From assembly GCF_019880225.1 (NCBI RefSeq), contig NZ_CP082284.1, forward strand, positions 62,001 through 126,000: 64,000 nt of DNA. The letters are read 5' to 3'. This DNA comes from Halobaculum rubrum. Lineage in GTDB: Archaea > Halobacteriota > Halobacteria > Halobacteriales > Haloferacaceae. The notes under the pieces were generated by a model. It was not told the origin of the DNA. It ran no database searches and worked only from the letters and a program-made list of their open reading frames with translations. Position 1 is the first letter of the stretch. Each line of letters begins with the position of its first letter. Both the position numbers and the translations under genes were made by a program. Below, in pieces: positions 1 to 64,000 of the stretch.

Positions 1-423
1 GCGCACCAACGAGCCGTTGGTGTAGGTCGCGGCAGTGACATCCGCGCGCGCGCTGGCGGCGCTCCGGCCGGCAATGTCTCGCAGCTGTGAGTCGAGGGCG
101 TCGAGTCCGGCAGTGACGTTCTTCTCCAGCGTGGTCCGATCGACGTACTCCGCGGCGTTCTCGCGGTCGATGATCCCGCCGGCGCCGTCGACGATCGAGG
201 CGCGGTACCCGAGAACCTCTCGCTCGCCGACGCCGTTGTCGCGGGTCGCGAGGTTCTCCGTAAAGATCGCGGTGTTCGCGAGCAGCACCAACGCGACGAG
301 GACGACCGCGAGCGCGAACCCCGCGACGAGCACGAGTTGTCCGCGGTCGCTGCCGTCGCCGCCACGGGCCGGATGGTCGGCTGCGTGACCGTTCTCGGGG
401 CTGTCCGTAGTCAACTCGTCCAT
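1..423 (-). CDS. Pilin-like one-helix protein, DUF7261-type (partial)
   Basis: Only the N-terminal 141 codons are in the window; the gene runs off the left edge. It has a short polar N-terminus, then an RGQ sequence at about residues 27-29 followed by a roughly 20-residue hydrophobic helix (30-50), then a soluble domain. This basic-Gly-Gln-hydrophobic layout resembles archaeal type IV pilin/pseudopilin signals, but there is no acidic residue at +5. The ATG overlaps the previous stop by one base (TGATG), so it is the last visible gene of the pilus-type operon above it. Similarity to the haloarchaeal DUF7261 family is from memory. A minor pilin or pilus-assembly accessory role is inferred from context. 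Confidence 0.8.
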   Translation of the reverse strand, partial: MDELTTDSPENGHAADHPARGGDGSDRGQLVLVAGFALAVVLVALVLLANTAIFTENLATRDNGVGEREVLGYRASIVDGAGGIIDRENAAEYVDRTTLEKNVTAGLDALDSQLRDIAGRSAASARADVTAATYTNGSLVR

Positions 424-1010
424 CAGATCCGCCATACGACGATGCGCACCTCCATGACGCCGTACAGCGGCCCGTCGGCCGTGTCCTCCACGTAGAACTC
501 ACGGTCCGGATCGGCACCGATCTCCGCGAGGGTTCCGGACCCGTCGCCCAGGCGGTCGTCATCGAACAGTACCACCGTCCGGGTCGCGGCGACGGCGTTG
601 TCGCTGGGCGACCCCATGTACACCATCCGCGTTCGACCGCGACCGCCGGCGGTTCGATAGCTGACCTCGACGTTGAACGCGATCCGCTCGGCGCCGAACG
701 TCTCGTTCAGCGTCGCCCCGAACGCGGTGGACGGGCCGCCACCGGTGTACACGCTGTCAGATCCCGAGCCGATGAACCGCTCTCCGGTCGCGTTCCAGTG
801 TAGCAGCGTCGGCGCGAGCGTCCCGTTCGCCTCCGCGGCCGCCAGGGTCCCCTCGGCGACGGCCGCCTGCTGATTCTCGATGTGCTGGTTCGACGTACTC
901 GCGGTCAGCGGGGTCACCGCCGTCGCCTGTAGCGCGAAGAGGACGCCGCTCAACAGGATGATCGCGGCCGCGAACCCCTCGAGCGTGTGTGCCTGCGCGC
1001 GCATGGTCAC
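423..1010 (-). CDS. Pilin-like one-helix protein, DUF7288-type
   Basis: About 195 residues. The N-terminus is short and basic (RAQAHTLEGF), followed immediately by a hydrophobic helix at about 12-32; the rest is a soluble, presumably extracytoplasmic domain rich in Asn and Thr. A Glu lies six residues after the candidate Ala/Gln processing point, close to but not exactly the +5 position of type IV pilins. I chose the GTG at 1010 because it gives a GTGA overlap with the upstream stop, the pattern used in this operon; the ATG at 1004 is an equally possible start. Probably a minor pilin or assembly partner of the PilB/PilC pair encoded upstream. Confidence 0.85.
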   Translation of the reverse strand: MTMRAQAHTLEGFAAAIILLSGVLFALQATAVTPLTASTSNQHIENQQAAVAEGTLAAAEANGTLAPTLLHWNATGERFIGSGSDSVYTGGGPSTAFGATLNETFGAERIAFNVEVSYRTAGGRGRTRMVYMGSPSDNAVAATRTVVLFDDDRLGDGSGTLAEIGADPDREFYVEDTADGPLYGVMEVRIVVWRI

Positions 1011-1567
1011 CACACCCTCACGATCACCGTCGCGTCCGACCCGTCGAGCAGGACCGCCCGACGAGCGGTCGACACGCCCGCCCCGCGCGGCGGAGCCGGT
1101 CCGGCCGCGAGCGGAACCGCATCCGCGCCGTCCCCGAGCACCCGGATACCGCCGTCACTGACGACGGTCACGTTCGCCGTCCGATCCGGCGAGACGATCC
1201 CGAGCGCGCCCCGGAGATCGCTTGCGTCGGTCTCGTACCGGCAGTCGGTGTCGACGGCCTCGTCGGTATCGAAGAATCCCGCGGTACAGTCGGCGTCGAG
1301 GACGGACGGACGCGCGGGGTCGGCGACCAGCAGATCGTTGGCGATCCGGTCCGCAGAGCGGTCGGCGACCACCACCGCGTCGGTCGCATCGCTCGTGAAC
1401 GGCGCCGTGAGCGAGGGAGCGAACGCGAACACGAACGCGACGACCAGCAGAAACACGCTCACGCCGACGGCGTAGTCGATGGTCGTCTGCCCGCGGTCGC
1501 GGGCACGGGTGCGCTCGACGCCGCTGCCGGCGGCGGGGTCCGTCGCCGGATATCCGTCGTCGCTCAC
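1007..1567 (-). CDS. Pilin-like one-helix protein, DUF7287-type
   Basis: 186 residues from a GTG start that overlaps the PilC-type stop by four bases (GTGA), so it is translationally coupled to it. After a 24-residue polar leader comes R-G-Q-T-T-I-D-Y and a hydrophobic helix (about 33-49). Processing between Gly26 and Gln27 would put Asp31 at +5, the acidic position of mature type IV pilins, so this is the best pilin-like candidate of the three small proteins here. The exported domain has two cysteines about 17 residues apart (near residues 92 and 109), which could form a disulphide. Function as a minor pilin is inferred from this motif and from the operon. Confidence 0.85.
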   Translation of the reverse strand: MSDDGYPATDPAAGSGVERTRARDRGQTTIDYAVGVSVFLLVVAFVFAFAPSLTAPFTSDATDAVVVADRSADRIANDLLVADPARPSVLDADCTAGFFDTDEAVDTDCRYETDASDLRGALGIVSPDRTANVTVVSDGGIRVLGDGADAVPLAAGPAPPRGAGVSTARRAVLLDGSDATVIVRVW

Positions 1568-3609
1568 GCCACCACCACCCACACACCCAGCGCGACGGTG
1601 AGCAACACGACCACGTACTTCATCCCGGAAATGATGTCGGCGCTGCGGATGTACCCCGCGATGACCCCCGACAGCACCGCCTGTATCGTCACCGCGTGGA
1701 AGAACAGCACCGACAGGCGGTCGACGTCGACGTTGCCGCCGAACCCGCCCGAGCCGAGTCCGCCGCCCCCGCCGGTCGCGGCGCCGCCCCCGCTCGCCTG
1801 TGTGGTCAGTCCCGCGAGGATGTCGAGGAACCGGAGCTTCAGGATCGCCATCACCGCCAGCAGCGTGAGGTACGTCATCAGGATGATCGCCACCTGCATC
1901 CGGGTCCGGGAGATCCGCTCGCGCTCGATGTCGTCCTGGTTCTCCGAGGCCTGGGCGGCCGTCGTCAGGACGTCGGTGATCTGGCTGGACGCCTGCTGCG
2001 CCTCCGAGATGAGCTTCACCGTTCGCGCGAGCCGCGGGATGTGGTACTTGTTGTTGAACTCGACCATTGCCTCCCGGAGGCTCATCCCGTAGTTCACCTT
2101 CGCGTACATCACCTCGAACTCCTCGGCGAGCTTCCCGCTCGACGTGTCGGCGGTCGTCCGGATCGACTCCAACAGCGTCTGCCCGGTGTCGTTGGCCGAG
2201 GAGAGCTTCCGGAGGTTGTCCGAGAGCTTTCCGGTGATCCCGCCGCGACGGTACTGGTGCCACTCGTAGAAGATCACGAGCGGGATCAGCGTGACGTACG
2301 CGGGGACGTACACCCACACGAACGTCGACCACACCGGGTTGTCGACGAACCCCTGGAACGTCAGCGGCGCGTCGCCGGAGGCGACCCCGAACCCGACCAG
2401 CACGAGCGCGGCGGGCCCGGTGAGCGCGAGCGTAAACAGGGGATTGTCCCGGAAGAACAGGTGCGGCGCCTTCAGCAGCTCCCCGGTCTTGTACGTCCCC
2501 TCGCGCGAGCGTATCCGGTCGAACAGCGAGAACTCGCCCGTGAACGCCTCGACGAGCCCGAGGTGGAGCAGCCCCTCCCGCTGCTCCTCCGCGAAGTGTT
2601 CGTCGATGCCGCCGGGGTCGAGGTAGCCGTCCCCGACCTCGTCCTGCTTGACCGTCGAGACGAGCACGAGGAAGCCGACCCCGATGAGCGGCGTGAGGAG
2701 GTAGACGGTCGCCGTCAGGAGGAAGTCCTGCCCCTGGCCGAGCATCGACATGATGACGAGGATGATGATGAGCAGGAGCGGGAACAGCGACAGCGTCATG
2801 TACATCTCGCCGAACAGCTCCAGCGTCTCCAGCGTCAGCTCCTGCTGCTGTTTCGCCGTGCGGAGGTGCTTCTCCTTTTTGTCGTAGAGGAACCGCTCCA
2901 TGTCGCCGCCGGAGTTGATGATCGACAGCATGTCGGTGAGGAACTGGGAGAACTCCTCGCTCGGGGTCTCGATGGACTGCTGGCGGACCGCGTTGCGGTA
3001 GTCGGTGCCGAAGTAGCTCGTCTCCTGGACGATGCTCTGGAACTCCTTTGCCACCTCCCCGTAGGTGTCGTCGGCCTCCGCCATCGACTCGAAGATCTCC
3101 AGCTGGTTCAGCCCGCCAACCGAGAGCGCGTACATGAACGAGACGGCGTCCGCGAGGAGCATGTTGATCTCGCGTTTCCGCGCGTCTGCCCGCTGGTAGG
3201 GGATCGCGAGCAGCGTGCCGAACCCGAGGCCGAACCCGATGCTTCCGAAGACGACGCCGCTGACGAGCACGGCCGCGGGCTCGGTGAGCGACTCCAGCAT
3301 CGCCGCCTGTTCGGCGGAGCTCGCCGGGATCCCGAGTCCGATCGACTCCGCTTGAACGATGCCGAACGCGAACAGGCTCCACCCCAGCAGCATCCCGACC
3401 ACCCACAGCGTCAGCCCCACGAGCACGCCGACGCCGAGGGCCTTGGAGACGTACAGCTCGACGGGCTGATTCATCCGTGCTTGGGTCAGCTTCGTGTCGA
3501 CGCCGTCGACGAAGTCGCCCTCCCGGTCGAACACCCTCCGGAACAACGGGTAGAACGCGTCCGCGAACCCCCGTGCGCTCCCGAAGCTCGTGTCGCTGTC
3601 GAGGCTCAT
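1564..3609 (-). CDS. pilC: Type IV pilus assembly platform protein, PilC/TadC (T2SF) family
   Basis: 681 residues. An inner-membrane scaffold of type IV pilus-like machines, working with the PilB ATPase. It shows two T2SF units: cytoplasmic four-helix blocks (about 140-270 and 450-560), each followed by groups of membrane helices (clusters near 60-140, 270-330, 385-440, 570-680). A glycine-rich linker near residue 610 sits in the last membrane part. The start codon directly follows the stop of the PilB-type ATPase with no spacer, and the stop overlaps the next pilin-like gene, so the five genes form one operon. The gene is duplicated in the window (12930-15062). Which surface structure it builds cannot be told from sequence. 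Confidence 0.93.
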   Translation of the reverse strand: MSLDSDTSFGSARGFADAFYPLFRRVFDREGDFVDGVDTKLTQARMNQPVELYVSKALGVGVLVGLTLWVVGMLLGWSLFAFGIVQAESIGLGIPASSAEQAAMLESLTEPAAVLVSGVVFGSIGFGLGFGTLLAIPYQRADARKREINMLLADAVSFMYALSVGGLNQLEIFESMAEADDTYGEVAKEFQSIVQETSYFGTDYRNAVRQQSIETPSEEFSQFLTDMLSIINSGGDMERFLYDKKEKHLRTAKQQQELTLETLELFGEMYMTLSLFPLLLIIILVIMSMLGQGQDFLLTATVYLLTPLIGVGFLVLVSTVKQDEVGDGYLDPGGIDEHFAEEQREGLLHLGLVEAFTGEFSLFDRIRSREGTYKTGELLKAPHLFFRDNPLFTLALTGPAALVLVGFGVASGDAPLTFQGFVDNPVWSTFVWVYVPAYVTLIPLVIFYEWHQYRRGGITGKLSDNLRKLSSANDTGQTLLESIRTTADTSSGKLAEEFEVMYAKVNYGMSLREAMVEFNNKYHIPRLARTVKLISEAQQASSQITDVLTTAAQASENQDDIERERISRTRMQVAIILMTYLTLLAVMAILKLRFLDILAGLTTQASGGGAATGGGGGLGSGGFGGNVDVDRLSVLFFHAVTIQAVLSGVIAGYIRSADIISGMKYVVVLLTVALGVWVVVA

Positions 3610-6600
3610 CTACTCCTCCTCGCGTTCCGCGTCGTCGGCCGACGCCACTTCTCCGAACCCCCAGTCGTCGATCACTTCCTCGTCGGGGGCCGTTTCCTCG
3701 TCGGGGACGGGGTCGTCTTCGGAGACGGCTTCCCCGTCGTGTGCGGCTTCGCCGTCGGGGTCGGCCTCGTCGGCCGACGCGTCGCCTCGCCCGTGTTCGC
3801 CATCGGAACCGGGTTCGGAGGGGTCGCCGTCGAACTGGTCGATCGCGTCGAACGCGTCGGCCGCCTCGCCGTTCAGCCCGGTTTCGCTGTCGGTCGCGTC
3901 GGTCTCGGTCGATCCGCCGTCGGCGTCGTCCTCCACGGGCCCGTCGGTCGCGTCGATCGCCCGGTCGACGTCGAGCGGCTCCGGACCGATGTCCTCGAAC
4001 GGCGCACCGGCGGTGTCGCCGGTCGCGTCTCCGTCCGCCTCGCCCGCGATGGACGCTCCCGCGCCGGGCTCGGCCGCGACATCGCCCGCGTGTTCGACCG
4101 TCCCCAAGGCGGCCGCCACGTCGTCGGTTCGCTCGCCGCGGAACTCCGCCAGGATCGGGTCGGCCTCCTCGAGGATCGACTTCGCCTCCGCCGCCTGCGC
4201 CTCGGAGGGCTCCGGACGGGGCACCATCGCCTCCTTGTCCTCGTCGACGTCGATCAGCACCGACTCCATCTCGCGGAGGTCGTCGAGGCTCGCCTCCAGT
4301 CGTTCGTTCGCCATCAGCGAGAGGATCGTCTCGGGATCGTTGATGAACGCCTGCAGCGTCGCCGCCACCTGCGTGTACGTGTTGAGACCGCGGTCGATGA
4401 GGTACGCGAGCACTGCGCGCCGCTTGAGCATCTCGTCCTCGAGGGTCTGAGGGCTCCACCCGCGGTCGAACATGATCTCCTCCAGCGTGTTCGAGTCCCC
4501 CATGCGGAGGAACTCGTCCGTCTCGGCTTGCCACTGGTACACGTCCTGAACGTTGATCTCGTCGTTCTCGGCGTCGTAGTGGTTGATCTCCGTGAGCGAC
4601 TTGTTCCGACGCACCTTCCGCCCCTGCACCCGCGTCGACGCCTGCACCGACACCAGGTCAAGCGCCGTGAACATCGTCTTCGAGACGTTGATCGGCTCGG
4701 TCGTGAACCGCTTGAGCACCTCCCCGACGTTGTCCGCGTGGAAGGTGGTGTAGGTGGTGTGTCCGGTCGACATGACCTGAAAGAGGGTTCGTCCCTCCTC
4801 GCCGCGGATCTCGCCCATGACGATGTAGTCGGGCCGCTGGCGGAGCGCTGCCTCCAGCAGGTCGAACTCGTCGACGTCGCCGCCGTCGTCGTCCGCGAAG
4901 GAGGGCCGGGTGACGGAGGCGATCCAGTTGCGCTGGGGGAGCTCGACCTCGCGGGTGTCCTCGATGGAGACGATCTTCGAGTTCGAGGGGATGAACAACG
5001 AGACGGCGTTCAGGCTCGTCGTCTTCCCGGAGGCGGTGCCGCCCGCAAAGATCAGCGACTTGTGGTTCTCGATGCACAGCCACAGGAACGCCATCTCGTC
5101 GAGGCTGAACGTGTTCCAGTTGATGAGGTCGATGGGGGTGAACGGGACGTCCTTGAACTGCCGGATCGTGTAGTTCGTCCCGTGATCCGACACCTCCTTG
5201 CCGAGCGTCAGTTGGGCACGAGAGCCGTCCGGGAGCGTGGCGTCCACCTGCGGGCGGCGCTTGGAGATGCCCTTCCCGGAGCGCTGGGCGAGCTTGACGA
5301 CGAAGTCGTCGAGCTCCTGCTCGCCGTGGTACACGTTCGAGATGATCTGCTCGTAGTCGGAGTGATAGACGAAGACCGGCGAGTTGTAGCCGTCGACGGA
5401 GATGTCCTCGACGTTGATGTCGTGTTTGATGCCGTCGATCCGCTCGTAGCCGACGAAGTCGCGCTCGAGGTAGTACAGCGCCTTCGTCACGGTGTACTCG
5501 GTGAGCGTGTCGGGGTCCTCCGCGAGCACCGCCGGCTCGGGTCGCGCGGCGATCCCCTCGATCTCGCCGTCGGATTCCCGCGGTGCGACGCCGAGCGCAC
5601 GGATCAGCCGCCCCGCGGCACCCTCGTCGTCGACGTCGACGCCGAACAGGTCCGCGAGCTTGTCGCCGAACTTCGGGCCGCCGTCGCGCGTGTAGAGGTC
5701 GTAGCGGTCGAGCAGGTCGTACGTCTCCTCGCGGATCGTCAGCTTGCGGTGGTCGTCGTCGGCCGCGACGGCCCCCTCGTCGGCGTACTTGATCGCCGAG
5801 CGCAGTTTTCCCTCGAGGAACTCGAACAGGTCCTCCTCGATGGCGTTGCGGTACGGCTCGATCACGTAGTACTTCTTCTCGTTCTCCTTCGTCGAGTGAA
5901 AGACGATCACGAACGAGTACGGCTCGTTCACCCAGTAGCGCTCGACCTCCCGGAAGTGGCGCTTCTTCGGCATCGGAACCGCCTTCTCCAGGTCGTAGCG
6001 GTTCACGACCGTCGTCATGCCCGCGGCGTCGCTGAAGAACGCGTCCTCGTCGATGTCGTCGGCGATGTCGACGGTTCGCTCGTCGACCACCTCGTCGAGT
6101 TCCGGCGCGCGCTTCGCGAGGTGACCGAGCGTCTCCTCGACGCGGTCGGGGTCGAACCCGAGCGCCTCGGCCTTGTCGGCGGTGGTGAACTCGAGCGGGT
6201 CGTCCTCCTCGTCGGTCGGAGGGTTCCCCTCTTCGTCGAGGAAGTACTCCTCGCGGTAGTCGTCCCACGTGTAGATGTCCTTCCAGACGGGGGTATCGTC
6301 GTAGGCGAGCAGCGGGGAGCGCTCCGCGATGGACTCGCCGAGCGCGCCGGCCGCACCGACGGTCGGCGACACGTCGCCGGGATCCATCCCGAGCGCGTCG
6401 GCGGCGACCTCGGCGACGCCCAGCGCCGCCAGATCCTCGGCGGTCGCGGCGCGGACCTCGATCCGAACGACCTCCTCGCCGTCCTCGTCCTCCTCGACGA
6501 CCTCCGTCCGGAGGCGCTCGGCGAGTTCGTCGGCCGCGTCCTCGCGACCGTGGTCTCGTAGGAAGTCCGGCCACGTGTACTCCCCGACGACGGCCGCATC

Positions 6601-6675
6601 CCCCGAAGCCGCAGCCATCCCGGATCCGTCGTCGAATCCGGGGCCGGCCGCCGCGTCAGCGTCGTCGGTAGCCAT
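3610..6675 (-). CDS. pilB: Type IV pilus assembly ATPase, PilB/VirB11-TadA family, with long terminal extensions
   Basis: 1021 residues, far longer than the 575-residue paralogue at 15066-16793. Residues 1 to about 240 are an extra N-terminal region with two short related motifs (YTWPDF and YTWDDY). The conserved core begins at ERYWVN; it has the Walker A segment GGTASGKTT near residue 543 and the GEIRGEE segment near 620, followed by the His-rich STGHTTYTTFHAD region. About 190 residues after the core are extremely Asp/Glu-rich and look disordered. It powers pilus subunit polymerisation at the cytoplasmic face. It is the first gene of the operon, with a TATA-like element 27 nt before the ATG. 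Confidence 0.95.
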   Translation of the reverse strand: MATDDADAAAGPGFDDGSGMAAASGDAAVVGEYTWPDFLRDHGREDAADELAERLRTEVVEEDEDGEEVVRIEVRAATAEDLAALGVAEVAADALGMDPGDVSPTVGAAGALGESIAERSPLLAYDDTPVWKDIYTWDDYREEYFLDEEGNPPTDEEDDPLEFTTADKAEALGFDPDRVEETLGHLAKRAPELDEVVDERTVDIADDIDEDAFFSDAAGMTTVVNRYDLEKAVPMPKKRHFREVERYWVNEPYSFVIVFHSTKENEKKYYVIEPYRNAIEEDLFEFLEGKLRSAIKYADEGAVAADDDHRKLTIREETYDLLDRYDLYTRDGGPKFGDKLADLFGVDVDDEGAAGRLIRALGVAPRESDGEIEGIAARPEPAVLAEDPDTLTEYTVTKALYYLERDFVGYERIDGIKHDINVEDISVDGYNSPVFVYHSDYEQIISNVYHGEQELDDFVVKLAQRSGKGISKRRPQVDATLPDGSRAQLTLGKEVSDHGTNYTIRQFKDVPFTPIDLINWNTFSLDEMAFLWLCIENHKSLIFAGGTASGKTTSLNAVSLFIPSNSKIVSIEDTREVELPQRNWIASVTRPSFADDDGGDVDEFDLLEAALRQRPDYIVMGEIRGEEGRTLFQVMSTGHTTYTTFHADNVGEVLKRFTTEPINVSKTMFTALDLVSVQASTRVQGRKVRRNKSLTEINHYDAENDEINVQDVYQWQAETDEFLRMGDSNTLEEIMFDRGWSPQTLEDEMLKRRAVLAYLIDRGLNTYTQVAATLQAFINDPETILSLMANERLEASLDDLREMESVLIDVDEDKEAMVPRPEPSEAQAAEAKSILEEADPILAEFRGERTDDVAAALGTVEHAGDVAAEPGAGASIAGEADGDATGDTAGAPFEDIGPEPLDVDRAIDATDGPVEDDADGGSTETDATDSETGLNGEAADAFDAIDQFDGDPSEPGSDGEHGRGDASADEADPDGEAAHDGEAVSEDDPVPDEETAPDEEVIDDWGFGEVASADDAEREEE

Positions 6676-6701
6676 TGGATACAGTCAATCCGGGAGCCTG
6701 G

Positions 6702-6706
6702 TTAAA
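6702..6706 (-). promoter_or_regulatory. TATA-like element of the pilB-pilC operon
   Basis: On the minus strand the sequence reads CATTTAACC, centred about 29 nt upstream of the pilB ATG at 6675. This is the spacing expected for a leaderless haloarchaeal transcript. No experimental start is available. Confidence 0.5.
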
Positions 6707-6900
6707 TGCTTGCCCTCTCTATCACAGGTGAGAAAGTCCGTATAACGTCGCGAGAGGCCCGTTGTACCGGGGAAGCGGTAACTCCTGTGTTCGGTTTGTA
6801 CTGAACATCTCGGGCTCGAAATCAATTTCCGTTCGATCGAAACTCGTGGGCACGGTTCATGATGACGAGACGGTGCAGCAGTCTCGATTCACGAACGACG

Positions 6901-6915
6901 ACGGGCGTGACGGGA
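6901..6915. repeat. 15-base copy of tRNA-Arg 3' end
   Basis: acgggcgtgacggga is identical to 6985-6999, the 3' acceptor end plus part of the T-arm of the tRNA-Arg gene, repeated in the same orientation 84 bases away. It could be a trace of integration or tandem duplication at the tRNA gene, or chance in GC-rich sequence. Confidence 0.5.
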
Positions 6916-6985
6916 GTCACGCGAGCGAACACAGTGAGCGAGTGTGACTACGTCACGGCCGTCGAGTGACCGAAGGGAACGACAA

Positions 6986-7058
6986 CGGGCGTGACGGGAT
7001 TCGAACCCGCGATCTAGCGGTTAGGAACCGCTCGCCGTATCCGCTTGGCCACACGCCC
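6986..7058 (-). tRNA. tRNA-Arg (anticodon CCT)
   Basis: The minus strand folds as a 73-nt tRNA: acceptor GGGCGTG pairs with CACGCCC, the D-stem is GCC/GGC, the anticodon stem AGCGG/CCGCT encloses loop TTCCTAA (anticodon CCT, reads AGG), and the T-arm has TTCGAAT. The discriminator base is G; no CCA is encoded and no intron is present. Confidence 0.96.
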
Positions 7059-7084
7059 CGCGATGGGGAGTGCTCGGCGCGCAG

Positions 7085-7092
7085 GGAAAAGC
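7085..7092 (-). terminator. Possible oligo-T terminator after tatA
   Basis: On the minus strand the sequence GCTTTTCC lies about 20 nt after the tatA stop and just before tRNA-Arg. Archaeal terminators are often short T-runs; four Ts is weak evidence. Confidence 0.3.
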
Positions 7093-7108
7093 GGTCCGGG
7101 ACGGCGCC

Positions 7109-7405
7109 TTAGTTCTTCTCGGCGTCGGTCTCGAGAGCGGCGTTGTCGGTGTCGCCGGTCGAGTCGGCGTCGATGGTGGAGTCTGCGGCGATCTCGTCCT
7201 CGTCGTCGCGCTCGCCGTCCTGCATCTCCTGGAGTTCGTCCTCGACCTGCTCGCGGCCCTTCTTGAACTCGCCCATCGCCTGCCCGGTCGACCGGGCCAG
7301 CTTGGGGATCTTGTTCGCTCCGAACAGTAGCACCAACACGAGCAGGATGATGAGCATCTCCGGACCGCCCGGGATGGCGCCGAACAGGGGTAGAGTGGTA
7401 GGCAT
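7109..7405 (-). CDS. tatA: Sec-independent protein translocase subunit TatA
   Basis: 98 residues from the ATG at 7405. TatA oligomers form the membrane conduit for folded twin-arginine substrates, which dominate haloarchaeal export; at least two Tat lipoproteins are encoded later in this window. The N-terminus has a short hydrophobic helix (about 12-28) ending in the typical FG pair (LLFGANKIPKLARS), then an amphipathic helix, then an acidic tail. A TTG 27 bases upstream would add nine residues, but the ATG is preferred because the TATA-like element lies 29 nt before it. No tatC is visible nearby. Single gene. Confidence 0.95.
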   Translation of the reverse strand: MPTTLPLFGAIPGGPEMLIILLVLVLLFGANKIPKLARSTGQAMGEFKKGREQVEDELQEMQDGERDDEDEIAADSTIDADSTGDTDNAALETDAEKN

Positions 7406-7433
7406 CTCTACTCCGGGGTTACCCGGTGGCAAT

Positions 7434-7437
7434 TATA
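7434..7437 (-). promoter_or_regulatory. TATA box of tatA
   Basis: Minus-strand CCTATAATTG, 29 nt upstream of the chosen ATG (7405), with an A-rich BRE-like AAAAAG just upstream. This supports the ATG over the upstream TTG as the start. Confidence 0.55.
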
Positions 7438-7679
7438 GGCTTTTTGGACCATGGGGTGTTGCGGGTATAGCCGTTTACACCGCCGAACAACGGCGGCGGA
7501 AGGGGTATCGCTGGATGCGAGTGTCGTCTCTTCGAGTCGGCGCGGTGGAACCGGGATCGGAAGCCGAAACGCAGGCGACGACCATCGGATCACCGTCTCG
7601 GTCCCGACCGACATGTACCGGACAGGGATTCGGACACACGGTGACGTGAACCGACGAGTGGAGTCTCGCCGGGACGCTC

Positions 7680-8291
7680 CTACGCGAACACCATCGCACC
7701 GGCCGCCATTCCCGCGATGAGACTCAAGGCTCCCCAAGCGATCAGCGCGATACCATGTGTCTCGTTGTAGTTCTGATAGACCTTGTACCCGCAGTACATG
7801 GAGATCGGTGCGAAGACGATCGGAAGCACCACGAACCCGGCCAGTCCGGACACCACTCCGACGGCGGTGTACTTCGTCTTCCCTCCCTCCGTCGAGGACC
7901 CGCCGGTCGCTACCCCGCGGGAGGACGACCCCGTCGTCGAGACACCGCCGGAGGTGGTCGACGTAGCGACGCCACACTCCGGACAGATCTCGGCCCGTTT
8001 TTTCACGACTGCCCCGCAGGACGAACAGTACATCTCGTTGGGTCCTTTCTGCGGCTGCTCCGCTTCATCGGACTCGTCAGGCTCGGGTTCCTCCGTGAAC
8101 TCGTCAGGGTCCGGTTCATCGGATTCGTCAGGCTCCGGTTCCTCTGTGACCTCGTCAGGATCCGGTTCCACTGCGGCCCTGTCAGCGTTCGGTTCCCCCG
8201 TGGACTCGTCAGTGTCCTGCTCTTCTGAGGACTCGTCAGGGCTCTCCTCATCGGTGAAGGGACCCTCATCGTTTGTTGATTCGACGGTCAT
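7680..8291 (-). CDS. Zinc-ribbon protein with acidic repeat and two membrane helices
   Basis: 203 residues. Order: an Asp/Glu-rich N-terminal region (1-80) containing a perfect-register 17-residue repeat (42-58 and 59-75), a zinc ribbon with two CxxC pairs (C89/C92 and C103/C106), a Ser/Gly/Thr linker, then two hydrophobic helices (about 144-170 and 180-203) reaching the C-terminus. The zinc-ribbon-plus-membrane layout is common in uncharacterised archaeal proteins; no catalytic motif is visible. The ATG at 8291 is chosen because translation upstream of it runs antisense to the HD-domain gene. It lies between tatA and the divergent HD gene; no partner is implied. Function unknown. Confidence 0.85.
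   Translation of the reverse strand: MTVESTNDEGPFTDEESPDESSEEQDTDESTGEPNADRAAVEPDPDEVTEEPEPDESDEPDPDEFTEEPEPDESDEAEQPQKGPNEMYCSSCGAVVKKRAEICPECGVATSTTSGGVSTTGSSSRGVATGGSSTEGGKTKYTAVGVVSGLAGFVVLPIVFAPISMYCGYKVYQNYNETHGIALIAWGALSLIAGMAAGAMVFA
8067..8168. repeat. Tandem 51-bp coding repeat (2 copies)
   Basis: Two adjacent 51-base units encode the 17-residue blocks EPDPDEVTEEPEPDESD and EPDPDEFTEEPEPDESD in the zinc-ribbon protein. Copy number could vary by slippage. Confidence 0.75.
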
Positions 8292-8374
8292 GGCAGGCGG
8301 ATCACGGGTTCCGATTGTAAGTGTTTGGTCCTGACAGGAGAGGGACCGGATCACCAGGGTGTCTGGTGGGCGAG

Positions 8375-8381
8375 CCCTTTT
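8375..8381 (+). promoter_or_regulatory. CCCTTTT promoter element of the HD-domain gene
   Basis: gcccttttg ends 25 nt before the ATG at 8407. The same C-then-T element at the same distance precedes several other genes here (28359, 36706, 38545). Confidence 0.45.
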
Positions 8382-8406
8382 GCGCTCACCGTCCGTCCAC
8401 TGCGGT

Positions 8407-9291
8407 ATGAACGACGACGCCGGTTCGACGGGAACGACGCGGGCCGACCAACAGGACGACGACCCGAACAAGATGAGCGTCAGGCAGTACGACCCCGACG
8501 CCGAGCACTCGTTCCCCGACGAGCGCGTGAACGAGGTGTTGGACGTGATCGAGTCGGACGCCGAGATCCAGACGTACCTCCCCGCGCAAAACGTCAACGC
8601 CGTCACGCGCAAGGGGTACAACGACCACGGCGCCAAGCACATCGAGATCGTCCGCAATCGGGCGCTGCGCCTGTACGAACTCCTGAAACGCGGCGGCGTC
8701 GAGTTCAACGGCGCGAGCCAACAGGGACTCGACGAGGCCGACGAGCCGGTGATCGTTGCGCTCGCGGCGACGCTCCACGACATCGGCCACGTCGTCCACC
8801 GGGACGACCACGCCTACTACTCGATCCCGCTGGCCGCCGACCTGCTGGATCGGTTGCTCCCCCAGTTCGACTACTACGGGACCGAAGAGACCGTCCGGGT
8901 GAAAGGCGAGACACTTCACGCCATCCTCTGTCATCATACCGAGGAGACGCCGCTGACCCGGGAAGCCGGCGTCATCCGCGTGTCCGACGCCCTTGACATG
9001 GAGCGCGGACGGTCGCGTATCCCGTACGAGAAGGGCGGCCGCGGGATCAACACGCTCTCGTCGCGGGCGATCAGCAACGTCGAACTCAAGCCCGGCAGCG
9101 AGGCCGACGGCAACGACGGCGACGCGAAACCAGTGCTCGTCGAGATCGAGATGGTGAACGCGGCGGGGGTCTATCAGGTCGACAACCTGCTCAAAGCGAA
9201 GCTGCACGACTCGCTCATCGAGGACTTGGTCCGGATCGTCGCGATCAACACCAAAAGCGACGACCGGCTCGTCGAGCGGATCGAACTCTGA
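8407..9291 (+). CDS. HD-domain metal-dependent phosphohydrolase
   Basis: 294 residues from the ATG at 8407. It carries an HD-superfamily core: a first His in the NDHGAKH segment (about 80), the HD doublet in LHDIGHVVH (about 123) and later HH (ILCHHTEET) and Asp (RVSDALDMERG) ligands, so the metal-binding set looks complete. Members hydrolyse phosphomonoesters or nucleotides; the substrate here is unknown. The first 35 residues are polar and probably unstructured. Single gene with its own promoter, divergent from the zinc-ribbon gene. Widely conserved in haloarchaea as far as I recall. Confidence 0.92.
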   Translation: MNDDAGSTGTTRADQQDDDPNKMSVRQYDPDAEHSFPDERVNEVLDVIESDAEIQTYLPAQNVNAVTRKGYNDHGAKHIEIVRNRALRLYELLKRGGVEFNGASQQGLDEADEPVIVALAATLHDIGHVVHRDDHAYYSIPLAADLLDRLLPQFDYYGTEETVRVKGETLHAILCHHTEETPLTREAGVIRVSDALDMERGRSRIPYEKGGRGINTLSSRAISNVELKPGSEADGNDGDAKPVLVEIEMVNAAGVYQVDNLLKAKLHDSLIEDLVRIVAINTKSDDRLVERIEL

Positions 9292-9375
9292 CGCCGCCCC
9301 GCAGCGTCTTCTCTGCGGTTCGTGTCGGAGCCGCCACCGTGCGGGAACACCCCGTCGCCGGCCGGGATGAGGGAA

Positions 9376-9380
9376 TTTAA
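9376..9380 (+). promoter_or_regulatory. TATA-like element of the MFS gene
   Basis: gggaatttaagc lies about 30 nt before the GTG start at 9410, consistent with a nearly leaderless mRNA and supporting that GTG. Confidence 0.45.
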
Positions 9381-9409
9381 GCGCACCCTGTGTATTTCGG
9401 AACGTAACA

Positions 9410-10720
9410 GTGGCGCAGTTCGGAAGCTCCGTCGCGCTGTTGCGCGACAAGGAGTTCTCGGCGCTGGCGGGCACGGCGTTCGCGCGGAGCCAGGCGTACT
9501 CGACGCTGCTCATCGCGCTGGCGCTGTACGCCGAGGACTTCGGAACCACCGGCACGGTCGAGGGACTGTTCGGTACCGCCTTCGCCGTCGTCCAGCTGCT
9601 CATCGTCCTCCCGCTCGGCCGGAAAGTCGACACGAGCAACGCGAAACACTGGCTCCTGCTCGGGCTCGCGATCAACGTCGTCGTCTTCTTCGGGTTCATG
9701 CTCGTGGAGAGCGCGACCCACGTGATCCTCGTTCGAGTGCTTCAGGGCGTCGGCGCGTCCGTGCTCTGGATCACGGGCTCGACCGTCGTCGGTCATATCG
9801 CCCCGGACAACGAGAACGGCCGGTGGCTGGGGTCGTACAATCAGGTCGCGGCGTTCTCCAGCCTCGCGGGCGACGTGGTCGGCGGCTACCTCCTGTTCGC
9901 CGAGGGCTACACGTTCACCTACGTGGTCCTCACGGGAGTCACTATCCTGGCGTTCGTCCTCGTGCTCGTCAACCTCCGGGACGACCCCGGCGGCGGCACT
10001 GAGAACGACGCCGGCGGCGGCGTCGCGACGCTGAAGGCGCTGCTTGACCTCCCGATGATCCGCGCGCTCGTCGTCTTCCGGCTCGCGTTTTCTGTCGGCA
10101 AGATGGCCGTCATCATCTTCCTCCCCATCCTCGCACGAACCGAGTTCGGCACGACCGCGTTCGCGATCGGCTGGATCCTCGCGGGTGGGAAGCTCACGAA
10201 GTCGGTTACCCAGGGGTACGTCGGCGATCTTTCCGACCGTGTCGGCAACAAGGAGTACTTCGTCGTGGCCGGCGCGTTCCTGTACGGTATCGGCACCGCG
10301 CTCATCCCGCTGAGCTACTACTTCGAGGGGACGATCGACCCCGTCCGGTTCGTCGCGTTCGGCGGCGAACAGGTGCTCGGCGGCGCGTTCTTCAGCCTCT
10401 TCGGGGCGTACATGGTGCTCGGCGTCGCCGACTCCATCCGCCTGCCGGCGTCGATGTCGCTGTTCGTCGAGGAGGGCGAACGCTACGACTCCGTCGCCTC
10501 CGCGATGAGCCTCAGGTCGATCTCGTGGAAGGTGGGCCAGGTCGCCGGACCGGTCGGCATCGGCGTCATCAAGCAGTACGTCTCCACGAGCGCCGCGTTC
10601 TACACGGCGGCGGGGTTCATCGTCGTCGCCTCGGCCGTCTTCTGGGTCGTGTTCCGCCGGGCGTCGGCACGGGAGGCCGAGGTCGTGGACGGGACGGACC
10701 CCGACCCGGCGGACGACTGA
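9410..10720 (+). CDS. Major facilitator superfamily transporter
   Basis: 436 residues starting at GTG. The hydropathy pattern gives about 12 membrane helices in two halves with a polar, Gly/Asp-rich central loop near residue 200 (GGGTENDAGGG). A typical MFS loop 2-3 signature is present in the form LGRKVDTSNAK near residue 65, and a related loop (YVGDLSDRVGNK) lies in the second half. The substrate cannot be deduced. The short acidic C-terminus is cytoplasmic. Monocistronic: tRNA-Gly follows on the opposite strand. Confidence 0.92.
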   Translation: MAQFGSSVALLRDKEFSALAGTAFARSQAYSTLLIALALYAEDFGTTGTVEGLFGTAFAVVQLLIVLPLGRKVDTSNAKHWLLLGLAINVVVFFGFMLVESATHVILVRVLQGVGASVLWITGSTVVGHIAPDNENGRWLGSYNQVAAFSSLAGDVVGGYLLFAEGYTFTYVVLTGVTILAFVLVLVNLRDDPGGGTENDAGGGVATLKALLDLPMIRALVVFRLAFSVGKMAVIIFLPILARTEFGTTAFAIGWILAGGKLTKSVTQGYVGDLSDRVGNKEYFVVAGAFLYGIGTALIPLSYYFEGTIDPVRFVAFGGEQVLGGAFFSLFGAYMVLGVADSIRLPASMSLFVEEGERYDSVASAMSLRSISWKVGQVAGPVGIGVIKQYVSTSAAFYTAAGFIVVASAVFWVVFRRASAREAEVVDGTDPDPADD

Positions 10721-10786
10721 GCGTGGCGCCGCCGCTGTCGACGTGAAATCGCGAGTGGGCTTCGCCTCACTTCGTTCGGCAGAAGA

Positions 10787-10858
10787 TGCGCCGGCGGGGA
10801 TTTGAACCCCGGTCGTTGGCTTGGAAGGCCAAAGTCATACCAGCTAGACCACCGGCGC
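10787..10858 (-). tRNA. tRNA-Gly (anticodon TCC)
   Basis: The minus strand folds as a 72-nt tRNA: acceptor GCGCCGG pairs with CCGGCGC, anticodon stem TTGGC/GCCAA encloses CTTCCAA (anticodon TCC), and the T-arm has GGGGTTCAAATCCCC. Discriminator A, no CCA, no intron. Confidence 0.96.
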
Positions 10859-10934
10859 GCTCGTCACTGTGTTCCTCGCGCGCCGTACCTCGCGAATCCG
10901 TCCGGATTCGCTCACCACCGGCGCACCGAGGGTA

Positions 10935-10955
10935 CCCCCACGTACTCGGTGGGGG
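10935..10955. terminator. Perfect 7-bp hairpin between trxB-like gene and tRNA-Gly
   Basis: cccccac (10935-10941) and gtggggg (10949-10955) pair perfectly around a 7-nt loop. It lies about 50 nt after the stop of the leftward flavoprotein gene and upstream of tRNA-Gly. It could end the flavoprotein transcript, although no T-run follows on the minus strand. Confidence 0.35.
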
Positions 10956-11007
10956 AATAAGGGGTTTACCGTTTCCGTCGGCGTGGACCGGCGCGGGGGA
11001 TGGGGAA

Positions 11008-12123
11008 TCAGTCGTCGGCCGCCGCCTCGTCGGTCGCCGCGCCCGCGGCGTCCTCACGCGGGCCCGCCGCGTGCCCCTCGTGGGCGACGGCGGTCGCCAT
11101 GAGTTCGGGCGAGATGGCCGGTACCTCGCTCTCGTCGACGGACCCCAGCTCGTCGATCTCGTCGGCCGAACGTGGGAACGCGCGCAGGTCCATGTGGATC
11201 GCGATGCCGCACTTGGCGCCCGCGCCCATCGCGACCGGGATCTGGTTGTGGCCGGGGGTCAGGTCGCCGACCGCGTACACGCCCTCGACGGAGGTTCGCC
11301 CGTGGTCGTCGACGGCGACCTCGCCGGAGTCCTCGCGATCCAGTCCGAGCGCGTCCGCCAACTCCGTGTTGTAGTTCGAGCCGTACATCGGGAAGCCGCC
11401 CTTGTACTCGCGGACGGTCCCGTCCTCGAACTCGAAGCTCTCGAGCCAGCCGTCGTCGTCCTTGCTCATCCCGACGACCTCCTCGGAGATCACGTCGATC
11501 GGGTGGTTCTCGATCAGCTCCGCAGTGTCGTCCGACCAGTCGGGCTCCCCGCCGCGAAGGAGCACGTCGACCTCGTCGGTGAAGTTGAGCATGATCATCG
11601 CGACGTGCGCGGCCGAGTCGCCCGTCCCCATCACGTACACCGGCTCGTCGACGAACATGTAGGCGTCACAGTGGAGGCAGTAGTGGAGTCCCATTCCGGT
11701 CCGCGGCAGGGGCGGGTCGGGCCGCTCGTCTGAGAAGCCGGTCGCGAGCACGACCCGGCGCGTCGTCAGCGCCTCGTCGCCGATGTCGACGCGGAACCCG
11801 ACGGTGCGCTCGTCGGGCTCGTCCCCGTCGCCGTCGACGGTCCCCCCATCGATCGCCTCGACGTCCTCCACGAAGCCGCGGCGGTACTCCCCGCCGTAGC
11901 TTTGCACCTGCTCTTGTGCGGTCCTGAGGAACTCGTTGCCCGAGGTCTCCTCGGTAACGCCGATGACGTTGTGGGTGTCGCGCATCATCGCAGCGCGGCC
12001 GCCGCCGCGGTTCACGACGAGCGTGTCGAGGCCGAGCCGAGTCGCGTACAGCGCGCTCGTCAGTCCCGCCGGACCGCCGCCGACAACCGTCACATCGTAG
12101 TCGAACTCGTCGTTCGTGGTCAT
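11008..12123 (-). CDS. Thioredoxin-reductase-like FAD/NAD(P)-dependent oxidoreductase
   Basis: 371 residues. The N-terminal dinucleotide-binding motif VVGGGPAG (about 13-20) binds FAD. The redox-active pair is the CxxC in YCLHCDAY (about residue 150), followed by a second nucleotide-binding segment (VMGTGDSAAH) and the closing FAD motif GVYAVGD. This is the full domain order of thioredoxin reductases, plus an acidic Ala-rich tail of about 40 residues. It should pass electrons from NAD(P)H to a thioredoxin-like partner, but the real partner is unknown. Monocistronic with a very good TATA box. A truncated relative lies at 46646-47503. Confidence 0.9.
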   Translation of the reverse strand: MTTNDEFDYDVTVVGGGPAGLTSALYATRLGLDTLVVNRGGGRAAMMRDTHNVIGVTEETSGNEFLRTAQEQVQSYGGEYRRGFVEDVEAIDGGTVDGDGDEPDERTVGFRVDIGDEALTTRRVVLATGFSDERPDPPLPRTGMGLHYCLHCDAYMFVDEPVYVMGTGDSAAHVAMIMLNFTDEVDVLLRGGEPDWSDDTAELIENHPIDVISEEVVGMSKDDDGWLESFEFEDGTVREYKGGFPMYGSNYNTELADALGLDREDSGEVAVDDHGRTSVEGVYAVGDLTPGHNQIPVAMGAGAKCGIAIHMDLRAFPRSADEIDELGSVDESEVPAISPELMATAVAHEGHAAGPREDAAGAATDEAAADD

Positions 12124-12149
12124 CTACTTGCGTGTTGGACCGGCCCATG

Positions 12150-12157
12150 TATAAAAA
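12150..12157 (-). promoter_or_regulatory. TATA box of the thioredoxin-reductase-like gene
   Basis: Minus-strand GCGTTTTTATACATG, the strongest TATA-like match in the window, starts 27 nt before the ATG at 12123. Confidence 0.65.
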
Positions 12158-12213
12158 CGCGTCCGGTCGTGCGGCCAGGGTATCCACCCGTGACGCGTTC
12201 ACACTCCGTGTTG

Positions 12214-12933
12214 TCAGTCCGGATTCCCGCCCGCGGCTCGCTCGGGCGCGACGACCGCATAGCAGTTACCGCTGGAGACGACCGAGTCGACGGGCCGGAG
12301 GTCGCTCGCCGCCAGATCGGCATCGAACTCTCGCGGCGCGTAGATGTGATAGAACCGCGGCACCGGCTCCCCGCCGGGGAGGGTCCAGTCGACCGTCGTG
12401 TCGAACCCGACCTCGGCGTCCGCGTCGGCGTCGAAGCGGTCGTGGGCGGTGCTCCACGCGCTCACCAGCGCCCGTCCGTCGGGTGCGAGCGCCCGGGCGA
12501 GTTCCGACAGCGAGGCGACGCGTCGCTCGCGCGGTCTGAGGTGATGGAGCGCGGCGACGTACACCGCCAGATCGACTCGGCCGTCGGCGACGGGGAGCGC
12601 GGCGGCGTCGCCGCGGACGAACGAGACGCCCGGGTCGTACCCGCGCTCGCGGGCTCGTGCTCGCGCTTCGAGCAGCAGTTCCTCGCTCACGTCCACGCCC
12701 ACGGTTTCCTCGACCCGATCGCCGAGCGGCTCGCAGTGACGACCGTTCCCGCACCCCACGTCGAGCCCGACCGTCCCGGAACGCCCGTCGAGGAAGGACC
12801 CCACCTCCGGCCAAGCGTGCTCGCGCGTCTTCGAGAAGTGGCCGGCGATGCGATCGTACGTCGACGCGGTGGCCCGTGTCGGCGAGCCCGGATCGTCGGT
12901 CGCCATCCGACGGTGTGAGTCGTTCGGCGTCAT
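12214..12933 (-). CDS. Class I SAM-dependent methyltransferase, Trm9/ABH8-like
   Basis: 239 residues. Motif I of class I methyltransferases is LDVGCGNG (about 57-64), followed by the acidic motif VGVDVSEE and motif II/III regions (VRGDAAALP, ALHHLRP). The opening TYDRIAGHFSKTR and the overall length resemble Trm9-type methyltransferases that act on wobble-uridine modifications; this is a family resemblance, not proof of substrate. The chosen ATG overlaps the stop of the upstream PilC-type gene by four bases (ATGA). An internal ATG at 12906 is an alternative start. Being the third gene of a pilus-type operon is odd for a tRNA enzyme. Confidence 0.88.
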   Translation of the reverse strand: MTPNDSHRRMATDDPGSPTRATASTYDRIAGHFSKTREHAWPEVGSFLDGRSGTVGLDVGCGNGRHCEPLGDRVEETVGVDVSEELLLEARARARERGYDPGVSFVRGDAAALPVADGRVDLAVYVAALHHLRPRERRVASLSELARALAPDGRALVSAWSTAHDRFDADADAEVGFDTTVDWTLPGGEPVPRFYHIYAPREFDADLAASDLRPVDSVVSSGNCYAVVAPERAAGGNPD

Positions 12934-15062
12934 CCGACGACCACGAACGTGAGGTACGCGAGCAGGAGCATTACGGTCGCGTGTTTCACGCCGTCGCTGA
13001 CGCTCCCCTCCCCTAACTGTCCGGCGATGAGCCCCGACGCGACCCCCTGGATCGCCGCGGCGTGATAGAACAACAGGACGTAGCTGTCGGTCTCGACGCC
13101 GCCCATCCCCTCGAACACGCCGGTCGAGACGCCGGCGACGCCGCCGGGCGACGACAGCTGCGCCCCCTCGACGGCCGGAATGAACGCCACCGTCAGCGCC
13201 GCGATGATGCCGAGGAACACCGCGAAGGAGACGTAGATCACGAGCAGGTACGTCACCATGACCTGCCGGCGCTCCCTGCGGAGCCGCCGCGTCGAGCGCG
13301 CCTCGTCTGCCGCGATCGCGAGAACCGGCGCGATGTCACCGCTCGCATCGACGGCGTTCGTGACGAGCGCGACCGCACGCGACACCATCGGCGAACGGAC
13401 CCGCTGGCGGAACCGATCGAGCGCCGTCGTGACGGTCGCTCCCCACTCCACGTCCCGCCAGGTCCGCGCGATCTCCGGTGTGAGTGCGCCGAGGTCAGAG
13501 CCGGTGAGCCGGCGCAGGCTCCCGATGACGCTCACGCCGGCCTCGTTGATGCTCGCCATCCGATCGAGGAAGTCCGGAACCGCGCGTTCGATCGCCCGTA
13601 TCCGCCGTTTCTCGATCTCGTAGGCGAGACCGTAGGCCGCAAGCACCACCAGCGTCGCTTCGATAGCCGGCGAATCGACGGCCCGGGCGAACGGGAGCGG
13701 CCGGAGCGGAAGCGCCGGCGTCCGCAGCCACACCCACCACAGGCCGGCCGGAACAGTGATCAGCGCGGTTAGGGTCGGCCGCTGGAGGAGGAGTTCGGCG
13801 GGGCGGTTCGCGGCGTCGAGCACCGCTTCCAGCCGGTCGTACGCGGCCAGGCGTTCCCTGCTTGCGGCCCACCGATCGGTGCCCGCGGTCGCGGCACCGT
13901 CGAGGCCCACCGCGCCGCCGTCCGTCCGAGCGTCGGAGCCACCGCCGGACCCGGCGACGTCCGATGCGGTCACCGTGTGAACCCGTGCGTCTCCGACCGA
14001 CTGATCCACCACGAGCGTGTCGTTCGTCGACCGAGTGATCGAGTCGATGTAGACGACGAAGCCGAAGCTCGCGAGCGGGATCGCGAGATAAACCACCGCG
14101 CGCAACACGGGGAGCGTGTCCGAGAGGACCATCCCGATGACGACGAGGATCGTGATGAAAAACAGCGGCCCGGCGACGAGCACCGTCACGTACGCCTCCG
14201 CGAACGTCGAGATGAGTTCGAGGTACTGCTCCTGCTGGGACTCGGCCTCCTCCTGGTACCGCTCGTACTGGTCGTGCAGGAACGCCGAGAGCTCTTGGCC
14301 GCTGCCGAGCACTGACGCGAGGTTCTCCCCGAACTCGGCCATGTTCTGGGAGGGCGTCCGTTCGGCCATGTCTTCGAGTGCGGTGAGCACGTCCGTCCCG
14401 AACGTGTTCATGTCGCGAACGGCGACGCCCAACTCGCGGGCGGCCTCGCCGTACACCTCCTCGTTGTGCGACAGCGTCTCCAACACGACGGGGAGTTCCA
14501 TCCCCGAGCGCGACAGCGCGTACACGAACGCGACGGTTCGAGGGAGCGTCGCTTCGATCCGGCTCGCCCGTGCGTGAGCCCGCTGGTCGAGGATCTGCCA
14601 CCGGAAGAAATACACGCTGACGGCCGACCCGGGGCCAACCGTCGCGGACGACACGATCAACAGCGGGAACAGTTCGGCGACGCCGAGTTCTCCGATCCGC
14701 GTGAGACCCGCAAAAAAGCCGAGTGCGGCGGGCAACGCCGCCCGAATCGCTTCTCCGCTGACCCGGAGCAGCGCCAGCGCTCCCGCGGCGATGTACACGC
14801 CGAAGACGCTCCCCGAGACGCCGGCGACGGCGGTGTACAACAGCGTCTTCGACGCGTATAAGCGATGAGTGACGCCGACGTGTGCCGCCCGTAGCCGGTC
14901 GCGTTGGCGGCCCGCTCGGGGCCGGTCGGTGGTCACGTAGTCGCCGAACGCGTTGACGGCAAGCCGAGTGACTGCGAGATCCGCCTCCCGATTCACCGTC
15001 CCGGCGAGGATCGGCATCACTAGGAGGAGCGCGCCTACCAACGGGAGGAACGACAGCTCCAT
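12930..15062 (-). CDS. Second PilC/TadC (T2SF) family membrane platform protein
   Basis: 710 residues, paralogous to the PilC-type protein at 1564-3609. Two T2SF units are visible: cytoplasmic helical blocks (about 155-285 and 500-600) flanked by membrane helices. The segment between the halves (about 350-400) is Asp/Gly/Thr-rich, probably a cytoplasmic linker. The first residues form a hydrophobic helix right at the start. It follows the ATPase gene by three bases and overlaps the methyltransferase gene by four, so the three are one transcription unit. It is the inner-membrane scaffold of a second type IV pilus-like or secretion machine. Confidence 0.92.
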   Translation of the reverse strand: MELSFLPLVGALLLVMPILAGTVNREADLAVTRLAVNAFGDYVTTDRPRAGRQRDRLRAAHVGVTHRLYASKTLLYTAVAGVSGSVFGVYIAAGALALLRVSGEAIRAALPAALGFFAGLTRIGELGVAELFPLLIVSSATVGPGSAVSVYFFRWQILDQRAHARASRIEATLPRTVAFVYALSRSGMELPVVLETLSHNEEVYGEAARELGVAVRDMNTFGTDVLTALEDMAERTPSQNMAEFGENLASVLGSGQELSAFLHDQYERYQEEAESQQEQYLELISTFAEAYVTVLVAGPLFFITILVVIGMVLSDTLPVLRAVVYLAIPLASFGFVVYIDSITRSTNDTLVVDQSVGDARVHTVTASDVAGSGGGSDARTDGGAVGLDGAATAGTDRWAASRERLAAYDRLEAVLDAANRPAELLLQRPTLTALITVPAGLWWVWLRTPALPLRPLPFARAVDSPAIEATLVVLAAYGLAYEIEKRRIRAIERAVPDFLDRMASINEAGVSVIGSLRRLTGSDLGALTPEIARTWRDVEWGATVTTALDRFRQRVRSPMVSRAVALVTNAVDASGDIAPVLAIAADEARSTRRLRRERRQVMVTYLLVIYVSFAVFLGIIAALTVAFIPAVEGAQLSSPGGVAGVSTGVFEGMGGVETDSYVLLFYHAAAIQGVASGLIAGQLGEGSVSDGVKHATVMLLLAYLTFVVVG

Positions 15063-15065
15063 GGG

Positions 15066-16793
15066 TCAGCCCCCGTTGCCGGGGTCCGGATCGTCGGTAA
15101 CTTGCTCGTCCGAGGCCGCCTCGTCGCGGACGTTCTCCTCGAGCGTCGTCTCGTCGTCCGCAGTCTCGTCGTCCGGACCGCGTTCGGCCGCGTCGAACCG
15201 TTCCATGACGCGATCGGGGTCGGCGTAGTACTCGTTCACGAGCGCGGTGAAGCGCCGATAGTCGGTGACGCCGTGCTCCTGGAGGTGTTCGAGGAACTGC
15301 CGCCGATCGCGAAGCTCCGACAGCAGTTCCGAACGACTCCATCCTCGCTCGGACTGGATCTCGTCGAGCAGCGCCGAGTCCCGACTGGCGAAGCTGTCCG
15401 TTTCAGCGTCCCACGAGTACACCGAAGAGTAGTCCAGCTCCCCGGTTCGCTGGTCGATGCCGCCGATCTCGCCGACGGTCTTCGCGCGGCGCACGCGTCC
15501 GCCGTCGAAGCGGGCGAGCGTCTGCACCGACAGCAGGTCCAGCGACTGAACCATCGACCGCGGGACGTTGATCGGCTCGTTCTCCAGGCGGTTGATCACG
15601 GTCTCGATGGAGTCGGCGTGCATCGTCGAGAACGTGGTGTGTCCGGTGTTCATCGCCTGGAACAGGGTGAGCGCCTCCTCACCACGAACCTCCCCGACGA
15701 TGATGTACTCCGGCCGGTGGCGGAGGGCGGAGCGAAGGAGGTCGTACATGTCGATGTCCTCGCCTTCCCCCAGCCGTTCGCGGGTCACCGACGAGAGCCA
15801 GTTGTCGTGATACAGCGACAGCTCGCGTGTGTCCTCGATGGTGAGCACCTTCGAGCGCGGCGGGATGAACATCGACACCGCGTTCATCGAGGTGGTCTTC
15901 CCGGACGCGGTGCCGCCCGCGAAGATGAGACTTTTGTTGTGCTCGATGCACAGCCAGAAGTACGCCATCTGCTCGATCGAGAACGTCCCGTACTCGATCA
16001 GGTCGATCGGCGTGAACGGCTCCTCCGCGTACTGGCGGATGGTGAACGCCGAGCCGCGGGGCGTGACCTCCTCGCCGAGCGCGAGCTCGGCGCGTGACCC
16101 GTCGGGCAGCGTCGTCCCGACGATCGGGTCGCCGACGGAGATGTGCTGGCCGGACCGCTGGGCCAGTCTGATAACGAAGTTGTCCAGTTCGTCCGCCCCG
16201 AACACGACGTTCGTCTCGATGTCGGTGTACTCGTCGTGGTAGACGAAGATCGGGAGGTCGTAGCCGTCACAGGAGATGTCCTCGATGTGCCGGTCCGACA
16301 GGAGCGCGTCGATCTTTCCGTATCCCCTGAAATCACGCCGCAGGTAGTACAGCAGACTGTGGAACGTCCGCATCGACGCGTCGACGCCGTACTGTTCGAG
16401 CAGCGCCGCCAGCTCGTCGCGAAGCCGGTCGTCGTCCGCCTCGCCCGGGTCCTCGCGGTACAACAGCGGGTCGCGGATGTCTTCGACGATCCGCCCGAGC
16501 AGGTCGAACTCGAAGTCGTCGAGTTCGGGCTCGACGACGTGGTACACGTGGTTGTCCGACTCCGTGTCGTACGTGACGACGACGTACGCGTACGGCGCGT
16601 TCACCCAGTAGCGCTCGACCTCGTCGTGGTCGGGGGGCGGGTCGAACGACGCCAGCGGCCCGTCTTCCCCGGGGAGAAACGGCCGGACCTCGAGGTCGGC
16701 GCCGCGGAGCACCTCGAGCGTTCGCGCGAGGCGCCGCCTGAGCGTCGACAGGGGGCGGTCGTCGGCCGTCGTATCTGCGGCGTCCCCCGACAT
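15066..16793 (-). CDS. Second PilB/VirB11-TadA family ATPase
   Basis: 575 residues. Walker A GGTASGKTT lies near residue 292 and the GEVRGEE box near 365, followed by MNTGHTTFSTMHAD, matching the first PilB-type protein closely through the core. It lacks that protein's long N-terminal extension: the ERYWVN segment that begins the shared core is already near residue 55. A shorter acidic tail (about 40 residues) ends it. It is a cytoplasmic motor for pilin polymerisation, encoded immediately before its membrane partner. Unlike the first locus, no pilin-like gene is attached; subunits must be encoded elsewhere or shared. Confidence 0.94.
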   Translation of the reverse strand: MSGDAADTTADDRPLSTLRRRLARTLEVLRGADLEVRPFLPGEDGPLASFDPPPDHDEVERYWVNAPYAYVVVTYDTESDNHVYHVVEPELDDFEFDLLGRIVEDIRDPLLYREDPGEADDDRLRDELAALLEQYGVDASMRTFHSLLYYLRRDFRGYGKIDALLSDRHIEDISCDGYDLPIFVYHDEYTDIETNVVFGADELDNFVIRLAQRSGQHISVGDPIVGTTLPDGSRAELALGEEVTPRGSAFTIRQYAEEPFTPIDLIEYGTFSIEQMAYFWLCIEHNKSLIFAGGTASGKTTSMNAVSMFIPPRSKVLTIEDTRELSLYHDNWLSSVTRERLGEGEDIDMYDLLRSALRHRPEYIIVGEVRGEEALTLFQAMNTGHTTFSTMHADSIETVINRLENEPINVPRSMVQSLDLLSVQTLARFDGGRVRRAKTVGEIGGIDQRTGELDYSSVYSWDAETDSFASRDSALLDEIQSERGWSRSELLSELRDRRQFLEHLQEHGVTDYRRFTALVNEYYADPDRVMERFDAAERGPDDETADDETTLEENVRDEAASDEQVTDDPDPGNGG

Positions 16794-16823
16794 CGGTTAC
16801 TGCAGGTCGTAGGGAAGTCCGGT

Positions 16824-16831
16824 ACTTAAGT
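16824..16831 (-). promoter_or_regulatory. TATA-like element of the second pilB-pilC operon
   Basis: Minus-strand GAACTTAAGTACC, about 31 nt upstream of the ATG at 16793. Confidence 0.5.
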
Positions 16832-16922
16832 TCACCACCAAGCGCCACAGTGTCGGGACCGTGCACGGCCCCACGGCGGCTCGGTCCCCGGCGACGCGCC
16901 TTCCCGGGGTGCCGACGCGCGC

Positions 16923-17456
16923 TCAGTTCACCCGCTCCGCGCGCAGGAGCACGACGCCGAGCACCAGTTGGAGGACCGCACCGATCGGCAGCGACACGCC
17001 CGGGAGCCCGCCGCCGACGCCGACCCCGATCCCCAGGAAGCGCTCGGGGAACAGCACTGAGGCGACGAGAAACAACAGCGCCGACGTGACGAGTAGACCG
17101 CCCAGCACGTCGACCGGGTCTGCGGCCCATGATTCCGCTCGCTCCTCCTCGCGGTAGTAGTACACGGAGACCCCGAGCGCGACGAGGTACACGGCCGCGC
17201 CGACGAGCCACGCGGCGTACGCGACCTGGACGGAGGTCCCCGACTGGAGCAGGTACGCCGAGACGGGCGAGGAGACGCTCGTCGCGCGAACGAACGGGAG
17301 CCCGAACGCGTAGCGGATCTGAACCAGCGGAAAGCGGACGAACAGCACCGACCCGCCGGAGACGGCGCCGTAGAACACGTTCCACGGGAGCAGGGCCGCG
17401 ACCCACGTGGACAGGACGGCGAGTTCTCCCGCGTACTCGGACCGGACCCAGACCAT
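16923..17456 (-). CDS. Haloarchaeal membrane protein of unknown function
   Basis: 177 residues with about five hydrophobic segments (roughly 12-32, 72-100, 113-135, 138-170) and a highly regular start MVWVRSEYAGELAVLSTW. From memory it resembles a haloarchaea-only membrane family (DUF7549/TIGR04206-like), without known function. A short basic/acidic cytoplasmic loop (YYYREEERAESW) separates the helices. Single gene, divergent from the DUF5793-type gene. No enzymatic motif is visible. Confidence 0.85.
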   Translation of the reverse strand: MVWVRSEYAGELAVLSTWVAALLPWNVFYGAVSGGSVLFVRFPLVQIRYAFGLPFVRATSVSSPVSAYLLQSGTSVQVAYAAWLVGAAVYLVALGVSVYYYREEERAESWAADPVDVLGGLLVTSALLFLVASVLFPERFLGIGVGVGGGLPGVSLPIGAVLQLVLGVVLLRAERVN

Positions 17457-17586
17457 GTACCTCGGAGCACGGCGAGCCGGGATAAATCGATTGGACCGCC
17501 GACGGTGGCTGGCGGCCGCTCCGGAGATCCGGCGCCGTCAGGGGCGTTACGTACTTACACACAGATCCCCTACGGCTGCGTACGGA

Positions 17587-18060
17587 ATGAGGCGCGACTA
17601 CTTCGAGTTGGCTGTGGAGCACATCGACTGGGTCGAGACCGACGCCGAGCCCGCGAAGCCGCAGGTGTACATCGACTTTCACGGTCCGGCGGATCCCCTC
17701 CGGGAGCGTCTCACCGGGACCGACGGCGAACTGCTCGACGCCGGAGAGACCGACGTGGCGTTCCGACTGCAGTCCGATCACGAGCGCGACCCGGACGCGA
17801 CCGGAGTCGTCGGCGTGACGAACCGCCACACGGGCGATTTCGTCCTCGAACTCAACGAATCCGCCGCCGACGTGCTCAGGTTCATCCGCGCGGCCCGGGA
17901 GTACGGCCGCGCCAGCGACGGCGACGGCCGCTACCGCGTGGAGATCGACGTCGACGGCGAATCCGTCGTCGCCTACGAGAAGGAGACGTTCCTCGTGTAC
18001 GACGCCGAGGGGAACCTGCTTCGCCACGAGAGCCTCATCCCTCCGGGCGTCGAGCTGTAG
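17587..18060 (+). CDS. DUF5793-type haloarchaeal protein
   Basis: 158 residues from the ATG at 17587 (MRRDYFELAVEHIDW), which fits the usual start of this small haloarchaeal family; the open frame continues upstream but without coding character. It is soluble and acidic, with alternating charged and hydrophobic residues suggesting a beta-rich fold, and it ends in LIPPGVEL. No catalytic motif is seen. Single gene. The family assignment is from memory. Confidence 0.88.
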   Translation: MRRDYFELAVEHIDWVETDAEPAKPQVYIDFHGPADPLRERLTGTDGELLDAGETDVAFRLQSDHERDPDATGVVGVTNRHTGDFVLELNESAADVLRFIRAAREYGRASDGDGRYRVEIDVDGESVVAYEKETFLVYDAEGNLLRHESLIPPGVEL

Positions 18061-18205
18061 CGAGCCGCACGCTGCACCCCGGCACGGATCCACCTGACGT
18101 TCCGGCCGGGGCCCCCGTCGCTCGCCCGCGGGTTCGTCGGCTCCGTCTGGACTCCGTCGATCGGGACCGAAACGGGTTTGCCCCGCTCGCGCCCTACGAG
18201 ACGTC

Positions 18206-18895
18206 GTGAAGAACGTCACCGATCGCGTGTCGAATCCGTTCGGACTGTCTCCCGAGTGCGATCGGTTCGTTCCCGGATACGGGGACGCGAACGCCGACTT
18301 CCACGTCATCGGGGACCATCCGGGCGTCCACGGCGGGCTCGAAACGGGTGTTCCGTTCACCGGCACAGCCGCCGGCGACCGACTCCTCGATGCGCTGGTC
18401 CGCGCCGGACTGCTCGAGGCGGCCGGCGACGCGCCGGCGGTCGACTCGACGTATTTCTCGTATCTCCACATGTGCGAGGCGGCGGGTGAGCGACTCGGTC
18501 CGGAGAGAACGCCGACGCCGGCGTCGTACGACGACATGGAGCGGTTCTTCGACGCGGAAGTGCGCGCCATCGCGGCTCACGTGCTGTTCCCGGTGGGCGA
18601 GCGCGCGACACGGCACGTGCTGGAGCAGTACACGGCGCAGGCGCACAAGACCCAGATACGGATGGACGACCTCCACGGGCGCGAGATCCGCGGCTCCGGC
18701 TGGCTCGTCGTCCCGATCAAAGACCCCGCGGAGTGGACCGAAACGAACGCTGGGACCGACGCCGGCGACACGGCCGGGTCCGCGCACGCGGACCGGCTGA
18801 TCGACGCGCTCGCGACGCTTCGCGCCACGGACTACCGCCGCGAGTCGGACCTCGGCCGGTTCATCGCCGGCTCGGACCCGTACCTCGTTCGGTGA
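18206..18895 (+). CDS. Uracil-DNA glycosylase superfamily protein
   Basis: 229 residues from a GTG start. The segments VPGYGDANADFHVIGDHPG and TGVPFTG correspond to the motif-1 region and the following loop of family 4/5-like uracil-DNA glycosylases; cysteines occur at ECDRFV and HMCEAAG, but the four-cysteine iron-sulphur pattern of family 4 enzymes is not complete. A DNA-base-excision role is therefore likely by fold but the specificity is open. The stretch near 175-195 is Ala/Gly/Thr-rich, probably a halophile loop. Single gene, convergent with the histidine kinase that follows. Confidence 0.8.
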   Translation: MKNVTDRVSNPFGLSPECDRFVPGYGDANADFHVIGDHPGVHGGLETGVPFTGTAAGDRLLDALVRAGLLEAAGDAPAVDSTYFSYLHMCEAAGERLGPERTPTPASYDDMERFFDAEVRAIAAHVLFPVGERATRHVLEQYTAQAHKTQIRMDDLHGREIRGSGWLVVPIKDPAEWTETNAGTDAGDTAGSAHADRLIDALATLRATDYRRESDLGRFIAGSDPYLVR

Positions 18896-18959
18896 GCGCC
18901 GCCGGGGGCGGCCACCGCTCTGTCGGCCGTCATGTCGACCCGAACCGCGCACGGACGGA

Positions 18960-20282
18960 TCACTCCGGCGGGTCGGCCGCCGGGAACTCTACCGTGACCG
19001 CCGTCCCCGTCTCGTCCACGTCGAAGGAGACTCGCCCGCCGGACGCCTCAGTGATCCACACGACGAGCCACAGCCCCAGTCCCGAGGAGTGGGTGACCGC
19101 CGTCTCGGCTTCGGTCCGGAACGTCCGCAGCTCCTGACTGGGGATCCCCGGACCGTCGTCGGCGACCGTCACGGCGACACGGTCGGCCGACTCCGTGACG
19201 GTGATCTCGATGGTCGGGCGCTCGCGGTGGCTGTGTTCGACCGCGTTCTCGAGGAGGTTGTCGAACACGGTGTCGACCAGTCCGGTCGTGGTTATCCACG
19301 CGGCGTCCGGGGCGTCGACGGTGACCTGTGGCTCGACGGAGCGATACGCTAGCTCCAGCCCGTCCACCTGTGCGCGGACCAGCCCGACGACGTCGAGACG
19401 TGTTTGCGCCGACTCCTCCACGTCCAGCGTCGCCTCGATGTGACGAACGGTCTCGGCGCGGTCGAGCATCGTCTCCGCGGCGCCGGTGATCCGGTCGAGC
19501 GCGACCGCCACCCCGTCTTCGCCGCTTGGATCCCCCTGACCTGCTTGCTCCCGGAGCCGCTCGTCGATCCGTTCGACGTACCCCAGGACGACGTTCATCT
19601 CGTTTCGAAGGTCGTGTCGAAGCAGCCGGTTCAACACGCCGATCCGCCGACGCAGTCGGTGTCTGTCGGTGACGTCACGCAGTGTGATGACCCGTCCGTG
19701 GAGCTCGGGTCGGTCGAACGAACTGACGTGAACTTCGTAGTGAAGATTGCCCTCGCCGGTCGCGTCGGTGAGATGCGTTCTCCGTCTTGCAGCTCCGGAT
19801 GCCTCGGCTGTCCCGGCCGCGCCTGTCCCGCCGACCGCGTCCTCCGTCAGGAGCCGGGCGGGCTCGGAGGCGTTCACGGCAGCCGACCGTCCGCTGTCGG
19901 CGATCGAGTCGTCGATCAGGGCGGCCAGATCCGAGTCGACCGCCGAGATGGGCCCGCCCACTGCGGACTCCCGCGTACAGCCCAGTGCGTCCGCGGCGGC
20001 CGGATTGCAGGCGACGACGGCGCCGTCCCCGTCGACGACGATCACCCCTTCCGTCGCGGCGTCGACCGCGACCGAGGCCGCGGCGGCCCGCGAGCGCTCG
20101 GACCCGTCGTCGCCGTACCGAACGGCGGCGGCCGACGCCCACGCGCCGACCGACGCCAGCGCCGCGGCGACAGCCTTCCTCGGGAGACCGCGGAGGCGGT
20201 CGGAGACGAGCCCGGCCGCCAGCACTCCGAGGAGGCCGCCGGCCAGCACGACGAGCAGCAACCGTCCGGACTGCCACGTCAT
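18960..20282 (-). CDS. Membrane PAS-domain histidine kinase
   Basis: 440 residues from the ATG at 20282; the open frame runs further upstream but that part is arginine/serine-rich and non-coding in look. Two N-terminal membrane helices (about 7-27 and 35-55) are followed by a PAS domain (about 70-200), an H-box LLRHDLRNEMN with the phospho-accepting His near residue 224, and a HATPase domain with N-box DNLLENAVEHS and G-box DDGPGIP and GLGLWL. The Arg after the His (RHDLRNE) is the haloarchaeal HisKA pattern. No response regulator is adjacent, so it is an orphan kinase with unknown signal. Confidence 0.92.
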   Translation of the reverse strand: MTWQSGRLLLVVLAGGLLGVLAAGLVSDRLRGLPRKAVAAALASVGAWASAAAVRYGDDGSERSRAAAASVAVDAATEGVIVVDGDGAVVACNPAAADALGCTRESAVGGPISAVDSDLAALIDDSIADSGRSAAVNASEPARLLTEDAVGGTGAAGTAEASGAARRRTHLTDATGEGNLHYEVHVSSFDRPELHGRVITLRDVTDRHRLRRRIGVLNRLLRHDLRNEMNVVLGYVERIDERLREQAGQGDPSGEDGVAVALDRITGAAETMLDRAETVRHIEATLDVEESAQTRLDVVGLVRAQVDGLELAYRSVEPQVTVDAPDAAWITTTGLVDTVFDNLLENAVEHSHRERPTIEITVTESADRVAVTVADDGPGIPSQELRTFRTEAETAVTHSSGLGLWLVVWITEASGGRVSFDVDETGTAVTVEFPAADPPE

Positions 20283-20493
20283 CGCTCGGACCGACGGCGC
20301 TCGGCCGCGGCGTCGCGAGCCGGCCAGCCGGGCGGATGGACGATGCGCTGTTCGGGAACCACTCGCGAGAACGCACGAGCTTCTCGGTGATGAAATTTTA
20401 TGGTAGCTAGCTGATGTTTCGGACGGTTCCCGGGCCGCAGCCGGCGCCTTCCGAGTCGGAAGAGTTCTTGTCCGCCGAGGAGCATCGGTCGGT

Positions 20494-21516
20494 GTGCAAC
20501 GGATCCGTCTCACGAACACCGTTTTCGAGGGGCTCAACGCCGTCTACGTGCTCGACGGCACCGCCGACGGCGGCGACGCCGACGAGCTCGTTCTCGTCGA
20601 CGCCGGCGTCGCCCTCCCGGAGGTGCGCGAGCAGTTGGCGTCCGGGCTCGCGGATATCGGCCACGACCTCGCGGACGTCGACCGCGTCCTCCTCACGCAC
20701 TGGCACGCCGACCACGCCGGGCTCGCGGGCGCCATCCAGGCCGAGTCGGGCGCGACGATCCACGCCCACGAGGCCGACGCCCCTCTCGTTGCGGGCGACG
20801 AGGACAGCCTGCTCGAGGAGCGAACGCTCCAGCGCGAGAAGTTCCGGGAGTGGGGGATGCCCGAGGAGACTCGTGCGGAACTCATCGCGTTCCTCGAGGA
20901 TCACGCCGACCTCGGCGGCGAGCCGTGCGACGTCAAGTCGTTCGCCGACGGCGACGCCTTCGAGGTGAACGGTCGGACCCTCGAGGCCGTCCACCTCCCC
21001 GGCCACGCGGCGGGGCTCACCGCCTTCCACGACGCCGCCGGCGACGAGGCGTTCGTCGGCGACGCCATCCTCCCGAAGTACACGCCGAACGTCGGCGGCG
21101 CCGACGTCCGCGTCGAGGACCCCCTCGGACGCTACGTCGAGAGCCTGCTGGCCCTGATCGACCTCGACCCCGGAACCGCGTGGCCCGGCCACCGCGACCG
21201 CATCGACGACCCGGCGGGGCGCGCGGCGACGATCCTCCGGCACCACGTCGAGCGCACGGGGAACGTCGTCGACGCGCTCGCCGACCTCGGCCCGTCGACG
21301 CCGTGGGAGGTCAGCGCCGCGCTGTTCGGCGACCTCCACGGGATCCACGTGCTCCACGGGCCGGGCGAGGCGTACGCCCACCTCGACCATCTCGCGAGCG
21401 CCGGTGTTGTCGAGCGCGACGGGTCCCGCTACGCCCTCGTCGACACCGACCCCGACGTGGCGTCGCTGTTCCCCGACCCCGGTATCGACCGCGTGGTCGA
21501 GTGGACAGGCGAGTAA
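20494..21516 (+). CDS. MBL-fold metallo-hydrolase with C-terminal helical domain
   Basis: 340 residues from a GTG start. The zinc-binding motif THWHADHAG lies near residue 68; the later ligands are His in HLPGHAAG and Asp in VGDAILP, and a final His in WPGHRDRI, so the dinuclear metal site looks complete. The C-terminal part (about 245-340) resembles the winged-helix end found in LACTB2-like members. Likely a hydrolase of thioesters, lactones or nucleic acid, but the substrate is unknown. Single gene. Confidence 0.9.
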   Translation: MQRIRLTNTVFEGLNAVYVLDGTADGGDADELVLVDAGVALPEVREQLASGLADIGHDLADVDRVLLTHWHADHAGLAGAIQAESGATIHAHEADAPLVAGDEDSLLEERTLQREKFREWGMPEETRAELIAFLEDHADLGGEPCDVKSFADGDAFEVNGRTLEAVHLPGHAAGLTAFHDAAGDEAFVGDAILPKYTPNVGGADVRVEDPLGRYVESLLALIDLDPGTAWPGHRDRIDDPAGRAATILRHHVERTGNVVDALADLGPSTPWEVSAALFGDLHGIHVLHGPGEAYAHLDHLASAGVVERDGSRYALVDTDPDVASLFPDPGIDRVVEWTGE

Positions 21517-21623
21517 CCAGCCGGGTCGCGGGCGCCGGCCGTGATGACCCGAGCCGAACCGCTGGCGACGCGCGAATCCGCGGAACACAAGCTTGAAACG
21601 CGCCTGCGGCGAACCCACCGGCA

Positions 21624-21932
21624 ATGGAACTTCGCGTCATCGACAAGACGGACGAGGAACTCCGCATCGAGATCGCGGGCGAGGACCACACGTTCATGAA
21701 CGTCCTCAAGGGACAGCTGCTCAACACCGACGGCGTCGCCGCCGCGACCTACGACATGAACCCCGAGCAGTCCGGGGGACAGACCGAGCCGATCCTCTCG
21801 ATCAAGACCGAGGACGACCTCGACCCCCTCGACGCGCTCGAACAGGCTTCGACGGACATCTCCGACAGTCTCGGGGACCTTTACGACCGGATCGAGGCCG
21901 CCTTCGACGACACCGCGGCCGCCGAGGCCTGA
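21624..21932 (+). CDS. rpoL: DNA-directed RNA polymerase subunit L
   Basis: 102 residues. Subunit L (eukaryotic Rpb11/AC19 homologue) pairs with subunit D to start assembly of archaeal RNA polymerase. The diagnostic dimerisation segment [15 protein letters not shown] (about 19-33) is intact; the C-terminal helix is followed by a short Ala/Glu tail. Length is normal for the family. Single gene with a T-run terminator downstream. Confidence 0.97.
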
Positions 21933-21990
21933 GGCGGTACGCGCCCGCCGTGCCCGCCGCGCCCGTCGTTCGCGGCGTGTTCTCACGCCG

Positions 21991-21995
21991 TTTTT
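21991..21995 (+). terminator. T5 terminator after rpoL
   Basis: gccgtttttcccg lies about 60 nt after the rpoL stop, between convergent rpoL and the DUF1684-type gene. T-runs of this sort are typical archaeal terminators. Confidence 0.5.
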
Positions 21996-22002
21996 CCCGT
22001 CG

Positions 22003-22572
22003 CTACTCGTCGGGCAGCGTCTCGCCGGCCGGGATCTCGACGTCCAGCCAGTTGTCCATCGGGACGAGCGGACACTCGTAGGTCTCGCTGTACGCACAGT
22101 AGGGGCTGTACGCCTCGTTGAAGTCCACCAGCCAGTCCCCGTCGTCGGTCCGGTCGTCCGGATCCTCCAGATCGAGGTACCGTCCGGCGGGGTACGTCCA
22201 CTCGCCGTTCGTCTCGTCGCGGAACGGCACCCACAGGCGGTACTCGTCGCCGGGCGAGCGGTACGCCTGGACCGTCACGTCCTCGCCGTCGACGGCGATC
22301 CGGAACTCGCCGACGTTGTCGTACTCCCGGGCGCCGTCCTGGGTCGTCTCGACGGTGATCCGTTCGGGGTCGTCGTGCCCGTGCAACGTCGCCTCGAATC
22401 GGTACGCGGGATCCGGGTCGAAGTAGTTCAGCCCGGAGAACCCCGCACGCTCGGACTGCGGGATCGGCGAACGCGGGTGTTCGGCGAAGAACTCGTCTTT
22501 CTTGTGGCGCTCCTCGCGAACGCGCTCGGCGTAGGCCTCGGGGTCGATGTCGGTGTCGCTGTCCGTGCTCAT
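22003..22572 (-). CDS. DUF1684 family protein
   Basis: 189 residues from the ATG at 22572. The family signature is visible: FSGLNYFDPDPAYRF near the middle, a central beta-rich part ending in WVPFRDETNGEWTYPAGRYLD, and the C-terminal VDFNEAYSPYCAYSETYECPLVP with conserved Asn/Pro/Tyr residues and two cysteines. DUF1684 proteins are soluble and of unknown biochemical function. An upstream ATG would add ten residues without support. Monocistronic and convergent with rpoL. Confidence 0.92.
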   Translation of the reverse strand: MSTDSDTDIDPEAYAERVREERHKKDEFFAEHPRSPIPQSERAGFSGLNYFDPDPAYRFEATLHGHDDPERITVETTQDGAREYDNVGEFRIAVDGEDVTVQAYRSPGDEYRLWVPFRDETNGEWTYPAGRYLDLEDPDDRTDDGDWLVDFNEAYSPYCAYSETYECPLVPMDNWLDVEIPAGETLPDE

Positions 22573-22669
22573 ACTCAGCCCTTCGCCGGCCCGCGTGTTC
22601 AACGTTCAGCGGTCGTGTCTGATCCGCACAATCACGGGGGACCGGGACCGGCGGTGGCCGCCGCCCGGC

Positions 22670-23500
22670 TCAGAGCCGAACGGGAACGTCGTGCTCGTCG
22701 AGATAGCGCTTCACCTCGTCGATGCCGTACTCGTCGAAGTGGAAAATACTGGCCGCCAGCGCGGCGTCGGCGTTCGCCTCGACGAACACGTCTTCCATGT
22801 CCTCGGGACCGCCACAGCCCGAGGAGGCGATCACCGGCGTCGAGACGGCGTCGCACACCGCCTTCGTCACCGGGATGTCGTAGCCGTCCTTCGTGCCGTC
22901 GGCGTCGATGGAGTTGACGAACAGCTCGCCCGCGCCGCGGGCTTCCGCCTCCGTCGCCCAGGTGACCACGTCGAGGCCGGTACCCTCCCGGCCGCCCTTG
23001 ACGGTGCACTCGAACCAGCACGCCTCGGTCGTGCCGTCCTCCCGTTCGACCTCGACGTAGTGGTCCCCCCCGTCGTCGAAGCGTCGGCGCGCGTCGACGG
23101 AGATGACGATGCACTGGCTGCCGAAGGCGTCGGCGCCCTCGGTGATCAGCTCGGGGTTCTCGATGGCGCCGGAGTTGATCGACACCTTGTCGGCGCCCGC
23201 CCGCAGCGTCTCCTTGATGTCCGCCTTCGTCCGGATGCCGCCGCCGACGGTCAGCGGGATGAAACACTCGTCGGCGACCGCCGAAACCGTATCGAGCATC
23301 GTCTCGCGACCCTCCGCGGAGGCGGTGATGTCGAGGAAGACGAACTCGTCGGCGCCGGCCTCGTTGTACTTCTTGGCCATCTCGACGGGGTCGCCGGAGT
23401 ACTCCAGGTTCTCGAAGTTGACGCCGGTGTAGACGGCGGCGTCCCCGTCGTCGTCGATATCGACGTCGATGCACGGGATGATCCGCTTGGTGAGGGTCAT
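22670..23500 (-). CDS. hisF: Imidazole glycerol phosphate synthase subunit HisF
   Basis: 276 residues. The cyclase half of IGP synthase: converts PRFAR plus ammonia (from HisH) into imidazole glycerol phosphate and AICAR in histidine synthesis. The (beta/alpha)8 signatures are present: catalytic Asp in IIPCIDVD near the start, [16 protein letters not shown], the second catalytic Asp in VISVDARRR, and [10 protein letters not shown] halophile loop near 137-160 makes it slightly longer than bacterial HisF. No other his gene is adjacent, so the pathway is scattered here. Confidence 0.96.
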
Positions 23501-23607
23501 ACCTTCGATAGCCCCGAACCGGGTTTCATCGTTTCGCCTGTCCGCGCGGGCGTCGCCACAGCGGTCGCGTCGGCGACAGCCGTCGACCGGCTGTACCGCT
23601 CGCCGGG

Positions 23608-23934
23608 CTACTGCTTCCAGCCGGCGACGGTGCCCCCGCCGTACAGCCACGCTCGGAGGCGGCTCACGATCGAGTGGAGCAGGACGGACAGCACGAACAC
23701 GTATCCGAGACCGATCACCGCCTGCGCCATCGGCTCGACCCGCGCGGCGACCGTCGGGAGCACGTACCGGAAGTAGAGGTATCCCCCGCCGACGACGCCG
23801 CCGAGGCTGATTGCGGCGACGCTGACGGCGTAGCAGGCGAACACGGACCACCAGACCGCCTCGGCGACGTACTCGTTTCGGTGTGCCGATCGTTGAACGT
23901 GTCGGAGGAGCGCCGCGCGGCTTCCGGGGACCAT
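23608..23934 (-). CDS. Small membrane protein, unknown
   Basis: 108 residues from the ATG at 23934. Two hydrophobic segments (about 25-50 and 66-88) are linked by a short basic loop, and a basic tail ends it. The open frame continues upstream but crosses the opposite-strand small gene, so the ATG is preferred. It lies downstream of nothing obvious and ends about 100 nt before the hisF start. No family recognised; coding is supported by hydropathy and the third-position G/C bias. Confidence 0.6.
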   Translation of the reverse strand: MVPGSRAALLRHVQRSAHRNEYVAEAVWWSVFACYAVSVAAISLGGVVGGGYLYFRYVLPTVAARVEPMAQAVIGLGYVFVLSVLLHSIVSRLRAWLYGGGTVAGWKQ

Positions 23935-24048
23935 GCACTCGCGTGCAGGAGTTCGGACGAAAACTCTGCGGGCCGTGTTGCAGATCTGTCCCGCCGACGC
24001 GGACCACGACCGATTAAGTAGCAGCGCGACGCTCTTCGGGCACGAACC

Positions 24049-24207
24049 ATGGCCGACCACCACGACCACGACCACTTCAAGGAGTTCGACTACGAGCGCG
24101 TCACCTCCCCGATGCAGGAGATCACGAGCGGGAAGGCGGTCACCGGCGCGGTCATCGCGCTCGTCGGCGTCCTCGTCGCCTTCGGGCTGCCGCTTGTGCT
24201 GGTTTGA
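24049..24207 (+). CDS. 52-residue His-rich single-helix membrane protein
   Basis: The N-terminus begins MADHHDHDHF (five His and three Asp in the first ten residues); a polar segment follows, then one hydrophobic helix (about 31-51) to the C-terminus. Small haloarchaeal proteins of this plan exist (DUF7550-like, from memory) and have no known function. The His/Asp head could bind metal; that is inference. A TATA-like gattaag lies about 35 nt upstream. The stop codon is immediately next to the IS605-like hairpin element, which may have inserted just after it. Confidence 0.7.
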   Translation: MADHHDHDHFKEFDYERVTSPMQEITSGKAVTGAVIALVGVLVAFGLPLVLV

Positions 24208-24210
24208 CAT

Positions 24211-24234
24211 CCTCTCCGCGCTGAAAGGGCGAGG
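24211..24234. repeat. Left hairpin of the IS605-like element
   Basis: cctctcc (24211-24217) pairs with ggcgagg (24228-24234) with one mismatch around gcgctgaaag. Confidence 0.65.
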
Positions 24235-24261
24235 ATTCCCACGGTACCGCACCGCTGGGTT

Positions 24262-24401
24262 GGGATGGTTACGGTTTGTAGCCATCCCGACGGACAGCTA
24301 CTGGCTGTGCCACCCAGCCGGTACTCCTATCCCGGCGTGGGATTCGGAGATACGTTTGCTGACTGCACCCCGTGTTCCGGGCAGAAGGGGATGCCTTCTG
24401 C
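24262..24401. ncRNA. Hairpin array, possible structured RNA
   Basis: Four consecutive stem-loops: gggatggtta/tagccatccc with a 7-nt loop (24262-24288, one G-U); acagc/gctgt (24294-24308); ccca..ccgg/ccgg..tggg (about 24313-24342); and gcagaagg/ccttctgc with a 5-nt loop (24381-24401, perfect). In TnpB elements the guide (omega) RNA lies at the tnpB 3' end and the element's right end, so this block could be an orphan omega-RNA-like sequence. Strand and expression are unknown. Confidence 0.35.
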
Positions 24402-24540
24402 GTGGAATCAGGGAATCCCGATACTGTCCGATTAAGCGGGCGGGCAGGCCGCCTCGGTTGGCTGTTAGTCGGGTGATGAGTTAGTTAAACCATCGGTTTG
24501 GGTAGTTCGGACGGTATTTCGGGAGAGGTGTCGGATTCAT

Positions 24541-24560
24541 CCCCGCGCTAAAGCACGGGG
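24541..24560. repeat. Right hairpin of the IS605-like element
   Basis: ccccgcgc (24541-24548) pairs with gcacgggg (24553-24560) with one mismatch around a taaa loop; same orientation and core as the left hairpin. Confidence 0.7.
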
Positions 24561-24589
24561 CTTTCTCCTCGTACTTCCGTAACTGCGGG

Positions 24590-25930
24590 TCATTCGGTTC
24601 CGTTCACGCGGACGCTGACCGCTCCGTCGCTCCCGGACGCCGTGGCGCGCGTCACGAACCGCTCGTCGCCGAGCAGCAGCACGACCGTCTCCGGCGCGGG
24701 GCGCTCGAGCCGGACCCTCGACGCGTTCGCCGGTCGCGCCTCGCGCCACGTCTCGAACGCCGCCGCGAACGCCGTCGCGTTGGCGTCGTCGTCGAACCGG
24801 ATCGCCCACGCGTAGCCGGTTCGCGCCGACCCCTCCCCCCCGCCGTCGGCCCTGACGAATCGCCGTCGCACGTCGTTCCCCCAGCCGTGTGCGGCGTCCG
24901 CCGCCGTCGCCTCCTCGACCCCCGTTTCGAGCGTCACTCGGACGAACAGTTCGCCGTAGGTGTCCGTCGCGTCCGCGTCGCTCGTCCAGCCGTCCTCGGG
25001 CGCATCGCGGACGGTCAACGGGGCAACGGGCTCGCTGCCCGGCGGTCGGTCATGGAGCAACTCCTCGGCGGTGCGCGGCGGGTCGTCGTACACCGCCCCC
25101 ACCTCGCCGGGGCCGGACACGCGCGCGTCGACGTATCGCGCCCCGGCGAGGTACGGCGCGACGCCGAGCCGCTCGGCGGGCGACCCGTCGGCCGTCCGCG
25201 TCCGCAGCGACTCGGTCGGCGACGGAGCCTCCGGCGCGTATCGGCGGACGTACGCTCCCTCCACGTACGTCGCCGCCCCCTCGACGATCGCCGCCTGCAG
25301 CAGCCGCTCGGCGGTCGACCCCGACGGCGCCGCGGCGGTCCCGGCGAGCCGTTCGAACGCGTCGGTCCGGTACTGAACGACGTGGACCGACTCGTGCGCC
25401 AGCGTCGACTCCGTCCGTGCCTCGTCCGCGAGGATCGCCTCGTTGACGACGACCGTCTCGGGCGTCGCGACGTACGCCGCCGCGGTGAGCGCGCGCTCGC
25501 GATCCTCGCTCACACGGAACCCGAGCAGCCGGTAGAACTCGGCGTATTCGGCTCCACCCAACTCCATCGACTCGGTCGGCTCGAGACGGACGACCGACGG
25601 CGGCACGACCGCGGGTCGATCCGTCGCGACCGCCACGCGAGCGAACACCAAGCCGTATTCGACCGGCAGCGATCCGCCAGCGACGCGAACGTCGTACTTC
25701 TCGGCGAGCGCTTGCGGCGACGCCGTCGATGCCGTCGCTGACGCCGTGGTCGAGGGCGGCGAGATCGGCGAATCCGGAGAGGTCGACGAATCAGGCGGGC
25801 TCGGCGCCGTCGCGGTCATCGTCTCCCGATCCGACGCCGAGGGGTCGCTATCGGCCGCCGGCGGCGCCGCGGGAGCCGCACAGCCGGCGACGACCAGGAG
25901 GGCGGCGACGAGGAGCGTCCGGAGGGACAC
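24590..25930 (-). CDS. Secreted lipoprotein with HExxH metallopeptidase-like motif
   Basis: 446 residues. A signal peptide ends in the lipobox VVAGC (Cys17), so the mature protein should be lipid-anchored outside the cell after a Ser/Thr/Pro linker (about 20-75). An AHESVHVVQ segment (HExxH, near residue 178) in a helix, plus Glu residues about 40 positions later (VEGAATYVEG), resembles a gluzincin zinc site. The C-terminal part has repeated Ala/Thr-rich beta-like blocks. It may match the haloarchaeal Hvo_1808-type surface protein family (from memory). Protease activity is inference. It ends 20 nt from the IS605-like hairpin. Confidence 0.88.
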   Translation of the reverse strand: MSLRTLLVAALLVVAGCAAPAAPPAADSDPSASDRETMTATAPSPPDSSTSPDSPISPPSTTASATASTASPQALAEKYDVRVAGGSLPVEYGLVFARVAVATDRPAVVPPSVVRLEPTESMELGGAEYAEFYRLLGFRVSEDRERALTAAAYVATPETVVVNEAILADEARTESTLAHESVHVVQYRTDAFERLAGTAAAPSGSTAERLLQAAIVEGAATYVEGAYVRRYAPEAPSPTESLRTRTADGSPAERLGVAPYLAGARYVDARVSGPGEVGAVYDDPPRTAEELLHDRPPGSEPVAPLTVRDAPEDGWTSDADATDTYGELFVRVTLETGVEEATAADAAHGWGNDVRRRFVRADGGGEGSARTGYAWAIRFDDDANATAFAAAFETWREARPANASRVRLERPAPETVVLLLGDERFVTRATASGSDGAVSVRVNGTE

Positions 25931-26039
25931 GACGTATTGTCAACGCCCCAATCAAAAAGCGCTCGTTCGATTCTCACGGTTTCACACCGCTGGAACCGCC
26001 ACGTCGCGACGGAAGCGATCGGTCTCGGGAACAGGACCG

Positions 26040-28229
26040 TCAGTCCAGCTCGCGTTCGATGATCGCGCGGCGGTCGCGGATCGACGCGGCGTCGTACCGG
26101 AGTTCCGCGTCGCCGACCGTCACCGAGAGCGTTCCGTCCGCGGTCGCCTCGCCGAGTGTCTCGACCGGCGCGACGCCATCGAAGGCGTCACGGACCGCGT
26201 CGGGGTCGGCCGTCTCGATCACCGCGCGGCCGGGTGTCTCGTCGAACAGCGCGAGCGCGTCGTCGAGCGCGACGTTCGCGCCCGCCTCGCCGGTCACCAT
26301 CTCGGCGAGCGTGACCGCGAGGCCGCCGTGGCTCACGTCGTGGACCGCGAGCGTGCCGTCGCGGTCGGCGACGGCCGCGAGCGTCTCCACGACCGCCGGT
26401 GCGTTCTCCGGGAGCACGGGGAACCGGTCGCTTCCGCCCGCCTGTGCGAGGAACTCGGAACCGCCCAGCGCGCCGCCGGCCTCGCCGACCGCGAGCACGG
26501 TCCCTTCGCCGTCGAACGCCGCCGGCGGCGCCGAGAATCCGGCCTTCGTCCCGATGACGGCCAACGTGGGTGTCGGGGGGATCGGCCCCGCGACGGAGTC
26601 GTTGTACAGCGAGACGTTGCCGCCGACGACCGGAACCGAGAGGGCCGCGCACATGTCCGCGAGGCCGTCCACCGCGGCGGCAAAGCCGCCGTACACGTCC
26701 GGTTTCTCGGGGTTCCCGCCGTTGAGACAGTCGACCGCCGCAAGCGGCGTCGCCCCCTTCGCCGCGAGGTTCGTGGCGTTCTCCAGCGCGACGGCGCGTG
26801 CGCCCTCGTACGGCGCCGCCTCGGTCCACCGGGGCTCGGATCCCGAGGACAGCGCCAGGCCAAGCGGCTCGCCCGCGTCGGTTTCGGCCTCGCGGATCGC
26901 CATCACCGCGGCGTCGTCACCCGGGAGCACCGAGGTTCGAACGCCGACCTCGTGGTCGTACTGCCGGTACACCCAGCGCTTGCTCGCGGTGTTCGGATGG
27001 CCGACGACGGCCTCGAACGCCTCGGCGAGCGCGTCGTCGTCGACGGTTCCGCGCGCCCCATCATCCTCGCCACCGTCGCCGTCGTCTGGATCGACGAGCG
27101 CCGGAAGGTCGCGATCGGGCTGGCTCGGCTCCTCGCGGTCGAGGTCGTTCATCGGCGCGCCGTCGGCGAGGTACTCCGCAGGGGCGTCGACGACCGTCTC
27201 GCCCTCGAACGAGCACACGTAGTTCCCGTCGGTCACCTCGCCGATGACCGAGCAGCCGAGATCGAATCGCTCGGCCAACTCGGCGACGCGATCGGTGTCC
27301 TCGGGCCGAACTTCGTACACCATGCGCTCTTGGCTCTCCGCGAGCAGAATCTCCATGGCGTTCATGTTCGGCTCCCGCTGGTGGACGCGGTCGAGCGCGA
27401 TCTCGGCGCCGAGGCCGCCCTTGGCGACCAACTCGGAGGACGCGCCGCCGAGGCCGGCCGCGCCCAGATCGCGTGCTGCCACGAGCAGTCCCTCGTCGAC
27501 GAGCGCCTCGTTGCACTCGATGAGGCGCTTCTCGGCGTACGGATCGCCAACCTGCACTGCGGGGCGGTCCTCCGTCTCGGCGTCCTCCGCGAGGTCCTCG
27601 CTGGCGAAGGAGGCGCCGCCGAGGCCGTCGCGGCCGGTCCCGTTGCCGACGAGGACGAGCTTGTTGCCGGGCCTCTCCGCGGTCGCGGTGACGAGCCGCT
27701 CCGGCGTCGTCAGCCCGACGCAGGCGACGTTGACGAGGGGGTTCCCCTCGTAGCCGTCGTGGAACACGACGGAGCCGGCGACCGTCGGAACGCCGATACA
27801 GTTGCCGTAATGGCTGATCCCCTCGACGACGCCCTCGAACAGGTACTTCGAGTGTTCGCGGTCGAAGCCCCCGAAGTACAGCGAGTCCGTGAGCGCGATG
27901 GGGTACGCGCCCATCGACATCGTGTCTCGGACGATGCCGCCGACGCCGGTCGCGGCGCCGTCGAAGGGGTCGACGTACGAGGGGTGGTTGTGGCTCTCGA
28001 TACCGAGCGTGGCGTACGTCTCGTCGTCGAGCGCGACGACGGCCGCGTCGTCGCCGGGACCGATCACCACGTCGTCGGACTCGCTCTCGAAGGCGCCCAA
28101 CAGCGGACGCGACGAGCGGTACGCACAGTGTTCGCTCCAGAGGTTTTCGAACAGGGCGGACTCGGCCCGGGTCGGCTCCCGGCCGAGCTCCGCCTCCACC
28201 AGTTCCCGATCCGCGTCGGCGAGGGGCAT
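26040..28229 (-). CDS. purL: Phosphoribosylformylglycinamidine synthase subunit PurL
   Basis: 729 residues, the small-PurL length that works with separate PurS and PurQ. It catalyses the ATP-dependent amidation of FGAR to FGAM in purine synthesis. Visible signatures: [14 protein letters not shown] near residue 30, the phosphate/Mg2+ segments GPGDDAAVV and [22 protein letters not shown] in the first half, and the second-half motif [11 protein letters not shown]. An acidic insert (about 375-400) joins the halves. purS and purQ are not nearby. A minus-strand T-run (25953-25957) about 85 nt downstream could terminate it. Confidence 0.96.
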
Positions 28230-28326
28230 TCACATGTGCGGTCAACACGGCCGGCAAAATGGCTTTCTATGTGCACGGTCGTGCCTATTCGCGTCGCTGT
28301 CGACGACGCCCCCGATCGGACCGGGT

Positions 28327-28333
28327 CCCTTTT
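28327..28333 (+). promoter_or_regulatory. CCCTTTT promoter element of the PHP gene
   Basis: gtcccttttctac ends about 25 nt before the GTG at 28359, which supports that GTG over the ATG at 28269. Confidence 0.45.
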
Positions 28334-28358
28334 CTACGGTCCGCGAGTACAGCCGACC

Positions 28359-29042
28359 GTGCTATCGGTCGAGCTGCACAGTCACTCCGCGCTCTCGCAC
28401 GACGGGCGAGACCCGGTCGATATGCTTCTCGAACAGGCGGCCGCCGTGGGCCTCGACGCGCTCGCGGTCACCGACCACGACGAACTCGACGCGAGTCTGG
28501 AGGCCGCGGACAGAGCGGACGACTACGGGCTCGTCGGTATTCCCGGGATGGAGGTCACGAGCGGCGCCGGTCACGTGCTCGCGTTCGGTATCGAGGAGCT
28601 GATCCCGGCCGGGCTCGACTACGACGAGACGCTCGACCGGATCCACGACCAGGACGGCCTCGCGGTCGTTCCGCACCCGTTCCAGAAGTCGCGCCACGGC
28701 GTCGCGCCACACATCACCGACGACCAGTTGGCGAACGCGGACGCCATCGAAGTGTACAACTCGCGGCTCCTCACGGGTCGGTCGAACCGGCAGGCGGAAT
28801 CGTTCGCGGTGGACCACGGCGTTCCGATGACCGCCGGCAGCGACGCCCACATCGCGGAGATGGTTGGACAGGCGATCACCCAGGTCGGCGCCGACGACCG
28901 CTCGGTCGACGCGATCCTCGACGCGATCCGCGACGGTCGCACCAGCGTCGTCGGCAAGCGAACGCCGTGGTACATCTCCTTCCGGCAGGCCGCCGGCGGC
29001 GCCAAGCGACGTATCGGCCGTCGCGTCGACGACTTCCTGTGA
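28359..29042 (+). CDS. PHP-domain phosphoesterase
   Basis: 227 residues from GTG (VLSVELHSHSALSHDGRD). The PHP metal ligands are in place: HSH (7-9), Asp/His in VTDHDEL (about 42), Glu in PGMEVTSG, His in VVPHPFQ and the late SDAHIAE. PHP proteins are metal-dependent phosphatases or nucleases; this short stand-alone type resembles TrpH/YciV-like phosphoesterases that act on nucleotides or oligonucleotides. It overlaps the asparagine-synthase-like gene by four bases (GTGA), so the two are translated together. Confidence 0.9.
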   Translation: MLSVELHSHSALSHDGRDPVDMLLEQAAAVGLDALAVTDHDELDASLEAADRADDYGLVGIPGMEVTSGAGHVLAFGIEELIPAGLDYDETLDRIHDQDGLAVVPHPFQKSRHGVAPHITDDQLANADAIEVYNSRLLTGRSNRQAESFAVDHGVPMTAGSDAHIAEMVGQAITQVGADDRSVDAILDAIRDGRTSVVGKRTPWYISFRQAAGGAKRRIGRRVDDFL

Positions 29043-30178
29043 CTCGCGAGCGTCGACCCGCGACAACGGACCTCGACGGCGACGTCGCCGACCCTGCTCT
29101 CGTCCGCGCAGCGCTCGCGGCCGGGGACCCGGTACCCGGAACCGACGGGTTCGCGGGAATCCTCGACGGGACGCTCGTCCGGGACGTCCTCGGTCGACGA
29201 CCGCTGTTCGTCGACCGCGACGATCCGGACCGCTGGAGCCACAGTCCCACCGACTTGGAGCGTCCGCGCTCGCTGCCTGCGGGATCCGTGCTCGATGCTG
29301 ACGGCGAGCGAGGCGTCTGGTCGCTGCCCGACCCCGAGGCGTCGGCGGCCGACCCCGCCCTCACGGAAATCACCGACGCCGTCGAACGGAGCGTTCGCGC
29401 GGTCGACCCCGACGGGCTCGCGGTCGCGTTCTCCGGCGGCGTCGACTCGGCAGTCGTCGCCGCCGGTGTCCCCGAGGCGCCGCTGTACGTCGCCGGATTC
29501 GAGGGCGCACACGACGTGGCTGCCGCTCGTTCGGCCGCGGAGGCGATGGGCCGCGACCTACGGGAGGTGACACTCTCGCACGCCGATCTCGAACGCGCCG
29601 TTCCCGAGATCGTCGCGGCGACCGGACGGCGCAACCCGATGGATATCGCCATCGCGCTGCCGCTGTATCTCGTCGGGGAACGCGCGGCCGCCGCCGGCCA
29701 CGACCGACTTGCGGTCGGGCAGGGCGCCGACGAGCTGTTCGGCGGCTACGCGAAGGTGGTCGACCCGGCCGACGACGGCCGCGTCGACGCCGACACCGTG
29801 CGCGGTGCTCGCCGCGAGACGGTCGCGACGCTCCCCGAACAGCTGGAGCGCGACGTGCTCGCGCTTCGGGCCGCCGGCGTCGAGCCGGTCGCGCCCCTGT
29901 TGCACGACCGCGTCGTGAGTGGCGCGCTGGCGCTTCCGGAACGCCTCCTCGTCGCCGACGGCGAGCGGAAGGTCGCGCTTCGCGCGGCCGCCGCAGGACT
30001 CGTCCCCGACCGGGTCCGCTCGACGGAGAAGAAGGCCGTCCAGTACGGCACCTACGTCTCGCGCGAACTCGACCGCCTCGCGCGACAGGCGGGGTTCAAG
30101 CGCCGGATGGAGGACCACGTCGGGCGCTATATCGCCGACCTGTGCGGCGAGGAGCACCGCCCGCGCGATGAGCGGTAG
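29039..30178 (+). CDS. Asparagine-synthase-like PP-loop protein without glutaminase domain
   Basis: 379 residues from GTG. The PP-loop FSGGVDSAVVA (about 131) is the ATP-pyrophosphatase motif of asparagine synthetase B; the later GQGADELFGGYAK and the C-terminal RSTEKKAVQYGTYVSREL are also typical of that synthetase domain. The N-terminal glutamine amidotransferase (Cys-nucleophile) domain is absent; residues 1-120 are a shorter, unrelated segment (VPGTDGFAGILDG). It could use free ammonia, or adenylate another substrate. Coupled to the PHP gene by a GTGA overlap. Confidence 0.9.
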   Translation: MTRERRPATTDLDGDVADPALVRAALAAGDPVPGTDGFAGILDGTLVRDVLGRRPLFVDRDDPDRWSHSPTDLERPRSLPAGSVLDADGERGVWSLPDPEASAADPALTEITDAVERSVRAVDPDGLAVAFSGGVDSAVVAAGVPEAPLYVAGFEGAHDVAAARSAAEAMGRDLREVTLSHADLERAVPEIVAATGRRNPMDIAIALPLYLVGERAAAAGHDRLAVGQGADELFGGYAKVVDPADDGRVDADTVRGARRETVATLPEQLERDVLALRAAGVEPVAPLLHDRVVSGALALPERLLVADGERKVALRAAAAGLVPDRVRSTEKKAVQYGTYVSRELDRLARQAGFKRRMEDHVGRYIADLCGEEHRPRDER

Positions 30179-30364
30179 CGAGCGCTGGCGAGAGCAGTCG
30201 CTAGTAGGGAGAGTTCGCTGACAGGCGACACTGCCTCGTGGGCTCGCGCGGCCGACGCGGTGTCGCGCTCCCGCCGAGCGTCGGCCGTTTCCGGCTACTC
30301 GATGGGCGGCAGTGGTCCCGGTTCGGTACCTAAACGTTGGGGAGGGATTCGACCGCTCGGGCGA

Positions 30365-30847
30365 TTATCGGTCGACGGCCGCAGGAACCGTCTCGATCGC
30401 CTCGATCCCGATCTGTGTGGTGTCACTGTCCACCCCGCTCTCACGGAGGTCTCCGGGCGTGTACCACGCCCAGGCGTCGGCACCGACCTCGTCGTCGCCG
30501 TCGGGGTCGATCCTGCGGCCGTCGACAGCGGCGAAGAAGACGTGGTCGATGTGCTGGTGGCCGACCGTACCGTCGTCGTGGACGTTGATGTCGTACAGCA
30601 TCGTATGTCGGGGCGCGGGGAGCGTCTCGCCGGCCGGCGCCTCGATGTCGCGGGTGTCGTCGACGAGCGTCGGGTCGAGCCCCGTCTCCTCGCGGGCCTC
30701 CCGCAGTCCCGCCTCGTGGGGCAGTTCGTCGCGGTCGACGTGACCGCCTGGCGGGATCCGAATGCCGAGTTTCGGGTGTTCGTGTAGCGCGGTCGCGCCG
30801 TCGTGGACGAGATAGACGGTCGCGGTGAAGTGACGCGTGGTCTCCAT
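30365..30847 (-). CDS. NUDIX hydrolase
   Basis: 160 residues from the ATG at 30847. A complete NUDIX box (GX5EX7REXXEEXG) spans about residues 35-56, so hydrolysis of a nucleoside diphosphate linked to another moiety is expected; the substrate is unknown. The remaining sequence has the usual mixed alpha/beta NUDIX pattern. It lies just downstream of TFB on the same strand, about 68 nt away, and may be read from the TFB transcript. Confidence 0.92.
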   Translation of the reverse strand: METTRHFTATVYLVHDGATALHEHPKLGIRIPPGGHVDRDELPHEAGLREAREETGLDPTLVDDTRDIEAPAGETLPAPRHTMLYDINVHDDGTVGHQHIDHVFFAAVDGRRIDPDGDDEVGADAWAWYTPGDLRESGVDSDTTQIGIEAIETVPAAVDR

Positions 30848-30915
30848 ACGCGTGGCTGGTGGGTGTGTGGCTTCGGCGTTACGGAAGCGACAGCACGCTC
30901 GAATTCCCGACCGGA

Positions 30916-31905
30916 TCAGCCGAGCTGTACCTCTTCCTCGGCTTCGAGCAGCTCGTGATACCGGTTGCGGATGGTGACCTCCGAGATGTTCGCCACCCTG
31001 CTCACCTCGCTTTGCGTCACCTTCTCGTTGGTGAGCAGCGACGCGGCGTAGACGGCCGCGGCCGCGAGACCGACCGGCGACTTGCCGGAGTGGACGCCCT
31101 CCTGTTTGGCGCTCTGGAGGAGCTGGCGAGCGCGTCGCTCGGACTCGTCCGACAGCTCCAGGTCCGACGCGAACCGCGGGACGTAGCTCTCGGGGTCGGC
31201 CGGCTGGATCTCCAGCTTCAGCTCGCGGACGACGTAGCGGTACGTCCGTGCGATCTCGTCTTTCTCGACGCGTGAGACGTTCGTTATCTCGTCGAGGCTC
31301 CGAGGCGTTCCGGCCTGTCGAGCCGCCGCATAGAGGCTCGCGGTGGCGACGCCCTCGATGGAGCGGCCCGGAAGCAGGTCCTCGTCGAGCGCGCGTCGAT
31401 AGATGACCGAGGCGGTCTCGCGGACGTTGTCCGGGAGGCCGAGCGCGGAGGCCATGCGGTCGATCTCGCCCAGCGCCTGCTTGAGATTTCGCTCTTTGGA
31501 GTCGCGCGTGCGGAACCGCTCGTTCCACGTGCGCAGCCGCTGCATCTTCTCGCGCTGGCGGCCCGACAGCTGGTTGCCGTAGGCGTCCTTGTTCTGCCAG
31601 CCGATGTTCGTCGACAGCCCCTTGTCGTGCATCATGTTCGTCGTGGGGGCGCCGACGCGGGACTTCTGGTCTTTCTCCTTGGAGTCGAACGCGCGCCACT
31701 CCGGCCCGTGATCGATCTCGTCTTCCTCGACGACGAGGCCGCAGTCCCGACAGACCGTCTCGCCGCGCTCGGAGTCGTTCGTCAGCTTCCCGCTACACTC
31801 CGGGCATTCGAGCTGTTCTCCCGCCGATTCGGACTCCGTCTCGTCCTCGTCGGCGGTGGTGGTGCGCGATCGGTCGTCCGTGTAACCTCGGACGTTCTCA
31901 CTCAT
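30916..31905 (-). CDS. tfb: Transcription initiation factor IIB (TFB)
   Basis: 329 residues. TFB bridges TBP and RNA polymerase at promoters. A zinc ribbon (C34/C37 and C52/C55) is followed by the B-reader region (GPEWRAFDSKEKDQKSRVG, about 67-85) and two cyclin folds (about 125-210 and 220-310); the second has the BRE-contacting helix-turn-helix (VTQSEVSRVANISEVTIRNRY). Haloarchaea encode several TFBs; which paralogue this is cannot be told. The transcript seems to have a leader of about 50 nt with a palindrome, unlike most genes here. Confidence 0.97.
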   Translation of the reverse strand: MSENVRGYTDDRSRTTTADEDETESESAGEQLECPECSGKLTNDSERGETVCRDCGLVVEEDEIDHGPEWRAFDSKEKDQKSRVGAPTTNMMHDKGLSTNIGWQNKDAYGNQLSGRQREKMQRLRTWNERFRTRDSKERNLKQALGEIDRMASALGLPDNVRETASVIYRRALDEDLLPGRSIEGVATASLYAAARQAGTPRSLDEITNVSRVEKDEIARTYRYVVRELKLEIQPADPESYVPRFASDLELSDESERRARQLLQSAKQEGVHSGKSPVGLAAAAVYAASLLTNEKVTQSEVSRVANISEVTIRNRYHELLEAEEEVQLG

Positions 31906-31921
31906 TGTTAGGATGGTTGAA

Positions 31922-31943
31922 ATCGGAGACTCAACTCTCCGAT
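31922..31943. promoter_or_regulatory. Perfect palindrome in the tfb leader
   Basis: atcggaga (31922-31929) and tctccgat (31936-31943) are exact inverse complements around a 6-nt ctcaac spacer, starting 17 bp upstream of the tfb start codon. It could be a repressor operator or an RNA hairpin near the ribosome entry site. Confidence 0.55.
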
Positions 31944-31981
31944 GGGGGGGTTCGCCGTACCAATTACACGGGCGGAAGCAA

Positions 31982-31989
31982 CTTATATC
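31982..31989 (-). promoter_or_regulatory. TATA box of tfb
   Basis: Minus-strand CAGATATAAGTTG, a strong TATA match about 77 nt before the ATG, predicting a leader of about 50 nt. Confidence 0.6.
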
Positions 31990-32173
31990 TGCTGGCGTAT
32001 TTTCGCCGTCTTCGGCCGCGAATTCCGTCTAAGGCCGCCGGTTTCCGTTTCGGGCAGCGTCGGTCACAAGCGGCACCGAGCTGTGAGCGCCGGACCGGGA
32101 TGAGTTCGAGGCGATCCCCCGAAACAGGGAGGCGACCCGCGTGGGGAACGCCGGGGAGTCGGGGGTATCGAAA

Positions 32174-32180
32174 CCCTTAC
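32174..32180 (+). promoter_or_regulatory. Promoter element of gatC-gatA
   Basis: aaacccttactcg ends 26 nt before the gatC ATG (32206), the leaderless spacing. Confidence 0.45.
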
Positions 32181-32205
32181 TCGCGGTCCGCGGCACTCCC
32201 CGTAC

Positions 32206-32517
32206 ATGACAGCGACGGACGAGGGCGCCGGGTCGGACGCCGACGCCGGCGTCGTCGATCCCGACGAGGTCCGCCACGTCGCCGACCTCGCACGGGTCGA
32301 CCTCGACGACGAGGAGGCGACGGCGTTCGCCGAGCAGTTCGCGGACGTGCTCGACTACTTCGCGGCGCTCGACGAGGTGCCCGAGGTCGAAGACGAGCCG
32401 GATCTGGTGAACGTGATGCGGGCCGACGAGGTCCGCGACGGCCTCTCCCAAGAGGAGGCGCTCGCGAACGCGCCCGACTCGGAGGCTGGCTTCTTCAAGG
32501 GGCCGAAGGTCTCATGA
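32206..32517 (+). CDS. gatC: Aspartyl/glutamyl-tRNA amidotransferase subunit C
   Basis: 103 residues. GatC stabilises the GatCAB complex, which converts mischarged Asp-tRNA(Asn) (and Glu-tRNA(Gln) in organisms that need it) to the correct aminoacyl-tRNA. The family pattern is clear: EVRHVADLARVDLDDEEA near residue 20 and a central FADVLDYFAALDEV. It ends in FFKGPKVS. Overlaps gatA by four bases (ATGA). gatB is not in the window. Confidence 0.95.
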   Translation: MTATDEGAGSDADAGVVDPDEVRHVADLARVDLDDEEATAFAEQFADVLDYFAALDEVPEVEDEPDLVNVMRADEVRDGLSQEEALANAPDSEAGFFKGPKVS

Positions 32518-33872
32518 GCGCCGACGACGCCCCCGGCACCGACGCGGCCGATGACCTGAACGCGTTCATCACCCGCGAGACCGTCGAAAACGACTCTGAC
32601 GGCCCCCTCGCGGGGAAGACGGTCGCCGTGAAGGACAACATCTCGACCGAGGGGATCCGGACGACCTGCGGCTCCGCGATGCTCGCCGAGTACGTGCCGC
32701 CGTACGACGCGACGGTCGTCGAGCGCCTGCGCGAGGCCGGCGCGACGCTCGTCGGCAAGGCGAACATGGACGAGTTCGGGATGGGCGGCACGACCGAGAC
32801 CTCGGCGTTCGGACCGGTGAAAAACCCCGTCGACCCCGAGCGCGTCCCGGGCGGCTCCTCGGGCGGCTCCGCGGCCGCCGTCGCCGCCGGCGAGGCGGAC
32901 CTGGCGCTCGGCTCCGACACCGGCGGCTCGGTCCGCAATCCCGCCGCGTTCTGCGGCGTCGTCGGAATCAAGCCGACCTACGGGCTCGTCTCCCGGTACG
33001 GACTCGTCGCGTACGCCAACTCGCTGGAACAGATCGGACCGCTGGCGAACACCGTCGAGGACGCGGCCGCCCTGCTCGACGCCATCGCCGGCCCCGACGA
33101 GCGCGATGCGACGACGCGCTACGACGCCGCCGAGGGGGGCGCACCCGGAGCGAGTGACGTTTCCGACGATACCCATCCCGCCGACGCGACCGAGTACGCC
33201 GCGGCCGCCGACGGCGACGTGGACGGCATGACCGTCGGCGTCCCGACGGAACTCGTCGAGGGCGCCGACGACGAGGTCGTCGAGGTGTTCGAGGACGCGC
33301 TGGCGGACCTGGAGTCGAAGGGCGTCGAGACCGTCGAGGTGTCGCTCCCCTCCGTCGAGCACGCGGTGCAGGCGTACTACGTCATCGCGATGTCGGAGGC
33401 GTCCTCGAACCTCGCGCGCTTCGACGGCGTGCGGTACGGAACTGCCGGCGGCGAGGGCAACTGGAACGAGTCGTTCGCCCGCTCCCGCGAGGAGGGCTTC
33501 GGCGACGAGGTGAAGCGCCGGATCCTGCTGGGAACCTACGCGCTCTCGGCGGGCTACCACGACAAGTACTACAAGAAGGCACAGGACGCCCGCGCCTGGG
33601 TGAAGCGGGACTTCGACGAGGCGCTGGGCGAGGCGGACGTGCTGGCGACGCCGACGATGCCCGTGCTCCCCCCGAAGCGCGGCGAGAGCCTCGACGACCC
33701 GCTCTCGCTGTACCTGATGGACGCGAACACGGTGCCGGTGAACCTCGCGAACCTCCCGGCGATCTCGGTGCCGGCGGGCGAGGCCGAGGGCCTTCCGGTC
33801 GGGCTGCAGTTCGTCGGCCCCGCCTTCGGCGAGGCGGCGATCATCCGCGCGGGCAGCGCCGTCGAGGAGTAG
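32514..33872 (+). CDS. gatA: Aspartyl/glutamyl-tRNA amidotransferase subunit A
   Basis: 452 residues, starting at the ATG that overlaps the gatC stop. GatA is the amidase subunit that releases ammonia from glutamine. The amidase-signature triad is visible: Lys40 in TVAVKDNIS, the cis-Ser in the PGGSSGGSAAA loop, and the nucleophile Ser in LGSDTGGSVRNPAAF. A halophile-type acidic insert lies around 200-235 (DATTRYDAAEGG onward). The C-terminal LPVGLQFVGP is conserved. A TTTT run about 50 nt downstream may end the transcript. Confidence 0.96.
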   Translation: MSADDAPGTDAADDLNAFITRETVENDSDGPLAGKTVAVKDNISTEGIRTTCGSAMLAEYVPPYDATVVERLREAGATLVGKANMDEFGMGGTTETSAFGPVKNPVDPERVPGGSSGGSAAAVAAGEADLALGSDTGGSVRNPAAFCGVVGIKPTYGLVSRYGLVAYANSLEQIGPLANTVEDAAALLDAIAGPDERDATTRYDAAEGGAPGASDVSDDTHPADATEYAAAADGDVDGMTVGVPTELVEGADDEVVEVFEDALADLESKGVETVEVSLPSVEHAVQAYYVIAMSEASSNLARFDGVRYGTAGGEGNWNESFARSREEGFGDEVKRRILLGTYALSAGYHDKYYKKAQDARAWVKRDFDEALGEADVLATPTMPVLPPKRGESLDDPLSLYLMDANTVPVNLANLPAISVPAGEAEGLPVGLQFVGPAFGEAAIIRAGSAVEE

Positions 33873-34034
33873 GGCCGACGGCGACGGGTCGACGGAGAGC
33901 CGCTTACGACCGCCGGAGCGTCGCTTTTCCTGCCGATCGGAACAGTGTCCGCAGGAAACCGCCGACGCCGACCGTCGCGGCGGTGACGCCGTCCACCCAT
34001 CCACTCGGCGAGAGACGGACCGTGTCGCGCCCGG

Positions 34035-35657
34035 CTACCGCCGCCAGTACTCCGGCGTGAAACAGACGAGCACCGGGATGATTTCGAGGCGGCCGATCCA
34101 CATCAGAAACACCATGTAGAGACGGCTCGCCTCGGTGAACCCGAGGTAGCTCCCCATCGGCCCGACGACCCCGAATCCGGGACCCACGTTCCCGAGTGTC
34201 GCCGCGACGGCGCTCATCGTCTCGAGGACCGAGAAGCTCTCCGGGAGCCGAGTGCCGTCGAGGAACAACAGCAGCGTCGAGATCAGGAACAACACGAGAT
34301 ACAGCAGGGAGAACGCGAAGATCCCGCGGACGCCGCGCTCGTCGAGGCTGCGGCCGTTGAGCCGGAGCGGGCGGACGGCGTCGGGGTGAGCCGTCGTGAA
34401 CAGCTCCCGTCGCAGCGACTTCAGGATCACGACCCACCGGATCACCTTGATACCGCCGCCGGTCGACCCGGCGGACCCGCCGATGAACATGGCGAACAAC
34501 AGCGCGTACTGCGCCGGCGCGGACCAGGTGTTGAAGTCCATGCTCGCGTACCCGGTCGTCGTGACGATCGAGACCGTCTGGAACACCGCGTGTCGAAGCG
34601 AGGGTTCGAGGTTCCCGGAGATGGCGGTCGTGACCGCCGAGAGGTAGGCGGCGTCGTACGTCTCGCTCGCGGGAGCGACGGCGACGAACGCGCCGGCGAA
34701 CAGTAGCGCCGTCACCAGTGCGGCGATCACGCCCATCGCCCCGACGAACGTCCGGAACTCCACGTCCCCGAGCATCCGCCGCGGGTCGCCCGTGATGACG
34801 CCCCAGAACAGCGCGAAGTTGACTCCGGCGGCGACCATGAACGGAACGATGACCCACTGTACCGCCGCGGAGAACGCCTCGATCGATCGAGCCTCCGGCG
34901 AGAACCCGCCGGTCGGCATCGTCGTCAGTCCGTGGGCGACGGCGTTGTACAGCGTCATGTTCGGGGCGAGGTCGGGCATCCCGAGCGCCGGCCCGGCGAC
35001 GTGCATCCCGTACAGGAGGACGATCTCGAGCGCCGTGATCCCGGCGTAGACGCCCCACAGCACGCGTGCGGTCTCCGCGATCCGCGGCGTGAGCTTCTCG
35101 ATACCCGGCCCGGGTGCCTCGGCGTCCATGAGCTGGGCGCCCCCGACCGACAACTGGGGGAGGATCGCGACCGCGAGGACGACGATCCCCATGCCGCCGA
35201 GCCACTGGGTGAGCTGGCGCCACAGCATGACTCCGCGGGTGTGTGTCTCGAAGGAGATGTCGCCGAGGACGGTCGCCCCGGTCGTCGTGAAGCCGGACAT
35301 CGCCTCGAACAGCGCGTTCACCGGGTTCGCGAGCGTCGACTCGGGGTGGATCGCGGCGACGAGGCCGGGGATCCCGTGGGCCTCGACGAGATACGGAATG
35401 GATCCGACGACTGCGACGGCGAGCCAGGTCGCCGCGACCATGAGAAAGCCCTCCCGGGCGCCGATGTCCGGGTCGGGATCGAGCCGTTCGAGGCCGGTCC
35501 CGACGATGATCGCGAGGAGGATCGTCACGGCGAACGGGGCCACTGACTCACCGTAGTACAGCGAGACCAAAAGCGGCGCGAGCAACGGAACCGAGAGGTA
35601 GCGAACGACGGTCCCGACGAGGCTCAGACTCGCCCGATACTCGACGCGAAGGTTCAC
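34035..35657 (-). CDS. trkH: TrkH family potassium uptake protein
   Basis: 540 residues from a GTG at 35657 (VNLRVEYRASLS); longer upstream reading lacks support. TrkH is the K+-conducting membrane subunit. All four selectivity-filter P-loops are recognisable: SGFTTTGATV, TMPTGGFSP, TTTGYASMDF and TLGNVGPGFG, with about 10-12 membrane helices around them. Uptake is normally gated by the cytoplasmic RCK protein TrkA, and a TrkA gene lies 4 kb away on the same strand (39676-41013). Single gene. Confidence 0.95.
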   Translation of the reverse strand: MNLRVEYRASLSLVGTVVRYLSVPLLAPLLVSLYYGESVAPFAVTILLAIIVGTGLERLDPDPDIGAREGFLMVAATWLAVAVVGSIPYLVEAHGIPGLVAAIHPESTLANPVNALFEAMSGFTTTGATVLGDISFETHTRGVMLWRQLTQWLGGMGIVVLAVAILPQLSVGGAQLMDAEAPGPGIEKLTPRIAETARVLWGVYAGITALEIVLLYGMHVAGPALGMPDLAPNMTLYNAVAHGLTTMPTGGFSPEARSIEAFSAAVQWVIVPFMVAAGVNFALFWGVITGDPRRMLGDVEFRTFVGAMGVIAALVTALLFAGAFVAVAPASETYDAAYLSAVTTAISGNLEPSLRHAVFQTVSIVTTTGYASMDFNTWSAPAQYALLFAMFIGGSAGSTGGGIKVIRWVVILKSLRRELFTTAHPDAVRPLRLNGRSLDERGVRGIFAFSLLYLVLFLISTLLLFLDGTRLPESFSVLETMSAVAATLGNVGPGFGVVGPMGSYLGFTEASRLYMVFLMWIGRLEIIPVLVCFTPEYWRR

Positions 35658-35772
35658 TTTCGAAGCGGGCGAGCGCGTCCAAGTTGAACGTACCGCTTCG
35701 GTCGGCACGCGATCCGGGGCCTGTCGGCACGCGGCGCGCAACCGTGAAGTCGTCGCGGCGTCACGCGTCGGT

Positions 35773-36096
35773 ATGGACGCCCTGCTCCACGTCGCCCCCG
35801 GCGCCCACGGGGTCGCTTACGCGGTCGTCGTCGCGCTCGGCGGCGTCGCCGGCGCGGGACTGCTCGGGCTCGGGCTGGCGGCGTTTCTGCGCCGTCGGTC
35901 GCGGTCGTATCTGCTGGTCGCGCTCGCCCTCGGTGCGCTCGCGGCACGGGCCGGCATCGCGGCGGGCGCCGCCTTCGGGCTCGTCGGCGTCGAGGCCCAC
36001 CACTTCGTCGAGCATCTCCTCGACGTGGTGATGGCCGGGCTCGTCGTCGCGGCGGTGTACTACGCGCGGACGGTCCGGACGGAGGTGTCGTCGTGA
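35773..36096 (+). CDS. Small membrane protein coupled to wHTH regulator (DUF7471-like)
   Basis: 107 residues with three hydrophobic segments (about 12-38, 44-68, 75-98) and conserved-looking His residues in VEAHHFVEHLLD within the last helix region. No enzymatic motif. The stop overlaps the GTG of the following regulator by four bases (GTGA), so membrane protein and regulator are made together; a sensor-like partnership is plausible but unproven. The DUF7471 name is from memory. Confidence 0.85.
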   Translation: MDALLHVAPGAHGVAYAVVVALGGVAGAGLLGLGLAAFLRRRSRSYLLVALALGALAARAGIAAGAAFGLVGVEAHHFVEHLLDVVMAGLVVAAVYYARTVRTEVSS

Positions 36097-36626
36097 GCGA
36101 CCCGGTCACCCCGCCGGCCGATCGGCCGACCCGGGAGCGCATCGCCGGCTACGTCGCGACCAACCCGGGGCTGCACTTCAACGAACTCGTCCGCAGACTG
36201 GATCTCGCGCCCGGACAGGCCCAGTACCATCTCCGCCGGCTCGTCCGCGCCGACCGGGTCGTCGGCGAGGAGGTGTCCGGTCGAACCCACTACTTCGACC
36301 CCGCGGTCGATCCCACGGAGCGCCGCCGTCTCGCGCTGTTTCGCCGGGAGACCGCCCGCGACGCCGTGCTCGAACTGCTCGACGGCCCCGCGGCCCCCGA
36401 CGCGGTCGCGACCCGAATCGGGGTCGCCCGGAGCACGCTGGAGTGGCACCTCGACAACCTCGTCGACGCCGGCGTCGTCGAGAAGCGCCGCGACGAGCGC
36501 GGCCGCGTCACGCTCGCGCTCACAGACCCGGAGGCGACCGCCCGAAGCCTCCGGCGGATCGAGCCGTCGCTCCCGGACCGCCTGCTCGACCGCTTCACGC
36601 GGCTCGTCGACGCGCTGCTGGAGTAG
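36093..36626 (+). CDS. Transcription regulator with two winged helix-turn-helix domains
   Basis: 177 residues from GTG. Two ArsR/MarR-like winged helices: about 10-70 (GLHFNELVRRLDLAPGQAQY, the start of the recognition region, then a wing with SGRTHYFDP) and about 85-145 (DAVATRIGVARSTLEWHLDN). A short helix ends it. No ligand domain is present, so the signal may come from the overlapping membrane protein upstream. The target is not known; the iron/DyP genes downstream in the same direction are candidates by position only. Confidence 0.9.
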   Translation: MSDPVTPPADRPTRERIAGYVATNPGLHFNELVRRLDLAPGQAQYHLRRLVRADRVVGEEVSGRTHYFDPAVDPTERRRLALFRRETARDAVLELLDGPAAPDAVATRIGVARSTLEWHLDNLVDAGVVEKRRDERGRVTLALTDPEATARSLRRIEPSLPDRLLDRFTRLVDALLE

Positions 36627-36672
36627 GCGAGCACCGCCCGATGTCGAGCACCGCGTTCGACGCCCGCACCAC

Positions 36673-36683
36673 AACCCCCTTTT
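36673..36683 (+). promoter_or_regulatory. AACCCCCTTTT element of the DyP-like gene
   Basis: aacccccttttcc ends 22 nt before the ATG at 36706. An almost identical element at the same distance precedes the iron-binding lipoprotein gene (38512-38521). Confidence 0.5.
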
Positions 36684-36705
36684 CCGCGACCGCGCTAGGG
36701 CGAGT

Positions 36706-38052
36706 ATGACCGACACGGACGCCGGCGACCCCGCGGACGCCGACGATCCCGGGACGGCGTCACTCGACGGCCTGTCGCGGCGCGACGCCCTCAAGGCCGC
36801 CGTCGCCGTCGGCGGCGCCGCCGGTCTCGCCGCCTGCGTCGACCGCCTCGACGGCGAGGAACCCGTCCCGGGGGGCGACGGCGCCGACGCACACCCGTCG
36901 CGGCAGTACGCCTGGAACGACCACGTCCGGACCGACGACGCCGGGAACTGGCAGCTTCCCCGGCATCAGACGCTCCTGTACCTCTCGCTGCCGGGCGGGG
37001 GCCCGCCGAGCCCGGCCGACCGCGAGGCCGTCCGGGCCGCGCTCGACGCGCTCGACGAGGCGTACGCCTGGAGCCACGAGGGGCTGCTCCACTCGGCGGC
37101 GTACTCCCCGGCGTACGTCGACCGCTTCGAGACGGCCCTGGCGGTCCCCGACGACGTGTCGCTCCCGGAGCCGACGCCGCTTGCCGACTTCGAGACCCCG
37201 GAGTTCGACACGCAGGACGTGCTGGTCCACCTCGCCTCCGACCGGCCGGACGCGCTGTTGGGGGCCGAGGAGGCGCTCCTCGGCGAGGCGGACGAGGCCA
37301 ACGGCGTGTCGTTCCCGTCGGCGTTGACCGACGCGCTCGCCCTCGACGACCGCCGGACGGGCTTTTTCGACCCGGGGATGCCCCACGAGAAGGCCGACGG
37401 GCTCTCGGGGGTTCCCGAAGCGAACCCGGTCCCCGAGGACGCGCCGCTGTTCATGGGGTTCATCGCGGGGTTCCGCGGGAACCAGGCAACCGAAGACGCG
37501 GTCGCCATCGGCGAGGGTCCGTTCGCCGAGGGGACGACCAAGTCCGTCGGCAACTGGCGACAGCGGCTCGCCGACTGGTACGGCGAACAGGACTTCGATC
37601 AGCAGGTGATGGAGATGTACTCGCCGGGGCACGCGGCCGAGAACCTCGTCGAGGGGGTGGGCGCGAACCTCGGCGACGACTCGGGGATCGACCGGTTCCT
37701 CGACTCGGTGGTCGAGGACGCCGAGGAGTACGGCCGCGTCGGCCACGCACAGAAGGCCGCAAGGGAGAACCGCGACGCGGACGGGAACCCGCTGTTGCTC
37801 CGCCGCCACTTCGAGTCGGCCGACGACGACATCGCGAGCCTCCATTTCCCGTCGCTCCAGCGCTCCATCGACCAGTTCGAGACCGTCAGACGGTCGATGA
37901 ACGGCGTCGACGCGACGGAGGCGACCCCCGCGGTCAGACAGCGCGTCAACAACGGCATCCTCGAGTACATCTTCCTGCGCCACCGCGGCTACTTCCTCGT
38001 TCCGCCGCGGTCGCTGCGCGCGCTGCCGACGCCGGACGGCAGCGAGGGATGA
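36706..38052 (+). CDS. Tat-exported DyP-type-peroxidase-like lipoprotein
   Basis: 448 residues. A twin-arginine signal (LSRRDALKA, Arg25-Arg26) is followed by a lipobox-like LAAC (Cys44), so it should be exported folded and lipid-anchored. The body resembles EfeB/DyP haem peroxidases: an N-terminal half with LPRHQTLLYLSL and FMGFIAGFRGNQ, and a C-terminal half with GHAQKAA (candidate haem-ligand His) and SLHFPSLQRSIDQFETVRRSM. Haem or iron handling outside the membrane is therefore likely. It may fall in the haloarchaeal DUF7405 group. A P19-like lipoprotein follows 500 nt downstream. Confidence 0.85.
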   Translation: MTDTDAGDPADADDPGTASLDGLSRRDALKAAVAVGGAAGLAACVDRLDGEEPVPGGDGADAHPSRQYAWNDHVRTDDAGNWQLPRHQTLLYLSLPGGGPPSPADREAVRAALDALDEAYAWSHEGLLHSAAYSPAYVDRFETALAVPDDVSLPEPTPLADFETPEFDTQDVLVHLASDRPDALLGAEEALLGEADEANGVSFPSALTDALALDDRRTGFFDPGMPHEKADGLSGVPEANPVPEDAPLFMGFIAGFRGNQATEDAVAIGEGPFAEGTTKSVGNWRQRLADWYGEQDFDQQVMEMYSPGHAAENLVEGVGANLGDDSGIDRFLDSVVEDAEEYGRVGHAQKAARENRDADGNPLLLRRHFESADDDIASLHFPSLQRSIDQFETVRRSMNGVDATEATPAVRQRVNNGILEYIFLRHRGYFLVPPRSLRALPTPDGSEG

Positions 38053-38100
38053 GCTGTCTCGGACCGAGAACACCGCGGCGGACGCCGTCACCGGTTCCGG

Positions 38101-38388
38101 TTAGAAGTGGACGAACGCGACGACCGCTCCGATCACAGTCAGCGCGGCACCGATACCGACCCCGGCGGTGCGCGTGCGGCCGGTGAACGTGCCATCGCGA
38201 GCGAGCAACAGCGCGCCGGAGATCAGTAGCACCCCGGCGAGTCCGATCCCGAGCCCGGTCGGGGAGGCCCCGGCGAGCGGTCCGGTCGGGGTCGCCGTCG
38301 AGTGGCTCGGATGCGCGAGCGCGTCCCCGGGAAGCGATCCCGACGAGAACGCTGCCGCGAGCGCGGCGACGACCGATCTCCGTCTCAT
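38101..38388 (-). CDS. Small exported membrane protein
   Basis: 95 residues. A signal-peptide-like start (MRRRSVVAALAAAFSSG) is followed by a His-containing segment (ALAHPSHS) and two hydrophobic helices (about 44-63 and 72-94), ending HF. It lies on the opposite strand between two secreted-iron-type genes, about 49 nt from the DyP-like stop. No family recognised. Coding is supported by the clear signal plus two-helix plan. Confidence 0.65.
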   Translation of the reverse strand: MRRRSVVAALAAAFSSGSLPGDALAHPSHSTATPTGPLAGASPTGLGIGLAGVLLISGALLLARDGTFTGRTRTAGVGIGAALTVIGAVVAFVHF

Positions 38389-38511
38389 CGTTCGAACTGA
38401 CGTCCGGTGTGCATAACTCGGTTTCGGCCACGAACGGCGTCGGCGGTGGTCCGAGCTCCTCCCCGGAAACGGCGTTCGGCGGCTCTCCCGCCGATTCGAC
38501 GGCCGTACCAG

Positions 38512-38521
38512 AACCCCCTTT
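38512..38521 (+). promoter_or_regulatory. AACCCCCTTT element of the iron-binding lipoprotein gene
   Basis: gaaccccctttcg ends 23 nt before the ATG at 38545; matches the element upstream of the DyP-like gene. Confidence 0.5.
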
Positions 38522-38544
38522 CGTCGCCGTCACCGATCCCGGGT

Positions 38545-39642
38545 ATGAACAGACGGACGTTCCTCGCGAGGGCGGCGGCGGCCGGGTCGGTCGCCGGCGC
38601 CGCCGGCGTCTCCGGCTGTCTCGGCTTCGAGCTCTCCTCGAGCGACGGGATCGCCGGCGAGCCGCCGCTCGTCGAGGACCGCCCCGACGGCGTCTACCTC
38701 CCGAGCCACGTCGAGGGAATGACCATGGCCGGGACCGGAGAGGCCGGCGACTACCGCGTCGGCGTGTTCTACTCGTACGCGCACCGCTTCTGGAACGTCA
38801 ACGGCGAGTCGGTCGAGCGGACTGACGTCGAGTCCGACGACGACGTGCACCTCATGGCGAGCGTCTGGGACCCCCGGACTGGGACGGTTCTGCCCGAGAC
38901 CGGGGTGTCGATCGAGATCTCGACGGACGGCTCGCTCGTCTCCCAGGAGGTGATCTACCCGATGCTCTCCCAGCCGATGGGCACCCACTACGGCGGGAAC
39001 TTCGGGCTCGACGGCGACGGCACGTACACCGTCACCGTCTCCGTCGGGGGCGTCCGCACCCGTCGAACGGGCGCGTTCCGCGACCGGTTCGACGAACCGG
39101 CGGACATCCCGGTCGAGTTCGAGTACAGTCGGTCGACGCGCGACGAGATCACCTTCCGGACGCTGGAGAACGCGGGCGAGCGGGACGCCGTCGACCCGAT
39201 GGGGATGGAGATGCTGCCCGACGCGACGGCGCCGCCCGTCGACGATCTCCCCGGGTCGGTCCTCGGCGAGGTGAACAGCAACGACGCGGTCCTCGTCGCG
39301 ACGGTTCTCGATGAGTCGCCCGGAGGGATCGACGCCGACGGGCCGTACCTCGCGGTGTCGGCACGCACGCCGTACAACCGGATGGTGATCCCCGCGATGG
39401 GGCTGGAGGCGACGCTGTCGCGCGACGGGGAGGAGGTGGTCTCCGGGGGTCTCACCCGGACGCTCGACCCCGACCTCTCGTACCACTACGGCGCCGCGCT
39501 CGGCGACGCGAACGTCGAGTCGGGTGACGACCTGACGCTGACGCCGACGGTGTGGCCGCAGATCGCCCGCCACGAGGGGTACGAGACGGCCTTCGGCGCG
39601 CTCATGGGCGGGATGCCCGAGCGAACGCTGACGGTGGAGTAG
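38545..39642 (+). CDS. Tat-exported P19/Tp34-like iron transport lipoprotein
   Basis: 365 residues from the ATG at 38545. A short twin-arginine signal (MNRRTFLARAA) ends at the lipobox SGC (Cys25). The middle part resembles the P19/Tp34 copper/iron-binding fold: GDYRVGVFYSYAHRFWNV and later THYGGNFGLDGDGTYTVTV, with Met and His residues (EGMTMAG, PMGTHYGG) able to bind metal. A second beta domain follows (DUF7350-like, from memory). It probably binds iron or copper outside the membrane, perhaps for a permease encoded elsewhere. Same direction and promoter element as the DyP-like gene. Confidence 0.85.
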   Translation: MNRRTFLARAAAAGSVAGAAGVSGCLGFELSSSDGIAGEPPLVEDRPDGVYLPSHVEGMTMAGTGEAGDYRVGVFYSYAHRFWNVNGESVERTDVESDDDVHLMASVWDPRTGTVLPETGVSIEISTDGSLVSQEVIYPMLSQPMGTHYGGNFGLDGDGTYTVTVSVGGVRTRRTGAFRDRFDEPADIPVEFEYSRSTRDEITFRTLENAGERDAVDPMGMEMLPDATAPPVDDLPGSVLGEVNSNDAVLVATVLDESPGGIDADGPYLAVSARTPYNRMVIPAMGLEATLSRDGEEVVSGGLTRTLDPDLSYHYGAALGDANVESGDDLTLTPTVWPQIARHEGYETAFGALMGGMPERTLTVE

Positions 39643-39675
39643 CGCGGCCGGGACAGGACGCCTGCTCGCTCTCGA

Positions 39676-41013
39676 TTAGAGTTTCTCCGCGACCTCCTCG
39701 ACGACGCGCTGCTCGAAGAAGACGACGACGTGGTCGCCCTCGCGGATCACCGTGTCGCCGCGTGGCGTGACGAGTTCCCCGTCGCGGGTGATCGCGCCGA
39801 TGACGAGGCAGGGCGGGAAGTCGTGGATGGCCTCGCTGATCGGTCGGTCGACGAGCAGGGAGTCGGCGTCGATCTCGACCTCCATCACCTCCGCGCGATC
39901 GTCCTCGATGAGCGCGACGTTCTCGGCGCCGCTCTCCTGGGTGAACCGGGTGATCTCCTCGGCGACGACCGCGCGCGGGCTGACGCCCACGTCGATGCCG
40001 ACCGTCTCGAACAGGTCGACGTAGGCCGTCTGGTCGACGACCGCGACGGTCCGCTCGATCCCGAGGCGGGTCGCGAGCAGACACGACAGGAGGTTCTTTT
40101 CGTCGGAGTCGAGCGTCGCGATCAGCACGTCCGCGTCGCCGACGCGTTCGCGCTCGAGGAATCCCACGTCCGTCGCGTCCGACTGCATGACCACCGTCTC
40201 GGGGAGGTCCTCCGCCAGCTTCCGAGCGCGGTCCTCGTCCTGCTCGATCAGCCGCGGGGAGAAGCCGCGCTCCCCGAGCAAACGGGCGGTGTGATAGCCG
40301 ATCTCCGACCCGCCGACGATGACGACCTCCTCGCCGGTCCCGACGTGTTCCTCCGGCGCCACGTCGGCGGCGAAGCCGCGAACGCTCGCCGGCGACCCGA
40401 TGACGACCGCGCGATCTTTCGCCTCGATCAGCGTCTCGCCGCGGGGGATGACGACCTCGTCCTCGCGGATGATCGACGCGAACGTCAGCGAGTCGAAGCG
40501 GTCGGCCTCGCTGACGGTCTGGCCGACGAGCGGGCTCTCCTCGCTCACCACGAACTCCGCCATCTGCACCATGCCGTCGGCGAACGGGTCCACGTCGCGG
40601 GCGGCGGGCAGGCCGATGACGCGGACGATGTTCTCGGCGGTGAGGAGGTTCGTACACACCATGAAGTCGATGCCGAACGCCTTGCGTGAGCGCTCCCACG
40701 TCCGGAGGTACTCGGTTTGTTTGATCCGGGCGATCGTGAACGCGTCGCTGACCGCCTTCGCCGTCGAGCAGGCGACGATGTTCGTCTCGTCGTTGTCGGT
40801 CGAGGCGACCACCATATCGGCGTCCTCGATCCCGGCCTCCTCCAGCGTCGAGACGGCGGTGCCGTCGCCGTTGATCGTCAGGACGTCCAGCGAGTACGTC
40901 AGCTCCTCGCAGCGCTCGGCGTCACGCTCGACGATCACTACGTCGTGGGCGTCGGAGAGGTCCGCCGCGATGCTCTCGCCGACCTGTCCCGCGCCGATGA
41001 TCAGGACTCGCAC
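39676..41013 (-). CDS. trkA: Trk system potassium regulatory subunit TrkA
   Basis: 445 residues with two RCK modules, each a Rossmann NAD-binding half (GAGQVGES near residue 7; VGGSEIGYHTA near 230) plus a C-terminal ligand-binding half (about 145-225 and 365-445). TrkA rings gate TrkH channels in response to NAD(H) or nucleotides. The matching TrkH is at 34035-35657, same strand but separated by the iron/DyP genes. Single gene, convergent with the iron lipoprotein gene. Confidence 0.95.
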   Translation of the reverse strand: MRVLIIGAGQVGESIAADLSDAHDVVIVERDAERCEELTYSLDVLTINGDGTAVSTLEEAGIEDADMVVASTDNDETNIVACSTAKAVSDAFTIARIKQTEYLRTWERSRKAFGIDFMVCTNLLTAENIVRVIGLPAARDVDPFADGMVQMAEFVVSEESPLVGQTVSEADRFDSLTFASIIREDEVVIPRGETLIEAKDRAVVIGSPASVRGFAADVAPEEHVGTGEEVVIVGGSEIGYHTARLLGERGFSPRLIEQDEDRARKLAEDLPETVVMQSDATDVGFLERERVGDADVLIATLDSDEKNLLSCLLATRLGIERTVAVVDQTAYVDLFETVGIDVGVSPRAVVAEEITRFTQESGAENVALIEDDRAEVMEVEIDADSLLVDRPISEAIHDFPPCLVIGAITRDGELVTPRGDTVIREGDHVVVFFEQRVVEEVAEKL

Positions 41014-41146
41014 GGCGCGACCACCTGTTGCATACTCGCCCCTGTCGGTCGGAGGGGAATGAGCGTTCCGGAGTCTCGGCAGGAACGCGAACTGTGTTTC
41101 GACGTCGCTGGCGGCGCTTCCGGCGGGGACGGCGCCGCTCGATCCC

Positions 41147-41689
41147 TCACAGCGACTCCGTTCGATCCCGAACGTCGAGGCGCACGTCGCGCTCGCGGCC
41201 CTCCAGGTCCGCGACCGCCCGGCGGACCACGCGCTCGGCTTCCTCGGTGACGAGGCCTTTCACCTTGTCCAGGACCCACCCGAACGACACCAACGGCGGC
41301 AGCGACACCGACGAGGAGTCGGCCGAGTCCGCGTCGAAGTTGATCTCCAGCGTCACTCGACACCCCTCGTCGGCGTCGTCGGGGGCGTCCGCCGGGAGTT
41401 CCTCCAGCGGTTCGATCCGCCACGAACCGTGCGCGCGAATGTCCTTCACGATCCGCCAGTCGATCCGCGTGGGCGGGTCCACGTCGGTCACCTCCGAGCG
41501 GGCGGTGTAGGTGAGCTTCCACCACGCGAACTTGAGCGCGTAACGGGACCCCGAACCGCCGTCGCCGCGCGTCCGCGAGACGCGGTCGAGGTACTCGGTG
41601 TACCGTTCGTAGCGGGGGAAGTCCACGAGGAACTCGTACGCCTCCTCGGGGGCGACGTACACGTCCGTCGAGACGACGAGCTCGTCCAT
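41147..41689 (-). CDS. SRPBCC (START-like) family protein
   Basis: 180 residues from the ATG at 41689. The N-terminus VSTDVYVAPEEAYEFLVDFPRYERY is typical of polyketide-cyclase/COQ10-like SRPBCC proteins with a hydrophobic ligand cavity; the ligand is unknown. The C-terminal helix is amphipathic and charged. Single gene, transcribed away from the AEC transporter gene. The 250 bases before it contain no other visible features. Confidence 0.9.
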   Translation of the reverse strand: MDELVVSTDVYVAPEEAYEFLVDFPRYERYTEYLDRVSRTRGDGGSGSRYALKFAWWKLTYTARSEVTDVDPPTRIDWRIVKDIRAHGSWRIEPLEELPADAPDDADEGCRVTLEINFDADSADSSSVSLPPLVSFGWVLDKVKGLVTEEAERVVRRAVADLEGRERDVRLDVRDRTESL

Positions 41690-41938
41690 GTCTCGGGATC
41701 CGCCGGCCGAGAGGTAAGGGTTCGGGCTGCGCGGGTCGTCGCCCGAGGGGGTCGTTACCGAAGGACTGCTGCGCGGCGTGTTCGGCGTGGAGTCCGAGGT
41801 CGGGTTCGGCCCGGTCGCCCCGCACGTCACACCACCGCGGGCGATCGACGTGCGACCCGCTACACCGGTCGCGGCTGCCCCCGCCTCGCCGGGAACGCAA
41901 CGGTCAACCGTCGCCATCGCGCAGGTCCGCCGACTCCC

Positions 41939-42853
41939 GTGTCCGTCGCCTCGAACCTCGCGTTCATGCTCGCCCTGCTCGCCGCCGGCGTCGTCGCGCG
42001 GCGGGCCGGGCTGCTCACGCCGCGCCGCCGTGACACGCTCACCGACGCCGCCTTCTACCTCGCGTTGCCCGCGCTCGTGTACAGCTCGACGTACGCGCAG
42101 CCGCTCGGGGAGCTGCTGTCGGTCCGACTCGTCGCGGGCGTTGTCGGCGCCCTCGCTGTCGGGATCGCCGTGAGCTGGTTCGTTCACCGACGACGGGCGG
42201 ACGCCGCCGCCCGCAGCGTCGCTGTCGTCCAGTCGTACCACGCGAACCTCGGGTTCCTCGGGCTCCCGCTCGTGGCCGCCACGTTCGGCGCCGACGCCGT
42301 CGAGGCCGGGAAGGCGAGCGTGATCCTCGGGATGGGCGCGCTCGTCCACGTGCCCGCGACCGTGACGATCCTCTCGATCGTGAACGACGCCGACGCCGAT
42401 CTGGCGAGCGAGGCCGTCTCGCTCCTTCGCAATCCGGTGTTGGTCGCGCTCGTTGCCGGCCTCACCTCGGCAGCCGTCGGGTGGACGCCGCCGGGCGCGG
42501 TCGCGACGGGGCTGTCGTGGCTGGGGGAACTGGCGCTCCCGCTCGCGTTGCTGGGCGTGGGCGCGTCGCTCGTGCTCGACGGCGTCTCGATCGACTACCC
42601 GACCGTCGGCGCGGTGACGGGGATGAAACTGCTCGCGATGCCGCTGATCGCGTTCGCCGTGTTCTCCGTGCTGGGCGGCGACCCCTCGACGGTCCGCGCC
42701 GGCGTCGTCATGTTCGCGATGCCGACGGCCGTCTCGACGTTCGTGTACGCCAGCGCGCTCGGCGGGGACGACGGCCTCGCGTCGGTCAACGTGTTCGCGA
42801 CGACCGTCGCCTCCGCGGGGACGTTGCTGCCCGTACTCTGGCTCGTCGGGTGA
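41939..42853 (+). CDS. AEC family transporter
   Basis: 304 residues from GTG (VSVASNLAFML). About ten membrane helices in two inverted halves; the AEC (auxin efflux carrier-like) plan is recognisable from the broken helices (SYHANLGFLGLPLV and FAMPTAVSTFVYAS). AEC proteins in microbes export or import small organic acids such as malate; the substrate here is unknown. Convergent with the following histidine kinase, with only 26 nt between stops. Confidence 0.9.
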   Translation: MSVASNLAFMLALLAAGVVARRAGLLTPRRRDTLTDAAFYLALPALVYSSTYAQPLGELLSVRLVAGVVGALAVGIAVSWFVHRRRADAAARSVAVVQSYHANLGFLGLPLVAATFGADAVEAGKASVILGMGALVHVPATVTILSIVNDADADLASEAVSLLRNPVLVALVAGLTSAAVGWTPPGAVATGLSWLGELALPLALLGVGASLVLDGVSIDYPTVGAVTGMKLLAMPLIAFAVFSVLGGDPSTVRAGVVMFAMPTAVSTFVYASALGGDDGLASVNVFATTVASAGTLLPVLWLVG

Positions 42854-42879
42854 TGGGTCGTCCGGAGCGATCGCCCCGT

Positions 42880-44118
42880 TCAACCCTCGACGAGGATATC
42901 GAAGCGTGCACCGCCCGCCTCGCTGTCGGTCACGTCCACGGACCATCCGTGGGCCTCGACCACCCGGCGGACGATCGTCAGGCCAAGGCCGGTCCCGTCG
43001 GACTCCCCGGAATGCCCCTGGTGGAACGGATCGCTCATGTCGTCCGGCATCCCCGGTCCGTCGTCGGCGACGTAGAACCCGTTCCGACCGTTCGCCAGGC
43101 CGGCGACGGTGACCTCGACGTCGCCGCCGCCGTGTTCGATCGCGTTGCGAAAGAGGTTCGAGAACACGTCGGTGAGCCGCTGCGTGTCGGCGTCGTATTG
43201 GCCCGGGGCGTCGACGACGAGCGTCGCGTCGTCGGTTTGTACTCTTTCCCAGGCCGTCCGGGCGATCTTCCCGATCCTGACCATTTCGGTTTCTCCGATG
43301 TCCTGTCCGGCCCGAGACAGCCCCAGTACGGTGTCGATGATCTCGTCGATCCGCTCGGCCGACCGCTTCGCGCGGTCGAAGTGTTCATCGTCGCCGGTCC
43401 GTCTGGCCATGTCGAGCGAGCCGGTGAGAACGTTCAGCGGGTTCCGGAGGTCGTGAGCGACGACCGACGCGAACTCCTCGAGCCGATCGTTTTGTGCCGC
43501 GAGGTCTCGCTCACGCTGGACCCGTTCCAGGGAGGCGGCGATCATATCCGCGAGCGAGCGAACGAGCACGACCTCGTGGTCCCGCCACCGTTCGCGGTCG
43601 GAGCGGCCGGCGAACACGAGCGTCCCCCACAGCTCGTACTCGCGGACGATCGGAACCGCCAACAGGGTGCCGTACGAGTTCGTCCCGCCGCTCGCGGTCG
43701 ATCCCTCATCGGCGACGGCGTCGGTTCCCGCCTTCGCGACACGGACGGCCTCGGAGCCCCCGACGCGGCCGAGCGCGTCGCGTACCAACGGCTCGATGTC
43801 CGCGGGCGGCGGGTCGTCGGGTTCGATGCCGTCCCGGTGCCACGCGTAGCGTCGGTCGAACGTCTCGGGGTCCCGGCCCGAACTCGATCGGCCGCCATCG
43901 CCGGCGATCTCGTAGACGCCCGCGTAGTCCGCGTCCACCCCGGTCGCGACGCTCCTGAGCGTCCACGTCAGTTTCGTGTGGAGTTCGTCCGGGTTCGCCG
44001 AGAGCAGCGTCGTCGACGCGTCGATCACCAGTGCCTGCAGGTCCACGTGACGAGCGGTGTCGCGGGCGTCGTCGCGCTCGTCCGCGGGCAAGTGCTCCGT
44101 CCCCGCGGCGCCGTTCAT
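42880..44118 (-). CDS. GAF-domain histidine kinase
   Basis: 412 residues from the ATG at 44118 (a GTG two codons upstream is possible). An N-terminal GAF-like sensor (about 25-195), a HisKA segment with SVVAHDLRNPLN (phospho-accepting His near 220), and a HATPase domain with NLFRNAIEHG, DDGPGMPD and GTGLGLTIV. No membrane helix, so it is a cytoplasmic sensor. No response regulator is adjacent. It is divergent from the ABC exporter gene. Confidence 0.92.
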   Translation of the reverse strand: MNGAAGTEHLPADERDDARDTARHVDLQALVIDASTTLLSANPDELHTKLTWTLRSVATGVDADYAGVYEIAGDGGRSSSGRDPETFDRRYAWHRDGIEPDDPPPADIEPLVRDALGRVGGSEAVRVAKAGTDAVADEGSTASGGTNSYGTLLAVPIVREYELWGTLVFAGRSDRERWRDHEVVLVRSLADMIAASLERVQRERDLAAQNDRLEEFASVVAHDLRNPLNVLTGSLDMARRTGDDEHFDRAKRSAERIDEIIDTVLGLSRAGQDIGETEMVRIGKIARTAWERVQTDDATLVVDAPGQYDADTQRLTDVFSNLFRNAIEHGGGDVEVTVAGLANGRNGFYVADDGPGMPDDMSDPFHQGHSGESDGTGLGLTIVRRVVEAHGWSVDVTDSEAGGARFDILVEG

Positions 44119-44224
44119 ACCCACGCTGTGCCCCGACGTGATAAATGGCTGTGCGTCCGAGTATCACCGCTGAAACCGGGGCGGACCGGTTCGCCTAAGT
44201 CGCCCGCGTCGGTTTCGAACCGTA

Positions 44225-46162
44225 ATGAGCGCCGAGGAGGAGAGCGCCTTCGACGTCTACCGCGACCGCGTCGACCGGCCGCTGTATCGCCTGTTCACCG
44301 AGTACGGCCTCGACAAGTGGCCGTGGCTCCTCGTCGGCATGACCGCGAACGTGATCGCTCGCGGCGCGAGCCTGCTCCCGCCGCTGGTGCTGGGCGTCGC
44401 CATCGACGCGGCGTTCACCGGCGATCAGCCGTACACACTGCCGCTGGTGCCCGGGGGGTGGCTCCCGACGACCGCGCCCGACGAGGCGCAGTTCTGGTTC
44501 TCCGTGTGGCTGATCGTCGGCTCCTTCGCCGTGACGGCCGCGCTGACCTGGGTGTACGGCGTCGCCGCGAACAACTTCGCCCACCGCGTCATGCACGACG
44601 TGCGGACGGACTCCTACGCGAAGATGCAGGACCTCGACATGACGTTCTTCGACGACAAGCAGACGGGGGAGGTCATGTCCGTTCTCAACAACGACGCGAC
44701 GAACCTCGAGCGCTTCCTCGACGACGCGCTTCAAAACTCCGTGCGCCTCGGCGTGATGCTGCTCGGCATCGGGATCGTCCTGTTCGAGCGCAACGCGCAG
44801 CTCGCGCTCGTGACGCTCGTCGTCGTTCCGGGGATGGTGCTGTTCACCTACTGGTTCATGAAGGCGGTCGAGCCCCGATACGCCGCCCAGCGCGAGGCAG
44901 TCGCCGACCTCAACACCCGACTCGAGAACGCCCTCGGGGGGATCCAACTGGTGAAGACGACCGGGACCGAGGAGTACGAGACGAGCCGCGTCGAGGACAC
45001 CTCCTACAACTACTTCCGCAAGACGCTCTCGATGCTCCGCCTGAACTACGTGTACCGCCCCGGGATGGAGCTGTTCGCGGGGATCGCGTTCGCGACGACG
45101 TTCGTCGTCGGCGGCCTGTGGATCGTCTCCGGCACGGCACCGGGCCCGCTGACCGGCGAGCTTCGGGCGGGGACGTTCGTCACCTTCCTGTTCCTCACCC
45201 AGCGGTTCGTCACGCCGCTGGCGGAGGTGTCGAACATCGTCTCGCAGTACGAGAACGCCAAGGCCTCCTGCGAGCGCGTGTTCGGGCTCCAGGACATCCC
45301 CGCGTCGGTCACGGAGTCGCCAGACGCGGTCGCCCTCGACGACGTCGAGGGAGCGATCGAGTACGACCACGTCGACTTCGGCTACGAGGGCGAGGACCAG
45401 CTCGTCCTTCGCGACGTGGATTTCGGGGTCGAGTCGGGCGAGACGGTCGCGCTCGTCGGCCCCACCGGCGCCGGCAAGTCCACCCTGCTGAAGCTGCTCA
45501 TGCGCCTGTACGACGTGGACGACGGCGCGGTTCGCGTCGACGGCCACGACGTGCGCGAGGTGACGCTGCGGAGCCTCCGCGAGTCGGTCGGCTACGTCAG
45601 CCAGGACACCTACCTCTTCGACGGGACCGTCGCCGAGAACATTCGATACGGGCGCTTCGATGCGGGCGAGGAGGCGGTTCGCGAGGCCGCGAAGGCGGCG
45701 GAGGCCCACGAGTTCATCGCGAACCTCCCGAAGGGGTACGACACCCGGATCGGCGAGCGCGGCGTGAAGCTGTCGGGCGGCCAGCGGCAACGCCTGTCGA
45801 TCGCCCGCGTCGTGCTGCAGGACCCGGACGTGCTCGTCCTCGACGAGGCGACCTCCGCGGTCGACACCGAGACCGAACTGCTGATCCAGCGGAGCCTCGA
45901 CCGCCTCGCCGAGGACCGGACGACGTTCGTCATCGCCCACCGGCTCTCGACGGTGAAGGACGCCGACGAGGTGCTCGTGTTGGAGGGCGGCGAGGTCGTC
46001 GAGCGCGGGGGCCACGAGGAGTTGCTCTCGAGGGACGGGCTGTACGCGAAGCTGTGGGGCGTGCAGGCCGGCGAGATCGAGTCGCTGCCGGAGGAGTTCG
46101 TCGAGCGAGCGAGGGAGCGGCAGGCCGAGACGCTTGCGGGGTCCGGTCCCGCGACGGACTGA
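44225..46162 (+). CDS. ABC transporter, fused permease and ATP-binding protein
   Basis: 645 residues. Exporter-type half transporter: six membrane helices (about 30-320) then the nucleotide-binding domain with Walker A GPTGAGKST (near 411), Q-loop YVSQDTY, signature LSGGQRQRLSIAR and Walker B VLVLDEATS, ending with the H-loop IAHRLS. It should work as a homodimer exporting lipids, peptides or drugs. A cctaag element about 28 nt before the ATG is the probable promoter. Single gene; G/C-rich inverted sequence (gaggcc...gaggcctcgg) follows the stop. Confidence 0.94.
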   Translation: MSAEEESAFDVYRDRVDRPLYRLFTEYGLDKWPWLLVGMTANVIARGASLLPPLVLGVAIDAAFTGDQPYTLPLVPGGWLPTTAPDEAQFWFSVWLIVGSFAVTAALTWVYGVAANNFAHRVMHDVRTDSYAKMQDLDMTFFDDKQTGEVMSVLNNDATNLERFLDDALQNSVRLGVMLLGIGIVLFERNAQLALVTLVVVPGMVLFTYWFMKAVEPRYAAQREAVADLNTRLENALGGIQLVKTTGTEEYETSRVEDTSYNYFRKTLSMLRLNYVYRPGMELFAGIAFATTFVVGGLWIVSGTAPGPLTGELRAGTFVTFLFLTQRFVTPLAEVSNIVSQYENAKASCERVFGLQDIPASVTESPDAVALDDVEGAIEYDHVDFGYEGEDQLVLRDVDFGVESGETVALVGPTGAGKSTLLKLLMRLYDVDDGAVRVDGHDVREVTLRSLRESVGYVSQDTYLFDGTVAENIRYGRFDAGEEAVREAAKAAEAHEFIANLPKGYDTRIGERGVKLSGGQRQRLSIARVVLQDPDVLVLDEATSAVDTETELLIQRSLDRLAEDRTTFVIAHRLSTVKDADEVLVLEGGEVVERGGHEELLSRDGLYAKLWGVQAGEIESLPEEFVERARERQAETLAGSGPATD

Positions 46163-46242
46163 GCGAGGCCGAGTGAGTGGAACGAACGAGGCCTCGGAAA
46201 GACGGCGGCGATGGCCGGCCGTGACAGCGTCGCCGACGACGA

Positions 46243-46530
46243 TCAGAGGTCCTCGACGAGCTCGCCCATGCGCTCGATCGGGATCGCGCGCATCGTCTCG
46301 GTGTCCAGCCCGTGCCCCTCGATGGCGATCGCGACCTGGAGGGCCGCCTCCTCGTCCTCGACCTCGAAGGTGAGCAGGAAGTCGTACCCGCCGACGAGCG
46401 CGTGACTCTCCCGGAGTTCGGCCCCGAGGCGTTCGATGTCCTCCCGGACGCCGCCCCGGATCGACACCAGTTCCTGCGGGTTCTGGAACTGCGCCTCGTT
46501 CGCGTCCGCGAGTACGGTGTATGTCAACAT
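46243..46530 (-). CDS. GYD-domain small protein
   Basis: 95 residues from the ATG at 46530. The sequence VGGYDFLLTFEVEDEEAALQ contains the GYD signature; these are small dimeric ferredoxin-like alpha/beta proteins of unknown role, related in fold to AsnC ligand domains. It is divergent from the FAD-protein gene with 115 nt between starts. The length is normal for the family. Confidence 0.88.
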   Translation of the reverse strand: MLTYTVLADANEAQFQNPQELVSIRGGVREDIERLGAELRESHALVGGYDFLLTFEVEDEEAALQVAIAIEGHGLDTETMRAIPIERMGELVEDL

Positions 46531-46645
46531 ACCACACGATAGTGGGTTCGCGACGAACGGTCTTCCCACGCTCCCACCGGCGATGGAATCCGCCACGACG
46601 GAACGGACCGTGGTACTGAAGCCGGCGTGAACTGACCGGTCGGCC

Positions 46646-47503
46646 ATGACCGATACGACCCTCGACACGGATGCTGACTACGACGCGCTCGTCGTGGGCG
46701 GCGGCGTCGCCGGCCTCACCGCGGCGACGTTTCTCGCGCGCGCCGACCTCGCGACGCTCGTCGTCGACGGCGACGAGTCGATCCTCCGCCGCAACGCCCA
46801 TCTGGAGAACGTCCCCGGCTTCCCCGCCGGCGTCAACGCCCGCCTGTTCGCGGACATGCTCCGCGATCAGGCCGAGCGCAACGGCGCCGAGATCAGGACC
46901 GGGTTCGTCGAGGGCGTCACCGGCGAGACCGGCGGGTTCACCGCCGCCGTCGACGACGGCACCGCGGTCACGGCCGCGCGGGTCGTCGCGGCGTCGTGGT
47001 CGGATCTCGACTACCTCGACGGCCTCGGCGTCGAGGCTCGCGACGCCGGGAGCAAGCGCTACGCCGAGGAGCACGCCCTCAGTCGCACCTCCGTCGACGG
47101 CGTGTACGCCGCCGGCCGGATCGCCGAGCGCTATCACCAGGCGGTCGTCGCCGCGGGCCACGGCGCCGAGGCGGCGATCACCCTGCTGCACGACGCCGAG
47201 GTACCCTTCTATCACGACTGGGTCGTCCCCGAGGGGTACTTCACCGACCGCGGGCGGGAGGTGCCGCCCGGCTGTGAGGAGATCACCGCCGCCGAGCAGG
47301 AACGCCGCGCCGCCGAGTCCCGGGAGACGATGCGGGCGTACTTCGCCGAGGAACACCCCGATCGGCAGCGGACCCATCCGAGCCTCGTCGACGACGACCT
47401 CGGCCGGGTCGACCCAGAGTGGTACGATGTCGGCGGCGGCGACGACGGCGACCTCGGCGACGACGGGACGGCCGACGGCGAGGCCACCGAGGACGACGAC
47501 TGA
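46646..47503 (+). CDS. FAD-binding protein, thioredoxin-reductase-like but without NAD(P)H domain
   Basis: 285 residues. The FAD motif VVGGGVAGLTAA (about 17-28) and the closing motif SVDGVYAAGRI are present, and the first half resembles thioredoxin reductase. The central NAD(P)H domain and the CxxC are missing: sequence passes straight from TAARVVAAS to the closing motif. The C-terminal part (about 180-285) is charged, with a His/Tyr-containing segment (VPFYHDWVVPEGYFTD), and ends in an acidic tail. It may bind FAD and take electrons from another protein. Single gene followed by coaBC. Confidence 0.85.
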   Translation: MTDTTLDTDADYDALVVGGGVAGLTAATFLARADLATLVVDGDESILRRNAHLENVPGFPAGVNARLFADMLRDQAERNGAEIRTGFVEGVTGETGGFTAAVDDGTAVTAARVVAASWSDLDYLDGLGVEARDAGSKRYAEEHALSRTSVDGVYAAGRIAERYHQAVVAAGHGAEAAITLLHDAEVPFYHDWVVPEGYFTDRGREVPPGCEEITAAEQERRAAESRETMRAYFAEEHPDRQRTHPSLVDDDLGRVDPEWYDVGGGDDGDLGDDGTADGEATEDDD

Positions 47504-47564
47504 CGCGGCGGCCGCTCGGGCGACACCGCGAGGATTTACCACCCTACCCGCCGAGCCACCGCCA

Positions 47565-48764
47565 ATGAGCGATCTCCTCGCCGACACCAACGTCGCGCTC
47601 GGCGTCTCCGGCTCCATCGCGGCCGTGAAGGTGGTCGAACTCGCCCACGAGCTCCGACGCCACGGCGCCTCGGTCCGCGCGGTGATGACGGACGCGGCGA
47701 CCGGGATAATACACCCGTGGGCCGTCGAGTTCGCGACCGAGCGCGACGTCGTCACCGAGATCACCGGCTCCGTCGAACACGTCGAGCTGTGCGGTCGCGA
47801 CGGCTGGGCGGACGTGCTCCTCCTCGCGCCGGCGACCGCCAACACCGTCGGCAAGATCGCCGGCGCCGTCGACGACACGCCGGTCACGACCTGCGCGACG
47901 ACCGCGTTGGGGGCCGACGTGCCGGTCGTGTGCGCGCCGGCGATGCACGAGCCGATGTACGACCACCCCGGGGTGTTGGACGCGATCGATCGCGTGGAGT
48001 CGTGGGGCGTCGAGTTCGTCGACCCGCGGATCGAGGAGGGAAAAGCGAAGATCGCGACCGAGGACGCGATCGTCACGGCGACGGCGCGCGCCGCCGGGGA
48101 TCGACCACTGGCCGGGAGCCACGTCGTCGTCACCGCCGGGGCGACGAGCGAGGCCGTCGACGACGTGCGCGTGCTCACGAACCGCTCGTCCGGGCGCACC
48201 GGCCGGGCGGTCGCACGGGCGCTCGCCGTCCGCGGCGCCGACGTGACGCTCCTCCACGACGCGGACGCGGCGAGGGGGCCGGGCGACGACGGGGACGTGT
48301 CGTACGCCGACGTGATAGACGTGGAGTCGGCCGCGGAGATGACCGACGCCGCGCTCGCGGCCTGTGTCGACGCCGACGCGCTGATATCGGCGGCGGCCAT
48401 CGCAGACTACTCCGTGGCACAACAGGAGGGGAAGATACGGTCCGGCGAGGCATCGCTGACGCTGGAGCTGTCGCCCACACCGAAACTGCTCGACACCGTT
48501 CGCGAGGAGTACCCCGATCTGTGCCTCGTGGGATTCAAGGCGGAGCCCGGGGGCGACGACGAGACGCTCGCCGCGAAGGCGCGCGAGACGCTGGATCGGG
48601 TCGATCTCGCGTTCGTCGTCGCCAACGACGCCGCCGTGATGGGTGCCGCCGACACCCGCGCGCTCGTCGTCCGACGGGACGGGTTCGACGCCTACCGCGG
48701 GTCGAAGCTCGGGCTCGGGCTCCGTGTCGCCGACGAACTCGCGACCGTGATACGGGACGGGTAG
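47565..48764 (+). CDS. coaBC: Bifunctional phosphopantothenoylcysteine decarboxylase/phosphopantothenate-cysteine ligase
   Basis: 399 residues from the ATG at 47565. It performs two steps of coenzyme A synthesis: coupling phosphopantothenate to cysteine (CoaB) and decarboxylating the product (CoaC, flavin-dependent). The CoaC half (1-185) has LGVSGSIAAVK and the substrate clamp PAMHEPMYDHP; the CoaB half (about 190-399) has VVTAGATSEAVDDVR, NRSSGRTG and the closing VVANDAA. Single gene with a gatttacc element about 28 nt upstream. Confidence 0.95.
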   Translation: MSDLLADTNVALGVSGSIAAVKVVELAHELRRHGASVRAVMTDAATGIIHPWAVEFATERDVVTEITGSVEHVELCGRDGWADVLLLAPATANTVGKIAGAVDDTPVTTCATTALGADVPVVCAPAMHEPMYDHPGVLDAIDRVESWGVEFVDPRIEEGKAKIATEDAIVTATARAAGDRPLAGSHVVVTAGATSEAVDDVRVLTNRSSGRTGRAVARALAVRGADVTLLHDADAARGPGDDGDVSYADVIDVESAAEMTDAALAACVDADALISAAAIADYSVAQQEGKIRSGEASLTLELSPTPKLLDTVREEYPDLCLVGFKAEPGGDDETLAAKARETLDRVDLAFVVANDAAVMGAADTRALVVRRDGFDAYRGSKLGLGLRVADELATVIRDG

Positions 48765-48917
48765 ATCGGAACTCGTCGCCGCGCTTTCGCGTCCGCGGGA
48801 TCACAACGGTTTTGATCCGCTCTTTCCAACGACGGCACAAGAGCCCGTGATACCAACCAGCTACCGCCGACACACTCGCCCCGATCGGTATGGCGGCCGC
48901 AGGCCGGGGGGGACGCC

Positions 48918-49949
48918 GTGACCGACGGGGACGCCGCACCCGCCGGCGACGTCGTTGTTCCCGTCAAGGAGTCGAACACGCTCCGGAACACGGTCGGGTA
49001 CGTCGTCCGACAGGTCGTCGAGTCCGGCGAGCCGTCGACGCTGCACTTCGTGTACCCGCTGTCGAGCCGCGGGACGGTCGGCGACGAGCACGACCGCGCG
49101 ACCGACCTGCTCGAACGGATCGAGCTGTGGGTCGAGGAAGACCGAGAGGAGAACGACGAGTCGGTGTCCGTGGAGACGGCGGTCATCGGTGCCGACGAGT
49201 ACCTGTTCAGCCCCGGCGACTACACCGATGCGATCGCCGAGTACGCCGAGCGGCAGGGAGTCGACCGGGTCGTGCTCGACCCCGAATACCGACCGACCGG
49301 CACGACGCCGCTGCTCCCGGCACTGGAGCGGGAGATCCGCGGAACGGGCCTCGATGTCGAGGAGGCGCCCGTCGAGCGGGAAACCCGACGGGGACGGCTC
49401 GCCCGCAGGTCGGGCCTCGGGCAGTTCCTGCTGCTGTTCGGTCTGTCGGCGGGCTTCTATCTGTTTCTCGCCGGCTGGTCGCTCAAGCCGTACACGATCA
49501 TCACCGGTGTGGTGTCCGCCGGGGCGGTCGCCGCCACGCTGTGGCACGTGTCGTTTACCGGCGCGATCAGTCCGCGTCGACTGGCCACCCAGTTCGGACG
49601 ACTGGGCCTGTACGCGGTGTTTCTGTTGTGGGAGATCGCGAAGGCGAACCTCCAGATCGCGTACGTGGTGCTGCACCCGTCCCTGCCGATCGACCCGAAG
49701 ATGGTCGAGTTCGACGCGGACGTGTGGTCGACCGTCCCGGCGGCGACGCTGGCGAACAGCATCACCCTCACCCCGGGGACCCTGACGGTCGACGTCGAGC
49801 GTCGGCACTTCACCATCCATTCGCTGACCGCCGGCGCTCGCGAGGACCTCCTCGACGGCAAACTCGAACGGGCAGTCAGGTTCGTCTTCTACGGCCGATC
49901 TGCGGCCCGCCGTCCGACGCCGAGCGAGCGCGAGGAGGTGGAGGAGTGA
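48918..49949 (+). CDS. mnhE: Mrp-type cation/H+ antiporter subunit E fused to a Usp-like domain
   Basis: 343 residues from GTG, about twice the usual MnhE length. Residues 1 to about 150 form a Usp-like alpha/beta domain (VVVPVKESNTLRNTV, VDRVVLDPEY), cytoplasmic by prediction; residues about 160-343 are the MnhE/MrpE domain with two helices (SGLGQFLLLFGLSAGFYLF and following) and the SITLTPGTLTVDV motif. First gene of a nine-gene operon that should build a multi-subunit Na+/H+ antiporter in the membrane. The Usp part may sense nucleotides; that is inference. Confidence 0.93.
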   Translation: MTDGDAAPAGDVVVPVKESNTLRNTVGYVVRQVVESGEPSTLHFVYPLSSRGTVGDEHDRATDLLERIELWVEEDREENDESVSVETAVIGADEYLFSPGDYTDAIAEYAERQGVDRVVLDPEYRPTGTTPLLPALEREIRGTGLDVEEAPVERETRRGRLARRSGLGQFLLLFGLSAGFYLFLAGWSLKPYTIITGVVSAGAVAATLWHVSFTGAISPRRLATQFGRLGLYAVFLLWEIAKANLQIAYVVLHPSLPIDPKMVEFDADVWSTVPAATLANSITLTPGTLTVDVERRHFTIHSLTAGAREDLLDGKLERAVRFVFYGRSAARRPTPSEREEVEE

Positions 49950-50221
49950 GCCTCGTCGCCGACGCCCTGTTGACGGCGGCCGCGGGGTTCATGCTCATCT
50001 CGGTGGTGGTGCTGTACCGCGCAGTGAAGGGCCCGACGATGCAGGACCGCGTCATCGCGGTGAACGTCGTCGGCTCGAACACGGTGGTGGTCGCGGCGCT
50101 GATCGCGGCCGCGACCGACACGCCGGGCGCGCTCGACATCGCGCTCGTGTACGCGCTGCTCAACTTCCTGATGAGCATCGCGATCTCGAAGTTCACCGTC
50201 GAGCGCGGAGGTGTGCTGTAG
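49946..50221 (+). CDS. mnhF: Mrp antiporter subunit F
   Basis: 91 residues from GTG overlapping the mnhE stop (GTGA). Three hydrophobic helices with the F-subunit motif GPTMQDRVIAVN in the first loop. Small membrane subunit needed for assembly of the antiporter. The stop is followed directly by the mnhG ATG. Confidence 0.93.
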   Translation: MSLVADALLTAAAGFMLISVVVLYRAVKGPTMQDRVIAVNVVGSNTVVVAALIAAATDTPGALDIALVYALLNFLMSIAISKFTVERGGVL

Positions 50222-50641
50222 ATGGTGACCGTCACCGAAGCGGTCGTGATCGCGCTGCTGTTCGGCGGTCTCTTCTTCGCGTTCGTCGCCGCCGTCGGCC
50301 TGCTCCGGCTGCCGGACCTGTACACCCGGGCCCACAGCGCCTCCAAGAGCGACACGCTCGGGGCGGTGCTCACGCTCGGGGCGGCCGCCATCGCGCTCGA
50401 TACGGGCGTCGACACGCTCAAGCTCGTGCTGTTGATCGTCTTCATGTTCATCACGAATCCGACCGCCGCCCACGCGATCGCGCGGGCGGCCGCAGACCAG
50501 GGCATCGAACCGTGGACCGTGGACGACGCCGAATCCGAGGGATCTGCGGGCGGCGACCCCGCCGACGGCGACTCGGTCGACCGTGACCCCGCCGACAACG
50601 ACCCTGACGGCGCCGTCACGGACGGGGGTGACCGCCGGTGA
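50222..50641 (+). CDS. mnhG: Mrp antiporter subunit G
   Basis: 139 residues. Three helices with the G-subunit signature GLLRLPDLYTRAHSASKSDTLG (split across helix 1 and loop). The C-terminal 40 residues are Asp/Gly-rich and probably disordered, an addition not seen in bacterial MnhG. Overlaps the next gene by four bases (GTGA). Confidence 0.93.
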   Translation: MVTVTEAVVIALLFGGLFFAFVAAVGLLRLPDLYTRAHSASKSDTLGAVLTLGAAAIALDTGVDTLKLVLLIVFMFITNPTAAHAIARAAADQGIEPWTVDDAESEGSAGGDPADGDSVDRDPADNDPDGAVTDGGDRR

Positions 50642-51171
50642 CACCCGTCGAGTGGGCGGTCCTCGCGTTCGTTCTCGGGGCGGCGCTGGCGACGGCGCTG
50701 CTTCGCGACGTGCTCGCGTCGATCATCGCCTTCGCGGCGTACAGCCTCGGGATCGCCGTCGTCTGGCTGCTGTTGCGCGCGCCGGACGTGGGGCTGACCG
50801 AGGCGGCCGTCGGCGCCGGCGTGACGACGGTGTTGTTCCTGTTGACGATCGCCAAGACCGTTAGACCAGCCGGAGACGACCTGTTCATCGACGTCGACCT
50901 GACGGCGGTCGGCGTCTCCGGGCTGCTCGTGGCCGCGCTGGCGACGACGCTGTCGGCGTTGCCGCCGGTCGGCTCGTCGTCGACGCCGGTCGCGACTTCG
51001 CGGGTGTCGAACTACTACCTGGAGAACGCCTACACCGAGACCGGCGTCGAGAACGCCGTGACGGCGGTGCTTGCGGCCTACCGCGGGTTCGACACCCTCG
51101 GGGAGGCGGTCGTCGTGTTCGCCGCGCTCATCGGACTGCTGGTCGTGCTCGACCGGGGGGTGTTGGCATGA
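50638..51171 (+). CDS. MrpA C-terminal-like subunit (DUF4040 plus MbhE-like)
   Basis: 177 residues from GTG. The first part (about 5-75) is the DUF4040 helix hairpin (DVLASIIAFAAYSLGIAVVW, GLTEAAVGAG), the second (about 85-177) the MbhE-like part with FDTLGEAVVVFAALIGLL. In classical Mrp systems these sections are the C-terminal end of MrpA; here they are a separate protein. It supplies membrane helices joining small and large subunits. Overlaps both neighbours by four bases. Confidence 0.9.
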   Translation: MTPVEWAVLAFVLGAALATALLRDVLASIIAFAAYSLGIAVVWLLLRAPDVGLTEAAVGAGVTTVLFLLTIAKTVRPAGDDLFIDVDLTAVGVSGLLVAALATTLSALPPVGSSSTPVATSRVSNYYLENAYTETGVENAVTAVLAAYRGFDTLGEAVVVFAALIGLLVVLDRGVLA

Positions 51172-51671
51172 GCTCGTCGTCGACGGCCGACGGCGACGAC
51201 GAGTTCTCCGTCGCGAACGGCCCCGATCGGCCGTACGTCGAGAGCCCGATCATCATGGCCACCGTCCGCATCGTCGCGCCGTTCGTGTTCACGCTCGGCG
51301 CGTTCGTGATGTTCCACGGCGCCGACTCCGCCGGCGGCGGCTTCCAGGGCGGCGTCATCGTCGGGACCGCGATCCTGATGATCGCGATCGCCTTCGGCGT
51401 CGGGCCGACCCGCGACTGGCTCTCCGCGTCGATGCTCACGGTGCTCGTCGTCTTCGGCGTCGCGCTGTTCATGGGGATCGGCCTCGCCGCGGTCGCCTCC
51501 GGCGGCGCGTTCCTCGAGTACACGGCCATTCCGGTGGCACACTCCAGCAAGTACGGTATCGAACTGGTCGAGGTCGGGATCGGGATCATCGTCTCCGTGA
51601 CCGTCGTCGGCCTGTTCTTCGCGCTGGCGGCGGGCCACTCGAACGAGGACGACGAGGAGGTGGCGGAGTGA
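51168..51671 (+). CDS. mnhB: Mrp antiporter subunit B
   Basis: 167 residues. The MnhB signature is clear: SPIIMATVRIVAPFVFTLG, FHGADSAGGGFQGGVIVG (about 48-66), then KYGIELVEVGIGIIVSVTV in the last helices. A polar 20-residue head precedes the first of four helices. Overlaps the previous stop (ATGA) and the next start (GTGA). Confidence 0.93.
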   Translation: MSSSSTADGDDEFSVANGPDRPYVESPIIMATVRIVAPFVFTLGAFVMFHGADSAGGGFQGGVIVGTAILMIAIAFGVGPTRDWLSASMLTVLVVFGVALFMGIGLAAVASGGAFLEYTAIPVAHSSKYGIELVEVGIGIIVSVTVVGLFFALAAGHSNEDDEEVAE

Positions 51672-52024
51672 TCGACGTGCTCGTCGACCGGGCGTACTTC
51701 GTCGTCGCGTTCCTGCTGCTCGGGATCGGCGCCCACATGGTGATCGGGGATCGAAACCTCGTCAAGAAGGTGATCGGGATGAACGTCTTCCAGTCCGGGA
51801 TCTTCCTGTTCCTCATCGCCTCGGCGTACGTGACCGGCGCGTCCGCGCCGCTGCTGTCGGAGCCGGGGCCGTACGTGAGCCCGCTGCCGCACGTACTCAT
51901 CCTGACGGCCATCGTCGTCGGGGTGAGCCTCACCGCGGTGGCGCTTGGACTCATCGTCCGTATCTACGGGGAGTACGGAACGCTCCGCGCGGACGTGGTC
52001 ACGGAGGTGAACGACGGTGAGTGA
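51668..52024 (+). CDS. mnhC: Mrp antiporter subunit C (NuoK-like)
   Basis: 118 residues from GTG. Three helices in the NuoK/MnhC arrangement: IGAHMVIGDRNLVKKVIGMNV in the first loop, PHVLILTAIVVGVSLTAVALGLI in the last helix. Its stop lies eight bases inside mnhD, so translation is coupled. Confidence 0.92.
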   Translation: MIDVLVDRAYFVVAFLLLGIGAHMVIGDRNLVKKVIGMNVFQSGIFLFLIASAYVTGASAPLLSEPGPYVSPLPHVLILTAIVVGVSLTAVALGLIVRIYGEYGTLRADVVTEVNDGE

Positions 52025-53540
52025 CCTCCCGGCGCTGCTGGTCGTGCTCCCGATCCTCGGGGCGCTCGTGTCGCTGCTCGCGGGGGTTCGCTTCGACCGC
52101 TCCGGGTGGTACGTCGCGGCGGCGACGCTGTCGGTGCAGGTCGCCGGCGCGGTCGCGTTCGCCGCCGACGGGCTCTCGGGCGCTCCCGGGAGCTACGCCG
52201 TCGGGGACTTCACGATCCCGTACGGGATCGAACTCCTCGTCGACGGGCTGTCGGCGACGATGGTCGTGCTGGTGGCGGTCGTCGCGCTCGGCGTGCTCGC
52301 GTACGCACGTCGCGCCGGACCGCGCTCGAACCAGTTCTACTCGACGTATCTCCTGCTCGTCACCGGGCTCACCGGGATGTCGATCACCGGTGACGCGTTC
52401 AACATGTACGTGTTCCTCGAGATCACCGGCCTAACCGCCTACGCGCTCGTCGCCAGCGGCGAGGGCGGCCGCTCGGCGGTGGCGGGCCTGAAGTACCTGC
52501 TCGTGGGGACGTTCGGCGCCTCGCTGTACCTGCTGGGCGTCGGCTACGCGTACGTCGCCACGGGGACGCTGAACATGGCCGACCTGTCGACCGAGCTCGC
52601 CGCCGTCGGCTACGCGTCGCCGCTCGTCCGGGCGTCGTTCGCGTTCGTCGTCGTCGGGCTGTTCGTCAAGGTCGCGATGTTCCCGCTGCACACCTGGCAG
52701 CCGGAGGCGTACGCCGGCTCGCCCGACTCGGTGAGCGCGCTCATCGCCTCGCTCGTGTCGACGGTGAGCGCGTACGCGCTCGTCCGGATCGTGCTCACGG
52801 TGTTCACGCCGGAGTTCCTCGACGCGGTCCCGTTCGCGCGCCCGCTGCTGGCGGCGACGGCCGCCGTCAGCATCGTCGTGGGGAGCGGGCTCGCGGTCGC
52901 ACAGACGGAGATCAAGCGGATGCTCGCGTACTCCTCGGTGTCGCAGTTCGGGCTCGTCGTCGCCGCGCTGTCGGTGACGAACGCGACGGCGCTGGTCGGA
53001 CTGACGGTCCACCTCGTTGGCCACGCGGTGATGAAGGGCGGGCTGTTCCTCGCGGCCGGGCTCGTCGCCACCGGCGTCGGCGGTCGCTCCGTCGCCGACT
53101 TCGACGGGCTCGGCTCGCGGATGCCCGCCGCTGCGGCCGCCTTCGGCGTGCTCACGCTCGGAATGGTGGGCGTGCCGCCGGCGATCGGCTTCTTCGGCAA
53201 GTGGTACATCGTCGTCGGCACGCTGGAGGCGGGCGCGTGGGGGCTCGCGGTCGTCATCCTCCTGTCGACGCTGCTGACGCTCGCGTACTTCGCGCGCCTG
53301 CTCGAACGGATGTTCTTCCGCGAGGCGCCCGCCGCGGCCGAGACCGGCTCGGCCGACGCCGCCGTCGCCGACGGCGGCGAGGGACGCGACGCCGGCGGCC
53401 ACTCCTCGGCCGACCGCGGCGTCTCGCTCGGAATGGTTGCCGTCGTCGTCGCGGCAGCCTTGCTCGCCGTCGGCCTCGGGGCGGCCGTCCCGGCGTATGA
53501 GTCCGCGCTCGCCCCGACCGTGGAGGTGCTCCTCTCATGA
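52017..53540 (+). CDS. mnhD: Mrp antiporter large subunit D (first copy)
   Basis: 507 residues from GTG. NuoN/MnhD-type proton/cation channel with about 14 helices; the conserved Glu and Lys are in the FLEITGLTAYAL and LFVKVAMFPLHTW segments, followed by AQTEIKRMLAYSSVSQFG. A charged/Gly-rich loop (about 440-470) precedes the last helix. First of three consecutive large subunits. It overlaps the next gene by four bases (ATGA). Confidence 0.93.
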   Translation: MSDLPALLVVLPILGALVSLLAGVRFDRSGWYVAAATLSVQVAGAVAFAADGLSGAPGSYAVGDFTIPYGIELLVDGLSATMVVLVAVVALGVLAYARRAGPRSNQFYSTYLLLVTGLTGMSITGDAFNMYVFLEITGLTAYALVASGEGGRSAVAGLKYLLVGTFGASLYLLGVGYAYVATGTLNMADLSTELAAVGYASPLVRASFAFVVVGLFVKVAMFPLHTWQPEAYAGSPDSVSALIASLVSTVSAYALVRIVLTVFTPEFLDAVPFARPLLAATAAVSIVVGSGLAVAQTEIKRMLAYSSVSQFGLVVAALSVTNATALVGLTVHLVGHAVMKGGLFLAAGLVATGVGGRSVADFDGLGSRMPAAAAAFGVLTLGMVGVPPAIGFFGKWYIVVGTLEAGAWGLAVVILLSTLLTLAYFARLLERMFFREAPAAAETGSADAAVADGGEGRDAGGHSSADRGVSLGMVAVVVAAALLAVGLGAAVPAYESALAPTVEVLLS

Positions 53541-55201
53541 CCGAGATCACGTCACTCAGACCGCTCGCGGCCGTGCTCGTCTCCGCCGTCGCGATCGTCC
53601 CGATCCTGCTGTCCGGGAGCCGACCGAACGTCCGCGAGTCGTGGACCGCGGTCGCGGCGCTCGCGAAGTTCGGCATCGTCGCCAGCATGGTCCCCGGCGT
53701 GCTCGCCGGCGACACGTACGTCACGGACCTGGGATCGTTCCTCCCGGGGGCCCGCTTCGCGCTGGAGGCGGACGCGCTGGGGATCCTCTTTGCGCTGTTG
53801 GCGAGCTTCCTGTGGATCGTCACCAGCAGCTACAGCATCGGCTACATGCGCGGGCTCGACGAACACGGCCAGACCCGCTACTTCGCCGCCTTCGCCGCCA
53901 GCGTCTCGGCGGCGGTGGGCGTCGCGTTCGCGTCGAACCTGCTGGTGATCTTCGTGTTCTACGAGCTGCTCACCGTGGCGACGTACCCGCTCGTCGCCCA
54001 CGACGAGACCGACGAGGCCCGCTCGGCCGCCCGCAAGTACCTCGCGTACACCTTCGGCGGCGGCGTCGCCGTGTTGGCGGGCACCGCGCTCGTCTACTGG
54101 CTCACCGGAACCGTCGCGTTCACCCCCGGCGGGATCGAGGGGCTCGCCGCCGCGGACCCGCTGTTCGCCCGGTTGGCGTTCGCGCTGCTGGCGTCCGGGT
54201 TCGGCGTGAAGGCCGCGCTGATGCCGCTTCACTCGTGGCTGCCGGACGCGATGGTGGCGCCGACGCCCGTCTCCGCGCTGTTGCACGCGGTGGCGGTCGT
54301 CAAGAGCGGCGTCTTCGGTATCGCGCGCGTCGTCCTCGACGTGTTCGGACCGGAGACGGTCGGGGACCTCGGGATGGGGCTCCCGCTTGCGGCGGTCGCC
54401 GCGTTCACGCTCGTGGTCGCGTCCGTCATCGCGCTCAGACAGGACAACCTCAAGCGAAGGCTCGCCTTCTCGACGGTGAGCCAACTGTCGTACATCGTGC
54501 TCGGGCTGGCGGTGTTGGCGCCCACATCGTTGGTTGGCGGCCTGCTGCACATCCCCGCGCACGGGTTCATGAAGATCACCCTGTTCTTCGCCGCCGGCGC
54601 GCTCCACGTCGAGACCCACACCGACGACATCTCCGACATGGCCGGGATCGGGCGACGGATGCCGCTGACGATGGCGGCCTTTGCCGTCGCGGCCGCCGGG
54701 ATGGCCGGCATCCCGCTGGTCGCCGGCTTCGTGAGCAAGTACTTCCTGCTCATCGGGTCGATATCGGCGGGACAGACGCTGTTCGCGGTCGCGCTGCTCG
54801 TCTCGGGAGTGTTGAACATCGCCTACTTCTGGCCGGTCGTGTACACAGCGTTCTTCGAGTCGCCCGAGGAGACCGACGAGAAGCCGCTCATCGGGGGACC
54901 GTTCGGTGGCCGGCTGTCGTGGGGTCCCGCGGCCGTCGCCGAGGCTGATGCTGACACTGACGCCGATACCGACGCTGTCGCGGACGGCGGCGGGGACGCG
55001 TACGGCCACGAAGGCGGCCACGACCACGCCGGCGGCTGGGAGCGCCGCGGGTGGACCGGCGGCGAGTCGACGTGGTTCATGATCGCGCCGATCCTCGTCA
55101 CCGCTCTGGGCTCGGTCGTCCTCGGGATCGTTCCCGACGGCGCGGTGTTCCTCAGGATCGTCCGGCTGATCGTCGCGGGCGCGACGGGGGTGAGCGTCTG
55201 A
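53537..55201 (+). CDS. Mrp antiporter large subunit, MnhD/NuoN-like (second copy)
   Basis: 554 residues. Same fold, with NLLVIFVFYELLTVATYPLVAHDET carrying the conserved Glu and GVKAALMPLHSWLPDAM the Lys. Near the C-terminus (about 470-500) is an odd acidic and His-rich loop: repeats of Asp-Ala-Asp-Thr followed by YGHEGGHDHAGG. It may take the place of the missing MrpA large part. The stop overlaps the next ATG by one base (TGATG). Confidence 0.92.
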   Translation: MTEITSLRPLAAVLVSAVAIVPILLSGSRPNVRESWTAVAALAKFGIVASMVPGVLAGDTYVTDLGSFLPGARFALEADALGILFALLASFLWIVTSSYSIGYMRGLDEHGQTRYFAAFAASVSAAVGVAFASNLLVIFVFYELLTVATYPLVAHDETDEARSAARKYLAYTFGGGVAVLAGTALVYWLTGTVAFTPGGIEGLAAADPLFARLAFALLASGFGVKAALMPLHSWLPDAMVAPTPVSALLHAVAVVKSGVFGIARVVLDVFGPETVGDLGMGLPLAAVAAFTLVVASVIALRQDNLKRRLAFSTVSQLSYIVLGLAVLAPTSLVGGLLHIPAHGFMKITLFFAAGALHVETHTDDISDMAGIGRRMPLTMAAFAVAAAGMAGIPLVAGFVSKYFLLIGSISAGQTLFAVALLVSGVLNIAYFWPVVYTAFFESPEETDEKPLIGGPFGGRLSWGPAAVAEADADTDADTDAVADGGGDAYGHEGGHDHAGGWERRGWTGGESTWFMIAPILVTALGSVVLGIVPDGAVFLRIVRLIVAGATGVSV

Positions 55202-56958
55202 TGGTGGCGGTCGACCCCCTGGTCCCGCCGTTCGTGTTCGTGCTGGCGGCCGCGCTCGTCGTCCCGCTGCTGGGCCGACGCGGGGGACACGCGCTGGGCG
55301 TGCTCGCGACCGCGGCGGTCGTGCCGTACGTGTGGCTCGTGCCCGGCGGCGAGCACCTCCCGACGCTTTTGTTCGGCTTCGACGCCGTCCTGTTCAACGT
55401 CGACGGCTTCTCGCGGCTGATGGGCGTTATCTTCGGCTTCATCGGCGCGGTCGCGGTGCTGTACTCGTGGGCCAGCGGCGCCGACGAGCGCCAGACCGCC
55501 TTCGCGCTGGGTTACGTCGGCACGAGCCTCGGCGCCGTCTTCGGCGGCGACTGGCTCACGTTGATCCTCTTCTGGGAGCTGATGGCCGTTACCAGCACGC
55601 TGCTGGTGTGGCACTACGGCGGCCGCGCGGTCCGGGCGGGCTTCCGGTACGCCCTGCTGCACGGCGTCGGCGGCACGCTCCTGCTGGGAGCGATCGTCTG
55701 GCACTACGCCGCGGCGGGGACGTTCCTGTTCACCGGCGACGGGCTCGCGGGCGTCGTCGCCCCCGTGCTCGCCGCGGTGGGGATCGGCGTCAACGTCGGC
55801 TTCATCGGGCTGCACGCGTGGCTGCCGGACACGTACCCCCGGCCACACATCGCCGCGAGCGTGTTCCTGTGCGTGTTCACGACCAAGACCGGCGTGTACG
55901 GCATGTTCCGCGCGTTCCCGGAGGGTGAGATCGCGATCGCGTACATGGGCGCGCTGATGGCCGTCTTCGGCGCCGGCATGGCGCTGCTGCAGGGCGACAT
56001 GCGTCGGCTGCTCTCGTATCACATCCAGTCGCAGGTCGGATACATGGTCGCCGGCGTCGGCCTCGGCGGCGCGCTCGCGACGGCGGGTGCCTTCGGCCAC
56101 GTGTTCAACCACATCCTCTACAAGAGCCTGCTGTTCATGACCGTCGGCGTCGTCATCTACCGCACCGGCGAGGAGCACCTGGACGACCTGGGCGGCCTCT
56201 GGCGAAAGCTGCCGCTCACCGCCGTCGCGTTCCTGATCGCGGCGCTGTCGATCGCCGGCTTCCCCGGGTTCAACGGCTTCGTCTCGAAGGGGATGGTGCT
56301 CGGGGCCGCACACAAGAAGCACTACGACGTCATCTGGTACCTGCTGCTCGCGGGGGGCGTCGGCACGTTCCTCTCGTTCATCAAGCTGGGCTACTACGTG
56401 TTCCTCCACGGCGAGTACGACGGCGACGTGCGGCCGGCGAACGTCGGCCAGAAGGTCGCCATGGTGGCCGTGGCGGTTCCGTGCGTCGTGCTCGGCGTCT
56501 ACCCGCCCGCGCTGTTCGCGGTACTGCCCGACACGGGAAGCTACGAGTACACGACCTACACCGTCAGCCACGTCGAGGAGGGGCTGATCCTCGCGGCGCT
56601 CGGCGTGGTCGGCTTCGTGATCCTGAAGAAGCCGCTCTCGAAGGTGGGCCGCGTGCCCGACGTGGACGCTCTCTACAACCGCGCGGGCTTTTACGGCACC
56701 CGCGCGCTCGTCGTCGGTGTCACCGAGCTGTACGCCGCCGTCGACCGTACGGTCGTCGCCGGCTCGAGTGCCGTCGCGGGCGCCGTCCGCGACCCCGCGG
56801 CGGTCGCCGAACGGTCCGGCGTCGTCCGGTCGCTCGTCGAGGACGAAAGCGTCGCGAGCGACGAGGCGGACGACCGGATCAGCCTCCGGGCCGGGTTCGG
56901 GACGAGCGTCCTGCTCGTGACCGCGCTGCTCATCGTGGCGCTGGTGCTCGTGGTCTGA
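55201..56958 (+). CDS. Mrp antiporter large subunit, MnhD/NuoL-like (third copy)
   Basis: 585 residues. Conserved Glu in [19 protein letters not shown] and Lys in the later helices ([26 protein letters not shown]). After about 14 helices there is a cytoplasmic segment (about 500-560: [20 protein letters not shown] and an acidic stretch) and a last helix at the C-terminus. Ends the Mrp operon. With three large subunits plus an MrpA-tail protein it replaces the usual MrpA+MrpD pair. Confidence 0.92.
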
Positions 56959-56991
56959 GCCGGCCGGATCGCCTCCGCGGATCCGTCAACC

Positions 56992-56995
56992 TTTA
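56992..56995 (+). promoter_or_regulatory. Promoter element of hpt
   Basis: caacctttacgg ends about 24 nt before the ATG at 57020, so hpt is likely transcribed separately from the Mrp operon as a leaderless mRNA. Confidence 0.45.
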
Positions 56996-57019
56996 CGGGG
57001 TCGTCGCCGTCGGGTCGAC

Positions 57020-57586
57020 ATGGACCGCCTGCGCCAGTCCCTGCTGGAGGCGCCGATCATCGAGAAGGGCGAGTACCAGTACTTCGTCCACCCGATCAGC
57101 GACGGTGTTCCGATGCTGGAGCCCGAGCTCCTCCGGGAGATCGTCATCCGGATCATCCGGAAGGCCCAGATCGAGGACGTCGACAAGATCGTCACCCCCG
57201 CCGCGATGGGGATCCACATCTCCACCGCCCTGTCGCTGATGACCGACATCCCGCTGGTCGTCATCCGCAAGCGCGAGTACGGCCTCGACGGCGAGGTCGC
57301 GCTCCAGCAGGAGACGGGCTACTCCGAGGGCGAGATGTACATCAACGACGTGTTCGAGGGCGACCGCGTGCTCGTGCTCGACGACGTGCTCTCGACGGGC
57401 GGCACCATGAAGGGCATCCTCGACGCGCTCACCCACATCGGCGCCGACGTGGTCGACGTGGTCGCGGTGATCAAGAAGGCGGGCCCGAACAAGCTCGACG
57501 ACACCGACCACTCGGTGAAGACGCTGATCAACGTCACCGTCGAGGACGGCGAGGTCGTCGTCGTCGACGAGTACGGCGACGGCTGA
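57020..57586 (+). CDS. hpt: Hypoxanthine/guanine phosphoribosyltransferase
   Basis: 188 residues. Salvages hypoxanthine and guanine to IMP and GMP with PRPP. The PRPP-binding motif is [14 protein letters not shown] (about 117-130), and the family flanks [19 protein letters not shown] and [10 protein letters not shown] are intact; this is the archaeal Hpt/PRT type. Length is normal. Single gene. Confidence 0.95.
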
Positions 57587-57605
57587 GGCGGCCGACTCCC
57601 CCGCG

Positions 57606-57610
57606 TTTTT
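57606..57610 (+). promoter_or_regulatory. T5 run: promoter of the 57635 gene and possible hpt terminator
   Basis: cgcgtttttcacg lies 20 nt after the hpt stop and ends 24 nt before the next ATG, so it fits both roles. Confidence 0.4.
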
Positions 57611-57634
57611 CACGACGGCGCGCCCACCAACGGT

Positions 57635-58048
57635 ATGGTCTCGACTCGCTTCCTCGGCGTGATCTCCACGGCGATGCTCGTCGTCGGCGCCCTCTCGATC
57701 GGACAGGCGCTGCACCTCTCGGTCGTCACCGGCGAGGTCGGCGTGACCTCGACGCCGGTGGTCGTGTACGGCGTCGCCGGCGTCGTCGCGCTCGCGATCG
57801 GCTACCGCGCCCGGAGACCGATCGCCGAGGAGTACGGGCTCACCAGCGACGCCCGCGAGCGCGGCGAACACGAACGGTCGCGACGCGACCGCGACCCCTC
57901 CTCGGTGGACCGCCCGGACGCGGCCACGGACGCCGAGGACCCGACCGGCGACGGGTCGGAGTTCGACCCTGCGATGAGCCCCCTCGGCGACGCCGAACCC
58001 GGCGAGACGGAGGCGGCCCGCGACGACGATACGGACCCAGATCGCTGA
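57635..58048 (+). CDS. Two-helix membrane protein with acidic tail
   Basis: 137 residues. Two hydrophobic segments (about 6-30 and 38-60), a basic turn (YRARRPIAEEYG) and a long Asp/Glu/Arg-rich cytoplasmic tail of about 70 residues. No family motif recognised. Single gene with its own promoter element. Confidence 0.82.
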   Translation: MVSTRFLGVISTAMLVVGALSIGQALHLSVVTGEVGVTSTPVVVYGVAGVVALAIGYRARRPIAEEYGLTSDARERGEHERSRRDRDPSSVDRPDAATDAEDPTGDGSEFDPAMSPLGDAEPGETEAARDDDTDPDR

Positions 58049-58179
58049 GTCCCCGGGGCGACGGCGTCAGGGTCGTCGACCACCCCGACGCGTCTGGCGG
58101 TCCTCGTTCGCGGTCACCCCGTGTGACCGCGTAGCGAGGGAATTAATAGCCACGGCACCGGTACCTGCGAGTAGCAACA

Positions 58180-58425
58180 ATGTCCGTGACAAACCGCGTC
58201 CCCGACGCCGCGAAGGGTCCCCTCGGCGTCGCCTCGTTGGGGGTTATGATCGTCGGCTTGGTCCTCGGCTACATCTTCATGATGCTCGGCGTCACCCTCT
58301 ACTTCAACCTGAACGGGATACAGGAGATCTCATCGATCGAGTCGCTCATCGTGCTCGCCACGGGGGTCGTCTGCTTCGTGGCCGGATACGCCGGCTGGCG
58401 CGGGTTCATGGGGTTCGCATACTGA
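58180..58425 (+). CDS. Small two-helix membrane protein, haloarchaeal
   Basis: 81 residues. A polar head, then two hydrophobic helices (about 18-42 and 53-72) ending in GWRGFMGFAY. A gaattaatagc TATA-like element lies about 33 nt upstream, predicting a leader of about ten bases. The next gene starts right after its stop codon, so the two form an operon. Function unknown. Confidence 0.85.
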   Translation: MSVTNRVPDAAKGPLGVASLGVMIVGLVLGYIFMMLGVTLYFNLNGIQEISSIESLIVLATGVVCFVAGYAGWRGFMGFAY

Positions 58426-58965
58426 ATGTCCGTCGACATCAGAGATCACCCCCAGACTCCTCCAGTCGAGGAACTACAGGAGTTCACGCTCGTCCCCGTC
58501 GCGCGCGAGGAGATCGCCGACCGGCGAGGCGACGGCGAGGAGCTCCGCGAGGTGAACCTCCGTGAGTCGCGCGACGACGTGTACGTCGAGTTGGATCCCG
58601 ACCCCACCGAACGCGGCGCCCACGACGACATCGGCACCGCGCTGTACCGGCTCGTCCAACTGTTCGGCACGCCCAACGTGCCCGGCTACGACGCCGGCGA
58701 CGACGTCTCCGAGCGGGAGGACACGACGTTCAAGTATCTCTTCCGGCTCGTCAACGGCGCCGAGGAGCGCGACCGGACGCTTCCTGACGAGTGGCTGGTG
58801 ACGGTGTTCGACTGGCACACCGAACTCGGCGTCGGGATCGCCGAGTGGGGCGAGGATCCGGATCCGGACGCCGTCGACGGCGCCGTGGGGCTCGTCTCGC
58901 TCGCGCTCGCCACGAACGTCGTCTCCGAGCCGATCCAGTGCATCTACAAGGACAAGTGGTACTGA
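58426..58965 (+). CDS. Haloarchaeal soluble protein of unknown function
   Basis: 179 residues, acidic, soluble. Recognisable landmarks are the N-terminal PVEELQEFTLVPVAREEIA, a central YRLVQLFGTPNVPGYDAG, a hydrophobic-Trp segment (WLVTVFDWHTELGVGIAEWG) and the end CIYKDKWY. No catalytic motif is evident. Its ATG directly follows the stop of the small membrane protein gene, suggesting joint function. I do not recognise a family. Confidence 0.85.
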   Translation: MSVDIRDHPQTPPVEELQEFTLVPVAREEIADRRGDGEELREVNLRESRDDVYVELDPDPTERGAHDDIGTALYRLVQLFGTPNVPGYDAGDDVSEREDTTFKYLFRLVNGAEERDRTLPDEWLVTVFDWHTELGVGIAEWGEDPDPDAVDGAVGLVSLALATNVVSEPIQCIYKDKWY

Positions 58966-59044
58966 GGGCGGCTCGTCGCCTCGGGTGACCGCAGGAACGG
59001 CCTGAACCTCCGCCGTGTAGGTCGGCCCCGCTTCAGTCTCGCTC

Positions 59045-59305
59045 CTAACTGCCCGTCCGGTAGTGCATCACGGCGAAGGCCGCCGCGATCGCCGACACGA
59101 GCAGCCCCGCGAACGCCGGCACGACGGCCGACTCGGAGTACAGCCCCGCCCAGTAGCCGCCGTAGGCGACCGTCACGAGCGTGGGCACCGACAGGAGGAA
59201 GAACAGCGACGAGAGATACGACGCGAGCGTCGGGTCGTTGCCGTCGTTGGCGTAGGTCCCTCGCTCGCGCACCGACTTCTCCTCCGTCGGGATGTCGCTC
59301 GGCAT
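59045..59305 (-). CDS. Two-helix membrane protein, unknown
   Basis: 86 residues from the ATG at 59305. A polar 25-residue head (TEEKSVRERG) precedes two hydrophobic helices (about 28-50 and 57-80), ending MHYRTGS. Separate from the peptide-transport operon by about 90 nt. No family recognised. Confidence 0.75.
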   Translation of the reverse strand: MPSDIPTEEKSVRERGTYANDGNDPTLASYLSSLFFLLSVPTLVTVAYGGYWAGLYSESAVVPAFAGLLVSAIAAAFAVMHYRTGS

Positions 59306-59397
59306 ACCACAGGGTATCGACCGGCGGAGCAAATGCCTGTCGTCGCGGTCGCGACCGGCCCATCGAGGAGGAGAGAAGCGAAGCGACGACGAGGGGG

Positions 59398-59862
59398 TCA
59401 GGCGGTCGCGCCGTCGTAGACGATCGCGAGCAGATAGCCCACGAACTGCAGGGGGATCTGCCCGAACACCAGGAACGTGATGACGTCCCTGAACACGGGC
59501 ATGAGCGCGAACCCGCCGAGCGTCGAGATGTCGAGCAGGAGGTACGGCGCCGCAGCCGTCGCGAACGCGAGGGCGCCGCCGCCGACGATCGCGACGGAAA
59601 GCGCCGCCAGGCTGGTGCGCAACTGCTCACACAGGAGCTTCACGAGCGCCCCCGAGGCGACCACGAGCGCGGCCATCGGGAGGTCGCCCGCCCACGCCGG
59701 TGACAGTTCCTGTAGCCGGAGGACGTACGTCGCCATCGCGCCGAGCACGCCGGCGAGCGTCCCGACGACGCCCGCCGACAGCAGTCGCTCGCGGCGAGAG
59801 CCGAACGACGCCTCCGCCGGCCGCGCGAGCGCCGCGCGCAGCGTCGACTCGCGGTCAGACAT
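59398..59862 (-). CDS. Four-helix membrane protein at the end of the Dpp operon
   Basis: 154 residues from the ATG at 59862, which overlaps the LEA14-like stop by eight bases. Four hydrophobic segments (about 30-52, 60-76, 85-110, 118-148) follow a basic head (RRERLLSAG). No enzymatic motif. Its position as last gene of the peptide ABC operon suggests co-expression; role unknown. Confidence 0.83.
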   Translation of the reverse strand: MSDRESTLRAALARPAEASFGSRRERLLSAGVVGTLAGVLGAMATYVLRLQELSPAWAGDLPMAALVVASGALVKLLCEQLRTSLAALSVAIVGGGALAFATAAAPYLLLDISTLGGFALMPVFRDVITFLVFGQIPLQFVGYLLAIVYDGATA

Positions 59863-60337
59863 TGACGAAGTCACTCCGTCCCCTGATCGTCAGTCTGAAC
59901 GTCCCCGAGGAGACGACACGTCCCTCGGCGAGCGCCGTCCGCGTTCGGTCGAGTCGCTCGGGCGGCAGGTCGGCGACGACCGTCACCGTCCCCGTCCCGC
60001 CGGCCGAGACCCTCACGTCGCTCGACGCTTCCGCGAGGCGCGCGGTTCGCGGAACGCTGAGCCGGTTCTCCGCGGCGGCGCTCCCCTCGAAGACGACGAA
60101 GGATGACGGGGTGAGCGTGACGCCGACGCCCGTCGGGTTCGACACCGCGAGGGTCACACGAACCGTCGGCTGGTCGCCGTCGACGATCTCGTAGCCGGTC
60201 GGCTCGAAGTCGACGGCGTCGCGTTCCTGCCAAGCCAACTGCGCACCGGCGGTCGACGCGAACGCGGCGCCGCCGACGGCCAGCAGCACGGCGAAGGCCG
60301 TGAGGAGGGCCCGTTGGGCGCTCGGGGACCGTACCAC
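59855..60337 (-). CDS. Exported LEA14-like beta-sandwich protein
   Basis: 160 residues from a GTG at 60337, five bases after... the upstream DppF-type stop overlaps this region closely (stop at 60342-60340). One N-terminal hydrophobic helix (about 12-31) anchors or exports it; the remainder resembles a water-stress LEA type-2 (LEA14) domain: VRVTLAVSNPTGVGVTLTPSS and later VTVVADLPPERL. Probably sits outside the membrane, anchored by the helix. Belongs to the Dpp operon by spacing. Confidence 0.82.
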   Translation of the reverse strand: MVRSPSAQRALLTAFAVLLAVGGAAFASTAGAQLAWQERDAVDFEPTGYEIVDGDQPTVRVTLAVSNPTGVGVTLTPSSFVVFEGSAAAENRLSVPRTARLAEASSDVRVSAGGTGTVTVVADLPPERLDRTRTALAEGRVVSSGTFRLTIRGRSDFVNV

Positions 60338-60339
60338 GC

Positions 60340-61728
60340 TCAGTCCTCCGTAGGAGCCGCGCCCAGTCCACCGTCGGAGCCGCCGAGGCTCTCGACGTCC
60401 CCGCCGTCGTAGAGATGACACGCAACCTCGCGCGTCCCCGACGGCTGTGGCTGCGGCGTACGGGACTCACACGGCGTGGTGATCTCCCCCTCGAGCGCCT
60501 CGAGGGCGGCCTCCGTGTCGTCCTCGAGGACCGACTCCGCCGCCTCCGTCAGCGAGCGGTGCGTCGAGGTCGGGAGGTCGATGCCGCCGAGGTCGACGCG
60601 ACTGCCGCCGGTCTCCACCTCGGTCTCGGTGCGGTACTCCTCCGGAACGTCCAGCGTCAGCCCGTGTTCCACGAGCGCCTCGACCTCGTCGCGGACGGCG
60701 TCGTCGAGCGTGTTCGGGCTGATGTCGCCCCGGCGGAGCTTCAGCTTGAACTGGTAGGCGCGCCGGAACGCCTCCTGGCTGCCGGTCCAGTCGTCCGGCG
60801 GGATGATGTGTGCACACCGCGGGTGGTACCGACAGCCGCTGGGCGGGTTCCGCGGCGACGGGACCTCGCCCGTCGCGTTCGCCCGGCGGCGTTCAGCTCC
60901 GAGTTCGACGTCCGGTACGGCATCGAACAGCGCCTCCGTGTACGGATGCTTGGGGTCGTCGATGATGTCGTCGGTCGGCCCCTGCTCAACCATGTTGCCG
61001 AGGTACATGATGCCCGCGCGATCGCACATGTACCGGATCAGCGAGAGGTCGTGGCTGATGAACAGGTACGTGAGGTCGTACTCGGCCTGCAGCTCCTTCA
61101 TGAGGTTGAGCACGCCGGCGCGGATCGACACGTCGAGCATCGACACCGGCTCGTCACAGACGATGAAGTCCGGGTCGACGACCAGCGCACGAGCGATCGC
61201 GACGCGCTGGCGCTCGCCGCCGGAGAGTTCGTCGGGGAAGGAGTCGAGATACACCTCGGCCGGGCCGAGCCCAACGTCCTCCAGCACCTCCTTGACGCGC
61301 GTGCGCCGCTCCTCGTACCCATCGACCATCTCGTTGATCTTGAGCGGCTCCGCGACGGTGTCGTACACCGTCATGCGGGGGTTGAGCGATTCGAACGGGT
61401 CCTGGAAGATCATCTGCACGCGCTTGCGGAACGCGTGTTCCTCCTCTCGGGTCATGTCGGTGATGTCGTTCCCGTCGAAGCGGATCGTCCCCTCCGTCGG
61501 GTCGTACAGCTTCACCAACAGCTTCCCGAGGGTGGTCTTTCCGCAGCCGGACTCGCCCGCGATGCCGACGATGTCCCCCTGGTAGATGTCCAGCGAGACG
61601 CCGTCGACCGCGCGGACCGGCTGCGGCTCCCGACCGAGCACGGTGTCGACGATACCCTGCGACTGGTCGAAGAGCTTCCGAAGCCCGTCGATCTCTACTA
61701 GCGGCTCTCGATCCTCTGCTCGGTCCAT
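60340..61728 (-). CDS. dppF: Peptide ABC transporter ATP-binding protein, DppF/OppF type
   Basis: 462 residues, longer than the usual 320-340. Walker A GESGCGKTTLGK (about 59), signature LSGGERQRVAIARAL, Walker B FIVCDEPVS, H-loop FISHD. The C-terminal oligopeptide-transporter motif CRYHPRCAH is present, but about 115 residues (acidic, with LTLDVPEEYRTETEVETGG) separate it from the final REVACHLY cysteine. In some relatives these cysteines hold an iron-sulphur cluster. Its ATG lies 31 bases inside the dppD-type gene, so the two overlap. Confidence 0.93.
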   Translation of the reverse strand: MDRAEDREPLVEIDGLRKLFDQSQGIVDTVLGREPQPVRAVDGVSLDIYQGDIVGIAGESGCGKTTLGKLLVKLYDPTEGTIRFDGNDITDMTREEEHAFRKRVQMIFQDPFESLNPRMTVYDTVAEPLKINEMVDGYEERRTRVKEVLEDVGLGPAEVYLDSFPDELSGGERQRVAIARALVVDPDFIVCDEPVSMLDVSIRAGVLNLMKELQAEYDLTYLFISHDLSLIRYMCDRAGIMYLGNMVEQGPTDDIIDDPKHPYTEALFDAVPDVELGAERRRANATGEVPSPRNPPSGCRYHPRCAHIIPPDDWTGSQEAFRRAYQFKLKLRRGDISPNTLDDAVRDEVEALVEHGLTLDVPEEYRTETEVETGGSRVDLGGIDLPTSTHRSLTEAAESVLEDDTEAALEALEGEITTPCESRTPQPQPSGTREVACHLYDGGDVESLGGSDGGLGAAPTED

Positions 61729-62855
61729 GTGGATTCCTCCAGTGCGTCGGTTCGTAGCTGTTCGAGCTCGTCGATTCGGTAACACGCCGAGCGGTGCGCG
61801 CGTTCGTCGGTCGACTCCTCGGCCCGCCCGCGCTCGGACGCCGCCTCGACGTCGTACATCGGCGGATGGCTCGCGTGACACTCCTCGATCGCGAACGGAC
61901 ACCGCTCGCGGAAGCGACACCCGTCACCGGGGTCGCGCAGCGTCGGCGGCGTCCCCGGAATGGAGACGAGGTCTTGGTCGCTCGCGGTTATCGTCGGGAA
62001 GGAGTTCTTCAGCCCCAACGTGTACGGGTTGGCGGTCTCCCCGAAGATCTCCGTCTTCGGCCCGGCCTCCATTACCTTCCCGCCGTACATGACGGCCATC
62101 CGGTCGCAGATCTCCGCCATCACCGAGATGTCGTGGCTGATGACGAGGATCGAGACGTCGAACTCGTCCTGGAGCGCCTCCAGCTCCTCGAGGATTCGGT
62201 CTTGAATGATCACGTCGAGCGCGGTGGTCGGCTCGTCGGCGATCAGCAGGTCGGGACTGCACGCCATCGCCATCGCGATGACCGCGCGCTGTTTCATGCC
62301 GCCGGAGAACTGATGGGCGTAATCGTCCGCCCGCTCGGGTTCGATGCCGACCCGTTCGAGCAGATCGCGCGCCCGTTCGTGTGCCTCCTCGGCGGTCGTC
62401 TCAGGCTCGTGCCGGAGGATCGCCTCGACGATCTGGTCGCCGACCTTGTACACCGGGTTCAGCGCGTTCATCGCCGACTGCGGGATGATGGCGATGTCGC
62501 GCCACCGAACGTCGCGGATCTGTTTGTTGCTCAGCTCCGCCAGGTCGGTCATGCCGTCATCGCGGACAGGCTTGTCGGGGTCGTCGATGACCGACTGCTT
62601 GGCGTCGCCGTTCTCGTCGGTCCACTGCGGGAGGGTGCTGTCGAACCAGATGTTCCCGCTCTCGATGTAGCCGTTGTCGTCGAGCAGGTGGACCAGGCTC
62701 TTCGCCAGCGTCGTCTTTCCGCAGCCGGACTCGCCGACGAGCCCGTAGGTCTCGCCGGGGTCGACGGCGAAGCTCACCTCGTCGGCCGCGTGGACCGCCG
62801 AGCCGTCGTCGACGGCGTATCGTACCGAGAGATCGTTTACTTCGAGTAGTGTCAT
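61698..62855 (-). CDS. dppD: Peptide ABC transporter ATP-binding protein, DppD/OppD type
   Basis: 385 residues. Walker A GESGCGKTTLAKS (about 38), signature FSGGMKQRAVIAMAMA, Walker B LLIADEPTTALD and H-loop VISHDIS. The C-terminal cluster CRFRERCPFAIEEC is complete and close to the end, as in normal OppD/DppD. Energises uptake of peptides together with DppF. It follows the DppC-type gene by 16 bases and overlaps dppF by 31. Confidence 0.94.
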   Translation of the reverse strand: MTLLEVNDLSVRYAVDDGSAVHAADEVSFAVDPGETYGLVGESGCGKTTLAKSLVHLLDDNGYIESGNIWFDSTLPQWTDENGDAKQSVIDDPDKPVRDDGMTDLAELSNKQIRDVRWRDIAIIPQSAMNALNPVYKVGDQIVEAILRHEPETTAEEAHERARDLLERVGIEPERADDYAHQFSGGMKQRAVIAMAMACSPDLLIADEPTTALDVIIQDRILEELEALQDEFDVSILVISHDISVMAEICDRMAVMYGGKVMEAGPKTEIFGETANPYTLGLKNSFPTITASDQDLVSIPGTPPTLRDPGDGCRFRERCPFAIEECHASHPPMYDVEAASERGRAEESTDERAHRSACYRIDELEQLRTDALEESTWTEQRIESR

Positions 62856-62871
62856 TTGATTTGTATGTTCG

Positions 62872-63834
62872 TCACCGTTGCGGGTTGGTCACGTCCTCCA
62901 TCGAGAAGCCGATGAAGTAGAACGATGCGGCCATCAGCATCAGCGCGAGGCCCGGCGGCAGCAGCCACCACCAGGCGTCGAAGATGTAGCCGGAGGACTT
63001 GATGTTCTGCAGCATGATCCCCCAGGAGTTCGCCGTGAAGTCCGCCAGTCCGAGGTACGCCAGCGACGCCTGCGCGATCACCGCGCCCGCGGCGTCCTGC
63101 GCGAGGAACACGAACGAGATGGGGAGCACGTTCGGCATGATGTGCCGGAAGATGATCCGGGTGTCGGAGGCCCCGGCGACCTTCGCGGACTCGACGTACG
63201 ACCGCTCCTTCAGCGAGAGCGTCTCCCCGCGGATGGTGATGCAGTTGTTGAGCCACGAGGTGACCGCGATACCGATGATGATGTTGGTCGTCGTGATGCC
63301 GCGGATAGCGACCAGGACGATCAGGAACGGCAGGAACGGCAGGCCGTACATGATGTCGACGAACCGCTGGATCGCCTCGTCGATCCACGTGTCACCGTAG
63401 AACCCGGAGATGAGTCCCAGGGGAACCCCCACGAGGCTGGAGAGCAGGCCGGCAGCCAGCCCGATGTACATCGCGTTCTTCGCCGAGTAGATGACGAGAC
63501 TGAACACTCCGTAGCCGTTGGCGTTCGTCCCCAGCGGCGCGAAGAACGGGTCGCCGAACGCCGGCGGGTGCGGGAGCGACCGGATCTGCTCGCCGGTGAG
63601 GCGGCTCTCGAACGGCGGCTCGCCGAGGTAGGCGATCCAGTCCGTCGAATGGGGGGCGAACAGCCCCGGCGCGATCGCCCACAGCGAGTACACCACGAGG
63701 ATGATCAGCCCGATCACGCCGATTCGATGTTCGGTGTAGCGGTCCCAGCCGCGCCGCAGTCGTTCGAGCCGCGGCTCCCAGCGCCGCTTGAGCGATTCGC
63801 CGTCGGATCCGGAGGAGTCCTGTTGCGTAGCCAT
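62872..63834 (-). CDS. dppC: Peptide ABC transporter permease, DppC/OppC type
   Basis: 320 residues. Six membrane helices with a long external loop between the first and second (about 65-120: SHPPA-like region with PLGTNANGYGVFS), and the EAA cytoplasmic loop KVAGASDTRIIFRHIMPNVLP (two adjoining pieces) that docks the ATPases. The ATG overlaps the DppB-type stop by one base (TAATG). Confidence 0.94.
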   Translation of the reverse strand: MATQQDSSGSDGESLKRRWEPRLERLRRGWDRYTEHRIGVIGLIILVVYSLWAIAPGLFAPHSTDWIAYLGEPPFESRLTGEQIRSLPHPPAFGDPFFAPLGTNANGYGVFSLVIYSAKNAMYIGLAAGLLSSLVGVPLGLISGFYGDTWIDEAIQRFVDIMYGLPFLPFLIVLVAIRGITTTNIIIGIAVTSWLNNCITIRGETLSLKERSYVESAKVAGASDTRIIFRHIMPNVLPISFVFLAQDAAGAVIAQASLAYLGLADFTANSWGIMLQNIKSSGYIFDAWWWLLPPGLALMLMAASFYFIGFSMEDVTNPQR

Positions 63835-64000
63835 TATTCACCCTCCCCGAACTTGATCCGGGGGTCGAGGTACGTGTACACCACGTCGGTGAGCAGCCGC
63901 ATCAACACGATCAGCAACGCGAGCATGAAGAACACGGCCTGCGCGACCGGGAAGTCCCGGTTGAGCACCGCGCTCACGATGATCTGTCCCATCCCGGGCC
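63834..64000 (-). CDS. dppB: Peptide ABC transporter permease, DppB/OppB type (partial)
   Basis: Only the last 54 residues are in the window. They contain the final helix (QAVFFMLALLIVLMRLL) and the characteristic DppB ending VVYTYLDPRIKFGEGE. The gene and probably the substrate-binding protein lie beyond the right edge. Confidence 0.9.
   Translation of the reverse strand, partial: PGMGQIIVSAVLNRDFPVAQAVFFMLALLIVLMRLLTDVVYTYLDPRIKFGEGE

Follow-up and report, generated by a model that had tools for sequence, protein, structure and literature searches.

The insertion and its neighbours

The window analysed here is a stretch of 64,000 nucleotides of the Halobaculum rubrum chromosome (NZ_CP082284.1, positions 62,001 to 126,000). 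On its plus strand, a gene coding for a 52-aa protein (DUF7550, PF24418; Pfam, 70.5 bits) occupies positions 24049-24207, and a convergent gene for a protein of 446 aa without Pfam match lies at 24590-25930 on the minus strand. Between the two extends a mini-element of 375 bp (24204-24578), whose functional strand is the minus strand and whose LE faces the 446-aa gene. Read on this strand, it follows a TTAC tetranucleotide, starts with GGAAGTACGAGG, and terminates with GAGGATGTCAA. These borders rest on an alignment of five genomic copies, the flanks of which are unrelated outside the element, and on empty sites in congeners. The GC content is 0.57-0.61 within the element versus 0.66-0.78 in the flanks. 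An ORF check of the element revealed no protein-coding ORF of note, and neither tnpA nor tnpB was found inside it. The possibility of a coding region was rejected because of in-frame stops and indels in the conserved domain. An earlier note on this stretch, made from the sequence alone, had drawn the borders at 24208-24570, a few bases short at either end, and had described the element as gene-free and as differing in base composition from its surroundings. The latter holds, but "gene-free" applies to protein genes only, as the minus strand appears to contain an RNA gene that the note had missed.

The five copies in this genome are 96-100% identical over their full length and dispersed in the chromosome (positions 86180-86600 for the window copy, 2659488, 2704456, 931417, and 2426756). 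TTAC precedes every one of them, as well as most other family members, and TCAA terminates all five. Empty sites exist at the same locus in four congeners (G003, G005, G006, and G009). One congener empty site reads CTGGTC TGACTGCGGATCACCCGG, and the window minus the element reads CTGGTG TAACTGCGGGTCATTCGG. Comparison of the congener empty sites revealed no target duplication, and insertion 3' of the target without duplication is a criterion of IS200/IS605 elements that is met here. Five near-identical, dispersed copies together with the congener empty sites place the element far beyond chance. At three further chromosomal positions (1351795, 1153549, and 2264296) only the LE end matches, with 83-93% identity; these may be solo ends or parts of other elements.

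End signals of the IS608 type

In IS608, the left and right cleavage sites (CL and CR) are TTAC and TCAA, and the left and right guide tetranucleotides (GL and GR) are AAAG and GAAT (PMC5934647). All four signals are found letter for letter, and at the expected places, on the minus strand of the element. The left cleavage and target site TTAC (24579-24582) corresponds to GTAA on the plus strand, which is the former G plus TAA stop of the 52-aa gene. The left guide AAAG (24561-24564) lies directly 5' of the LE subterminal hairpin CCCCGTGC-TTTA-GCGCGGGG (24541-24560). At the other end, the right guide GAAT (24235-24238) is followed by the RE subterminal hairpin (24211-24234) and by the right cleavage site TCAA (24204-24207), whose plus-strand complement TTGA contains the stop codon TGA of the 52-aa gene. 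The hairpins of both ends are on the same strand, as required of the IS200/IS605 family. In the family of related elements, the right guide and the right cleavage site co-vary, with GAAT/TCAA in 87 copies and GAAG/TCAC in 12. Two palindromes of the same orientation with a shared core had been claimed by the earlier note, and both claims hold: the palindromes are the two hairpins located above, and their direct-repeat cores TCCTCTCCGCGCTGAA and TCATCCCCGCGCTAAA are 81% identical over 16 nt.

The element is a genuine mobile insertion with IS608-type end signals and without a transposase. It is a non-autonomous IS200/IS605 (IS608-type) element that resembles the palindrome-associated transposable elements (PATEs) described in Haloquadratum walsbyi (Dyall-Smith et al. 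2011; PMC3119063). It meets the criteria for PATEs in being short, having near-terminal palindromes, lacking inverted repeats and target duplication, and occurring in multiple copies at more than 90% identity. A MITE was rejected, since the ends GGAAGT and TGTCAA form no terminal inverted repeats. The IS200/IS605-like, PATE-like reading offered by the earlier note is thus upheld by the five copies, the empty sites, the IS608 tetranucleotides, and the absence of tnpA and tnpB. Checks of the kind it had proposed gave positive results: near-identical copies were found in the same genome (five, at 96-100% identity), empty sites in related strains (the four congeners), and full-length relatives in many other haloarchaeal genera.

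Insertion at stop codons

On the opposite strand, the target TTAC reads GTAA and the TCAA end reads TTGA, so that a gene ending in NNG TAA becomes one ending in NNT TGA. The GTG TAA of the 52-aa gene (...CTG GTG TAA in the empty site) became GTT TGA, in which the valine is kept and the TTGA of the element (24204-24207) supplies an in-frame stop. The 52-aa protein is unchanged by the insertion, and the congener orthologues end in the same way. The view that the element starts exactly at the stop of this gene therefore needs correction, because the stop is provided by the element's own terminal TTGA. Four of the five local copies lie at gene stops in this manner, namely in the 52-aa gene and in ORFs of approximately 453, 236, and 247 codons (stop to stop). 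Across the family, the fraction found at stops is 15 of 81 for the copies and 57 of 1136 for the control GTAA sites (Fisher p 3e-5). The codon-usage score behind this enrichment is crude, and the controls include intragenic sites where insertions would be purged. The enrichment thus indicates where copies survive rather than a targeting preference, and the placement at stop codons is most simply due to tolerated insertions. An element with TTAC/TCAA ends can enter the end of a gene without altering protein length.

A structured RNA on the minus strand

The element carries a conserved structured RNA of approximately 258 nt, which consists of a 5' domain of its own and a sot0042-like omegaRNA scaffold that ends at the RE. 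A predicted BRE/TATA promoter (24481-24496, minus strand) with the sequence CCGATGGTTTAACTAA is conserved, its consensus being aCGGAtgTTTTAA. In 53 non-redundant copies this BRE/TATA-like motif lies about 31 nt ahead of the 5' domain (CCGAGG), and based on this fixed distance the RNA start is placed near CCGAGG; the start is predicted, as transcription was not measured. The 5' domain (24356-24461, minus strand; CCGAGGCGG..CCGCC) contains an invariant GGCGG/CCGCC hairpin (24439-24457), a second, covarying hairpin (24381-24401), and a likely pseudoknot with 24365-24371. The pseudoknot pairs are out of register across subfamilies and were thus counted only on 28 main-clade sequences. The scaffold (24213-24355, minus strand) matches the Rfam model RF02656 (sot0042) over its whole length with 57.5 bits (E 6e-14). 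This score does not reach the Rfam gathering score of 88, because one scaffold arm is shortened. Matches to sot0042 were obtained in all five local copies and in the mini-elements of six other genomes. Weak, sub-threshold matches to Rfam HgcC (RF00062) overlap or adjoin guide-RNA scaffolds at four loci (L014, L015, L019, and L022), and a relationship of HgcC itself to IS605-type RNAs is possible.

Covariation was assessed with 40 diverse, non-redundant sequences, in which 91.9% of the cells are paired. Cells changed on both sides number 166 versus 59 in shuffled alignments (0/500), and slid versions of the structure gave 25-57. Pairs with double changes were no more numerous than in the shuffles (77 of 500); the signal therefore resides in the cells and in the covariation score. 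RNAalifold reported a compensatory change in 17 of 44 pairs, and the fold of the window RNA has a z-score of -4.5. The mean identity of the window copy to distant relatives is 0.80 in the 5' core and 0.76 in the scaffold but 0.40 in the spacer. A caveat is that GAAT, TCAA, and the hairpin of the RE also have to function as DNA ends. The scaffold interior (approximately 110 nt) is outside the needs of TnpA at IS608 ends, and its conservation therefore points to an RNA function. Such a function is probable in view of the compensatory base changes across the 40 diverse copies, but there are no expression or binding data. Among the criteria for an omegaRNA, a conserved, covarying scaffold that ends at the RE is present, whereas linkage of tnpB in cis is not. 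By analogy with the arrangement known for TnpB omegaRNAs, the predicted guide would be the flank read out of the RE (24184-24203, minus strand), a stretch that runs antisense to the gene for the 52-aa protein at its 3' end.

An old lineage of mini-elements in haloarchaea

Full-length relatives of 350-380 bp with 65-91% identity occur in many haloarchaeal genera. They include copies in H. hubeiense (91.5%) and on H. salinarum pNRC200 (79%); a plasmid of Halobaculum limi also gave a match. The full-length H. salinarum copy is located at 267912-268286 of pNRC200 (L264:4001-4375) and on PHS2 of strain R1 (L266:2475-2849); no feature is assigned to it in the annotation table examined. A degenerate pattern of the 5' domain matched 107 stretches in genome contigs, and the records inspected are all Halobacteria or haloarchaeal MAGs. 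Of the 107 matches, 80 were inspected in their surroundings, and each belongs to a mini-element, be it complete, partial, or truncated at an edge. When a profile of the 5' domain was applied to the fetched loci, the scaffold lay 48-66 nt downstream in 171 of 178 matches (duplicates included). In one further match the distance was 136 nt, and of the other six, five are at locus edges. Among more than 100 haloarchaeal copies, the 5' domain was never found beside tnpB and was seen in mini-elements only. Scaffold matches without a 5' domain number 64, and upstream of 33 of them a C-terminal motif of tnpB is present.

The mini-elements most likely represent an old, independently propagating lineage, because the architecture of approximately 370 bp recurs at 65-90% identity and the 5' domain was never found with tnpB. 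A deletion remnant of a local tnpB element was rejected for the same reasons, and the suggestion in the earlier note of a decayed IS1341-type copy is likewise disfavoured. As regards viral carriage, no match to the 5'-domain pattern was found in viral contigs and no blastn match in phages; of a Halorubrum copy, only a 42-bp terminal piece matched, in one phage. The Halorubrum tailed virus OP630575 (L267:901-950) contains a terminal-only form of about 50 bp, in which LE is joined to RE via a single hairpin, with a TCAC flank and a TCAA end.

A proposed dependence on TnpA and TnpB in trans

Since no Y1 TnpA is encoded inside the element, the criterion for an autonomous IS is not met. The only TnpA of the genome is encoded elsewhere on the chromosome, at position 2591899, within a tnpA-tnpB element (L015) with TTAC/AAAG signals. 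Three TnpB are encoded in the genome. A tnpB-only element at 1885088 (L014) has the signals TTAC/AAAG/GAAT/TCAA and a canonical sot0042 RNA (186.8 bits). In its TnpB, the sequence VVGDLSGIRE takes the place of the E-D-L motif that many TnpBs possess, and the catalytic glutamate is possibly relocated. Since TnpB is nearly universal (87 of 99 relatives), its co-occurrence with mini-elements proves little. TnpA is absent from several genomes with related elements (G001, G010, and G080); the copies there must presently be immobile or use another source.

We tentatively favour the view that the element is a PATE that serves as a self-contained guide-RNA gene and is mobilised and retained by TnpA and TnpB in trans, with the action of TnpA, transcription, TnpB loading, and retention being inferred. 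In this model, a Y1 transposase from elsewhere, here the one at 2591899, would cut at TTAC and TCAA and move the element. The element's own BRE/TATA promoter would drive an RNA through the RE into the flank, of which approximately 16-20 nt would become the guide. A TnpB from elsewhere would load this RNA and cut chromosomes with an empty site (TTAC plus guide), although no binding data exist. The best local candidate is the TnpB with a 433-aa frame at 1885088, whose element shares the end signals and has the canonical sot0042 RNA. Repair of the cut from an occupied copy would then retain the element. Insertion at an opposite-strand GTAA stop would be neutral for the protein, an in-frame stop being restored by the TTGA end. 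A bolder reading, for and against which we see equally good reasons, is that these are RNA-only transposons found throughout the class Halobacteria, which depend on TnpA in trans for movement and on TnpB in trans, with their own guide RNA, for retention, and which have added a 5' pseudoknot domain restricted to such elements.

Alternatively, the same mobile element may encode not a productive guide but a decoy or inhibitor omegaRNA of TnpB, or an RNA antisense to host genes. This remains possible, as the scaffold is shortened when compared with sot0042, the extra 5' pseudoknot domain is absent from tnpB elements, and a read-through RNA would run antisense to the 52-aa gene. However, conservation of the scaffold extends to the RE, the point at which a guide would begin, and the guides differ at every copy, which excludes a common host target. 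Less plausibly, the element could be a pure DNA parasite, that is, an IS1341-type deletion remnant still movable by TnpA, whose RNA features are functionless relics. PATEs that arose by core deletion are known in Haloquadratum (PMC3119063), and the ends match resident tnpB elements. This is difficult to reconcile, however, with compensatory changes in the interior, a 5' domain found in no tnpB element, a conserved promoter-like motif, and the maintenance of length and layout across genera at 65-80% identity. That the conserved interior is merely a single-stranded DNA fold used in transposition, without any RNA, is very unlikely: the RNA strand is the one with the IS608-like hairpins and G-T pairs are possible in DNA, but short terminal regions suffice for ends of the IS608 type, a promoter motif lies upstream at a fixed distance, and RNAs of the family matched by the scaffold have been described as expressed (PMC12558985).

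Comparison with known systems

PATEs are usually regarded as dead ends of IS605-type transposons. If the mini-element does contain a guide-RNA gene under selection, TnpB would act in trans for elements to which it is not linked. This would have implications for the persistence of tnpB-only elements and for the origin of stand-alone guide RNAs and the separation of nuclease and guide in CRISPR-like systems. The pNRC200 copy makes this proposal testable in the model organism Halobacterium salinarum. No prior description of non-autonomous elements with TnpB guide RNAs, or of the 5' pseudoknot RNA domain, was found in the literature searched, which largely did not extend to subscription papers and preprints.

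For the PATE of halovirus HRTV-DL1 (OP630574, L268:600-1100), strong transcription of the 3' end has been reported (PMC10544981). It is also a mini IS605-type element, but it is 489 bp long, has ends that look TCAC-type, lacks a 5'-domain match, and matches the scaffold model only at the RE end. It was therefore rejected as a family member and represents another PATE family, which has an RNA of its own. IS608 has the same CL, CR, GL, GR, and subterminal hairpins as the mini-element, which differs in lacking tnpA and tnpB. The PATEs of Haloquadratum (PMC3119063) are likewise too short for a transposase, have near-terminal palindromes without inverted terminal repeats or target duplication, and form homogeneous sets of copies more than 90% identical with IS605-type-related ends. 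They were, however, treated as DNA remnants, and the relevant sections describe no guide-RNA scaffold, promoter, or 5' RNA domain. The haloarchaeal sotRNAs, which are equated with omegaRNAs (RF02656; PMC12558985), share with the mini-element RNA the scaffold, its position at the RE, and the flanking DNA after the end. A sotRNA normally overlaps the 3' end of tnpB, whereas the mini-element has no tnpB, has one scaffold arm shortened, and has gained a promoter and a 5' domain.
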